From Tubulanus polymorphus (Eukaryota > Nemertea > Palaeonemertea > Tubulaniformes > Tubulanidae), in assembly GCF_964204645.1 (NCBI RefSeq), contig NC_134025.1, positions 10,483,001 through 10,547,000 on the forward strand: a stretch of 64,000 nucleotides of DNA, written 5' to 3'. Within the stretch, counting starts at the first letter, position 1. Every line of letters starts with the position of its first letter. The position numbers and the translations under genes are program-made. Below the pieces are notes generated by a model that was not told the DNA's origin, made no database searches, and saw only the letters and a program-made list of their open reading frames with translations. This document shows positions 1 to 64,000 of this stretch, one piece after another.

Positions 1-68
1 TATCTTCTATATGATATACGCAATACCTGAGATGCCGTTGTTCACCAAATTGCTTTGAGTCCTTTTAG

Positions 69-2456
69 GCACATTCGACGGGACCTAGATACAGTAGTAA
101 ACTGGGGATTTTCAACTGGGTGGCATTCGGAGGAACTATGTTTTTCCATTTGCTGCATTTGTTGCAGACGCACACTACATACGATCCGTTAGCTCAAGAC
201 GTTGTTATTACTAGTTCACAAGGTCAGTAAAAACATCCATCCACAAAATTCTGATTCCGATATATAAGATAGAGCAGGTTTATCTTTCTGTAAAAAGTGG
301 ATAGATTTTTCAAAATAAGGTTTATATGGCTTCGAGCATCGATTCTTAACGTCAAAGTAGAGTATCCTATACTGATAAAACAAAAGATAAAGTCCGAAAA
401 ATTTCCTATTAAGCTGATGTTTTTATTCATTCGACTTTTCGACTATAGTCAAATAGTCATTCCTGAAGATGAAATTTTTCGGACTTTTCGTTTTATCAGT
501 GAGGGATACTCTACTTTATCGGTACAACACGGAATTAAATAGTGTCTCTTCAATGATTCTTAACGCCATTTGTCAGTAAAAAGCAATGATTTGACGATTC
601 CATTTTATGATATAGGAATGATTTATATTGGAAGGATGGATTGACGTTGTTTTGAAGAATCTTATCCCACCAGATTATATTTACATTTTCAAACCCGTTT
701 TATTCCAGAAATAACGTTTGATACTCTGTATATACAGCGACCAACCCATCATAAAAGTATATCATATTGATGTTTGTGAATTTTCCTATTCTCAATCTCG
801 CAGGTTCTGTGATAATGCTGATCGTGTACGTGGTACTGATAGAATATCGGGATCGCGGACTGCTGTTCGGGTGGCCGACGAAACGCAACACCGACAAAGT
901 CTCATCGACTTTGAGACTGTCGTACGGGCCACTGTACGTCGCTCGAAAATATCACGGATACGCTTTTTCGTGGGCGGCAATCTACACTTTCTGGTATCAC
1001 CCGATGGAGAATACGTGGGGCCATGTTATGGGGTTCGTGCACACATGGATGATCATGTTACAAGGTAAAGCCATAAGTCGCAATGACGCATGATAAAACT
1101 ACTTTTTCATTGTACAACTTGCTAATGGTTGTTGAATACGATCACGTGTTATTTTATTTGGATCCCAAATTAGATTTAAACAATTCGGTGTGTCATGAAA
1201 TTTGTGATTTCATAAAAGACGTCCGTTATGAGCATTGCTTCGAACTTTGTTCGCTGCATAAAATTTGATTACGATATCCAAAAGAGCTTGGACACTATAA
1301 TGTAACGGTAAAATAGACAGGTTTTTGTGTTAATCATTGTAGGCAGCTTGATGTATACGGATTTCCATCTTCATAAGTGGTGGAGATTTATAGTGGAAAC
1401 TTGGGTAACCTTACATGGCGCAGTAGTGGCATATCAAACCGGGGGTCCAATTGTTATGTGGCCAATGTTCCTGTTCGGGTTTCTACTGTTGGTCTGCACA
1501 ACTCAGGTAAGATCAGATCCCAATAACAGAGTCATGGCAGTTAGAATATATTGTCTTCATTTCCAAATAATCAACTTTAAATAAGTTCTTAACTTAAAAT
1601 TTGGATCAACTCATTTACAGGATTTATGAACATTTCAATTCGTTTATGAACAATACAAATCAATCAATCAAATTTACATTAAATATTCAAGAATTTCTTT
1701 ACATTTCTTTACGTGCGGCTTGAGAAAATAAATAGAAATTCAAGATTTGGATAATTTGGAACAAACATAAAGGAATCTGATATGTATAAGCCAATATTGT
1801 GGGATTAATTACATTATTTCCCACCTGCATTAACTACCGTATTTGGATATCATATCGGTATTTTAGTGACGTAATTCATATGTTCATTTTTTCAGATATT
1901 CAGTTTGCGGTTTTGGTGGGATATACCGTCTGGATTCAGGGCCATCCCTATCGTTCTATACGCGGGCGCCGCGTTAGCGGTGTACGGGCTCGTACCGGAC
2001 CATAACGGCAAAACGTTCTCCAGAATTTACGAAATATTTTTCATTCCGGCCATCCTACTTCTTCTTCCTCTTCTGTGTCACGTATTGTTCCTGATGTGCT
2101 TGAAAATCGAATCGCTTTGTCAGCGAGTTTCCGATAACACAGTCGGAGAAAGTTCACCAGTCGTTCAAAAAACGCCTCCGACAGCAGCAGCAACGACGAG
2201 CAAAGTGTCTACCGTTCGCCGAGTCGTTTTCACGCTTGCGGCCTTATTAGTTTTAGTTGCGTTTATCATCGTCGGTTGGCTGATCGAATATCTCGACTCA
2301 CCGGGAGAACTGTTTATTTGGATGAACATATTGTCTGCTTTGTACAGCGTCGGCGTCGTTCTGTTCGCCATGTTTATGAAACAGGCCATTCCGTTGGACA
2401 TCCCCGTCGTCCCGTTGAATGGATTAACGCCAAATACACGAACCACCAGTTCTTGA
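69..2456 (+). CDS. Polytopic membrane protein of unknown family, copy A (5' end outside window)
   Basis: Four exons are visible: 69-222, 804-1064, 1343-1506 and 1896-2456, joined in phases 1, 1, 0; they give 379 residues ending in TGA at 2456. Upstream coding exons must lie before the window. Several hydrophobic segments are visible. The most striking block is in exon 804-1064 and the next exon: a YHPMENTWGH motif, then GFVHTW, then LQGSLMYT, FHLHKWW and VTLHG. These are histidine- and tryptophan-rich positions next to or inside membrane segments. The C-terminal exon has four or five hydrophobic stretches separated by a polar serine/threonine loop. Copy B downstream matches exon for exon with the same phases, so the gene is a tandem duplicate. 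I do not recognise the family and assign no function. Bases 1-68 are probably the 3' end of the preceding intron; they read open for a while but contain no convincing donor. Confidence 0.85.
353..519. repeat. Foldback repeat in intron 1 of copy A
   Basis: The left arm starts AAAGTAGAGTATCCTATACT and includes AAGTCCGAAAAATTTC. Its reverse complement ends the right arm (GAAATTTTTCGGACTT ... GGATACTCTACTTT). The arms flank a loop containing ATAGTCATTCCTGAAGAT. The loop and arm words recur in the foldbacks at 52832-53127 and 60625-60841, so this is a dispersed MITE-like family. Confidence 0.7.
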
Positions 2457-3315
2457 AAATCGCTCCTTCGCTAGCGCAGATATCATTCACGATTTACCTA
2501 AACGCTGACAATCGTTACAAATCTATTCTAGAATGAAATGACTTTCAAATTCGATTAATATAAATGTTTTAAACGAAAAATGTAAACGATAAATATAAAT
2601 GCTTTAGCGAGATTATTTTCTTAAAACGATTTTGAATAAATTATCATATATGCACAAAACGACGCCTCCTTCAATGTTTTCAATCATTCCCAGTAGAGAA
2701 ATGTCACGAAAGCAGAAAAATGTATTGGTAATGTTCGATGAATTAAAAAAAGAATTCATACATATACAATTACTTCAATATTGACACGGCCGATAGAACA
2801 GATTGCGCAACAAGGTCACTGGAGGAAGTTATTCTGAGTTTAATCAGATTTTGAATAAGTGGTTGTCCCCAATTTTCTGATTTGGCAATGACATTCGGTG
2901 TCATTCTCATAGACATTACATACAATCGATACATTACGTGCCTAAGATGAGCGAACCCGAAATAACCAAACGCGTTCGTTTTAACCTTGACGGTAAGTGC
3001 TGTTTTTTCCACCGTAGGATAGAAAACTAGAAAACCAGTCGTATATACAATGTCTCGCAGACGAGAGAGTAGGCCTACAGGTAATGTAAAATGTAAGGTA
3101 ATGTAATGTAAAACGGTGTGCAATATTCTATAGCATAGATATACTGTCAAAATGAAACTTACCCTTCAAACTTTCATTTTTTTACTCGTCAAAACTAAAC
3201 ATCATATTTACCAGTAAATTCTACGTAAAATGCTCGTCAAAACATCATCTGATCTTGGATATACTGTCAAAACAAAAAAAACGACCGACCCCTATCAAAC
3301 CAGACTACTTTTCAG
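2457..3315. other. Intergenic spacer between the two tandem membrane genes
   Basis: AT-rich sequence without a convincing exon on either strand. It must hold the 3' UTR of copy A and the 5' end of copy B. A 126-codon open frame on the minus strand (2770-3150) shows no domain or splice support. The first exon and promoter of copy B could not be fixed here. Confidence 0.5.
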
Positions 3316-6300
3316 CCAACACTAACTACGAAGTTTCTGATTCTCAACACTATGAAAATGAAAATGGCGAGGAAAGGGTAAGTTACGTTCCCTCAACAGC
3401 AGAAATCATGCGTCGTTAACAAGTTCAGATTTTCAATCCATATTTCATAGGATAAACCATGGCTTAAACAGGATACCAAGTGTTGGTTACTGGGAATGTT
3501 ATTCATTACATTATTATGCGTCGTTATTACTTACTTAGGTAACAAGAATATTTAAGTTTGAATAAGTCTCTGAGAGCTCAATTAGTTTTAGAAATCTACG
3601 CGGTCCCCTCGTTTTTAGGCAATGCCAGGGGATGGTACGCCCCGTCTGGTTTCATACACAATATCAGCGTGACGTCACAGGAACGATTTCTTCCCGAACC
3701 TGAAGTAGACGAACCTGGAGTTCATGGCAGGTGAGTCGTAAATATCTCGAGAACGAATTTTTTCTAATTGTTTGAAAAGATTGGTCCACACCTAGATCCA
3801 CGTCCCATGCGATATCAATAATTTGGAGTTTGTTAAGCAGGTCAACTTACTGATAAGATAGCCAAGCCTATCAACATTTGATGAATTTTGACAACATTGC
3901 ACATTATATTCATTCCGAATTGCACCACCTATTTTTGTCAAAACAGTTACACGGAGGTCCATCGGGCCTGCAGGAGATGTTTGAAAGATGTGTTGTTTAG
4001 CTGTTTCTCTTTTGCTTAATTCAATGCTGGTATCATCATAAGCTTCCAGTTAACATTCACATACATATCATCTGCAGGACTGGACAAGGTCGAGTATCCC
4101 GTTGGTATTACTGGAAGTTACCTCCGGATAGGGTCACTGTTTACACGCGACTTTTTGTCTGGGTTTGTTACTTCTCACATCAGATCTTCATATGGGGAGT
4201 GATCTACATGGCGCAAGCGAATAAAGTACGTTTCAAATTCAGTGGGTATCATTCAAATCCATCGCGTTTTACTGCAATTCCCTACAATAATCATGGACGT
4301 ATAAACTAGATAACATCTCTCTGGAACTGGGATTGTTTTACATTTCATTGATAGATGCCTAGATATAGCCACAAGCTGAATATTTACAACTGGCTTGCGT
4401 TCGGAGGGAACATATTCTTCCATTTGTTACATCTATTGCAAACCCACGTCACATACGATGCACTAGCACAAGATGTTGCTATTACAAGTTCACAAGGTAT
4501 AAACTTTATACAGGATTTACACTCGGAAATAATTTCATTGTTAGCTCAGGCATTGAGGGTGGTTGTGGTGGTGACTGTTACCTCCTCCAAAGTGAAATTA
4601 TTTGACCAGAATTTACTGAATTACGTGACATGGACAACAAAAATCCAGGAATGGGGCAATATGACATCGGTCACGCTAGTTTGTCAGTAACATCGTTCCA
4701 ACCATAAGAAAACTTAAGAATCCTAACTTGCTTAAATACTTCTGAATTACCACTCAAATAAACGAAATCGCTGATAATTACAGGTTCGGCGATTATGCTT
4801 TTGGCGTATTGCTCATTGATAGACTATCGGGATCGTGGCATTCTGTTCGGATGGCCATCTCGCCGAAAACACAGGGCCATTTCTTCGCAACAACCGAAAC
4901 TATCCGACGAGCCGATGTATATTGTGAGGAAATACCACAGTTACGCGTTCGCCTGGGCAGCGATTTACACATTTTGGTACCACCCGATGGAAAACACGCT
5001 CGGACACATTTTAGGATTCTTGCACACGTGGATGATCTTACTTCAAGGTAAAATCTTTTACCGTGGCAAAATCATGGCGTTAACACGTAAATCGATAAAT
5101 AATGGGGACAATCCCTATTCTAAGATCAAAATTATAAGTTATTTTTCTACAAAAATATCCGACAAAATATGTAAAATATGACTCCAGCAGGCATTTATTA
5201 CTGATATATGATTTCAAATGTTAAAATCGATAAGGAATAAATGAATATGCTATATTTAAAAAAAGACACGTAAACCGAATCCTTCAAACTAACTCGCCCG
5301 AGCAAAAATCTCTTTTCATCAACCGCAGGGAGCTTGATGTACACGAAATTTCATCTTCACAAGTGGTGGCGATTCGTTCTGGAAGCGTGGGTCACTCTAC
5401 ACGGAGGAGTTGTGGCGTTCCAAGTCGGCGGTAGTGTTGTGATATGGCCGATGTTCTTGACTGGATTTCTAATGATGATTGGCCTAACGCAGGTATATCG
5501 AATTAACACATTTTTGCTTAGAAATCAGGGTCCTTACGGATCAGTCATTCCTTGGATATAAGGAGTTTTCAACGAGTTTCAAAGGAGAAAATTTCAAATT
5601 TCGAGGAAGCATCTTCATCACTTTCATATCCCAATTACAATAGACTCCTCCTTAATTGGTACTTGTTAACTCGGTAAACCATCAATTTGGTGGTTTTGTT
5701 AGCAAATGTTCATCCTTAGCACGACCAAAACTAGGTCCCAGCTGTATTGCTTAAAAGTCCGACGCACACGGAACCGAAAAAAACGGTTACGATGTTTTTC
5801 TTTATGCCGTGTGCGGGGAGGCAAAACAAAAAACGCCGAACTGAAAAACGTTTTTCACGAGCAAAACACATGTTTTCAGTTTCGGCGAAACAAATGTTTT
5901 GCGGTGTGCGTTGGGCTTAAGGCTACTGTGCAACTAAAAACTATAAAAAAATTAATTGCCTATTTTTCAAAATCGAAGGAGTTTTGGTCATTTCTAAGTA
6001 CCTTGATAAGCATTTTCCATTTCAAAGGAATCAAAGAGTCGTAGGGAACCTGGAAATGATAAACACACTTAACTTTTTATTTCATTCATTCTTACTATCA
6101 TATTCACAAGCAATCGGGACGCTTCCGTTTTGCTTGACATTCGTTTTTACAATTTCAGATATTCACGTTCAATTTCTGGAAAAAGATAAGAACGCGATGG
6201 CGGTTCGTACCACTGACTCTCGCGTTGTTGGTAGCATACGGAATATATTCAATACCAGACGATAAGGGACGCACCATCGAACGCATGTACCAAATGATGT

Positions 6301-6620
6301 TCATCCCGATGGCATCATTTTTTACGACAATATTCAGCTACGCATTTTTCTGCGTATGTTTAAAATTAGAGAAAATGCTGGCGAAATTATTCAAACCAGC
6401 AAATCATTCTAGACTATACCGGACCTGTAAACAGGCCTTTTGCGGCCATGCTGCTTTTGCAGTTTTGTTCGGCTTCGTTTCAGCTGGTATCCTCGTAGAA
6501 CAAATAGATATAAAATTAGAAGTATTTGTCCTAATGTATTTTCTAAGTACTTTGTACAGTTTAGGCTTCGTTGTTTTTGCGATGTTTATGAGAAATCACA
6601 TACCTTTAGATATACCTTAG
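3316..6620 (+). CDS. Polytopic membrane protein of unknown family, copy B
   Basis: Eight exons: 3316-3377, 3451-3538, 3619-3730, 4078-4225, 4355-4496, 4784-5047, 5329-5492 and 6159-6620. All have GT-AG junctions and compatible phases, and they give about 480 codons. The first coding exon is missing: the frame through 3316 has no ATG before an upstream stop, and a good acceptor (ACTTTTCAG) precedes 3316. A short polar N-terminus is followed by a membrane segment (LLGMLFITLLCVVITYL), an extracytoplasmic or luminal stretch with an NIS sequon, then eight or nine more hydrophobic segments. The conserved core is YHPMENTLGH, GFLHTW, LQGSLMYT, FHLHKWW and VTLHGG, shared with copy A; the last four exons match A's in order and phase. 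The C-terminus is short (RNHIPLDIP) compared with the longer polar tail of copy A. The His/Glu/Trp pattern within the membrane could bind metal or heme, but that is only a guess. Family unrecognised. Confidence 0.85.
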
Positions 6621-6648
6621 GTTGAAAAATTTGGCAAAAATCAAGACC

Positions 6649-6797
6649 GGGTGCTGGTTCCATAGTCAGACTTAGAGACTTAAGACCAGCGTAAGACCAT
6701 CTTAGTTCAATAGCCAATCTAAGAACTTAAGACCAGTCTTAAGATTTAAAGCCATTTTTGGACTTAAGTCTCGATTATGTAACCAAGCCCACGGTCC
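6649..6797. repeat. Palindromic MITE-like repeat (TTAAGACC family)
   Basis: Starts GGTGCTGGTTCCATAGTCAG and ends near ATGTAACCAAGCCCACGG, with inner copies of ACTTAAGACCAG and its complement CTGGTCTTAAG forming a partial hairpin. A related element lies at 55938-56052. It sits just after the stop of copy B. Confidence 0.5.
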
Positions 6798-7225
6798 AGT
6801 TTCAAAATTTGAGCTAATCTTTTTCTTGAAAATGGACTCCTTTCTATCTTGAATTTTCAGTTATCTGAACTACCCATTTAAATCTTAATAACTCTACAAC
6901 TGTGAAACTCTAATCAAAGTAACCACACTGCTATGTACCTAAACGACTCAATAAACGCGAACATAACAATGAAACACGGTGTACTCATGATGTTTGATCT
7001 TTGGTGATCTTTATTTACTTTTTGTTGTCGTTCGCACAACTTATCGATAAGAGACACACGAATATAAATCCTCGATTTTCTCGTGTAAGAAATATCACTT
7101 TTAAATGCGCTTCTCGACCTCCAGTACTCAACTTTTTGGCTAGTTCTTCAATTCAGAGTATGACGGAGTGCTTTTGAAGTCTTTCGCTTAATGTCACATT
7201 AACAACGAAATAATGTAATCGATCA

Positions 7226-10200
7226 TCAAGTACCGGACATTTCCGTATTTTCCGGTTCGCTTTTGGTTATACGCAAAGAATCCAATTCGTTCGAGACCTC
7301 ATCTACCATGATCGGCGGTGTATTATCCTTATTGTCTATTTCGTGGTTAGAATTTGTTTCTGGCACCAATGTTTTCAACCTATCCAAGCAGATTTTAGCC
7401 ACATCGTCCGGATTATGCTACAATGAAGAAACAAAGCCGTTGGACAAATCAATATTTGCTGCAACAAAAACTTCTTAAGGGCCCAGGGACACCATGCCAA
7501 CTTTGGAAGTGGTGCTGAAATGCTAGACAATTGGACAATATCTAATGCCCCTCACAAAGGTATACCGGTACATTAAAACAAATGCTGTTGAAACTCTGCA
7601 TAATCGTAGAACATGTCATGGTCTCAACTTAGCAATCGATTGTGGTTGCAATCATTGATTTTTTATCCTGTTGATGACCTTTGCATTTGTAATCAATGTT
7701 CGATTTACTCAAAATGATTGAAACTTACATCTAGCATGTCATACTTTACCTGTAAGATATGCAAACCACATTGCGATAAAACTGCCAACTCTTCCAGGCC
7801 GTCGCAAGTTAAATCCAACTTGTCGATAGCTAGCAGAGGATAAGCGAAGCTTCTTCGACCTATCAACGCATATTCACCGTCTAGTTTGTTCGGCAGAAAA
7901 CTACTAAGATCCGCGTGAAGAGAAGAGTCCAGTTCTTTATCTGAATCGTCTGTATTTTTCTTTGACACTAGTTGTTGCTGTTGCCTTTGTTTCATCTCTT
8001 CAGGAAGGAAATGTCGATAAATCAGTAGTTCCTACAAAATAACGACGACTACAGACAGTCAAGCAAACCCGCTTGATCCGGAAAGAGTTTTATTTGAATT
8101 ATAGGTTAAGATATTCAATTTTAATCGAAAATAAACTAATAAATGGCTGGCAATAGTAGATCGCTGTGCCTTCCAAGCACTGATCGACACTTAAAACACA
8201 TTTGAAAGGGCATGTGTAGAAAATATCATTTTTAAATAACTTTTGGTGAAATCGCAGATGATATATAATATCATATATAGCAACTTACCTGTCCATACGT
8301 TCCGAGGATGATTTCGTTGTGACCGTCGAAGTTGAGATCGGCTACGCATGCGCACAAAACGCAATCATAATCGTTGCTTTCTGGTAAGACTATCTGGTTC
8401 GACAAGTGAAGACCATTTTCTAAGACACTCCTAGGATACAAATGAGATGCATATAGGACAATATTACTAAATGCTTAAATTTTATTTTCAAAGATTAGAA
8501 TCCGAGGTATGCTGAATTACAAATCGACTAGCCTTGTGTGATTTTGAAAAGCAACATTCTAACTAGAACGTTTTTTACCTGTATACAACTGTGACCTCTA
8601 ATGCACCGCATACTAACAAATGGTAATCGGGATTCATTGTGTCCTTCTCTTTTTCAACTATGGATTCCTTTTCAGATTCGGGAGCTTCATCCTCTGCCAA
8701 AGATATACACATCTGACTGAGCATGACTTAGACCTAATAACTAGTTCACTTTGGTCTTACCGGTATTAGGAAATCAGATCGTCTAAAGGTTTTTAATGCT
8801 AATTTCTTCACATAAGGAGCTACCAGGCCAAGAATATATATACACAAACATATACTTACCAGAATCTTCCGTACTGGTGCATAAATGTGCAACACTGCCA
8901 GGACAGCTTACTTTTGTGTGGAATTCAAATAACTTAATCGAAGTTATCGGACTGTCGTGTTGAATTGACCATTGATTTATAATGTCTGAAAAGAATTATA
9001 AAACTTGAGTCAATTCATACTTTTTGCTGTAGGCCTATAGATGAATATCACTAAAAGCCTATGAAGGGAAGGAAAGTAAACTGGTTTCCAGATAGATCAT
9101 CTTTACCTTTATTGACTGCATTGACGTGAACTAAACGTACGTAGCCATCTTGACATCCCATCGCGGTAAGCCTTTGCTTGCCAGCATCTACATACCGAAT
9201 ATCGATCCATATAACGCTAAGTAAGATACAACATACAACTTCTTGGTCACGTATCAGCCGCGTAATACCTACATTCATTCCACCAAATAACACAATTACC
9301 TGAGACTTACTTGCTTGGCAAATTTGCGAATTCGGGAAAGAAGCGATCTACAGGATGTTCACCGAATATATGCAGAAATATGTCCTACAAATGATGTAAA
9401 TATGGTTCAAGCAGCAGAACGGCATACACAGCATTCAAGAATAATTTAAAGCTAAACATTACAGGCCTACAAAAACATATCTTTATTTTTTTTCATTACC
9501 CCAGTATTTGACTATTGTAGACTGACCTCTCTAAACAAATGCACTTTTTTATCATTTCCACTCAAAAGGAACACAATTTCCTTCGAATCGTCGCATATTA
9601 ATCTATGAAGAACAAAAAGACCGTTGTAGCATTTAGAACAAAAAAAACCATTATTTCACAGTCAGCTGTTTAAAGTTGCTACCAATGTTCAAACAAACGT
9701 ACTTACTCAGCGTGATAAAGTTGAAATGGAATAAACTGCAGTTCAAGATTAAAGCAACCCTCTACAAATAAAACAGCAAAGAATTAAGAAATCATATGGC
9801 GCCAAATTCAATAAAGATCATTAAATTTTCTTCAGACCAAGCAATTTAGATATGTTGAAGTCTTTCATAACATACGCGCGATACTGTCCAAGTCAAACTC
9901 AGTTTCTGGTTCCCATTCAGAATAGATATTCAGAAATTTACTTGGTTTCGTCTCATTATTCTGAAGGAAAAGTGTTTCAAATGAAATTTGTAACTTTGGC
10001 ATTATTCAGAAGTGATATTTTAGCTACTTGTCTACAGACCTTGACAAAAGTGATTCCAATCACAACACCACTCTTATCCGCCTTTTTACTAAATGCATCG
10101 ATGGATACAATTTCCGCATCACCTAGTTTGAAATAGAAATGTTGTTGTTAGTTAAATTCCGAACTGCTTACAAAACAACTAGTTTTTTTAATATTCAATC

Positions 10201-10786
10201 TTATTTTTCCGATCCAGTTAAGGAATAGCTGGGATATAAATAGGGTATGGTGGATAGATGGTAAATACAAGGGCGCAGCGGCCAAGTAGTTTAAGCCAGG
10301 TTTTTGGTGGCAGAGTTTTTTGGCCAAAGGTTGTTCTCTCAACTCCCCCATTTATTGCAAAAAATGAAACCTCCTACTCGTCAGTAGCTAGCCGTTGTCC
10401 CCGAACAAGCAGGGAACCCATACATCATCTGCTATTCATTCAGACTAGAAACCCCCCCCCCCCCCCCAAGGTGGCGAGAGACTATTGGTAGAGGTGGTAC
10501 TCTGAGTGGGACGAGGGGTATAACAGGCAAAAATCAAATGGACTCCAAAAACGATGCTGTGGCAAAACGAAATGATTGACAACAAAAGCATACCGGGGAT
10601 ATATGTGAAGTGGGCATCCTTGGAGGCGAGTCCGAACGAATCGTCTTCGGGATTGTGCTCGATCGAAACGACTTTTCCGCGTAGACAGGCGACGAGAAGT
10701 TTCGACATGCTGTCGGGTAACGCTATATTCGTCAATCCATACACATTGCTTTGAGTAGGCAAGCTGCAGAAATGCGCTTCGTTCAT
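7226..10786 (-). CDS. KPTN: Kaptin (KICSTOR complex subunit)
   Basis: Twelve minus-strand exons: 10786-10594, 10122-10040, 9960-9876, 9761-9707, 9602-9527, 9384-9311, 9216-9107, 8985-8860, 8693-8579, 8430-8289, 8031-7750 and 7417-7226. All phases agree, giving 510 residues. The translation follows vertebrate kaptin end to end: SQSNVYGL-type start (TQSNVYGLTN), DAEIVSID, GITFVK, LNIYSEWEPE, NLELQFIPFQLYHAE, FLLSGND, a MGCQDGYVRLVHV block, VADLNFDGHNEI (FG-GAP/calcium-loop-like repeat), GTYGQELL, and RRSFAYPLLAIDKLDL before LEELAVLS. It is longer than the human protein (about 436 residues), with extra acidic and Q-rich linkers in exons 8657-8690 and 7900-8000. Known role: KICSTOR tethers GATOR1 to lysosomes and links amino-acid state to mTORC1; kaptin was first described as actin-associated. 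It is divergently paired with PNO1. Confidence 0.95.
10452..10467 (+). repeat. Poly-C tract (16 C) in kaptin intron 1
   Basis: An uninterrupted run of 16 cytosines lies within the 471-bp first intron of kaptin. It is a G-run on the transcribed sense strand, so it is a homopolymer prone to length error. Confidence 0.95.
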
Positions 10787-11075
10787 TTTCGATGGCCTTC
10801 AAAATGTTTCAAATGTTCAAAAACTCAAACCCGGAAGTAAACCGGAAGTGCTAAAGAGGGTATGTTGAATAGCCGGTTAGGAATTGGAAACTGTCGTTTA
10901 TCCTTTAGATTACAAAATCAACGATAATCTTTGTATCATTTTGATGGTATTCTATTCCAAATATATTTCTCATATTTGTTTTAAGAATTTGGTGAGATAA
11001 TTTTGCGTTTTTCAGATTTGTCAATCCAGGAAATCCGGTCACAGTCCCGCACCGCGTCGATTCAACCTTTACAAA
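10787..11075. promoter_or_regulatory. Putative bidirectional promoter, kaptin / PNO1
   Basis: Only 289 bases separate the kaptin ATG (10786, minus) from the PNO1 ATG (11076, plus), so both promoters and 5' UTRs must share this space. CCGGAAGT occurs twice (near 10831 and 10841), matching the ETS/GABP core typical of divergent housekeeping promoters. No TATA box is apparent. Confidence 0.7.
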
Positions 11076-14000
11076 ATGGCGGACACAACGAGCTCTTCTA
11101 CCTCGGACGCGGTCGAAATGTCTTCGAATCCTGACGAATTTAAAAGAGTGAAGACGAAAAAGAGTAGAAAACGAAAGATAGATACAAGCGAAGATACCGA
11201 ACCAGCCATGGATACCACAGAATTACCCCCGAAACGTCCGTCATTTCCACAAATCAGTGGCGAAAAATTGAAGGTGAATTTACTTCCGGGTTTTGGAACC
11301 ACATGTTTTCTAAATTTTAGTAGCATTGTTTGTTTACGTTTACCTTGGATCTTCGGATCTTGGCTTTCTAAGACTTTGCCTATTGAATTGTCTATTTAAC
11401 CACAGGATAGAACGGCCTTTGAATTGTAGCCCACACGTCAAATAACTCTGTTCAGTCTTTGGTTCCATTCATTATTTGAAGTGTGGTGCCAGGCAGAGTA
11501 GAGTAAGTTGGGGGTCGTGGTCACACTTGGATTCTGGAACTGCATTTGCAATTGTGAAATCAAAGCTAATCTGTCAACTTGCCTAAGTTTTTATCAGATA
11601 AATCGTCAAATTACTTTAAGTCATTATTTTTGAGTTCCTTTGCCGTTTGGGTATTTCCAATTCAATTTCCTAAGTTTCGGATCAGATAGATCAACTTGAA
11701 AAAATGAGATCATCCCAGCTATGATTATTAAGTTTGACTGCATGTTCATGTATACGAATTCATATGTCTGTCTCTGGACAGAAAAGATAACATGTTAATT
11801 AGCAAAAAAAATATGTATGCCTGTTTATTATTTTCTAGTCTGGAAAAACGGGCACTCAGAAGGTTCCAGTACCCGCGCATCGATACACACCGCTGAAAGA
11901 GAATTGGCTGAAAATATTTACACCGATAGTCGAGCATTTACACCTTCAAATCCGCTTCAATCTGAAAACTAGAAATGTCGAACTAAAGGTAGACATCGAT
12001 TTCATCGAAACCCACTTTATCCGAATTATTACGCCCAATAGTCAAAAGCATTCCATCTTGAGCTTAGCTTGACTGCTTGTTGATTAGGAAATGATTTTTG
12101 ATGTCTTTCAGACGTGTAAAGAAACTACTGACATCGGTGCGTTGCAAAAAGGTGCCGATTTTGTAAAAGCCTTCACGTTAGGTTTCGAAGTAGACGACTC
12201 TTTAGCCTTGGTTCGATTGGATGATCTTTATCTGGAATCGTTTCAAGTCACAGATGGTAAGACTAGGAGAGTATTTCCTAACTAACCCCTTAAAGGATGG
12301 GCGGAATCTTTTTAAGGACGTGAAAAACATGAATTTTGTGCAATTATTTGAAACCCTGGGAAAATGGGAACCACAAAAAATTTGAATCTTTAAAGGGTTA
12401 AGATACCACTTGCCTCGGTGTTTAAGTTGAGTAGGACAATTTCAAACGTTTTGTTTGGGGGCAGGCCATAATGCGAGACAACCGGAGCCACTGCATCTGT
12501 TTCTTGTACAGGCTTAAACTCAATTATTTGTGAACTACAGTAGAACAGCTTTAAGTCGTAAAATCAACCGAAATTCCAAGGTCCCGATTTTTTCAGTTCA
12601 TTTTCCTATCAAAATCTGTCTCAAAGTCAGATTCAAGAAGTCGGAAATTTGACTAGGTCGGCTAGAATATATGTTCTGAAAGTTTCAAAGCAATGCATTT
12701 TTAGCCCACTTGGGACTTTAGTCCCAGCGGGCTATTGCGTTCACTTTTCGTCCGTCGTCCGCCGGAATCCAGTTATTTTGGGAAGTTTTTAAGACGCTTC
12801 AAGGTAATGTCTTGATATTTGGGTTACACATGTATCTACCCTAGACACATCTTCAGCCCAAAAACTGGCCCTGTCAGATTCAAGATGGCCGAATTCTGAG
12901 TCCTGTAGCTTCCTACTGGTTTGCCATTTCTCATTACAATTTGTGATGGGTATTCTTTGGAAAGGGATGTTTTATACCTGAGACATGTATTTTTCATTAG
13001 CCAATTATGACGCAATTGGCGGCCATCTTGGTGTCACAAGTACTCATTCGTAAGTGGGAAAAAGTTTTTCCACATTATATTGATACCTAAGTATATTTTG
13101 CTACCACAATCAATTAGAAAGTTGTAGCTCATAACGTGTTCTATGATTGTGGTGAGTTTCAAGGTAATTGGATTTCGTATATGGCCACCAGGGGCGTTGA
13201 ATAATACAATATCTTAGCATTTCTTTATTATATTCGTACCTATGCATATTTTGTAACCACAATCAATTGGAAAGTTGTAGCTCATGACATCATCTATGAT
13301 TGTTGCGAGTTTTAAGGACATAAGTTTTTCTATATGGTCACCAGGGGGCGTTGAATAGTAGAATAACTTAGTATTTCCTTATTATATTGGTACCTAGGCA
13401 TATTTTGTTACCATGATCAATTGCAAAGTTGTAGTTTATGACATGTTCTATGATTGCGGTGAGTTTCGAGGTCATTGGGTTTTGAATATGGTCTCCAGGG
13501 GGCGTTGAATAGTAGAATTACTTAGTATTCTCTAAGTCAGTCGTCTAATTTCAGTTCTTTTTAAAAAGATCGTCACCGGCGCGCATCGTATGTTTACAAT
13601 AGTAGTCGGCTATATAATAGAGTATTGATCCCGTGTCACTCATTTGTTGGGGTTAGGGTCGTAATCTGTAGCTAACTCGGGTTTTTCGTAGAAAACCCCC
13701 AAAATCCAACTTACTCATAATCAGAATTTTTCTAAGTCGGACATTTTACCGTGGTCCCAACGTGTCCGACTTACACCAGTTCTCTTGTATGAAAGAATTA
13801 TCGTAGCATTCTTAGTCTCCTTCTCCATAATTGTAATGCCCTACCTACCCAAGGGTCTACTTACTCTAACACATTCCTTATCTGTAATTCCGCTGCAGTG
13901 TGCCTGGACTAAATAATGTCTAAATAACTGAATCCAGATAGAAATACATGTAGGTGTTGCTATTGAAAAATATCCTTTTTACGACTCATAATACCAGCAG

Positions 14001-14575
14001 TTAGGTGCACATGCATGCAACTGGGCCCTCAAGATCAAATTATGATGTTGGCTCGTGTATCTTTTGTATGGCGTTGATAATTCTGCTCAGCATGATAACT
14101 GAATGGCATGTGTAATCATTCTTTCAGTGAAACCATTAAAAGGTGATCATTTAGCTCGGGCGATCGGACGAATAGCTGGAAAAAATGGAAAAACCAAGTT
14201 TACGATAGAAAACGTTAGCAAAACACGTATTGTGTTAGCCGACTCGTAAGTACCTATACTAAAAAAAATGCAAAAATGATTTCTTTATTTATTGAATAAC
14301 AGTACGTTCAAAGTTTTAATTTTCCATTTGCAGAAAAGTACACATCTTAGGATCTTACCAGAACATAAGAGTAGCCAGAACAGCAGTGTGTAATTTAATA
14401 TTAGGTGTGTAATTTTTTGCTGTCATATCTTTTTGTCATGTCTAATACTTTGATTCAGTTGTCGTGATTTGAGAGATTTTAATACTTTCTGCGTATCTTA
14501 TTTGTAGGAAGTCCTCCATCGAAAGTTTATGGTAATCTACGAACTGTTGCTGCCCGATCCTCTGAAAGATTTTAA
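11076..14575 (+). CDS. PNO1: RNA-binding protein PNO1 (partner of NOB1)
   Basis: Six exons: 11076-11273, 11839-11988, 12112-12256, 14128-14245, 14334-14404 and 14508-14575. They join in frame to 249 residues, the usual family length. The N-terminal exon is acidic and lysine-rich with a KKSRKRK nuclear-type signal and PPKRPSFP. Then come [54 protein letters not shown], and the KH-type core [18 protein letters not shown] with its GKNG loop. It ends [12 protein letters not shown] ... SSERF. PNO1 (Dim2/Rrp20) binds pre-18S rRNA near the 3' cleavage site and works with NOB1 in 40S maturation. The start has a good context (AAAATGGCG). Intron 3 is large (1.87 kb) and filled with repeats. Gene identity is very secure. 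Confidence 0.97.
12703..13534. repeat. Dispersed repeat with three 153-bp internal units in PNO1 intron 3
   Basis: Begins with the hairpin-forming TTGGGACTTTAGTCCCAG, followed by GGGCTATTGCGTTCAC and a TCCGTCGTCCGCC run. Downstream, three diverged units start at about 13075, 13228 and 13382 (period 153-154). Each carries TACC(T)A(A/T)GxATATTTTG, AAAGTTGTAG, TCTATGATTG and CCAGGGG(G)CGTTGAAT. It has no coding capacity. The opening sequence resembles a repeat I have seen in other invertebrate genomic sequence, but I cannot name the family. Confidence 0.75.
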
Positions 14576-14601
14576 TTTGTTCGTTTTTTTTTTTGTTTGA
14601 T

Positions 14602-14607
14602 AATAAA
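14602..14607 (+). terminator. Probable polyadenylation signal of PNO1
   Basis: AATAAA lies 26 bases after the PNO1 stop codon and is the first such hexamer downstream; a T-rich stretch precedes it. Confidence 0.6.
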
Positions 14608-17600
14608 ATTATTATAGAAAGGAAATTAGTCATTTTCTTATTCATTTCGGAACTTTTTAACTTCAAAATCCGAGGTTTTTTATGACCCATACGACTCCTT
14701 GATTCCTTCTAAACGGAAAATGCTTTTTAAGGTGCTTGAAACTCCTTTGATTTGAGCAAAATGCCAGGAGCTCCTTCAAAACAGCTTCAATCTAGAAAAT
14801 TGGACAATTCGAAATTTTTGTAGTTGTACGGTTAACTGCGTCTAGATCTGTACAGTCTGGATTTGGTTTTACTCAACCAAGTTAACCGGTTGTCTTAAGA
14901 TGATAGAAATGTGCTTACAAATTCGCCGAATTAAAATGGTTTACCTAGCCATTTTTCCTCAAACAAGTTAGGAGATAAGTACAGGTTGTCAATAATTTGT
15001 AGGAGAACCCGTAACGACGACTGGCATTCAGACTGGTTTACCGAGATAAACTACTGATTTAGGTGGCGCCTACTGTAAATGGGATATGAAAGTGATGCAG
15101 GCGCTTCCTCGAAATTTGAAATTTTCTCGTACATCCAGGATGATTGATCTGTAGGGATTCTGTGTCCGTACACGGTGACAACCAGCACGTAATGCGTTAA
15201 CGTATTTCAGTTGCAGCTGTATTAGATCTGAAGAGAGCATGTGTCCTGTACATCCGTCTGCATGTAATATAATAGGAAACACATTGTCATAAGCTAAATA
15301 AAAAACGAATGTGATGTGTATATGGTCTGCATACAAGAGACGTCAGTATATCGAACATAATGCTTTCATCCCAGTGGCAATGTTGACACGGCATACGTTG
15401 CGTAAGTCGGAACTTTTTGGGACCAAGAAAGATCCTCTGACTTAAAGAAAAAGTCAGACTTTAAATAAGTCAGCCTCTTCCGAAAACAAAGACTTGAGAA
15501 TTAATTTCTGTAAAACGGAAAATTAAATCAACATCTACAAGAAATAATTCAAAAACACTGAAATATTTCTTTTGTAAATTTCTTTTCTAATACACTAACC
15601 ACAACTAGAATAACGACTTTTGACATGTATCGTCGATTACAAGCCAGGAACAAGGAAGGGAAGAAATCAAACTGTAATTGGATGCCCTCCGACCTTCGGT
15701 GAGTGATTTTAACTGATTTGTGGGGACCAAGAAAAGTACTACGAGATCGGCGAGTTTCCGACTTATGCAATCCGACTTTGGATGAATTCCATTGAAAAAG
15801 GGAAGAAAAATTCAGGACAATCAACATTATCCATTCTCGCCGATCCGACTTACGCAATGTTAAGGCAACTGAATCTTAGGTTTTGTGGAATGCCATTATT
15901 TCTCTACCGAGGCAGGGAATCACGAAGGAAATCACGCTTTCCCCGGAACGTAGACCACAGTCACGAAGATTTGTGATGAAGTCACGATGTTCAGCAAATG
16001 AAAGAATAAAAAAAGTCAGTTTCCTGACATTCTGTAATTTATTTCCTTACATAAGTTCAATGCTGCCCGATACCCCTACTGAGATTCTACTTATTTCATC
16101 GCTATAGGCCACATCATGGACATTATTACCGGTATTCTAATCAAACCACAGAATCAATCGAAGATGTACATAAAGAATGTTGAATTTGAAATGTCGGCAT
16201 TGATTTTTGGCGGACCAGAAATTCTTCAAAGTGGTACCCAAATAATTTTTTTCATATTTTTCGGCCCAGTTCCTTAGACTACCTATTGTATAGAAAAAAA
16301 TATATTATTAATATATTTATTTACACTTTTTGGTGACCGGTAGTTGTCAAAATATGTCATTCATCTCCATGAATTCTCAAATGGTAATAACTGATAGATA
16401 CCCAAAATAACAGCTCCAATTTGATTTATGTAAGATATGTATTTGAAGAGTAAAACAAAAAAAAAACTGGAATGATTTCTCTCTGCTAAGTCAACAGAAG
16501 ATCAGAGACTCTCTTAAACCTGTCCCTGGTGTACATCCCGGAGATGATTTGATTTCTACTGAAACGGGTTTCGCAAGAGTTAGATATTCAATTATTCGAC
16601 GATTTTCCCCGAATGAACACTAGGATTATGTATGCACACCTGGTCAATGCGCAGGGCCCAGTTCCACAGTTCGGAGTTAAAATTTGACCCTGAGTTAACT
16701 CATTGAAAATGAACTAATTTCAATTCAGAGTTAACTCTAACTCACAACTGTGGAACTGGGTCCTGATTTACAGACTTATTAAGGCCTGAATCAATCTATG
16801 TAACAGTGTAGTTGGGACCATACTGTTTTACTAAAATAACATATGTATGTATGTCCAGAGGCTAGTGGTGCAGTCGAAGACTCAAGCTACTTTTCGTTCC
16901 AATAAATAATACTCAATCTAACAATATATCTAGAACAGTTTTATATCAAGAGTCATACGATTTACGTTTATGTGTAGGCCTATACATATTCAAACATTCA
17001 GTTAACATATAAGTACTAAAAATAAATATTTCAACAACAAACTCCTTAACAGATATACAATGAAATCGCTATCATTAATCGAGTTTTTATTCTATCACAG
17101 AAAATTTGACTAAAGGCGTAAAGTGTTGTAGAAGGAGGAACGATATTCAACGTAAATATTACGAACCCACACAATGTAGGCTTATAGTATTCCGATATAA
17201 CATTGTCACATTGTGTAATGTAAATAAACACATATATATGACAGTAACAACGACTAGGCTATATGTACTTAAAACAGTTCCGCAACTATTAATTAATGCC
17301 GAAAATGATTCCGTTAGATTAACAAGTGCGTCGGGTAACGGCTGTTAAAATAAAATATTTAGCAAACCTTCCAGAATGCATTAACGCGCGTCAAAACGAG
17401 AAAGCCCTTTTAGAGGCATTGCTGAAAAATTGCTTCTTGTGTGAGTGTTTGTTATACATGGCCTGAACAACCCGCAAAGTTGTACGTAACTCACGATTAT
17501 TCATCGTAATTAAAATCAGTGCTCATTAGTAAGGATGTTTAGAAAACATATGTAATTAGAACTAAGTATCATTCTCAATTTAATGAATTATAAAAGAACA

Positions 17601-19123
17601 TGGTTGAAATAGATTTAGAAATTCAGCTGCTGAGCGACGACTAGGCAAATATATTTCTGTCTACTCTATCCTCGCCATTCCAATAGTTCCTAGGGGTATA
17701 ATGTCGACATATTGATTTCTTGAAATCTATAGGCTGTCGTTATCGATATTGTCTTCTTGGTGCCAGGTGTACGTTATTTACTAGAATTATTATAATGCGG
17801 TTTTCAGAAACAATTTCCTATTCAGCGATATGGCTACATTTCATTTCACGCATTGCCTGTAAGCTCTACTAGAAAAGCTAATGTATTGAAATTCTCCATG
17901 CACCAACTACAATTACGACAACGAAAATGTCCCTTCATCTTGCCGTTTCCTTGGATATACTCCGTATACTCCAAGCTGTTTTCAAATTTTCGGCGTCCAC
18001 TGCATCCAGTTCAATACGTGTGGGTTAAGTATTAAATAAGACACGGACTAAGTTATCATTGTATCGCGGACAGTAAACTGCGTCCAAATGATAACAAATT
18101 CCAGTAGAACTAGTTTTCAACTGATGAGTATATTTTCAATCAGATGTCGGTTACATTTCTGATTCGATACACATTTCCAGTTGATCCACTGAGAGTCAGG
18201 AGTGAATTGAATCTTATACAACGATTTTTTCTTTCTTATTTTTGCCGTATTATCATCGATCTTTGATGAAGTCAAGGTTTTTTATGATGATTATACGTCA
18301 CAGAGTCACAGAGGCAGTGGTATTCGCAATGGCAGTGAGTGGCCAAAATGGGGTTGAAAATGTTCAATAAACAAATATATGGTAATCTATATGTGACTAT
18401 TACCATCAACTAATGACACTTGTACACAAAATAAAACAAATAGCTAAAAATCTCAATTAACCACATGATCACCCGTTCAACTATAAATAAGCCAATAAGT
18501 AACGAAATTGTAAAGATATGGAATATGCATAGAATATCTAACGTTAATGGTTTGAACCCAGAATCAACTATTTCCAATTACTAAACTAGACTAAACTGCT
18601 TAATATAGTCAAAATACGTCAATGTGAAACTATACGTACTTGGCATTTTTGTAATGTGGTATGAATGACCGAATCACCGAATGTCTCTAGTTAGCAGCGT
18701 ATAATCTACTTAATTATTACTTTTTTGATTGATAAAACGAGACAGCTTAAAACAACATCGCGAACAAGAAAAATATCTGTCACAGCATCGACACAGTTCC
18801 GAATTAGGTTCGACTTTGTCTATCTAGTATTTTCACGCGGCCACGCCCTAATTCAAACCTATGCAGCGGCCTGAATCCCTGAGCCTATGTTCACGAAGCG
18901 GATTTATCTAATTTGATGATATCTTGAAATCAAAATCTGAAATTGAAGCTTCGCTTAATTTCCCTTTCGTGGAACAGGGGTCCACGTGTTAGATTTCTTC
19001 GTTCTCATGCACATATACGACCATCTCAAATCATTTTAAAGTAACTAGTAACCGTTTAGACATCTACACAACAAAAACATTGACATTGTGTTATCATATT
19101 GGTGAAAGTTGTTCTGAAACGTG
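14608..19123. other. Intergenic region between PNO1 and the TMEM72-like gene
   Basis: These 4.5 kb have no supportable gene. Two parts stand out: repeats of the word AAGTCGG / CCGACTTA between about 15400 and 15865 (including GGGACCAAGAAA twice and CCGACTTACGCAATG), and the palindromic element at 16652-16765. The rest is AT-rich and unremarkable. Confidence 0.6.
16652..16765. mobile_element. Short palindromic MITE (CAGTTCCACAGTT family)
   Basis: 114 bp with terminal inverted repeats: left CAGGGCCCAGTTCCACAGTT, right AACTGTGGAACTGGGTCCTG. Inner words GAGTTAAAATTT, GAGTTAACTC and AGAGTTAACTC are also mutually complementary. A second copy is at 49746-49833. Confidence 0.8.
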
Positions 19124-22100
19124 TCATTTCTCCGGTACGATTTGACCGTTGCTGTATTCCTCGTCGTACTGTTGATACGACGTGTTCATATCGTTTGGAA
19201 CTCCCGGTTTCGGTTCCGGGGCAGCGTCTTGAGGTTTTATGTCACCGTTTTCGCCGGGATCGGTCGGCTGAGTGACTTCGTGTTTAATGAGGCTCACCTG
19301 CGGACTGGACACTTCCATGTAGCTGGCGTGCCGATGCGTTTTCTTCGTGCATCGGCAATATTTGAACGATTTCACGAAGTAAAGCATCGCCGCAACCAGC
19401 ATGAATACTCCTGAATAAGATAATAACAAACCAGTACTGTACAGCAGAAGGACAAAACAATAACTTGTGGCATCTAAAAAGGGGTTTAAAAATTTATGTT
19501 TTCATTTTCCTCAAAGATAAAGCGGGCTATAAGGCTAAAAATGATACCTTGTTTCTCCTTAACGGCTGGGTCACTGTGTAAATCGCAATAATAAAATTTG
19601 TAATAAGTTCATTTTTACAGCTGCCTGGTCTGTTACATGTAATTAGCTTGATCAGGATTTTAAAAAAAAGTAATGTACAGGGTAGATAGGCGGCCGGCCG
19701 GGTCAACCTTTAAGCCCAGGAGAAAGGAGAAACAAGGTATCAGCCTTTAGTCAGTTTATTTGACCATGGGCTCTTAAGCGAATCGTTTTTGAGTCCATGG
19801 TAGTGATCTTTTAACCGGAGACTTTATTACTCTCGGCTAGAGACGCTACAAAGTGTGGTCTATATACATTTCCGAACTAATTGCACAGCATGAAATAAAT
19901 AATTAATACAATGATTGTATTGTGATTGTATAGATTGTGTAGGTTTTGCTTACCGCATATCACTCCCAGGAGGACAGTTTTTATAAAACACGGAATGGCG
20001 GCCGCTGTGTAAATGATAGTTTTTCTCCAATTATCGAGCCAGAGAATGCACTTCCAAAGACAACAACAACAGCCACGATCCCTTCATGAATAAAATTTAG
20101 AAATGCTATCATTTTAATGTGGAATTTGATTGCATATACATATTTTGCGATGTAATCTCCAAACCGCTTGATTCAAAAGAAAATGAATCATCCAGACGAT
20201 CATTAGTTGGCCTCTCAGATTGCGGGCTTGGGAGGTTCCTCTAACGTTTGTAAATTCATCACTCTGGTGGTTAAACCCTTAAACTTCAGGGCCGTAATAT
20301 TTTTGGGGGGAGGGGCAGAAAAGCCCAAAGAAGGGTAGTTCTATTGTATATAACAATAATGTTTGCAAAAATGGCACTTTTCAAAAATTTCTGGGGGCAA
20401 CTGCTTCACTTGCTAGGTACGGCCCTGACCTTAAAATCGAACAGAAATTAACCAGTGGTTTATAACAAAATCAATTCTTGATTTGTTTTTTGCACCGATC
20501 GAAGACTTTTTTTAAAACGTTCAACGCATTGTTTTTATATTAATCTGGCTCTAATCATTCACTGCCTGTCTCTCGTCGATTGCAATTCAACAGCATCAAC
20601 AAACGGCTTTCGGATTTCATTATGAATTTCTATTGCAACAGCTGCAAACGATTGAACATATACTCGATAGCTGCAATCGATTGATTCTAGAATTGTTAGT
20701 GTGCACAGTCGTTTATTAGAAATCTATAACTAATACACCGTGGATTTTTCTAAGCTTATATCACGTCCAGTTCGCAATCAATTTACGAAACCAAATTGTT
20801 GACGCTATTCTAAATTGTAAGCTGTTCCATTAGACAACTAAAACACCGACGATCATATCGAGCTAAAACGGACGTGTCGTTCCTTTAGATGATCGGAGGC
20901 GATTTAAACCAATTGGTTGACGGAATAAGCCGGGCGTCCACCTTTTCCCCATTGTTTAATGCAGTAAAATATCTAATTTCTATCAAAGGAAAGGTTTGAT
21001 ACCATAGCCAAGTATGTTTCAACTATTGTTTGATAATTTTCGTTCAGGAAACAATCCCTATATTCCTTTGTATTACAAATATATGAATTACTTGCATATG
21101 ATTTGTGGCACATTCGACCATGAGAGTTTGATCCATAATGCAAAAATAATCTATTCAAAATATATGCCATGATCTAATCGGAATATGCGTACTTTATTAC
21201 CATACTTACTCGGGACAACAAATGCACTTGTCGATCAACCATATTAATTCGAGCAATGATGTGAGGATAGCTGCGCCTCTTAAAAAAAAAATTAAAAGCA
21301 CAAGTTATACATGATTTCTAGATGGGGAAAAACGTGTACAGAACCCTTAACCGCTTTTAGACACTAAGAACTGAACTGCAAATGCTTTATAAGTACCCTT
21401 GTTAACATGTGTCCTGGTATACGTTGAATAAAAATTATGTTCATGTTCGAAATATTTTCGAGAGATTTCATATTTTTTCTTTGTTGGACACCTCGATCAT
21501 CCAGGGTAGAGATTCGATGCATTAACGTAGCTAATGAACTCATTTTACGTGAAGTATCAAATCAAACCGATTACGTGCAATCTTGGAGTAATCATTTGAT
21601 TAGAAATGATTACTAGGTGATTCCGGAATATTTCTATATTTTCATAAAAATTTTTAGTCATTAATTATGTGAAAATTTACATTTGCAGCTTATCACGACG
21701 GATACTGAGATCAAATGATCCTCCAATATGACGCTTAATTTCAGTACATCAATCCGCGAATTTTAAAGACAGAATTTGACTCTTCTAGCGTCAAATAATT
21801 GGAAATCAACACATTTCAAATGAAGAAAATTCATAACTTTTAACTGGTATAGTAAACCTTAGAATTGGGATAGTCGTGCTATGTTTCGCTTGAGAAAGAC
21901 TTAACGCATAATTTCGCCCGAATAGAACAATCGAAAAGCACTACTTACAGCAAATACCAGCCTATAAATATATGACCCTTGTGAGCTTCTAATATCTTTA
22001 TTGTCGATGCCCAGAGCGCTGCGAACGAAAAAATAATCGTCAACTTAATTTGATTGCTTGGTCGGTCGCATTTAACTAATTGCCTGTATGCATGTAATAG

Positions 22101-22658
22101 CATACCAATAGGCTGTATTACAACAAGTGCATATTACAGTGAAATATCACTGACACCAAAGATACATAAAGATCTTCTTTATGTCGGGGTGTGACCCCGG
22201 TCTCCTTTTTAAATCAAAGTACCGCATTTTTTGGTTCCAATCTTTCTCATAATGTAGAAATTTTATGAATATTTTGCCATTAAAGTTCCAGAAAACGCCG
22301 CTCTCAAGCTTCGAATTTCAAAAATTAATCTAAGAACATTTAAGCAATTTTAAGAATTCAGAAATGATGTATGGTATATATTTTATCAATTCTGATCCCC
22401 TTAGAAAATCCCCGTGACGCCCCTGATTTACTTATAATCGTAAACACACAATTTACCTGCCACCAAAACGACGCCCCACAATCGCGAAAATAAAGTGATG
22501 TATCTGAGGCAACACGGAGTATCTTCGTCCAATTCGATGAATCGGGTAACCCGTGGTTGATCCGGTGCTCTTTGGGCTAATGATGAGTCAGCTGTTGGTC
22601 GCATCGGACCAGGCGTCGTAGGCGAAGCCGGCGGGCTCTCCGCTCCCCTATCTGCCAT
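19124..22658 (-). CDS. Four-pass membrane protein, TMEM72-like
   Basis: Five minus-strand exons: 22658-22457, 22018-21949, 21278-21210, 20081-19954 and 19410-19124. Phases 1, 2, 2, 1 all agree, giving 251 residues. The N-terminus is proline/alanine-rich and cytosolic-looking (about 1-50). Four hydrophobic helices follow: SRLWGVVLVAGALWAS (about 57-75), HIFIGWYLLGAAILTSLLELIWLI (about 83-105), TIIYTAAAIPCFIKTVLLGV (about 135-155) and GVFMLVAAMLYFV (about 157-170). A cysteine cluster (CICC, then GCCCCLWKC) lies between helices 2 and 3. The tail is basic (CRCTKKTHRH), then proline-rich and acidic. Helix order, the RLWG/RLLG start and the short loop before a basic tail recall vertebrate TMEM72, but identity is low, so I leave the symbol blank. 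TMEM72 itself has no well-defined biochemical role that I know. The exon 4 acceptor (CATGAAG) is pyrimidine-poor but needed by phase. Confidence 0.75.
19533..19745. mobile_element. MITE, GGCTAAAA-TGATACC family, copy 1
   Basis: Left end GGCTAAAAATGATACCTTG followed by TTTCTCC; right end GGAGAAACAAGGTATCAGCC, its near reverse complement. The inner sequence includes AGTAATGTACAGGGTAGATA. It lies in intron 4 of the TMEM72-like gene. Related copies are at 24895-25078 and 51211-51417. Confidence 0.8.
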
Positions 22659-23693
22659 ATTTTTTGCGCGCTCTCAGCTTAATTCCTATCCGGTCTAACC
22701 CTTATCCGAAGTAAAATTCGATTGTAACACGCGTTCGGATGATCACTAAATTACATAGATTTTGTCGACATACATAATATAACATGCACTAATTTACATC
22801 GGAATTAACGAATTCCTAAACGATGTGTATATGAAATCGCTGCGTATACTAACTGTCCGGCTGGGACAATATGGTGAATAACATAATGTTTAGACGCGAC
22901 GTAACGTATGTTTGCGCGACACACTCTATCAGTAATGGTGGCAGGGTACACACGTTCGCCCAAGCCGTCGCGCAAAAACCTAGTACTATAAATATAACTC
23001 ATCATCGATTTGCGAATAAAGAACCGGTGTGTGTTGAATAACTGATGTTCACGGGATCCAAAGAGGAAGATTCACCGCGAACAGATGCTTTACAGAGCGA
23101 TTGACTTCCTCCTAAAGTCTGGCGCCTGTTGCTCAACTAGGATTTCATTGTTGCCAGGCGTGGATCAGGGCTGGGTGCTTTATGTGCTAGAGAATTCGAC
23201 CCTTGGAAAATTTCCCTTGTTATTTTTTCAGTAAGTTGAGTCACGGCCGCAAGGCTGGTATTTTTTAGGTGACCAAGCAGTAAAAACGCTGGACTGCTGA
23301 GACTAATTTTCCTAATTTTCTGGGGAAGGACCCCCCTCCTGAACATCGTTTCGAGAAAATATGCCAGCATGGGGAGTACCGGCCGCAACGACCCCGCCCA
23401 TGTTTGGCAATTGCACGCCGTGTAGGAATGATTAATCGTGCCCATCCTACATGATCCTTCATTAGCTGAAACGAATTCAAATCGAATTAAAACCCTACAT
23501 TAGCCATTTCGGAGCCATGCGCAATTGATCTATCTACATGTACTACAGAGTACAAAATTATTTCGGAGCTATCCTTATTACACTTTATTTTGATAGGGGG
23601 TGATTCGGTCGATTTTCATACCCGGAAATAAATAAATAAATGAATACATATTGGTCCTATGTTTGCCGAGTTTTTCAATTGTTTGCAGTTAAA
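22659..23693. promoter_or_regulatory. Divergent intergenic region, TMEM72-like / COA8
   Basis: About 1035 bases separate the start codons of the minus-strand TMEM72-like gene and plus-strand COA8. It must hold both promoters. I see no TATA box or strong element. Open frames on the minus strand (22805-23005, 23137-23480) show no domain features. Confidence 0.5.
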
Positions 23694-25492
23694 ATGATTA
23701 AATGCGCAAGATATGTCTCCCAAAATATATCCACAGGATCCAACTTTTTAATACAATCACAGACTTTCATACCAGTAATTCGGAATACTTACAGTAATAA
23801 ATCAGGGGTAAGATTAAGAAACATGTCCTCAAATACAGCATCCTCAATTGGGGTCGAAAACTTTTTGTCAGGCCCCTGTGGGTTAGGGCTAAAATATTAG
23901 ATTGCAAATCTTTACCACATACAGTTGACTTTGAAAACCTGATGATCATTTGGGTTTCCCTCTTGCACGTTGTAACTTGGCCTCACAGTTCTCCAGTTGT
24001 GTCGTTATTTTAGGTTTTACCTTATAGGTGCTAATGGTCGATTATCTATTCTTTTAAAGACCGTTGGTAAAATTACTATCAAATCGAAACCGCCGAGTAC
24101 GCAAAACTGTGACTGGATCGGACCCGCCGATCCCGTATCAAACCTAAGACCGATCAAATTCTACATACCAACAGACGAAACAGCTCTTCAAAGGGAATTC
24201 AGAGAAAAACGACATCGAATACAAGAATGGAATGGAAGTTTTTGGAAAAAACATAACAAAAACTTCATTCAGGTACATTATTTTTATTAGCTAGCAAGAG
24301 AAATGAGACAATATGATTATTTGCTATTATTAATGCAATTCATTCTCTTGGAGCATTGTGGACATTAATAACAGTGTAGTACTTAAACTTACAGCGTAAT
24401 AGAATCAACTTCTTGAGTGTAATTCTAGTTTTCCATACAGGTTGTTACAACAAAAACAGGCATGAATTTGAAAGCAATAACTTTGAAAAAGAACCTCCTA
24501 GAATAGTACAATAAACTCTGCGTTAACCGGCTGGACCGGTCTAGGCGGAGACGACTGTACCTTGTAGTGAAATCTTAATATTTTAGAATTTCATTATTCT
24601 TTTTCATCTAGGCCAAAGAGAACTTCATCAAGACTAAACTCGATCAGTTGGGGCATTTCAATTCCGATGGTACGAAAAGAACTTTGACCGCCGACGAAAT
24701 GTCAGAGTTCTATAGATCTTTTCTACGAGAGAATCATAAAAATCATTTAGCCTACAATTGGTAAGTCAGTGTCTGTTTTAACTTAACGAGCCAGATTCTA
24801 CTAATACTGACCTCTTCAATGTCTTCGGGCTTCATGAGACTGCCTAAAATAAAGTAAAACCTGCTTTATTCGGATTATTTGGCATCAATGATATGGCTAA
24901 AATAAAATGATACCTCCGTTTCCCCTAATAGACCGGGTCATTATTGTAACTGTTCATTTCTATAGCTGCTGTATATAGCTTATGATTTAAAAGAAAAGTT
25001 ATGTACAGGATAGATAGGCGGCCTGGTCAACTTATGAGTTCACCAGAAATGAGAAACAAGGTATCAATTTTTTTAGCCAGTTGAAAGTTAGTTCAGATTA
25101 TATTCGGATTAAAGATCACATTTTACGTAAATTTAAATATAGTTTGACCTAGTCTACTGTCACTCCAAATTGCTAGCCTACAATAATTTTGATTAGACTG
25201 TCAGCCAGCTGTATTTGCTAGCACAAGTAGCTCATTTCCAAGAGCGTAATGAAAATACTATACGTATACGTACAAGTATTATATTACAATATTCATGTTA
25301 AAGTAAATGAAAACAAATATCCTATTGATTTTAAATCTACTATTTCATAGGGAAATTTTTATGAGTTTCTAATTGTATAAGGTTTTCATATTTTACAGGG
25401 AGTGGTATAAGAAAACAATTGGTCTATTAATGCCAGCAATCAAATGTAACATGGAGAAAATATTTACGAAAATTCGTGGTACAGTGACTTAA
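23694..25492 (+). CDS. COA8: Cytochrome c oxidase assembly factor 8 (APOPT1)
   Basis: Four exons: 23694-23807, 24060-24272, 24612-24760 and 25399-25492. Phases 0, 0, 2 agree and give 189 residues. Exon 1 encodes a basic, Ser/Asn-rich N-terminus without acidic residues, as expected of a mitochondrial presequence. The conserved core follows: CDWIGPADPVSNLRPIKFYI, then LQREFREKR, EWNGSFWKKHN, KENFIKTKL, LTADEMSEFYRSFL and the C-terminal NWEWYKKTIGLLMP. This order is that of human COA8, a matrix protein needed for complex IV assembly or stability. An in-frame ATG at 23640 would add 18 residues; the later ATG was chosen because it starts the presequence-like stretch. The exon 2 acceptor (CTTTTAAAG at 24059) was chosen because it keeps phase 0. 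Confidence 0.93.
24895..25078. mobile_element. MITE, GGCTAAAA-TGATACC family, copy 2
   Basis: Starts GGCTAAAATAAAATGATACC and ends GAGAAACAAGGTATCAAT plus a T-run and AGCC. It shares the inner TGTACAGGATAGATAGGCGG with copy 1. It lies in intron 3 of COA8. Confidence 0.8.
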
Positions 25493-26019
25493 AAAATAGA
25501 AGAACTTTGGATAAAACCTGCAGAGGAAAAGTTGAAATCTCGATTTGTTGAAGCACTTGTAAATAAAATCATTTATTTCATATGTAAACCCACCAGTAGT
25601 CATCGCTTGCATATTGGAGGCATATTTACACTTAATTATATCAAGCAATACACTAATCGAAATACCATGTCATCAATCCAGCCTATGTCATTGTTGAAAT
25701 ATTTATCTCTATATACAAAATACAATAACAGACCTGCTCTGTGTACCTTTGATTGCATCCATATACCTCGGAATATCATCTTGTTGCGACCTAAAGTCCA
25801 AATACAGTATATTGAGGGTCGACTGTATTGCCAAATGTCTTCCTTTGATATTGCATTTGGTCCTCAGGTATACAAAGTCTACTTTATATGAGTTAAAAGA
25901 AATTCAAAATAGCAATAGGGTCCGACTTGAGCTGCTGAAGTCAATCATATTTTCTCATTCTCTACAAAATATTTTGGTTTTTTATACCAACAACAAGCAT
26001 TTTGAAAAATCGTTCTATT

Positions 26020-26360
26020 CCCACATCCTCCCCTGGCAGGGATTCGAACCTGATGGTATCGAGATTGCCACTGTACAAAATCCTGCCAAACTAGACCAGG
26101 TAGCTACAAGTGCAGCTTATGTCATTATTAGCTAATCAGATATCCCGTTTTATTTCAGCCGGAGTTTTCCCATTTATAGTTCTTCCGTGAAATTTACCTC
26201 AACCAATTATACAAGCAATCTGATTGGTGCCGCAATTATTCGTGCGACAAAGCTGTGCATGTACCTGCGCAGCCGGTCTAGTGCGGCAGGGGTTCTTGCT
26301 GTGGCTGAGTGTAGCGATGCCATCAGGTTCGAATCCCCGCAGAGGAAGGATGAATTCCCA
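26020..26360. mobile_element. Foldback element built from two opposed tRNA-like SINE ends
   Basis: Near 26037-26105 the minus strand reads TGGTCTAGTTTGGCAGG ... CCATCAGGTTCGAATCCC. Near 26275-26340 the plus strand reads CCGGTCTAGTGCGGCAGG ... CCATCAGGTTCGAATCCC. Both carry A-box-like and B-box (GGTTCGAATCC) pol III promoter words, facing in opposite directions around an AT-rich centre with ATTATTAGCTAATCAGAT. A related piece is at 54490-54690. Confidence 0.65.
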
Positions 26361-26603
26361 TGGAGTTTAACTGTCCTTGTTTATCTGCAACTGACTGTTC
26401 AGACTGTATCCATTTTGCGCCCAACTTTCCATCCCTGATGACAAAACATTGATTTATCAAAATGATATTCAGTTCCCCCTGCACCCTCCCCTTTGATCCG
26501 CCCCTGGGCTGTACATAAAAACACACGATGGCCATAAAGAAAAACAACGAAATATAATAATGTACGATGTACGATACATTCTGATTCTCCAACAGCGTTC
26601 ATT

Positions 26604-29600
26604 CTAAATCAAGCATTTCAAGCGGTAAGAATGATTCGGCGAGGTTTTAAACTGACTGATTTGTTTTCGCCGCAGACGCAACTTGTCGAAAAACTCCATC
26701 TCCGACGAGAGTATCGGCGATTTGCCCGCGTAAATAAAGTCCATTCGACGTCGCAAGGGCGTTATCGATTTCGCCATGAAAGCTTCGTTAGCGATCGGCT
26801 GACCGTACACGAGTTTGTTGCACGTGTTTCCACGTCCTTGTTTCTCCGAGTCAATCGCGTGCATCAGGTTTTCTAACTTTTCGTTCAGATTCGAAACATT
26901 CTGGAATGAGAGAAATCATATCAATATGCAATCGATTAACACGACCCCGCCGTAAAATTTTCCTTTTCCTGCTCCGAAACCCAACCTCGAGGAATATTTG
27001 ATGTTAGTCCTTCAAGATTGCTTTGCTTTTTCAACCCAGCGTCGTTCAGTCGACATACAGTAGAACTCGCTTCATTCAGATTTTTCAATCCAGATTTTCA
27101 TTTGATTTGGATGCAATATTTGGTACATTGAACCTGGAACCGTGTAAACTATCATTCATAATTCGGATTGTACTTAATTTTGGGGAAATCTGGACGATCC
27201 CAATTTGCCGAATTAAGTGAGTCCTACTGTATTGAGTGCACCCACTAACACTGACCTTTACCAGAGCTGATAGGCTGTCAACCACATGATTAACGGAATC
27301 AATACAGCTTTCAGTAGTATCGATATCATCTGCGACGAGGAGTGGTTCTTTGTTTATTTGAACTTTCGTTTTTTGCTGCAAATGAATAAAGTACATGCAT
27401 ACGCCCTACATATAAGCCTAGTCACTAATGAAGGAATATGAAATAAACTCGAACCCCTTTTCACTCGGTACTCGTCACTGTGGAAGTTTCAAAGTGAATT
27501 TTAGTGGAACTCTCAAACTCATGTCATCAACAGTCATGATCTATATCAGCATTACTATTTTCATCCCTAGTTTTCAAGTCCCAATTTGTGTATTTCCAAT
27601 TCATTGTACTAAAGTAAAAGTCACGTAATTTGGATGACGGTCTCAATACAATGAGTTAAGCGAGTTTAATTACGGTACTAAAATTTATTTGGAAAAACTT
27701 ATTTCTCTTCAACTCAGTGAGATAAATGTAATTTAAAGTCCAAACGCTACCGTACCGAGTAAGGTGGAGTTTTCTTTAAAGTAATGAAAAAACACTTATT
27801 TACAATAGCTTTTTGTTGAAAACGTAGTTGCCTCGACACGTAATATTTGCACTTTTTCGGGTAGGTTTTTCGATACTTTACAGTTTCGAGGATCTTATCA
27901 TCAATTTGTTGCACAAGAACGATGTTCACGTGGTTCCTCAATTCTTGGTCTACATCCTCATATTCTGAAATTCATATAGTGGAATTATAGATATTTCTAC
28001 GATTGTGGAAATTTCTGATTTAGGTACACAGGAAACTTGTCCAGCAGTTGACAAATTTATAATAACAGTACATCCTAGTCAGTAACCTGTCTGTGGTTTA
28101 GTTTCACGATCGGATATTTTCACAAACCACATTGGTATAAGCCCATCCGATTATAAAAAGCTTACCACCAATGATTAGGTAACTAACTAAGTACATCCCA
28201 CCCTATAAGCAGTCAGGAACACTTTCCAAAAACGGCTTATTCTGCCAATTTCGGCGTTTTCCGCCAATAACGGCAGAATCGGCCGTTTATGGATCACTCA
28301 GTTTTGAAACTTTTACAGTCGTTTATGGCTTAATCAGCCAGTTTCAGCTCACTAAGTTTCGAGTTTTTCTTTAAAGTTTTTTGCGCACTTCCGGTCAAAT
28401 TAGCGCATGTTGCCGATTACGTCATAATCTCGAGCAGACGATAAGCTTTCATATGACGCTAGGATGGAAATTTTTGAGCTAGGTAAAGTGGTCAAATTCA
28501 CGTTTTTCTAAATGATTACGTCATATGCAGCCCAAAAACTCCGGGAAAACTCTCAAAACTACTACAGCATGAAACAAGTTTATTAATCATGATTTTTGTT
28601 AAAAATAAATTTGGGAACTAGTTTTAAAAACTATTATAAAGTTTTCAATTAAATGTTGCCATGGGTACACATAAAAACATTTGCCATTTCTGGCGTATTC
28701 CGCCGTTTTTGGCGTAGCTAGTTTTATAATCATAAACTATTAAGCCATTATTGGCAGTCCACTTGTTATATATGAGGATTCCCCCACCCGCTTAGACGTT
28801 TTCCCTAGTGTCTACAGGGTACTTTTTTTCGGAATAAAATAATTAATTTGCTGAGGTGCACGGATGTGTAAATATTATATGTTAAAAATAAAAATAAAAT
28901 TATTATTATAATTATCATTCTCATAAGACAAATCAATCATGGATGTATAAACTAGTGTATCAAAAATCTAGTTTTAAGTTTTGCCCATGGTCTTATCTTG
29001 CCTAATAAAGCATAGAATGGTTGAGGGATATATTGGACTGCATATGATGTTGGTTAATTGAAGGTAATTAACATCTTCGATGAATCCCAGCTAATTGGAC
29101 TTGTGATGGGTAGTGATTGAATGAATTGGTGGCCGATGACGTTACAACACTCAAAATCAATACAGCTGTATCTAGATTCATTTCAAAATACAACAAACAT
29201 TTTCGAAACAATTTGGGATACATGTATGTATATATTTATTACATAGAATACAGGTATAAAGAAAGAACAGAATTCAAATACATTTGCCATCGGAAACCCG
29301 TACATTTATATTTAATTCTTTCTTGAAGCCTGGAATGGATCAATGAGATTAATTTTTCGGCGCAAATATACAAATGTATGCCAGCAGAAAAGCGATGATG
29401 TCATAATAGGGACTCCCATCGAACTAAGCACTATAAATAGCACCTGTAAAACTATCTAAGCTAAAACGTCGTTTCTGGCGATGTAATTTTAAAAACTGTA
29501 ACAGCTGAAAACGGTGGAAATGGCGTTTTTTAAGAACAAGCCAAAAATGGCAGAAAACGCCGATTTCGGCTAAATTGGCAGAAGCAGTTTAAAACTGAGT

Positions 29601-29952
29601 AATCCATAAATGGCTGATTCCGCCGTTATTGGCGGAAAACGCCGAAATTGGCAGAATAAGCCGTTTTTGGAAAGTGTTCCTGACTGATAAGTTACGCAGA
29701 ATTACATTGAACTAGAAATTGAAGTTATCCACACTAGGGATGATGAGGATAATAAAGAATGAATGAGAAATATGTTTTTGTAATAGCGCTTTTGCCTGAT
29801 GGCTGTGAGTGTTACCGTGGTCTGGCTGGCGAAAGTGAATGATTGAATAAAGAAAGTTGAATTGAATTGTGAATAGATATCAACGAAAATGATAGAAAGA
29901 AATAAAAAAATTGCTTACTGATTGCTTTACCACTATTACTAGCTCCTGCCAT
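26604..29952 (-). CDS. NSL1: NSL1-like MIS12 kinetochore complex subunit
   Basis: Four minus-strand exons: 29952-29919, 27964-27804, 27375-27256 and 26900-26604. Phases 1, 0, 0 agree and give 203 residues. The first exon encodes only MAGASNSGKAI. Exon 2 holds the best family match: VQQIDDKILETVKYRKTYPK, comparable to the DEIIVDIATKRKQYPRK region of human NSL1 followed by a helix. Exons 3 and 4 predict long amphipathic helices (SVNHVVDSLSALVK, VSNLNEKLENLMHAID) and end in a basic tail with RRRM and LRLRRKQ. NSL1 is part of the Mis12 complex that joins centromeric chromatin to the KNL1/NDC80 network. Sequence similarity alone is modest. The head-to-head position next to TATDN3, as I recall for human chromosome 1, raises confidence. 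Intron 1 (1.95 kb) is filled by two transposons. Confidence 0.7.
27057..27231. mobile_element. MITE, ACAGTAGAACTCGCTT family
   Basis: Left end ACAGTAGAACTCGCTTCATT; right end AATTAAGTGAGTCCTACTGT, its near reverse complement. Inner words ACATTGAACCTGGAACC and ATTCATAATTCGGAT recur at about 45660-45760. It lies in the last intron of the NSL1-like gene. Confidence 0.7.
28078..28187. mobile_element. TA-flanked MITE, short form (110 bp)
   Basis: Ends GTCAGTAACC and GGTAACTAAC are inverted repeats flanked by TA on both sides. The inner sequence (AAACCACATTGGTATAAGCC, TTATAAAAAGCTTACCACCA) matches, in inverse orientation and split in two, the longer element at 33891-34732. It lies in NSL1 intron 1. 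Confidence 0.8.
28210..29686. mobile_element. Nonautonomous DNA transposon with long perfect TIRs and ATAAG target duplication
   Basis: 1477 bp. The first ~65 bases, starting CAGTCAGGAACACTTTCC, are the exact reverse complement of the last ~65, ending GGAAAGTGTTCCTGACTG. Imperfect pairing extends further inward (ATGGATCACTCAGTTTTGAA versus AACTGAGTAATCCATAAATG). ATAAG flanks it on both sides (28205-28209, 29687-29691). Motifs of the type CCGCC(A/G)(T)TTTTGGCG recur along the arms. No open frame longer than about 70 codons is present, so it cannot encode a transposase. Confidence 0.9.
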
Positions 29953-30274
29953 ATTTTCAAGCCACCTTAGAAGATGTATGTGCTCAAAACTCGGCTATTA
30001 GAGGCCGGGGCATTCGACTTCAATTCGACTACGAAATTAATGAAATTTTGAATATGCCACCATATTGCTTGCAAATAAATTTACGAAACGATCTAAATCT
30101 TTTCAAGCCCTATGATTCATTTTATTTTCCACAAATTCTATCAAAATATTTCAGAGAATATTAGTTATAATTTTTGCTATGATGAATGAATTAATATTAT
30201 CTTGAATATTCAGTGGCATTAATTAAGTCTTACGTCGTTTCGGGATATAACGTCTCTGACTATTTGTGCAAAGG
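29953..30274. promoter_or_regulatory. Putative bidirectional promoter, NSL1 / TATDN3
   Basis: 322 bases separate the two divergent start codons. Sequence is AT-rich without a clear TATA box or CpG cluster. Both transcripts must begin here unless noncoding exons lie elsewhere. Confidence 0.65.
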
Positions 30275-33219
30275 ATGGATAGCTCCGAGAAAATGTTACT
30301 ACCCAGATTTTACAAGGATACATCTATCGGGAAGTCACCGAAAATGTTTATAGACGTACATTGTCATATCACCGCTGAAGAATTTAACGAGGTAAGCGAT
30401 CAGTTATGGCTTTTATGTTTCTGAATATCGTGTTGAATTAAGATATGTGGGTGTGCTTGTGATGTCTATTTTAAGCCGTGAATAGTCTCAGTAGTTGTCC
30501 GAACCTAGGTGGCAGCACGTTACGGTGAAACTAATGTTTTTGGACAGTTCGCGGGTACATGTATCTATTTTTTGCAGGACCGTGACGCAGTTTTAACTAA
30601 AGCCAAAGAAGTAAGTACACTAAAGCAGGCCTATTCACTTAGCGCAGTATTGCATGATTTTTTTTTAACTTAATATGATTGAGTTTCATATAACCAATTT
30701 TCTGCTTTTTGTAGGACGCCGTTACTGCTATTCTGGCTGTATCTGAGAGTGTTGCAGATTTCAAAGAAATTTTAGATCTGTCTGCTAAGTATGTATGATT
30801 ATCATTCATGACAACCATCAAATCTCTTTCTTTGAAACTGCGCAAATTATTTAAGTATTTCCTAACTAATTTGCAGATATCCGGGTTTTATTTTCCCCTG
30901 TCTTGGACTGCATCCAGTGCAAGTAAGATAACCATTGATTAATGGCATTCTAAACTATGTTGAATTTTCACAGAAATGACGATTTCCTAAACTTTTCGGT
31001 TAATACATATGTTTGAAAATATCTTCTCAGAAAGATGGCGAAGAGAGCAGGAGTGTCACTGAAAAGGTACATAGGCCTACATTCTTAAAGAATTCATTAA
31101 TATTTGACAACATGCATCAGTTGCTCATAAGTTGGTTAGAGTTAACCACTGGATAGTTGGCATAGTCATAGTAAGAAGTTCGTTGTTACTATGGTATTTT
31201 ATCCACAGGTTATCCTTAACCAACCTTTTAGCAACTGGTGGTCCCTGTATGTGATCAGGATATGAGTCTCAATGATATATGAATTCAGGAACTGAATGAA
31301 GCCGTACCGATTATTGAACAGTACGCCGATTGTCTTTTTGCAATTGGTGAGGTAAGTGTGTATCGGCAGAAATTTTAATTTTCAATGAGATTTTAAAGTT
31401 CTTATTGTATGATATGTACATAAACTGCTTAATATCGCAAACAGGTCGGACTAGATTTTACTCCTCGATTTGTGAAGTCGAGCGATGATAAGGAAGTGCA
31501 GCGTACTGTCTTGCGGCGACAGGTAAAAATGGAGGTTTTCCAGAGAAATTTGTTAAATCCAACGAGAAGTTAGACACTAATGAAGTGATAATAATAAATG
31601 ATAATAATGACATTTATTTCATCATCAGTTAGAATACAAAATTACAAATAGAGTACCGTACATGGAACATGACACAATTGGTAGATTGATGATAGGGGCC
31701 TGAACAGAGCCGTAGAGGCTATCACTTGAAATCAGGCCCCTTGAAAAAAAGGTTAATGATAGTTGGTAATTGAAATAGATATAATAATAGTAGTAATGAT
31801 AATTAATAATGATAATAATTAATGATAATGATAATTAATAATAATGATCATAATTATAGTAATATTAATAATAACGATAATTACAATGACAATAATCATG
31901 ACAATAACAAGCAAGAATAATCTTACAACTAACTGAACTCAACTGAGGAAGAAGTAAAAATAGATACTATTGATATAAGAGAGAAATATGTTATGTCCTT
32001 TGTCTTTTTTTGTGTCTTTTAGATTGAACTAGCAAAGAAATATGATTTACCATTGTAAGTGAATATTTGGATTGAAAAAGACTTAACACAATCATTAAGT
32101 TTGTAGGTATCATTTGAAGGTAAAAATTATGTATTTATAGAAATGTCCACTCGAGATCTGCTGGCAAACCTACCATACAGCTATTGAAGGAAAACGGTAA
32201 GAAAAGCTTGTAACTCGGTCAATTTTCCCAGAGAATTGTGATATTTAATGAACCAATTTCATTATATTTTTTAGGTGTGACGAAAGCCGTATTGCACGCA
32301 TTTGATGGCCGTCCTGCTGCAGCTATGGAAGGAGTTCAGTGCGGATATTTCTTTTCAATACCACCCTCTATTGCTCGTAGTAATCAGGTAAAAAATAGTA
32401 TTTCTAATCATTTGTTTGAAAAAATACAATTGAGTAAGATGCTGAACACTTCAGACCGCAGCACTTGGTAATGAAACAAGATTGTATGCACATACTTTAT
32501 TTGAACATCCTCTGATTAAGAATATCAGTACGTTGTCTAAGAGATTCTGAATTAGAAATGAAATCCTGATATCAGTATACGAACCATAATATGTGGTATA
32601 TATATTGTTCATGTGTCTTTTTCTGTATTACGGATAATTCTATTTAATGCTACCAAGACATTTTTAGAACTTTTGTTACATAGATTTAGTAGTAAACTTT
32701 TGCGGAGGCTTGCAAAAAATGAAAGTTTTTTGCGACTTAGACTTATTGACGAATTTTTCATTCTTTGCAGAAAAGCAAGTTAGTTGAGCGAGTTCCGCTG
32801 GAAAATATGCTATTAGAAACTGATTCGCCAGCACTTGGGCCCGAAAAACAAGTGAGTGAAAATCTCAGAGTTTGATTTTTTAGCAACAGCAGCAGCGATT
32901 CATAAATTGACTCAGCAGGAGCCAGTTGATGGCCAAGCTGAAATTTATCAATTTTGACAACACTTGTACTGAAGCCACTATGCGCAGGGGTGCAGATGTG
33001 GATCAGTTGAATGTGGTACTGAAATAATTAAAGCTCGTTGTCTTTATCTGAATTTTGTCATTATTTTTCTAGGTGCGGAATACGCCAAGCAATATTCGAA
33101 TATCTTGTGAATACATCGCCTCAGTGAAGAAAGTTGATGTGGACACTGTAAAACGAATCACTACAGAGAACGCATTAAAATTATTTCCAAAATTACGAAA
33201 ATTTATCAAAGTTGTTTGA
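30275..33219 (+). CDS. TATDN3: TatD-type metal-dependent hydrolase, TATDN3
   Basis: Twelve short exons: 30275-30391, 30578-30610, 30715-30788, 30877-30922, 31031-31066, 31289-31351, 31445-31522, 32023-32054, 32141-32196, 32275-32387, 32771-32851 and 33073-33219. All phases agree; 291 residues. It is the TatD TIM barrel with metal ligands in order: HxH in FIDVHCH (about 32-34), Glu in AIGEVGLDF, His in NVHSRSAG, His in LHAFDG and Asp in LLETDSPAL. Long identities to human TATDN3 include [23 protein letters not shown] and [18 protein letters not shown]3 is a putative DNase or phosphohydrolase; its physiological substrate is unsettled. The N-terminus is about 20 residues longer than the human one; the internal methionine just before FIDVHCH could be an alternative start. 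AATAAA at 33225-33230 is close to the stop. Confidence 0.97.
31590..31930. repeat. AT-rich microsatellite (GATAAT-type) in TATDN3 intron 7
   Basis: Imperfect runs of GATAATAAT / AATAATGATAATTA dominate, interrupted by a more complex stretch (about 31630-31745) containing GGGGCCTGA and its complement TCAGGCCCC, a possible small foldback insert. Confidence 0.8.
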
Positions 33220-33224
33220 AAATG

Positions 33225-33230
33225 AATAAA
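33225..33230 (+). terminator. Probable polyadenylation signal of TATDN3
   Basis: AATAAA begins six bases after the TATDN3 stop codon. Confidence 0.5.
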
Positions 33231-33639
33231 TTACATTTATCAAAAGAAATAGGAATTAGTTTTTTAATTATGTCGAAAGTTCACTTCGTATTTATCAACT
33301 GGCGTGTAAAACCTCATCAGATAATTTCTTTGCTGGTACTCCTTAAAAAGGAAGCTTGGACTTGGACCTGCTCAAGAATTGGGCTTAAATATATTTTTCC
33401 AATTATATCATGTGGACTGATTAGCCAACCCAATCGCTGAAAACTTGTCAATGTCATGATAAAACACCAAAATCAATTTGAATCGATAAATGCAATATTT
33501 CTCGTATTTCTGGCAATAAGTTTATGAATTAAACATTCATTGGAGAGGGTGAATGTCATAAAATACTGGAGAACTCCCAACAGTGCATTTGCAGCAATAT
33601 CTGGCAAGTGAGTATGTTAGATAGATAGATAGATGGCGA

Positions 33640-33776
33640 CAGTGTACGAGGCGGTTGTAAACAAGATGGCGCGGAACTGTGCACTGCATGTTGTAGGTGC
33701 TGAACGTTTCAATGTCGATTTTCGTTTGTAGTTAGCGAATAACGCATGCAATCTGATCGTTTATCGAGTTCTTCTG
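33640..33776 (+). other. Candidate noncoding first exon and promoter of the large nuclear-protein gene
   Basis: After a short GATA microsatellite (about 33621-33636) comes more GC-rich sequence with AACAAGATGGCGCGG (YY1-like AAGATGGCG) and a good splice donor, CTTCTG|GTAAGT, at 33776. The next plausible acceptor exon of a plus-strand gene is at 36568. This is inference from position and donor quality; transcript data would decide. Confidence 0.35.
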
Positions 33777-33890
33777 GTAAGTATTCGTTAGTTAGAAGTG
33801 TCAGCGTGTGTCATATAATAGCTGTGTAATGGCTTGCTTCCTGCTAAAAGAAAGTGTGGATTTTAGGTCAGCGGGAGTGGGAGAGAGATA

Positions 33891-34732
33891 GTTAGTTACC
33901 TAATCGTTGGTGGTAAGCTTTTATAATCGGATGGGCTTATACCAACGTTAGGGATGACAAGGGCCAAAACACGGTTGAAAAAAGTAACACTTCAAAAATA
34001 TACTTTCTATCCACTTCAGTCCACAATTAATGGCTTATTTCACAAACTTACACAGGTACCTTTCGAAATAATCCAATTTTATGCATGTTTCGAGTGATTA
34101 ATCAACATTATTTTGAGAAATTAATTAATTTCTCCACAAATTTCGCCATTGGCCGCCATTTCTCTGTATTGCACATGTGGCATGATAAGACAAGGGGACC
34201 TACAAGGATTTATATAAAACTTCCAAGACGAAACGACAATTTTTATTTTTGATGGTTTTCCAACCTATATTTCAAATCTTCGTGTTTTCCTTAATTAATA
34301 TTTAAATAATAAATTCTGGTAAAAGAAAAATGTGAATAAGTGTTGATTTCTTAATATTTTTCAATTTCGTCGTTTCGCTTTGTTAGTTTGTGCTGTTGTC
34401 CTGGCCTCAGTCCACAGGTGCCAGCACCTCCAGTAATTTTCAAAATGGCAGCTGTTGACTCTACGGAAATTTACTCTCACTTTACGGCCGATTTGCACAT
34501 GGATTAAGATCGTCAGGTGAGGTGTTATAGGTATCAGACAAACTACGAATCTGTTGTGCGTCGATTACAACAAAAATTAGACGGATATCTTAAGAGACAA
34601 TGAAATGCCAGGCAAATTACTCGTCAGTCAAATTGGCTGACGAAGATTTCATACAAAAATGACCTTCCCATTCCTGACTGTGGTTTGTGAAAATATCCGA
34701 TTATGAAACTAAACCACAGACAGGTTACTGAC
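33891..34732. mobile_element. TA-flanked transposon, long form (842 bp)
   Basis: Ends GTTAGTTACC and GGTTACTGAC, both flanked by TA. The outer 45-60 bases of each end match the short form at 28078-28187 in inverse orientation. The two end blocks are contiguous in the short form but here separated by about 740 bp of other sequence without a long open frame. Confidence 0.75.
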
Positions 34733-35056
34733 TAGGAGAGAGAGAGAACAGGATCGGCAATTTTCTGATGAAGATGATTTCATCATCTGTTGCAATGCAG
34801 CAGCAAGAGAAGCTGGTCTTGTCCCCTTATTGTAATTGAATTTAATTCCTGAAATGTTAGCTGTAAACTTCATGGTAATGCTAAATTAGCTTTATTACTA
34901 GAATTCACAGAATTTATGGTATTGGTAATGGTAGCAGTTCTTAGACTTAGATTTGAGATATTTGATATTTTGCTGATGCAGCATTATTTTAGTAAACACA
35001 ATTTTTCCGACATCTATATATAATAAGGTATACTTATATAAATGAAGGCTGTGGTT

Positions 35057-35470
35057 ATTTAGCCGGATCCAGTCACCGACTTCTGAAGGATATTTTGCCG
35101 GATATCATCTCTAATTGGGTGATTTACTCTGCGCAAGCGCAGAGGTGCGCGACCTAGAAAATTCGAAGGAAGTGGGGAGACCAGAGTTTGAGAAACAGAG
35201 TGGATAGAGCGAGACTCGAACCCGGGTCAGCAAATTATTAGCGCAGAGTCTCCCCACTAGACCACCGAGCTCGCTGAACACCACCCGAATGTTTAAACTA
35301 CATAAAGCCTCCCCTAACCCTATCCCTAGTTGTGAAACGGAACCCTCGGGACCCTCTTCTCACCCTCTCCACCCTAACCCTAAACCCAATAAAATGATTT
35401 TATTGTTATATAATATATGGATCTGGCAAAATATCTTTTAAAAGTCCGTAACCGGATCCAGCTAAATGAC
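35057..35470. mobile_element. TIR element (TTAGCYGGATCC) carrying a tRNA-like SINE piece
   Basis: Left end TTTAGCCGGATCCAGTCACC and right end GGTTACGGACTT reversed as AACCGGATCCAGCTAAA form imperfect inverted repeats that include GATATTTTGCC. Inside, the minus strand from about 35274 to 35210 is tRNA-like: AGCGAG acceptor-like arm, A-box TGGTCTAGTGG, B-box GGGTTCGAGTCTC, closing CTCGCT. It is more likely a tRNA-derived SINE head than a working tRNA, because the middle does not fold into an obvious anticodon arm. Confidence 0.6.
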
Positions 35471-36375
35471 TCTTCCATAAATGAATGATGATGAGATAAT
35501 TTAATAAGGTCTAGGGTTAGGATTAGGTACAGGGTCTCTCATGCAGCTATCGTTGTCCAGTGTAAGGGTTAGGTTGAGTGCTGTTTGTAGTTAAAAAATT
35601 CGGAAGGATTCCGGGGATGAGAATTTCCTGCTTTTTGGCGGTTTCCCGCTTTTTTGTGATGAGAAACTTAAAACAACAAGCTTTCCAAATTGTCCAGATC
35701 CGTTGAGAAATTGATTGGGGGGGTGGAAGGTTTGCTGTGACTGGCATTATGTTTCGGCTCACAAGAGTATTTTAGCATGCGACGTTACTTCGCCCAATGA
35801 TTTTCGTTATGTGCTGTCATCTGGTATTGCCAATATAAACTACTGTGAAAAAATAACCAATTTGTGCTGCCATTTAGAATTGAAACAGGGCTGTTGAGGA
35901 AATCATGTTGGGAACCCCCACTTTGAGCTTAGTGCCTATGTTGCAGTTTAGCTGCAATTTCAGTAATTAACAGAAATTTTCATCAAAAGTCCTGCTTTTT
36001 TCATAATCCCTGGTTCTCATCCCTGGATCCATTGTGGCTCAAGGGCCTAGTGTTAGGCCTAAGAGGCGCCACTAGAAATATGGTTTGAATCCTGCTCTGT
36101 CTGCTCTATTTTCTCTAACCCTGTTCTCCACACTCTCCTCGACTTCATCAGTGAGCATGCAGTAAATGAGCAAATCAGAACAAGTTGTCGGTAGAATACC
36201 ATTAACAGGAGTAAATTTAAATCGGTATTCTTAGAATCAATTGAATTAGAAGGAGAGTCTGCAGTTTAGGTTCCTTCAGTTTGTGATTGGTGCCACAATG
36301 TGTTATGATATGGTTAGGCTAAAAGAAGCCTAGATATGAACACAGCAGTTGTTCCCTGATAAATGTAAGTGAGGG

Positions 36376-36542
36376 TTAGCCGGATATGGTCTATGATAGG
36401 TGACTAATTCTCATCACGCATGCGCATTGGGAAAATTTGGGGAAGAATGAAGGATTTAGAGAAAATTACTGCCAGTTCCCTCTTCCCGTCCTCCTGACGC
36501 TATTCTCACCCTAATCCTTATTATTGTAATTTATCCGGCTAA
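36376..36542. mobile_element. Short TTAGCCGGATA-type MITE
   Basis: Left TTAGCCGGATA, right TATCCGGCTAA, an exact inverted pair of about 11 bases. It shares its terminal word with the 35057-35470 element. It lies 25 bases before the first coding exon of the nuclear-protein gene. Confidence 0.6.
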
Positions 36543-36575
36543 ATCTTAAATGTGATAATATTTACAGGCTGAGAA

Positions 36576-39500
36576 ATGCAAGATAGTTTGATTTCTGAAA
36601 GTTCTACAGCAACAAGACTGGATAATACAAGTAAGCTATGTAGTAGGGCCTATTTTATATCAACCAAAATTAGATTATCGTAAATTAAAAATACCATAAC
36701 ATTCGTAAGTTGGTGTCCGCTAGTTTTAAGTTTAACTTAAATTGAGTCCAGCTTAAGTTCATGTCAGAATTGGTCTCTGAATCCGAACTAAGCTATTCTT
36801 TGTCAATATTTATAAATACATTTATTCTTTGGTTTGTTTTAGGCTCATCAAACTTTGCAGATGAAAATCTATGCCCTACTTCGAACCACGGTTTATGCGA
36901 AAAATCTTGTGATGCCTCGCCTAGTAGTAGCCGCATCTTGAAGCTGATTTGCTTGCCGCAAAATCCAAACATGGACCCGAATAAGGACCGATTGTCTTTG
37001 TTCGAGATTCTGAGTAAAAATCCAGTATCAGATAACCCCGCCATCGGCGCACTCGAGAATGAAGACAAGTGCTCGCCGAAAAAGAATAGTTTTGCCGGCG
37101 GAATTGACTTCAGCAATTTGAAGAAGCTCGGATCGGGAAAGCTGGTTCAGAACTTCATAAGAAATGACGGTTCGAAAAGCGCGGATGGCTCAAAAATCAG
37201 CCCGCCCAAGCAATCGCCGTCGAAAAGTCCGAACTTCAAAGCGTTGAAAAACATGTTTAAGAAGGTGAATTTCAACGATCTTAAAAAGAGTAGTAATCCG
37301 AGTTCGAGTTCTACCGGTATAACTGATGCTAGCAAACAAACTAAACACGTTCCGATCCTCCCGAAACCGGCATCGTCGTCGAAAAATGCGTTTTCCGTCG
37401 CGGAGAAAAATGACATCGCGAGACCCTCGCCTGTAAGCTCACCTTCGCAAAGTAAACAAGTACTCAACACGAGAAAATCTATTTTCGAACCGAAAAGTGA
37501 CGGTAAGAACGTCGTTATAGTCAGCTATGCATCGGCTAATTCTTCGTATTTCATCCCGTCGGTGAACAGCGACGCGAATTTGAATCACTCCCGATATTCG
37601 GACCGACCGACGAAAAATCACGCGACTAAGCCCACGATGACAAAGCGCGACGATAATCACAAATATCCCGCTCCGCGAACAATTCTTCCGAAGTCGCATC
37701 ACGAAAGCCTAAAATCGGCGATGGTCGAGCGTGAGACTTCGTACGCCAAAAAAGTTAAGTCCGTTTCGAAGACGGATTCGGAAATAAGTCGTCGATTGAG
37801 TTCAACTGCGCCGCCCATGGCGACTATACGCCACTCGCCTTACGCGAAAAAAGTCATGACAATATCTAGTGCAAATTCGGATAGTAATAGTGCACTAGAT
37901 CTATTTACAATACCTACAGCGACTGTGAAAGAGGCTTTGAAAAAAGGCAAGGCATTATCTAGTGCAAATTCGGATAGTAGTAGCGCACTAGATCTATTTA
38001 CAATACCTACAACAACTGTAAGCCAGGCTTTAAAAAAAGGCAAGGCATTATCTAGTGCAAATTGCGATAAAGATAGTATTTCAAGTTTGTCCAAAGTACC
38101 CGGTGCAACTGTAGCAGGTCGTGCTTCGATTACGAAAATAGGCAAGTCAATATCTAGCTCAAATCCGGACTGTGGCAATAGTTTTTCTATACCGCACTTA
38201 GCGGCTTCAGACCAGACGTCACGTGTGAATAAAGTCAAGACAATAACCAGCGCGCACTCGGGCAGAGAAAGCCATTCGAGTTTATCGCGCCAAGTGGAGA
38301 CCGTGGGTAATAAAAGTCGGTTGCCATCGTCGATAAACAATGATAGAAAATTGGATGTAAAATCTACGAAAGAAGCGGTAAAGGACCGAACGATCGTAGC
38401 TAAGCCCAATGCGATGGACATTAGCAAAATGGTGATATCCGATTCTGCGGGCGTTTGTGCTGATGATCAAAGTGTGCGCAAATCCTCGCGAAAACGCAAA
38501 TTAAATTCTAGTTATACGCGTGGTGACTTCATGCTGGCTAAAGATGGGTTGCGTAATTTGTTCAATGTTTTTGGTGTCGATTCCGATGATAAACCGAGTA
38601 TCGCTGCGCCTGTCTTGCCAGAAAACTGCTTTAAGAAACCGAAATCCCTTAAGAAACATTTGCCTACCCAAAACAGTAGCGATAAATACAAGATTAAATC
38701 GTCGGTCAAATCAGTCGACGACAAGAAAAAATCGAGCGCCAGCGAAAAGGATTCTGTAAGAAAACAGTCGAAATTCATTAAAGTAATTCCCGCGACTAAA
38801 CATACAGCCAAAGTAGGTAGGCCTAGGAAATTCCAGCTAAAAAGCGCTACCGTACCGAATCATAAAAGTAAACCGAAAGTTCTTCAACACCATAAACTTA
38901 AAAGCGATCAAAAACATGCGAAAAAGCCAGAAATGGAAGGGAAGTTGCAAACGAACGCAAATTTGTCGAAGGAAGCGAAAGTCGAACGAAGTACTGCCGG
39001 AATAGATAAGGAACAACTACCCGTTCCGAAACAAGAAAAGTCATCATCGGCTGTCATTCAACAAGACGCAAAACTTCTTCGATCGAATTTGTTGGCAACC
39101 GCGGTGAAGTCGCCGGTGAAAGACCGCAGTAAACTGCTAGCCGATATACAACGAAAGAAGCTCGTTGAGAAGTCGAAAATGATATCGAATCAGCAGTTGA
39201 CGAAACTGCAGAAGGGTAATTTGCGGCCGCGTATGGTTCGTCAGGACGTGCGCATAGTCGCGGCATCGACGTTGAAATTGTCGAAGAAGGCGCGACGATT
39301 TCGCGGTCGGAAAAAGCGCCAACGCCGCAACAGCGATACGAGTTGGGATAGTAGCAGTGATGACAGCGATGGCAGTAGCAGCAACGAGTCGGATAGCGAC
39401 AGCGCGGCAAGTCGAAGCGACGACGAGGACGTGGAAACCGAGCGCGATAACGGTGTTAGCAGCGCTTTTAAAGCGAAAACGAACCGCATCGGGGACGATA

Positions 39501-42500
39501 TCTATAAAATGATCGTGGACGATGGCTCGAAATCCGCCTCGGAAGAAACCGATTCGGAGTCGGCCGTCGAAGTAGATATCGATACGACGAATACGGACGA
39601 TATTTTAAATCCCTTGCGCGTGCCGTTTAAACCGGATGTTTTAGCCGACGCGTTGAATCCGGCTTGCCGGGATCGTTTCGTATTGATCAACGACAACAGC
39701 ACGAACTGGAACGACGTCGCCGCCGAAATGCCGTCCGCCGTCCCCGGAATCGATGAACGCGCGAAGATCGACCAGCCGTCGATCCGTCTGCTCCGATCGG
39801 CGTACGACCGTCGTCGTCCGAAGCTGTTCATCGATAATTTCAACCCGCAGGAGTTGGCCCCGTCGTCGACGTGTACGTGTTACGTCAGTTTTACGGAAAC
39901 GGACGACGGCGCAATCGTCTGCCACGTCGACAACAGTGACGTCGACGGTTGTAACAATAAAGTTAAGAGTAAAACGCGGACGAAAAAGGCGACGGCAGTC
40001 GACAACGAACTGAACCAACTGGATCCTTCCGATCATTTTATCGCCATTCCGATCGTCGACGAATCTGACCTCAGGAATAACACGGATTTTTTTTCGTTGA
40101 ATTTCGATTTCGAAACGAGTTCGTCGTTCGCTTCGCAATTCGATTGCGACGATGCGGAAAATGTTTCCGATCACGGCGTAGCGGCCACGATCGACGACGA
40201 ATCGATTGCATGCGATATTTGTTCACGCGGCGCGAATCAAACTGGCAGACTATGCGAATGCATAAATTCGGCTAAAAAAAAACGCGAAATTTTTTCCGAA
40301 CAGACCGTTAAGGACGAATTCCAAAACGACGCAGCGGAAACATCAAATAACGAGCTGTCTCGGATTCAAACGCGCCCGAAACGGATGAAATCTTGTCGAA
40401 TGAGCTCTGATTATTATTACTACGACGGCGCGTCGTTCGGTTCCCAGAGCTCAGTCTCGTCCGCCGGGTCTTGCGCCACCGATCAAAGTATTATTACGAA
40501 ATCCGAAAAATCTCAGGAAACATCTTTGAAAGCGTTCTCGACGAAGATCGATTATGATAATGATAACGTATTAGTCGCGACGCGCGATTATAATTCGGAA
40601 AGTGTAAATAATTGTTCGCAAAGTTCGTCGTTGACGGATCTGTCCACGTTCGTGAGCAAATTCGTACCGCACAAAGTATATTCGAACGACGACGATGAGT
40701 TGTCGGGTAGTAGCATTCTGTCGAATTCTAGCGACAATGCCAATTCGATCTCGGCTGTGAATGATGAAGAACCGGTCGTGTTGTACGAGCGTATCCGACG
40801 TCGAAACGACGACTTATCGATCGTCGTCTGTCGGGAACGGTCCGGCGCGTGGCACCCGACGCCGATACAGTTCGCCAGCGGTCTGCCGCCTTTCATCGAC
40901 CACACTTACTGCTACCCGCCACCAGCTGCCGCGCTGTCAAGAACTGCCGGTTGTAAACTATCGAGGCGCGGCAAATTCACGTCTGACAATCATAAGAAAT
41001 GTTCATCCGCTGCTGTTGCTGCCACTGCTGCAGGAGGAAAAATGTCACCTGTAAGTATTTAGCTTTTTTAAGCAGGTTGTCTATCTGCGTAAATACCATA
41101 AGAGCAGAATGTGCACTGCTGACTGTATTGCCAGCTTTGGCTTGCACACCTTTGATCATGATTTGAAATGTAATGTATTTTCGTGTTTGGCAAGCATGTT
41201 GTCTTTTTGAATGTGGAATTCCAGTGTTTTGAGTAGAGATCTTTTTCAGCTTTGGACATGGGGAATGTTATTGTTAGAAGCATAGATTTGAGCTATGTTT
41301 GTCCCAAGTTTCCGGATTCAGTTCCTCGGTTTGCTAATGATTCGATTAAAATCTTAAACATCTTGAAATGCAATTGATTGAATGGTCCAATTTAACGGAA
41401 AACCGCGGATCTGTCTGGATAGTGTTTTCTTTCTATTATTATCGAAAGCCTAGTTTTCCGACTAAGGCTGGTAAGGTTAGATGGTGGTGAAGAAATGGCA
41501 AATACCAACAGATGAGAATCCTCGGGGAAAATGATGAAACCTAGTTTTATTTTTCAGATCGTGACGTTGTATAATATTCAATCTTTTCTGACGGTCAGCC
41601 GTCACCTGAAACGGTTCGCCAGCAGGGGTGGTTCCACCATCTATCTACCAAACTGTCTTAAATCGAAGCAGGTATTGTACATTTGTTAAATACATGTCGC
41701 ATGTTTTTATTTCAGAACTCTGGAACATGCCCTCCTGACAGCAGCTTCCGTTGCTGACTTACACCACGTTCTGTCCATTCAGAATCTGACTGGATTTCTA
41801 CGTACATCGAAAGTAAAGACATAATTTACTGGGTTTTTTCTTATATCACGCGTATCGAAATTTCTAGCATTTTGCTGCATGACTTCGTATGTCTTTTGAC
41901 ATTTGTTGTATTTTTCGAATTTCAGGTCCATTTATTGGCAGACTTATGTGGGTTCTTGATCCTGAATGGACCTGAATACATCAAGATATCAAAAACGAAG
42001 TAAGTGTGTTTTCCGGTTTCTAAAATCTGACACCGTTTGTAGATTGGTACCAATATTTCTGCAGAAGGATGGACATATAAAACTACAAATACAGTTTAAC
42101 CCTTTTCATTGCTGACTGATTGATACTTGAAAGTGCTGGAGATAATTTGGAGATTTTTGAAAATTCCACCCCAATGATAACGGGTATACAATGTACCGGT
42201 ACACCGCAGTGAAGTGTACCAAGAGTTAATAATATTTCACTATGTTAGACAAGCGCCACCGTCTTTCAGAGATAGTAACTTATTACTAATAACACTGCAA
42301 TGCAGTGTACGACTGAAGTCCATCACGGATATATTAGACACTGTGATGTAGACGCACTGAAAAGCTTAATCCAGATATGTTTGATTTGTGGTCCAGTTAT
42401 ATTCAACATTGATGTTAATCCAGATTTTTCATGATCATGGATTTATTGGCATGAAAAAATTCTGACCAAAAGCGATTAATCATGAAGTCGATATTTGGCT

Positions 42501-43003
42501 AAGGCCAAAAAAATATGTTCTGTTTCTGGTTAGGGCCTTCTGCACAAAATGATGCGGTTTAAAAAAAAAATGTTTAATGTTCCTACATTTCACGAGGCGT
42601 CATCCTTCCCTTTCACAATTGATATTGATATCAACATGCTTTTGTGTACCGGTTTTCATTCACAGTCAGACAATTAAACTTCCGCGTTTGTCGACGTTTG
42701 GTGACTAGATGGCGCTAGCGCATGGTGCGCGAATTTGAGAGCCAAAAATTCAACATAGGGGTTCTAGATCGACGCATGCACTGACCAGACACAGAATATA
42801 TTTTTTTGCCTAACACTGGCTTTTTAGTGTCTGCTCAATTCTATTAATAGTTTACTCTATTAGAATTTGCCTTTCCTCGATTTTTTATCCTCCATTCATA
42901 GAAGCATTATGATAGATTAATTTTCATTTGTTTTGATTTTACTTGTAGGCATAGCCGACCTCCTACTTCCGCGGATATGGATTACATATGGAACGTCTCT
43001 TGA
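36576..43003 (+). CDS. Large Ser/Lys-rich, probably nuclear protein with AT-hook and internal repeats
   Basis: Coding exons: 36576-36630 (exon opens at 36568), 36843-41050 (one 4.2-kb exon), 41558-41676, 41716-41812, 41926-41999 and 42949-43003. This model gives 1535 residues; the first ATG is placed by joining MQDSLISESSTATRLDNT in phase 1 to the long exon. The protein is polar and mostly disordered. It has a repeat region (about 355-480, SSANSDSxSALDLFTIPT type), several basic clusters (SSRKRKL, RGRKKRQRRN), an AT-hook-like core VGRPRKFQ, a serine/aspartate acidic stretch after RRNSD, and a Cys-rich CDICSRG ... LCEC motif. The C-terminal part encoded by small exons looks folded and helical (LYNIQSFLTVSRHLKRFA, EHALLTAASVADLHHVL, LLADLCGFLILN) and ends MDYIWNVS. 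Nuclear localisation is inferred. I do not recognise the family. A second donor at 41671 instead of 41676 would end the protein early. Confidence 0.8.
37850..38255 (+). repeat. In-frame 93-bp tandem repeats within the nuclear-protein exon
   Basis: TATCTAGTGCAAATT recurs at 37863, 37956 and 38049 (spacing 93, or 31 codons), with decayed copies near 38151 (TATCTAGCTCAAAT) and 38245. The first two units are nearly identical over the GCACTAGATCTATTTACAAT segment, so the duplication is recent relative to the gene. Confidence 0.9.
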
Positions 43004-46000
43004 CGAAAGATACCATTAGCGGAATTAGCAGTGACGCTTACCACGCCGGATCGTGCCAATAGAATTAATGCAGGAAGCTCGCCGATGACAGATCTTTCAA
43101 ATATCAGTTCTAAATCTTGATACATTGTTATGCAATAAGTTAGTTTTATCTATAACGACGACGAGAGAATCCTTCTTTCGTTTCTGTTTGTTTTTATTCT
43201 ATGAGAAATGAATGCAAAGATCTTCCGTTGTAAGGGCCATTTTCAGAGTCAAATTATTTGCGTTAACTGTAGTAAGCTCTACCTTAACTTTGTTAGGTTG
43301 GGTAGGACTGCTAGAATTACGTGAAATATGTTGAGTTGGCCAACTACTACACTGAGTAAACTCATGGTAATGCAACTTTCTTTTTGTCACCGGCAGTACT
43401 GGTACAACACGTTACAAACAGCTTAATCCAATCTTTATGGCTGATCAAATTAATCTGGTTTATGTAGTAATATGGGGCCATTTTCTCAAAACATGCGTCA
43501 TGTGAACCTGTGCAGTGACTGACAGTGACAATTTTAAACTGCATAAGTGGTCCCAATGTTGAAAAAGGAAATTAAATCTTGCATTGTGTAGAGAGTGAAG
43601 TCTGAAGCAAGGGGGGAGTTAAGACTGGTCCACCACTTCAAAATTCGAATGTGCCCTTGTGGCTCCAAAAAACCGGTAAAATCTTTTTTGCAAAGAAAAA
43701 AGACTAAAAATAAATCCAATCGGGCCAGAAAAGCCCCTTTTGTCCTAGATTTCCTGTGTCATGGGAAGTCCACCAGAACATCCAATGTTTCGTGCTTGAA
43801 GCCCTCGCATGAAATCTACCCTTTTCAAATTAAGGGCCCATTTCAATTTTCAGGTCCACCCCTTCAAATAATCCTACAGATCCGCCCTTGAGAGAAGACC
43901 TCAACAGTGTATAGATACTATAGTTTGATTATTCCAACAGTAATAACGATAACTCCTGAATGATTCTAGAACTAGTCGTAGTGGGATTGAATATTTGTCA
44001 CTTCATTTCGATTTCTCATGAGTGAAGCTATCTCAGGAATTGTGTCGTTGCAATGGTCCGGTCTTTTCATAATGAGAAGAAAGGAATAATGCATTTTCAG
44101 TTCATTTTTAAGGAAAATTCAAATTTATCTTGTGGCTTATGTATGCAATACAGGTCACTGTATATAATACGTATAATGTAATTCATTCTGTACATGTCTT
44201 ATTTATGTTGTTGATATTTTGTAGAAAATTAATTGAAAATTTAAAGATGATGATGGAAAACCATACCGGGGTATACGGTACTACATCTCAAAAGAGGTTT
44301 TAGTATCCCGGTTGTTTTTTACGTACTTGTATGTACGGTTGAACTTGCGTAAGTCATCATAGCTAAAAGACCATAGCATTAAGTTGATATCTATCCATAT
44401 AATGACGAACACTTAGTAAATTGAAATACACAAATTGGAACTTAAAAATAATGACGATTTAATTAATGTGAATGATGACTTATCTGATGACGATTTACCC
44501 GAGTTTTACTGTAATATATATTATTGTAACTTGAATGAAGAAGTATGTTTATAGGGATCATTCCTTTATTACATTCGCATTAGGGGAGGGGGAGGGGTAA
44601 GTGCAATTGTGTACTGTAATGCTTAATGTATATGAAAAAAATGTCAAATTTCATGCGTACGTAATAAATGAATGATCCCATAGTAGACACCACTCAAATC
44701 GGATCTGACCAACTACTTTGATAAACATTCAACTCAATGTTCATGACCTCGTACTGTTCATATACATGTGTACCACCAAACTCGAATGTCGCTCTTTATC
44801 CGCAGTCTTAAGCCTAACTCAGGTCAATTAAGATCCGATCGCATTGTCAGATCGTAAGCAGTCAAGTCAGTGATTTTTAATCGGGAACCTTTTCAACGTG
44901 AGTGTACTTGCGACAGCAAAAGTTTGATCGCAGACCAATTATAAGAATAGAACAAGTTCTATTTCATACAACGGATCATAACTACCAGTTTTTAGCCAAT
45001 CAGCAACCGGTATTGTGTCACATGACTTTTAACGTTCAAAATGGTGAGTCACTTAGTCACGATGATCGAGTTGTAGTCGACAAACGTAGTGAGACAAACG
45101 AATAGGCAATCATCAGTCACGTGTACTACTGCTGTTCTTACGTCTATGGGTTTAAGTCGACCTGAGCTAGTGCAAAATCTTTAGCGCTCACCTTCCATTT
45201 GTATCACAACTTGTATTACAACGTTTACTGTATGCATGTTAGCGTTATAATTACGAAATCCAGGCTATATGTTAGGAGTGCATGTTCAACCCAGTTTTTA
45301 TCCGAATGCTTTTTTTTTCCATAGAAAACGTTCATATTTTTTGTTTTTACAATATTTGAAGTGATTTTCGTAGTAATGCAACAGCTATTCAAAAGCTGCT
45401 CTAAACATATAGAAGATAATCCATGCTCCGGAGCCGATAAGCAATTCTGGACCCTTCCCCCAAAATTTGGCACCCATTGTCGTGCTTAATATCATTCTTC
45501 CGATTCAAACTTGCAGACCTTAACTGCATTCAGCGCTTCAATTAAGATATATGACTAGAAAGTATGCACTGGGGCTGTTTCTAGCCTGCAGATTGATAAC
45601 AACAGTAGAAGTCACTTTGGATTTTTCAACTTTTTTTTCATCAAATTTTTGGTGAAATATTTGGTCCATTCAACCTGGAACCATGTAAACTATTATTCAT
45701 AATTCGGATGTACTTAATTCGAAGAAATCTGGACTGTCACTGAATCATGTGAGTTCTACAGTACAAAAGAGATGAAAGTCATTCATGTACTAGGCTCATT
45801 TCATGCACCGAAGAAATAGTCACTTGGTGAAACAAACATATGAAATAAAGAAATTTTAACTTCCAGCCAACCGAAAAAGGAATGAGCTCTTTCCATATCT
45901 CAATTATATTTAGGCTACTTATTGATTTTCAATTAGGCTCTTAATTGGAAAGTTAATTTTGATGCAAGGCATATTCTTGTAGGCTACTTGTTTGGGTCAG

Positions 46001-48974
46001 AGTTAAGATGATATTATTACCTAACCTGCATATGCAATCTCCTGTGGAAAAGCTGAAGGGCTAGTTGCTCATAAGTTAACCGGGTAAATCAACCTACTTT
46101 TATTGAGCAATTGGGCCTAGGTTTTCAGCGTAACTTCTGTTTTTCTTAATTTCATTTATAGGATTGTTATCATTAATGTAGATGGCTTGTTGATTAATTC
46201 ATTTGATGAATGAATGTCTGGTGTGTCTAATCATGGACGTGTCTAAATACTTGACCAGCACATGTATTAAGTGTGCACCTGTGCTGTGTATGAATGAATT
46301 ATTGAATTTTTGTACTATATTAATTTGAAAAAAAAATAAAAATCAGTTGAAAACTAAAAAGTTTTTTTTATTTGATTCTGGTAATTATGAAGGAATAATG
46401 CTTAAAATGGATCCTAATAATTGTGCAGGGAAATATTGGTGCTTTATTTAGACACTAGATGGCGGTAGCTCACGGCGATGTCCCCGTTTTTAACTGACGT
46501 TTTTATGACTTTCGGTTTACTTAAGGCTAAGGACGCGGACAGTCTCCTGATCGGATTGTACTGACATTTAACGAAAAGTGCTTCATAAAGCCGATACATT
46601 GGACTGCATTTACACTGCAAAATATTAGGGTAAGTCGATTTTCATATCACAGTTTGGCACCAAAAAGGGAAGTTCCGAATTTGGAATTAAATCAAAATCA
46701 AATTAATTAGCCTACTTCGGACTTAGCTTCAGAGGGGCCGGTTCCAATCAATCAAGGTTTGCTTATGGCTATCGGAGATAAAAAAGACGTGTCTATAGAT
46801 TGAACACTCATTTTCGTACCTCGACCTATATGAAACGGCCCCACATCTTTCGTTTAGTTTAGTTAGTTAGGCCTATCTGTCCACTCCTCCGTGTAATCGT
46901 AGACAGTGTAGGCCTAACAGTATTTATTTTTTGGCATGTATTATTTTAATATTATATTAGCTCAAATTCAATTAGGCCTAGAAAAATTCGTTTTCTAACT
47001 CATAAGATACATAGGCCTAGGCCTATTTACAATTATTGATTGTTAAAATTTGAATTAGGCCCCCTGTGTATCGTTAAGCCCCCTACAATTCTTAACCCTT
47101 AAGTGAGTTGAAGGCCCTATCAATTCATCAGGTTCCAAAAGCGAATGTAGGTAAAAATCCCCCGGGTAAAAAGGATATTTACTAGGGGAGGGGGATTTCA
47201 ATTAGGCTACCTGTTACCCCTAGAATCAATGACTTGCCCAAGATTAAGATCAACTGTATTAGCCTATAGGCCCTATTTTAGTATGTCGGCCCTGTTTGCT
47301 TTGATATTCTAAAAATGTATACATGCATAATCTGGTGCTGATTAATTTGGCCTTTTTTCGTAATACATGTAGTTGGTGACTAAAAACACTTCCAATCTTC
47401 CCAACCCTTCTATTGGGCTTGAGTAGCCTATCTTATTACGTGCTTGGTTAGGTCCTAATCAATAAGCCTATAGGGCCTGCAGTCACCCTACCATATACCC
47501 CCACCCCTGCCTACCACCACGTTTTCTCAATGCACATCTCTTCTATACAAATAGCCTACATGGCAAAATATCCCCATATTCCACCATACTATCTAGCCTA
47601 TACCGCCAAAATCTTTCTGCACCGATGTGGGCAATAGGCCTATATCAGGGGTTGACTGTATATACAATGTTTGTGAGCAGTGTTATTAGTTTTTAAAGCC
47701 TGTGAAGATAGTAGCCTTTACAGAACTACCAGGTGCGGATCTAGGGTCTGATTCAGGGAGGGATGCACCTCCAAAATAGTGCATATGATACAATTAATAG
47801 GGCACCCGGAAAGATAGCTCATCGGAAAACATTAACCCTTTTTTGGAAGTACAGCGAACAAGCTTACAAATTTTTTTAGGTAGGCCTATCAGTTTAATAT
47901 TTTTTCATTTTCGCGTAATATTTCAGGGCGACTTGCCACTTAGAAAGGGTGCGCACCCATCGACCCATTGACTACCTGATAAATCATGAATGTTTGATAA
48001 ACCAAATTACCAAACCCAATAATGTTCTGCAGTACTCGTACTCTATACTAGGGCCTAGCTTGCTTTTGCTGGTGTCTATACCAGCAAACCTAATTTTGAT
48101 AGAATTCTTTTTTCCGAATATAGCCCAATTGTGGCTCATAAATTTCTTACACAACTGTGAGGTTGAAATCGGTTATTGCTTGCCAACCATTTAGTTTATG
48201 TGATAGAAATCCCGCCTGATAGCTACTGTAGGATTTTTCTAGCCAAATCATTGTAGTGTCAGTGAAATGATGCAATTAATATTCAATTTTTCATAGCACC
48301 GATACAACGTATTATAAATGCGACGAAAACCTCAGAATTGAAAGCACCTTTCATTTTTGAAAGGCTATACGGTTCAAATCGTGTGTTACCCTCTGACACA
48401 TTAATATTGATATAAGTAATCGCGTACTTCATTGTCATTCGAACTATAAAACTAGTATTAACGATTTGTTTTCGAGTAAGCCCCACGTGCGCTTATTTAT
48501 TATCGGTGATAAATGTCCATTCATCTTGCCGTTATCTTAAGACTTCCTCGTTGAAAATCGCGTAGACATATTGCGCTCTAAGTAGTGGCTCATTACGTTA
48601 ATGGAAATCATCTAAGGATTGTGCACTTAAGGCTCCGATTGAGTAAAAGTTAAAAATACAGCATCTGCCGCGTCATCTGGATGGAATACTGTCCGTCGGA
48701 AGAACGACGACGCGCCGCTGTTGTCATCGCCGAGCCGATAAATCAATATAAACAGCCAGGTGGAATAGCGTAGCTGAACTCGATATAAACTAGTGCGTAG
48801 TTAGTTATCTCTAACACAACGGTCTAGTCAGTCACAAGCGTCGTACGCTCACGATAAAACTCGTTTCAATAACTCACACACACGCGCAGTTGAGTCGACA
48901 CCGGCTAGACATTCAGGGATTAGGGTCTATCGGTGTAATGGTCTAAATCGGTTTCGTCGTCGTTTTTATACGAA
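43004..48974. other. Long intergenic region before the BTBD17-like gene
   Basis: About 6 kb without a supportable gene. Holds the 3' UTR of the upstream gene, a TIR-like element at about 44333-44517 (ACGGTTGAACTTGCGTAAG versus the reverse of CGAGTTTTACTGTAAT), a diverged copy of the 27057 MITE core at 45660-45760, and a stretch (46860-47890) with many TAGGCCTA words. The GC-richer last 400 bases are probably promoter and 5' UTR of the next gene, with ATATAAAC at about 48783. Confidence 0.55.
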
Positions 48975-51900
48975 ATGAGTCATCAAAGTCCCGGTCGTCT
49001 TATTTTTCAGCACGGCGGCGCGATGGCTGCAGCATCGTTTCACGTGAACGTCGCCGACGCCGCGGCCGCTGTATCGGCGGCGGCCTCCTCCGGCAGTCAA
49101 CAACACCGTCAGCAGACGACCGGGGAACGGCGCGACGATGCCGACGAATCGCCGACGACGCCGTCGACAAAAGCCGTGTTTGGAGACGGAATCGACTGCT
49201 ACGGCGACGAACGCCAAATGCTGACCGACCAGGAGAAATTCTACAACAATCAAGTGCTCAGCGACATCGTGTTGAAGGTCGGCACTCAGAGGTTCTACGC
49301 GCACAAGCTGATGCTGATACGCGCTAGCGACGTATTCGAACGCATGTTCAGTTCAGAATGGGCCGATCCCGACAAACCGGTAAGTTTTACGACAATGGGG
49401 TGGTCACTTCAAATTACCTGGAAATCCGGGGAAAAGTCGGGGAATTTTCTTTTCTTTTCTTTAAAAAAGTCGGGTAGGCTAATAGTCAGGGAATTTGGTA
49501 AAAAAGTTTAAGATCAAGGAAAAATCAGGGAAATTCTAATCTTTTAATAATATGCCCAGAGTCGAGCTTGATGGGTTGAGTGATGAAAAAACAGCTCCCA
49601 TTATTCAAGCTATCTTCTTAATAACTGCATTCTGGGTGTGCAGTAGGCTGGCTATCGTTCCCCTTCTAAGTCTCATCTGCTTGTGAATGAAACCATTTTG
49701 AAATTCTAGACTCCATTTGTATGAAAACTGATATTTGAAACACGTCAGTTCCACAGTTGTCAGTTTAGAGTTTAGAATCAGTTCATTTTCAATGGGTTAA
49801 CTCTGAGTCCAAGAACTGCGGAACTGGGTCCAGCCAAATGGAAATTATTGTATGTAAAAAAATTTGTTCAGCTAATTTCGAAAAAAAGACTTCAATGTCA
49901 TTAAGCATTCAATTGGCCCCGCTGTTTGATATACAATATGACTATTAATCCACACTCTCGTGTATATCGACCATGTCCACTCAAATCATACAAATTACGT
50001 ACTTAAATACTAATAATACTGGTTCGCAGAATTTCTCCAGTGGGACAACTCTAATGTGTCTATAACATTTCTTTTGATCGTTAAGTTTTATTGTATTATT
50101 TTTATATATATATATATATATAAAAACATATGTAAATATTTTACATTTTCTATGTAAATATTTTACATTTTCTATAGTGTTGACTAACGAATAGACAACT
50201 ATCATTAGTACATTGATGTATGTACGTTGTTGTGAAGGAAGATTACTTTACTTAGCACACTAATGAATAATTGCATTATTGGCTTTTGCATAAATATGGA
50301 CTGTACGATTTTGTTACATACGTCTAGGGTTATAGTAAGTCCATCCAGGCATGTGTATGTCTCAGCACACTTGACGGCCGCTGTAAGCATATGTTGTTGC
50401 GGTGAAATCTGTTTTTTTGCGCTGACCACTAACAGTCTGTTTTATAGATTGTTTTCGTGTTGAAATAATGATCGCTGTGGCCAGTTTTTCAGAAGTGAAA
50501 AAGTTGCCAAATAACGAAGACTTATAACAAAACTATCAAAATGAATCCAGATTCACTTCGTCAAACTGAATCGTGTGTATTCCAATCCCTAACTTTAATG
50601 TAATAACTTACATTTTATATAACAACATGATAATGAACCTGATCTAATAAACAACAATTGCGCATTTATAAGTTAACCATGCGCTCTAAGGCCCTTTGTT
50701 GATAAAAATGCTGGATTTTGTTTTCTTAGGAGTACCAATGGATGGCCAGGGGCATATCCAAGTGGGGCCCTTATTTTGTTTTGCCAAGATAATAAACTGG
50801 CTTGAGAAAGTTACGCATACATGCAGTTGCAAACTATTGCTAGTAATTTTGTTCTAGAATCACTCGAGATGAGCAAGAATTGATCCATTTTTTCAAAATT
50901 TCTTGGGCGAGGACTGACAGCTCTGTTGGGCGGTGCTGAAAAATTTCCTTTGGCTAACAAGTATTTAACACACGAGTGGCAGCCCTGGAATTCGTTCGCA
51001 GTTTTATACAGAGTTTTATCAGTACAGAAAACGTCTCCTAATTCGGATGAACAGGAACCGGCAAAATTGGTCTGAGATAAATGTAGTCCCCGAGTTAAGG
51101 ATAGGAAAATGTTCATTTGGTAGTCAGAAAAAGATCTCTTTTCGTTCAGAGTTATTCAAAAGTCCGAGCCGGAGCACGACAAGGTTTACTGTATTATTGG
51201 TTAGATGTAAGGCTAGAAAAAAAGTGATACCTTGTTTCTCTTTTCTGCTGAGTTTCTAAGTTGACCCGGCCAGCCGCCCGTGTATTACTTTTTTGAAAAT
51301 CTTGATCAAGTTCACAATAACAACAGACCCGGCAGTTATAGAAATGAACTGATTACGAATTCTATTGCAGTTTACAAAAGTGACTAGCAGAAACAAGGTA
51401 CCGTTTTATTTTTAGCCTTATTATGACCATGGACGTATAAACTTGAGTTTATATACGCCCATGTTATGACTAATAGCTCTGTGGAACTGGCCTCTGCTCA
51501 TATTAGTAAACAAAAAACTGTATACTTTTATCACCTGAGGGTGACCAAAACTGGCTACGTAATGAACACGTAGCTGCATCATTGAGTATACGCGTTCGCC
51601 TTGTTCGGAAACAGTTACCATGACGACAACCTGGTTGTTTTGAAATTTTGCCGAATACGGAAACAAAGATCGAACGCACGAACGCGGGGACCGATTACCG
51701 TCTCGTGTCCAGCAGTATTGCGTCGTTTTTATTCATGATTTCGAGAATGAACAATCGTTCGCTAAATCTTTCCTCTTATAGAGGACGACGTCGTTGGCTG
51801 CGTCGCGTGCGCGCCGGTCTGCGTAGAGGAAAAGTCAATAATAATGACGGATTACCGCCGTCAACGGTGCACCGGTATTCCGGTCACATTTCTCTCCGTT

Positions 51901-54311
51901 GATTTGAAGTAGGCTAGACGCAGATGTAGAGAGACAAAGATAAATGGGCCGGAAGAAAAGACGACATTAACTTTAAGACGATACCGTTGATGACTTGTTT
52001 ACTTCCCTAGTTCTGTCTTGGTACTCATTGATTTAATCATGGACGATGATTTAATGTATCATTTGATTAGTGAAGCCATGATACGTTATCACTTAGTTAT
52101 CACTTTTTTGTTTGCTTAGACATATATATCGTATAGACTCATTGAGCTAGTTCCTGTGGAAGTGTTCAGGAAAAATGAAAATTGATCTTATGTCATGATA
52201 TAACTCCACGTAAAATCTAAATTTAATTTTTCGTAACGATGTCCCCCAAGAAGGCAGTGGATGTCGACAAAAAATTGGAATTTTGAATTTAAGAAGAAAA
52301 TTTCTGTTTTTATCTCGAGATAATAACTCAACGAATAAATGGGAAAACTTTTAATGAAGTGAGAATGAAATCAAATGTTCTTAGATGATAACTCGACTGA
52401 AATAAGGAAAACTGTTAATTAATCGTAAATGATGTTGAGATATATCTCGACTTAAAATCCAATTTTTCTTTGTTCCTAAATGATGTCCCCAGGACGCTTC
52501 CATAAGTTCCACTGGCCAGAATTTAGATCCCGCTAAGAATAAGCCAGTCACAAATGAAAACTGTTCCAGGTCAAATTGCATATGAGTTTGGAGGTGTCTA
52601 GTTGCCTGCAGTATACCCGGTAGTTCAGCCCTGATTTGAATCGATTTTGCCCACTGGTACTGAAACTAGTTCTGATGCAAAATTTCCTCCTAAATGTTTC
52701 CTGACAAGTATCAAATTCATCCCAAAATTTCAAACCTGAGTTCCAGTATGAAACCTGAGTTCCAATGGCTCTATCAGGGATCCGGGGGCTAGATGTGAGA
52801 ATATTTTCAGGGCAGATGAATAAAAAAGGTAACGAGAATGATAATGAATGACAAAGTCTGACAATAATTTCTAGAGCCAGTAGTTTATTCAACGATTCCA
52901 GAACAAAGAGACTTATTTAGGTAATCAAAATTAGTCTCTTAATGTCTTGAATTAGTCTCTTGATTTAGTCTATTTGTTCTGGATTAGATATAATATATTT
53001 CATAATTTCTGTTGTAGCTCAGACTATTAGAATATACCGGTAGTCAAAACGTCGAATAAACTACTGGTTCTAGAAATTGTTTTCGGACTTTGTCTTTCAT
53101 TATCATTGTGGCATTCTCGTTATTTTAACGTCATAACATCACAGATTTAGTGTTTTATCAATGTTAAGCACCACATTCATGACTTCTTATAACGAAATTT
53201 GTCATTTCGATCTCTACTTTTTCAGGAGATTGAATTAGTCGAAGAAGCCATGTGCGTCGAGGTGTTCCCGCGATTTCTCAAGTTTCTCTACAGCTGCCAC
53301 GTCTTGTTGAACGTCGACACGGCTCTGCCGCTTCTCGTGCTCGCCGACAAATACAACGTCATCGACCTACAAAACGTCTGCATCAACTTCTCGCACCAGC
53401 ATATCATCCCGAAAATCCAGCTGAAAGACGTTTTCCACGTGTGGTTCCAGTACGCGACGAAGTGCTACCACCACAAGCTGATCTCGGCGTCGGTGGCGGC
53501 GCTGTCCGACACGATGCTCTCAGCCGAGTGGGAGCAGGAGTGGACGAATCTCGAACAGGAACAGTTGATGGAGTTCGTGCGCAGTTCGAACTTGATCATC
53601 AAAGACGAATACGAACTGTGGGAAGGCGTGTTGAAGTGGCTGCAGGCGAGCGCGCATCCCGACCGCATGGTGAAAATGGAGACGCATTTACGCGCGATCC
53701 TGCCGCACGTTCGCTTTCCGATGATGACCGCTGACCACCTGTCGGACATTCAGAAAAGTCGCCTGTACGAACTCTACCCGCTCGAGTTCCAGCCGTACAT
53801 AATGCTCGCGTATAAATTCCATGCGCTCTCGTTGACGAGTCGCGCCACCGCGAAGGAGTTCACCACGGAGGCTTTTTTATTGCGAAACTACACGAACTTG
53901 CGCTGGGACAAACGCCTGGTCATCACCGACTATCCGACGAGTCAGAAATCGTCGGAGGTGACGCTGCGATTCACGACGCGGTCGAGTTCACTGCCGACGA
54001 CGACCTGGGAGTGGGAGCTGCGCGTCAATCTGAAATTCAACAAGCTGACCTCGTCGGAGGACTTCATGCGTTTGAAGAGCACAAACTTGATACTCGACCA
54101 GGCGCGGCCGATCGAATTTCTGCTGTCAGTCGTCGACAACGAACACGTCATCACAACGGTGACCGGAAAGAAAAACTTCTGCAAAAATAAGTACATGGTC
54201 GATACAGAAATCGACAAGAAACTGCCCGTTCAGGAACTAACGTCTCCCGATTCGGAATATCTCGTCAATGGCTCGCTGATTCTCCAAATAACCCTTAAAC
54301 CTGTTAGTTAG
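48975..54311 (+). CDS. BTBD17: BTB/POZ-BACK protein, BTBD17/Tango10-like
   Basis: Two exons, 48975-49379 and 53226-54311, joined in phase 0 across a 3.85-kb intron; 496 residues. The first 75 or so residues are low-complexity (Ala, Ser, Gln, His). The BTB fold begins at EKFYNNQVLSDIVLKVG, continues YAHKLMLIRASDVFERMFSS to the exon end, and is completed in exon 2 (VFPRFLKFLYSCHVLLN, LPLLVLADKYNVIDLQNVC). A BACK-type helical region follows (LIIKDEYELWEGVLKWLQAS, ILPHVRFPMM) and then a C-terminal beta-rich domain (about 335-496: TWEWELRVNLKF, RPIEFLLSVVDNEHV). This layout is that of BTBD17 and insect Tango10. Tango10 is reported as a Cullin-3 adaptor in circadian output; for this protein an E3-adaptor role is inference. 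The start ATG is the first in a clear GC-rich coding stretch. Confidence 0.85.
49746..49833. mobile_element. Short palindromic MITE (CAGTTCCACAGTT family), second copy
   Basis: Left CAGTTCCACAGTTGTCAGTT, right AACTGCGGAACTGGGTCCAG; inner TTCATTTTCAATGGGTTAAC matches the 16652 copy in inverse order. It lies in the BTBD17 intron. Confidence 0.75.
50100..50123. repeat. (TA)n microsatellite
   Basis: About eleven TA units in the BTBD17 intron, followed by a direct repeat of ATGTAAATATTTTACATTTTCTA-type words around 50130-50175. Confidence 0.85.
51211..51417. mobile_element. MITE, GGCTAAAA-TGATACC family, copy 3
   Basis: Left GGCTAGAAAAAAAGTGATAC then CTTGTTTCTC; right AGAAACAAGGTACCG then TTTTATTTTTAGCC. 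Inner words TTGACCCGGCC and ATCTTGATCAAG match copy 1 in inverse orientation. It lies in the BTBD17 intron. Confidence 0.8.
52832..53127. mobile_element. Large foldback element just upstream of BTBD17 exon 2
   Basis: The left arm (AACGAGAATGATAATGAATG, GACAAAGTC, TTTCTAGAGCCAGTAGTTTA) is the near reverse complement of the right arm (GTCGAATAAACTACTGGTTC, GGACTTTGTC, GGCATTCTCGTT). The loop carries its own smaller foldback of TAGTCTCTTAAT-type words. It ends only 98 bases before the exon 2 acceptor. Confidence 0.8.
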
Positions 54312-54489
54312 TCGGTTAGTTAGTTACTAGGTTGATATTTTTTGTGTCCACTTAGATAATTGATTTCCCTGATTAATTAGATATGTATGTAGAAATGGAT
54401 GGAAACAGTGGAACCTTGTTATGCTGTATAATGAAACTTTGGCTTGAATATAAGAATTTGATTTATTTTTAGATAGCGTACTATATCGG

Positions 54490-54690
54490 ATAGTAACTAC
54501 TGGTTTTAGGCATCCTCCCATGGCAGGGATCCAACCTGATGGCATACCGAAACCCTGCCACACTGCCACACCGGGTATGCAGGTTTGCCAAACAGATTGC
54601 CTGTTTTATAATCGCTAAATCAAATTTTCATGCATAAACTAAAAAATAAAACAGGATTCTGATTGGCTAATAATGATAATATCTTAGCTG
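54490..54690 (-). mobile_element. tRNA-like SINE fragment
   Basis: The minus strand reads GGTGTGGCAGTGTGGCAGGG ... CCATCAGGTTGGATCCCTGC, matching the tRNA-like arms at 26020-26360 with a decayed B-box (GGTTGGATCC). The adjacent ATTCTGATTGGCTAATAATG matches the centre of that foldback. Confidence 0.6.
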
Positions 54691-55937
54691 CGCCTGTTTG
54701 CAAAGTCTTAAAGGTTAAAACACCCACAATTTACATTTGAGTTTCGAAGTTAGGTTTAAAATTAAGGTTCAAGCAGTTAAAATAAACCCAGCAGCTCTAA
54801 GTGAAAACCCTGTGATAATGAGCAACTTGTTGAATGAAGATATCACTAGGCAATAAGATGCTGGTGTTGAATTCAAGCATTTACTTCGATGATATTCACA
54901 ATTTACAGTTCTATTCGCGCATTCCGAATGCATTGTATATTATTATATATCATTCCAAAATATAATCAGTGATGACAATCAATGTGAGGATTGTACTGAT
55001 CCAAATTTCTATTTAACTTATAACTTTCAACTATGAGACTATCCATTTGATCCAAATAACTATTTTACTTATAACTTTCAACTATTAGGCCATCCGTTAG
55101 ATTTATATAGCATGTCTATGCCTAGTTTTTAAAGGTCCTACCTCTTGCACGCATTTCAAAGATAACTAGGAATGTCAACTATTTGATGGTCAGAATACAT
55201 GCAAATTGTATGGCTCAAAAACTGATAATGCTGCTCATGGTTTTGTGAAAGATGAATAGATGTTTAGGTGCTAACCGTCTTTTGTACAAATGAAGAAAAG
55301 CAATCTGGTTAATTGATTCCATGTTTAGACGATATTTCCTCTTTTTCCATGAATATGGAAAATTAGTATTCTCCTGTGAACCATTGAAAGATTTCTTTAT
55401 TTAAACCAGTGTGGTCTAAAACCAAAATTAGAATATCAACTTTAAGTTACGGTAGACTTTACATACTGCAAAACAGTAAGGGGTCTATTTATGAGAAATT
55501 CTTAAGTCTCGTCATGATTTTTTATCGGCTATTCAAACACAATTTTTTAATCAATTTTTTTAAATGTATACGTAGCAAATTTTCCATATTTTTGCTGACT
55601 ACACTTTCATTTGGCTTTCTCAACCCTGTATAGCGAACTGTGTATGTTCTTGTGTACTTGTCATCGTTTTTAAGTACTAACACTTCGATGGAATTCGTCT
55701 TGTTGTTATGGGATGATTTCCCCGGGGCTATTGATGATATTATCGCCGTGCGTTCTACATCAGGCAGATGAGATGGATTCAATCTATATGAGTGGTGATC
55801 CATTTTTGGTACAAATGATAATTCCCTCCCTATCCTGAAAAGATTGCCATGCATTGCGTGTCGCATAAAGGCATTGTTGTGTTATCCAGGCTTGTGGCGG
55901 GTTCTGTGTGTCTACAATCGCCATCTATCGTAAACGT

Positions 55938-56052
55938 CTGGGGCCAGTTGCAAAGTCATGACTTAGACTTAAGACCAGTCTAAGACCAACTTAGTTCTCA
56001 TCTAACAACTAAACGATTTAAGACAATTTTTGGACTGTGCAACTGGCTCCAG
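55938..56052. mobile_element. Palindromic MITE (TTAAGACC family), second copy
   Basis: Left CTGGGGCCAGTTGCAAAGTC, right GTGCAACTGGCTCCAG; inner ACTTAAGACCAGTCTAAGAC is shared with 6649-6797. Confidence 0.7.
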
Positions 56053-56718
56053 GTCCTTGTACAATGTGCTTAAAGTTGATACTCTCAGTATCATGCAATC
56101 CTCGATTTTCTACCGCCCTCAGTTGTTATCCACCAAAATTATAGAATTTTCCTGATGACAAAAATCGAGTTCACATTCTCCATTGAAACGATATTCAGTT
56201 ATTGGCCATTCTAGATTATCGACTGAAAAGCCATTCGTCCTAATGATCAAGGATCACGATGTTAGTTAAGTTAGGCTTCACATGCGCACGTGGAATGTCT
56301 CAAGTGTCTTGTGCATGATGAGCTAGGGTTGATCGCAGCGCAAGAGTTTTTTATATCAGGATGGCTGCTAATGTTACGTCTGCCCATTGAGGAACTGTTT
56401 TGCATAGTTGATTAGACTAGACAACTTCACACACACTTCATCAGCATTCCAAAATACAGATACAAATAGATTAATTGTTGTTGAATCATGTTGATTTCGA
56501 TCGTCACGTACACAGTCATTCCATGAACCCGATAGGCATTTTTGCGGGCCATCCGCGTAGTTTCTCTAAGCTGATTGATTCGAAATCTGAGTATATGCAC
56601 AACAGAATCGATTAAGCTCCCGGAACCGAAATCAGTTTGGCCCGTCAAGATGCCTAATGTATATAAATTTATATAGAACGAGGTTGTATTTTGATATCTC
56701 TATGTTTTTGTCAGTTTT

Positions 56719-58254
56719 AAATGAATTCCGCTTAAATTTTAGAGAAAAGTTCTGTTAGATTTCTGGGAAAAGTACATGTTATCAAATTCTATTCTAAGAA
56801 ATGTAGATTCATCGTTACCTCAATAGCGCTGCCATAACCTACTGGAGGGTGGCCACTATTATTTGACTTGCTTCTCCTGACTATTCCCTGACATTGCTTT
56901 CTCTGATCTGATCTGATCCAATCAATTGACTCAGCTAAGACATAGACGGAAACTGTTTGATTTTACGCAAGATCTTGCAATCTGAACAAATTTCCCTGAT
57001 TTTTAGCTTTTCTCAGAAATCCCTGACTATTCCCTGACTTTTCTACAGAAAAGAAAATTCCCTGATTTCCCTGATTTCACTGATTTCACTGATTTCCAGG
57101 TAGAGTGGCCACCCTGCTCCGCATTAAATATCTTATCATATTTTCATTGTCAAAAGTGATAGATGTAGCTCAGCTATTTGTGTACGTTATACGTTTGTGG
57201 CGTTACGTGTTTGTGGACGCTGTTGGAGGTTTTGGAGAGTTTTTAATGTAGATTATATAAAATGTTTTAATCAATATGTGATACATATTAATTCAAAAGC
57301 TCAGTATCCAATGCTCGTTTGTTGAAAAGATTGTTTGAATGATCTATTACTTCTATGATGATTAATCTTCTATGTACGGGCATAGGCCAAATCTTCATAC
57401 CGGGATATTAGTTACCAATTATTTTTGTTTTTTCTCTCAATCGATCTATGAAGGGTCAACCAATATGAATGCAAATGTGTGAATTTTTCCATTGCCGGGT
57501 ACTGAATGAAGTGAGGAGTGTTTTGAATAATTACAATACAGTAGATATAACCGCAGTAGAAACTATAGCCGCATTCACGCTACGTTATTTTAGACCAGAT
57601 TTGACCCGTTCCAATTTAGAACTGACCAAGCGTTAGCCTGTTGTACATTTTGGAATGGACTTATTTTTTGTGTGATCATTAAGATCGACCAGTGATTACT
57701 GTACTGTCTATAGCAAATTCAATATTGCAAACGCGCCTCTGATTTGGTCCATTCTAAATTTGCCCTGTTTCAGGTACGCACCACTATTGACCAGTCTAGC
57801 TATTAGTAGTATTATGAATGCAGCTTATGAGTACGGTCAGTACCAAGTACTGGTTGTTTGTGTGCTGTGATTATTGCTCGTTCGTATATATATATTTTGA
57901 TCTCTGATAGAGTTTAGCATGTGTTTCCAATGAATAAATGAAGTCAAATATTCAAAATATATCATTTGTATGTTGCTGGTTTTATGAACAGTTTGTGCTG
58001 AAATCAAGGACTATCAAGAGAGACGGAGCTCAATCTTTGTCTTGTGTTGGCATTTACTGCAGTGGTGAGGTGGATGGGGATTATATCTCAGTGTCCGACT
58101 TTCAGCTGATGGTTTGAATAGGCCTATAGCCGCGATCACACGAAGACGATTTGAGCCCAGGTCAAATTAGACCCGTAGCACGATGTGAGTTACTTCCAGC
58201 GAAAAAATACTTTCTTGTGTGCAAAATTTGGCACGGGCCTGGCCCAAAATTTTT
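56719..58254. repeat. 1536-bp tandem duplication, unit 1
   Basis: Every checkpoint compared between units 1 and 2 is displaced by exactly 1536 bases with no gap (for example 56881 to 58417, 57781 to 59317, 58201 to 59737). I noticed only two substitutions: G to T at 56749/58285 and T to C at 57214/58750. The unit includes a short CTGATTTCCCTGATTTCACT minisatellite and has no coding potential. Confidence 0.95.
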
Positions 58255-59790
58255 AAATGAATTCCGCTTAAATTTTAGAGAAAATTTCTGTTAGATTTCT
58301 GGGAAAAGTACATGTTATCAAATTCTATTCTAAGAAATGTAGATTCATCGTTACCTCAATAGCGCTGCCATAACCTACTGGAGGGTGGCCACTATTATTT
58401 GACTTGCTTCTCCTGACTATTCCCTGACATTGCTTTCTCTGATCTGATCTGATCCAATCAATTGACTCAGCTAAGACATAGACGGAAACTGTTTGATTTT
58501 ACGCAAGATCTTGCAATCTGAACAAATTTCCCTGATTTTTAGCTTTTCTCAGAAATCCCTGACTATTCCCTGACTTTTCTACAGAAAAGAAAATTCCCTG
58601 ATTTCCCTGATTTCACTGATTTCACTGATTTCCAGGTAGAGTGGCCACCCTGCTCCGCATTAAATATCTTATCATATTTTCATTGTCAAAAGTGATAGAT
58701 GTAGCTCAGCTATTTGTGTACGTTATACGTTTGTGGCGTTACGTGTTTGCGGACGCTGTTGGAGGTTTTGGAGAGTTTTTAATGTAGATTATATAAAATG
58801 TTTTAATCAATATGTGATACATATTAATTCAAAAGCTCAGTATCCAATGCTCGTTTGTTGAAAAGATTGTTTGAATGATCTATTACTTCTATGATGATTA
58901 ATCTTCTATGTACGGGCATAGGCCAAATCTTCATACCGGGATATTAGTTACCAATTATTTTTGTTTTTTCTCTCAATCGATCTATGAAGGGTCAACCAAT
59001 ATGAATGCAAATGTGTGAATTTTTCCATTGCCGGGTACTGAATGAAGTGAGGAGTGTTTTGAATAATTACAATACAGTAGATATAACCGCAGTAGAAACT
59101 ATAGCCGCATTCACGCTACGTTATTTTAGACCAGATTTGACCCGTTCCAATTTAGAACTGACCAAGCGTTAGCCTGTTGTACATTTTGGAATGGACTTAT
59201 TTTTTGTGTGATCATTAAGATCGACCAGTGATTACTGTACTGTCTATAGCAAATTCAATATTGCAAACGCGCCTCTGATTTGGTCCATTCTAAATTTGCC
59301 CTGTTTCAGGTACGCACCACTATTGACCAGTCTAGCTATTAGTAGTATTATGAATGCAGCTTATGAGTACGGTCAGTACCAAGTACTGGTTGTTTGTGTG
59401 CTGTGATTATTGCTCGTTCGTATATATATATTTTGATCTCTGATAGAGTTTAGCATGTGTTTCCAATGAATAAATGAAGTCAAATATTCAAAATATATCA
59501 TTTGTATGTTGCTGGTTTTATGAACAGTTTGTGCTGAAATCAAGGACTATCAAGAGAGACGGAGCTCAATCTTTGTCTTGTGTTGGCATTTACTGCAGTG
59601 GTGAGGTGGATGGGGATTATATCTCAGTGTCCGACTTTCAGCTGATGGTTTGAATAGGCCTATAGCCGCGATCACACGAAGACGATTTGAGCCCAGGTCA
59701 AATTAGACCCGTAGCACGATGTGAGTTACTTCCAGCGAAAAAATACTTTCTTGTGTGCAAAATTTGGCACGGGCCTGGCCCAAAATTTTT
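58255..59790. repeat. 1536-bp tandem duplication, unit 2
   Basis: Direct copy of the preceding unit. The junction is CCAAAATTTTTAAATGAATT; after unit 2 the sequence instead continues CCAAAATTTTTAGCCCAAG, so the breakpoint lies in the short shared TTTTA. Confidence 0.95.
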
Positions 59791-60456
59791 AGCCCAAGTT
59801 GGCCCATTGGGCACCTGTGTGAATAGTTGTTCTTGGCATTATTTGGCCAGGACAAAAAATGTTTGTGTAGTCCCGGCTTATATTTCTTTTCATTCAGACC
59901 ATGAAAATAGTATGACTTAGGCGAGTTTACGACATGGAAAATCCAGTTTTCCGACAGAAAGAAATTCGAAAATTATTTTAAAAAATATGTGACCAGACAT
60001 TTTCCCCTCTCCAACTTGAGCATTTATCCAGCTAACATTGATCTAGCTTGCTCATTAGATAGCGAAGGTATTTCTAAAGTTGTGTTGTCGCTGGAATAAG
60101 CTAATTCTGTTTTTAAAAAGCTGCGGCGTGTTTCAGAGGAACGATTGATATTACGTTATCGTTGCTATGGTATTTAAATCTTGCTTCAAGAGTTTTAGAA
60201 TCGCTGTCGATATTCTAGTTAGAATATCGTTTAACTTACCAACTAAACCATACCAGAATCTTTTGTTGAGAAAAAAACATTTTGAATTTCCTCTGGCAAA
60301 AACATTATTACCAGTTATAAGTTTGTTAAGGCTTATCCTTTGCTGTATCTATGCAACATTTTCCTGATAGCACCTGAAGCATCAACAGAAAGATGTTCAT
60401 CTGTGCTGTAGCTTGAGAAGTTGTCATTTCGATATAAATTTGCTTGCTGTGCAAGA

Positions 60457-61976
60457 ATGAGTAAATTTGCGGTGACTGTTCTGATGATTTTATGGACCGG
60501 GCAATGTTACAATTATGGTAGGTAGATATTCTTATATTTGAAACCATATACCAAAGTTTGAAACTCGATGGAAAAATTTTCTTGTTAGAATTTCTTCTTA
60601 GATTTTACATCTCCATTTCCTGATCTATAGAGAATCCCACAATGATAACAAAAAATATTAAGTCCGAAAATGCTTCCTTGAGCTAGTAGTTTATTCGACA
60701 TTTTGACTATATTCGTAGTCATCTTCAGGAATACAGGAGTATTCCTGAAGATAACTATTAGTCGAAACAGCGAATAAACTACTAGCTCCAGGAAACACTT
60801 TTGGAGTTCATATTTTTCGTTGTGATTGGGATACTCTATGGATTATCAACATAACAAGGATATAGTGTCTTATCAATGGTTATCTCCAGGTCATGTAATA
60901 GGATTGATGTTCAAAAATGATTATTACTGAAAATTAGAAGCGCTCCATACTTGAAATCAATGGCTATTTTTACAATTTCAGGAATTATTGAAGATAAACC
61001 TGAAAATCTGAAGCAAAAATTTGCGACATTCAAATACGGTTTACCTGATGTTACGTTTCGTCGCCGGGCGAAACGCCAGATTTTCAAAGCGGCGTACTTA
61101 AGTTCAACGCTACCTTCGAATTACAAATCAGTTTGGGATGAAATTAAGGAGATAGAGCAGAACTATCTAAACGGTCGTTGGAGACGTCCCACACCAAAAC
61201 CTGATAAATGGGCCCATGTTTTTAACAACCCGGTAAAGAAAGCCGATTTGGTAAAGTTTGAAGACATACCTCTATACGACGCATCAAGTAAAGACTTCGT
61301 AATGGTGATAATCGGTGTGGTGATTCTTGTCGGAGTGCCACTCTCGGTGTTGGCCTGCTGCGCGTTGAAGGCCATGGGAGTTTGCAAAAACTACGAATGC
61401 TGCAAGCCGGCACCGAGACCGGTATTTCCGCAGCTGAATGAGAATCAAAAACGATTCATTCGTCGCACCTCGGCTATTCATCCGATCCGGCTGGAAGCGC
61501 CGTATTCGGAATTCATGAATTATACTCTCAGACAAAATGAGGAAACGATGTTTTACGGCGGTATGACGAATATCAGTTTGATCAGCCGCGCAACGCCTGG
61601 ATGGATGAACATCAAGGGGGAGCAGTACGGTAGCGCGATAAAACTACAGGACATGATCGCCGAACGGGAAAAAAGAATGCGACAAATCAAAATGAAGGCG
61701 GCCGAAGATACCGTGCGGGAAGACGGTCTCGATACTGCAACTGATTATGTAAATGTTGATCTTGACGTGCGCAGTGAGTCCGAAAATATGCCGAAACCTC
61801 CGACAAATTTCGACGATAAGAATGATGATTCCTGTGCGAAGATCCATCGATCTGTCTCAAGCAGCGCAAGTACTTTGCTAGATTCAGAGGATGATGAAAT
61901 CAAACAAGTTCAAGAAGAACGCCGTTGTTATGCTGAAATAGTTATTCCAAAGGCAATAGATGAGACAAGTGTTTAA
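60457..61976 (+). CDS. Single-pass membrane protein with signal peptide and furin-type site, unknown family
   Basis: Two exons, 60457-60517 and 60982-61976, joined in phase 1; 351 residues. Exon 1 encodes a signal peptide (MSKFAVTVLMILWTGQC). A short acidic/basic propeptide-like stretch ends in FRRRAKR at about 52, a consensus furin cleavage site, followed by QIF. The mature ectodomain would be only about 70 residues, Trp/Tyr/Pro-containing, without a disulfide pattern. One membrane helix (about 126-149, MVIIGVVILVGVPLSVLACC) is followed by a juxtamembrane cysteine group (CKNYECC). The cytoplasmic tail (about 200 residues) has Tyr-based words (YSEFMNY, MFYGGM), a basic helix (AEREKRMRQIKMKA) and an acidic/Ser end. 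The predicted form is a type I protein. I do not recognise a family. Without exon 1 a weak ATG at 60957 would lack the signal peptide, so the two-exon model is preferred. Confidence 0.8.
60625..60841. mobile_element. Foldback MITE (AGTAGTTTATTCGAC family) in intron of the membrane-protein gene
   Basis: Left CTATAGAGAATCCCACAATG, AAGTCCGAAAATGC, CTAGTAGTTTATTCGACATT; right GTCGAAACAGCGAATAAACT, ACTAGCTCC, GGGATACTCTATG. The centre is TCTTCAGGAATACAGGAGTA plus its complement. It is related to 353-519 and 52832-53127. Confidence 0.85.
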
Positions 61977-64000
61977 AACAAGAGAAGAACATCTATGCAA
62001 AGCCAGAGACATACGTACTGGTCAAACTTGCTTGATTCGTATCAGTTATCCAGATTTCATTCTTATATGGATATCACTTATGGTTCGCCTATAAAGTATC
62101 TAAAATATTGTTTAATCCGAATTTCTCATAAATTAGATGCATTTGATCTGAATTAAGCAGGTTCTACTCTACATGATGATTGAAGAATTTTTCGCTTTGA
62201 ACCAGACACAACCAAGCCATTGACCATGACCTATTCTTCATTGAGTGATCAATTGATGCTTATACCTTTTATCTCAACACGTTTATCAACTTCGAATTCG
62301 TGCTGTATTCACAATATATTCAGCAAAAATAATCTCATTTTTAACAAATAGGCCTATGATATAAATAACAAAAATTTATTACAGTTTTGTTACAACATCA
62401 TTTGTAGAAGCATATGTGATTAAAAAAAACCAAAATGAGACAACATAATAGCCATTAATATATGTGATCACAGCATGTAAAGGTCAGTTTATCTCAGAAT
62501 CATTTCAACATACTCGGCATTTGTACTATTGATGCAATATAAATAACGAAATTAGATGCTTTAATAATTTCATTACATGTCACCTAAAGTTAATGTACGA
62601 AGTACAAATTCCACAATGAGAATGCAGTGCACTACTGATTTTCTTAACTTGAATTCGATTAAAAATCAATGATTACTTCATATAAGGTGAGTAAGACAAT
62701 GTAACCTTGATTATCGTCTACGGATCCAAGATGTTCGTTCGAGTAGAATGTTCATATGACTAGTTAGGAGTCTACTGTACGCACTTAATTTTCCCAATCT
62801 CAATGAAATATGTAATTTATGTATCACGCATTAACTAATTCCATAATGAAAATATATGCCTTTAATTCCGCCATATATTTCTACTATACATGGCACTAAA
62901 AGGGCTTTGAATATACTGGCACTAATAGAGTAGATTTATCACATAATTACGCCATATACATATACCGGGTAAGCAGTCCCCACGTCATTCTAAAATATAA
63001 GCATATATATCTATCGGTATATACCGGGGTGCATTTCAATGAATCGAAACGCATGCATTTCAATACAGTGAAAACTTCAGTTAATCCATGGATGTAAACT
63101 AGAAACTAGTTCATACAATACATCCGTGGTTGTAATCTCTGCATTTTCATTTCTTGGCTCGGACAAAAATAAGAATACATGTATGGCATTAAAAATTATT
63201 TTTAAAGGAAAGATGTATCATTTAGTACTCTGTAGGCAAAAACAGTTCAAGAAAATGCCCGTATTTTCATAATAATGCAACATAGACTTAGTGATTAAGT
63301 ATTTGACTGACTGCCTACATGCTTACTAAGTAAAATATAAACGTACTTGGAAAATTAATGAAAAATTAGCTTGTCAAATGCAAGAGGTCGTAGCAAGAAA
63401 GTTGTCGAGTCATGACTTGGTCAGTGTGTAATATTACTATAACATTCTTCAGATCGAGTTCCTAGATGGTTGAAATCAGTTGCGTAACAAGAAAGTTACA
63501 ATATCTTCCAAATCAAGAGGCACATTTATAAGCTATATTTACATGGCAAAATTTGACTCATTCTAAACACCCTTGCTCCTAATTTACTACCTGCATTGTT
63601 TCCATCAATATGGTAGTTTGATGGTAAAATATCCCACATTTGATTCATCTGTAGCATTTACATTCATTTAGTGACCTACGTAAAGTATCTTTAAAATCAT
63701 ATTCAACGCCATTGCACACAATTCATTTCGATTTAAAAAAAAACAACAAGATTTTGGGCAAGTATTGCATACATTTCGGGCATCGATCAACGAAATGAGT
63801 TTAAATGGGAAACCATAGAATAAAATTTAATCAACATCAAGGTGAGCAATAGGTATGTTAACTGCAGTTGACTCTTTTCTCACTTACAAATTAAGATACA
63901 TTTAGGTAACCTTTATCTAATTGGCAAAAACAACTCTTATCTACTCTGAATGAGAAATCCCCCGCAATGAAATCGCTGAGACAATACATATATTTTCCAA
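61977..64000. other. AT-rich terminal region without a recognisable gene
   Basis: The 3' UTR of the membrane-protein gene must begin here. I see no exon-like open frame, RNA gene or strong repeat. A GAATTAAGCAGGTTCTACTCTAC word near 62150 resembles the end of the 27057 MITE family. Confidence 0.5.

Follow-up and report, generated by a model that had tools for sequence, protein, structure and literature searches.

A tandem gene pair in Tubulanus polymorphus encodes polytopic membrane proteins of an undescribed family whose other known members are bacterial

Structure and divergence of the gene pair

The window analysed here, a 64,000-nucleotide stretch of the Tubulanus polymorphus genome, carries at its left end two adjacent spliced genes, copies A and B, arranged in tandem on the forward strand (69-6620). 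Copy B was assembled by eye and with a script as nine exons (2947-6620) with AG/GT borders, which read in frame without a stop and encode 495 amino acids. The start codon lies in exon 1 (2947..2992), followed by exon 2 (3316..3377) and by exon 3 (3451..3538), which encodes the first transmembrane helix. Exon 4 (3619..3730) encodes an exoplasmic loop with an N-glycosylation sequon, NIS at N80, that the bacterial members do not have. Exon 5 (4078..4225; RWYYWKLPPDRVT) contributes H137 in helix 2, exon 6 (4355..4496; LHLLQTH..YD) the invariant H178, exon 7 (4784..5047; RKYHSY...YTFWYHPMENTLGH) the invariant H251 and H266 with the acid E269, and exon 8 (5329..5492; FHLHKWW...LEAWVTLHG) the invariant H296, E306 and H312. 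The last exon (6159..6620) encodes the C-terminal helices, including a eukaryote-specific extension.

Eight exons were found for copy A. The window edge cuts this gene, and its first four exons lie up to ~1 kb upstream (C1:10481952-10482917, + strand); a further 5' coding exon is possible. Within the window, exon 5 (69..222) is an open frame with AG/GT borders and a phase that matches copy B, and it is followed by exon 6 (804..1064; RKYHGY...YTFWYHPMENTWGH), exon 7 (1343..1506; HLHKWWRFIVETWVTLHG) and the last exon (1896..2456), which encodes the C-terminal helices and tail. The two genes that the first-pass annotation had proposed in this region are thus real, although copy A is incomplete at the window edge. 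Its observation that they share intron positions and phases also holds, as the last seven introns lie at aligned positions with phases 0,1,2,0,1,1,0 in both copies. A search of the whole genome (268 Mb, 77 contigs) returned exactly two copies, A and B. Within an intron of copy A (347-524) we noted nested inverted repeats with arms of 39 and 32 nt, ~81% complementary, resembling a small non-autonomous transposable element; copy B has a short inverted repeat in its last intron (5763-5815; 22 nt arms, 77%), perhaps another small mobile element.

The two proteins are 57-58% identical overall, with 71% identity in the core and 81% in the segment that spans YHxY to LHG. Amino acid identity falls to 0.56 in the N-terminal part and 0.39 in the C-terminal part. 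Consistent with the earlier view that the core had been kept while the ends diverged, dN between the copies was 0.11 for the motif block and 0.195 for the core, versus 0.44 for the N-terminal and 0.58 for the C-terminal part. A Ka/Ks comparison over core and tails yielded this dN contrast; synonymous sites (dS) were saturated. Because dN is lowest in the core and motif block and dS is saturated, the duplication is old and selection has held both copies, the core most strictly.

An unannotated bacterial family with an invariant histidine signature

Single-sequence hmmscan searches with either copy or with 15 bacterial relatives found no match in Pfam (2025 models) or NCBIfam 2026, where no family reached the curated cut-offs, and neither did the PDB 2026 sequences contain one; PHROGs named no family for the pair or its relatives. 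A match of one member to FTR1 at 0.008 was dismissed as noise. Profile comparison with hhalign against four hand-made candidate profiles gave probabilities of 0.5-1.2% for Ferric_reduct (PF01794) and 0.1-1.9% for Ni_hydr_CYTB / bacterial b561 (PF01292), versus 100% for a split-half control. Probabilities of 0.1% were obtained for the Brp/Blh beta-carotene dioxygenase (BCD; PF15461) and for the lipid desaturase CarF/TMEM189 (Lipid_desat; PF10520), both with small reference alignments (n=4 and n=3, respectively) and with one of the underlying bacterial alignments (bac2) including a sequence, L114, in the wrong frame; the Ferric_reduct and Ni_hydr_CYTB comparisons agreed with and without L114. 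Foldseek searches of the PDB and of viral models (BFVD) with the AlphaFold models described below gave no match with E <= 0.001. The first-pass annotation had called the family unrecognised, and neither Pfam, NCBIfam, PHROGs, PDB sequences, Foldseek nor hhalign against the four families gave it a name.

Copies A and B are, however, not an isolated eukaryotic oddity: the candidate put forward as undescribed belongs to a widespread, unannotated bacterial family, represented here by two tandem duplicates. GTDB relatives of the core, with 42-60% identity, were found in Anaerolineae, Ktedonobacteria, Streptosporangium, Umezawaea, several Pseudomonadota metagenome bins and Spirochaetales. The bacterial proteins are ~340 amino acids long and align to A and B across the full core; the closest members are 35-42% identical to the animal copies, and the homology spans the whole ~330-residue membrane core. 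Judged by profile alignment of animal against bacterial sequences (hhalign probability 100%, E 4e-72, 329 columns), this homology is far above chance. The family gene occurred in 28/301 genomes of Chloroflexota, 4/198 of Spirochaetota, 1/296 of Actinomycetota and 1/398 of Pseudomonadota; as these counts include the seed genome, the samples of the last two phyla held nothing besides the seed.

A distinct, deeper Chloroflexota subfamily (L058-L067) comprises proteins of 430-510 amino acids with extra N-terminal helices, in which HPIDPKPLH or HPMEPLPAH replaces HPMENTxGH. In another Chloroflexota genome (L068, G157:C1:482506-492988), stops and frame changes interrupt the family gene, which appears to be a pseudogene.

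An alignment of 43 sequences extends the invariant His, Glu and Trp residues of the animal pair, as claimed from the two copies, to the bacteria. In the numbering of the bacterial member L043 (copy B in brackets), H97 (H178), H158 (H251), H173 (H266), H203 (H296), H219 (H312) and E213 (E306) are invariant in all 43, as are Y40, W42, W56, Y59, Q100, Y105, S120, R136-G137, W164, Y168, F170-W171, P174 and W208, while H62 (H137) is kept in 42/43. Written as motifs, the family shows YxW, LHxxQ, RG, H-x5-W...YxFWxHPx[ED], HxxxxW, E and H. The full HPMENTxGH string given by the first-pass annotation is not found in distant relatives; because position 176 is E in 36 sequences and D in 7, the part kept family-wide is HPx[E/D].

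In a phylogenetic tree with copies A and B as the eukaryote members, the animal pair grouped as a single clade with full support, set on a long stem of 1.8 changes per site. It joined among Chloroflexota, nearest to Dictyobacter (Ktedonobacteria), with a support of only 46/80. The many introns of the genes and their location on a 32-Mb contig make bacterial contamination very unlikely as the source of the pair; transfer from bacteria to the animal lineage is plausible. A viral origin was rejected, as scans of viral contigs held no relative and the BFVD fold search was empty. Carriage on plasmids was likewise set aside: the sole match was on a Nonomuraea replicon that, at 11.9 Mb, has the size of a chromosome.

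Predicted topology and gene neighbourhood

AlphaFold models of two bacterial members, from Streptosporangium (pLDDT 84, pTM 0.82) and Spirochaetales (pLDDT 88, pTM 0.87), each showed approximately ten helices. Lys and Arg residues numbered 18-34 on one set of loops versus 2-11 on the other (20 versus 6 in L043, 34 versus 11 in copy B). Because positive charge is so strongly biased to one loop set, the N-terminus would lie inside, and we predict a ten-helix core with both termini in the cytoplasm. In the animal copies, helices 1 and 2 are joined by a long exoplasmic loop with a sequon in both (N60 in A, N80 in B), which falls on the predicted exoplasmic side in agreement with the charge-based topology, and additional C-terminal helices are predicted beyond the bacterial core.

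With residue depths estimated from helix ends, the predicted positions are near the cytoplasmic face for H158 and H203 (L043 numbering), within the inner half for E213, within the outer half for H97, H173, acid 176 and H219, and mid-membrane for H62. Helices 5 and 7 run the same way, each with two His, 15 and 16 residues apart and one per membrane side; in copy B, H266 and H296 are predicted just outside the helices. Helix-face analysis was mixed, being significant for helices 6 and 7, ~0.03 for helix 4 and 0.05 for helix 2, and not significant for helices 3, 5 and 8. Taken by helix order, predicted side and helix face, the His residues would be divided between the two sides of the membrane instead of forming a single cluster.

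In the bacterial genomes, a short-chain dehydrogenase (SDR) gene lies directly downstream on the same strand in 8/28 GTDB loci (L018, L027, L028, L029, L038-L041), which span Ktedonobacteria and Anaerolineales. The SDR is of a generic type, and most lineages are without it. Nine of the 28 loci (L016, L020, L022, L025, L026, L027, L039-L041) have a gene of the MerR plus B12-binding cluster within 5 kb; all nine are Chloroflexota, from two separate tree clades and with two arrangements. Further neighbours in this phylum, with Pfam domains scanned in one representative of each cluster, were a photolyase, a DUF1295 reductase-like protein, an epimerase, SRPBCC, DUF3159 and DegV. As far as scanned, the loci of other phyla had no MerR-B12/SDR context, and no recurring redox partner adjoined the gene outside Chloroflexota.

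The LitR/CarH light sensors are MerR-B12 regulators of this build. However, B12 use and light sensing in the present loci are not certain, because the B12 motif DxHxxG was not found in the four neighbouring regulators checked. The LitR/CarH cluster of Pseudomonas mendocina includes the photolyase gene phrB and an SDR (PMC9758184). The bacterial family gene likewise has a MerR-B12 regulator, a photolyase and an SDR nearby, whereas the membrane protein is not among the genes named in the passages on the P. mendocina cluster (PMC9758184). The presence of MerR-B12 regulators and a photolyase beside the gene suggests that in Chloroflexota it has a role in light or photo-oxidative stress.

Candidate functions and other genes in the window

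Three functional readings were ranked. We tentatively place first a transmembrane redox protein with bis-histidine sites near each membrane face, holding heme or another metal; a non-heme membrane enzyme comes second and is nearly as likely, and a transporter or receptor third. The redox protein is placed first because same-direction helices with two His ~15 apart, one near each face, fit a bis-heme conduit. In cytochrome b and the NOX/ferric-reductase families there are two such helices, with His spacings of 13-15. Here, the invariant His would act as cofactor ligands, and electrons would cross the membrane through the bis-histidine sites, probably by way of b-type heme and possibly of another metal. 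In copy B, H251 (start of helix 5) and H296 (immediately ahead of helix 7) would form a first site near the cytoplasmic face, close to E306. A second site in the exoplasmic half would comprise H178 (helix 3), H266 (end of helix 5) and H312 (helix 7), accompanied by the HPx[E/D] acid and a Tyr-Asp pair. The partners of the protein in Chloroflexota would probably be the cytosolic SDR and a light-responsive regulon.

The invariance of His and Glu in 43 sequences combined with confident ten-helix models, the presence in helices 5 and 7 of His near both faces, and a gene context of SDR, MerR-B12, photolyase and DUF1295 reductase-like protein all argue for this redox reading. Fold comparison with VIA also bears on it: for model 1, 4o6y was the top row (Z 6.4, 137 residues, 3.7 A), and a hydrogenase cytochrome b scored 5.2; model 2 retrieved Dcytb (5.8), b561 (5.7 and 5.4), STEAP1 (5.3), cytochrome b6 (4.8) and DUOX1 (4.5). 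This recurrence of membrane cytochromes with one or two hemes among the better rows is only a hint, at the level of modelled fold, of a heme protein. However, the matches to b561, Dcytb and STEAP (Z 5.3-6.4 across 137-148 residues, 3.7-4.4 A) stay below 8, a range that the tool calls common, and on model 2 BK channels score higher (Z 6.9), with voltage-sensor and receptor helices scoring alike. Also against the redox protein are the empty Foldseek result, the hhalign probabilities below 2% for Ni_hydr_CYTB and Ferric_reduct, the position of H266 and H296 of copy B just outside the helices, the only partly positive helix-face test and the lack of a recurring redox partner beside the gene outside Chloroflexota. 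By helix direction, moreover, the heme helices of b561 need not match the His-bearing helices. Like b561, Dcytb, STEAP and NOX proteins, the family is polytopic with conserved His on several helices and at both faces, and its structural similarity to them is weak (Z 4.5-6.4). It differs in having ten helices instead of six or fewer, in its motifs YxW, HPx[E/D] and RG, in its heme being only putative and in matching neither the Ferric_reduct nor the Ni_hydr_CYTB profile.

The second reading, doubtful as well, is a membrane enzyme dependent on a non-heme metal: an oxygenase, desaturase, isomerase or hydrolase. It would act in the exoplasmic half of the bilayer, with a lipid or isoprenoid as its substrate and with the neighbouring SDR handling the product or substrate. 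Multi-His membrane enzymes are common, and the SDR directly downstream in two bacterial groups, the HPx[E/D] acid beside a His and a Tyr-Asp pair on the same side, and the lipid-type neighbours SRPBCC, DUF1295 and DegV would suit such an enzyme. Yet the family has no HxxxH or HxxHH boxes, its invariant His lie on both sides and exceed the needs of one metal site, and the hhalign probabilities for BCD and Lipid_desat are ~0.1%; the generic nature of the SDR and its absence from most lineages also weaken the case. With Brp/Blh beta-carotene dioxygenase the family shares a membrane-embedded build and several conserved His, but its motifs are different. CarF/TMEM189 is a membrane lipid desaturase tied to the light response of Myxococcus and also present in animals, features that the family described here would share; the latter is, however, without the HxxHH-type boxes of the CarF/TMEM189 members compared.

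A transporter, channel or receptor, in which the conserved His, Glu and Trp would be structural or proton-coupled instead of binding a cofactor, is clearly unlikely. The ten or more helices and the fold rows with BK channel, bestrophin and LeuT-like chains are consistent with it, whereas no known transporter family matches and the number of fully invariant aromatic and His residues is unusually high. The slimmest chance is given to a diverged member of a known family missed by the libraries used, such as one held in CDD, PANTHER or recent papers: profile comparison covered four hand-made families and the rest was single-sequence hmmscan, but several divergent members were negative in Pfam, NCBIfam, PDB and Foldseek, and the motif strings occurred in no relevant paper of the literature searched.

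Returning to the redox protein, a fuller scenario would be that an undescribed heme or metal family, part of the light or photo-oxidative stress response of Chloroflexota, passed from bacteria into an animal lineage, where the gene came to carry introns, a glycosylated loop and additional helices and underwent duplication; as a whole we regard this as rather unlikely. Novelty would lie at the level of the protein family only, and its chemistry may well prove familiar. If true, the proposal would add a protein family absent from the main libraries, in which six or more near-absolute His/Glu positions could be tested directly in easily grown bacteria. It would also offer a candidate for a bacterial membrane redox protein that functions in an animal, and connect an uncharacterised gene with the light-response clusters of Chloroflexota.

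Elsewhere in the window, no link of other genes to the A/B pair was seen. A BTBD17-like gene with BTB, BACK and BTBD17-type TRAF domains occupies 48939-49511 and 53193-54311; like the intron-rich genes, it suits an animal genome. An open frame of 1438 amino acids at 36746-41062 is rich in Ser and Lys. A membrane protein exon at 60921-61976 had no Pfam or PDB match; by eye, it recalls the segment that follows the peroxidase domain of dual oxidase.
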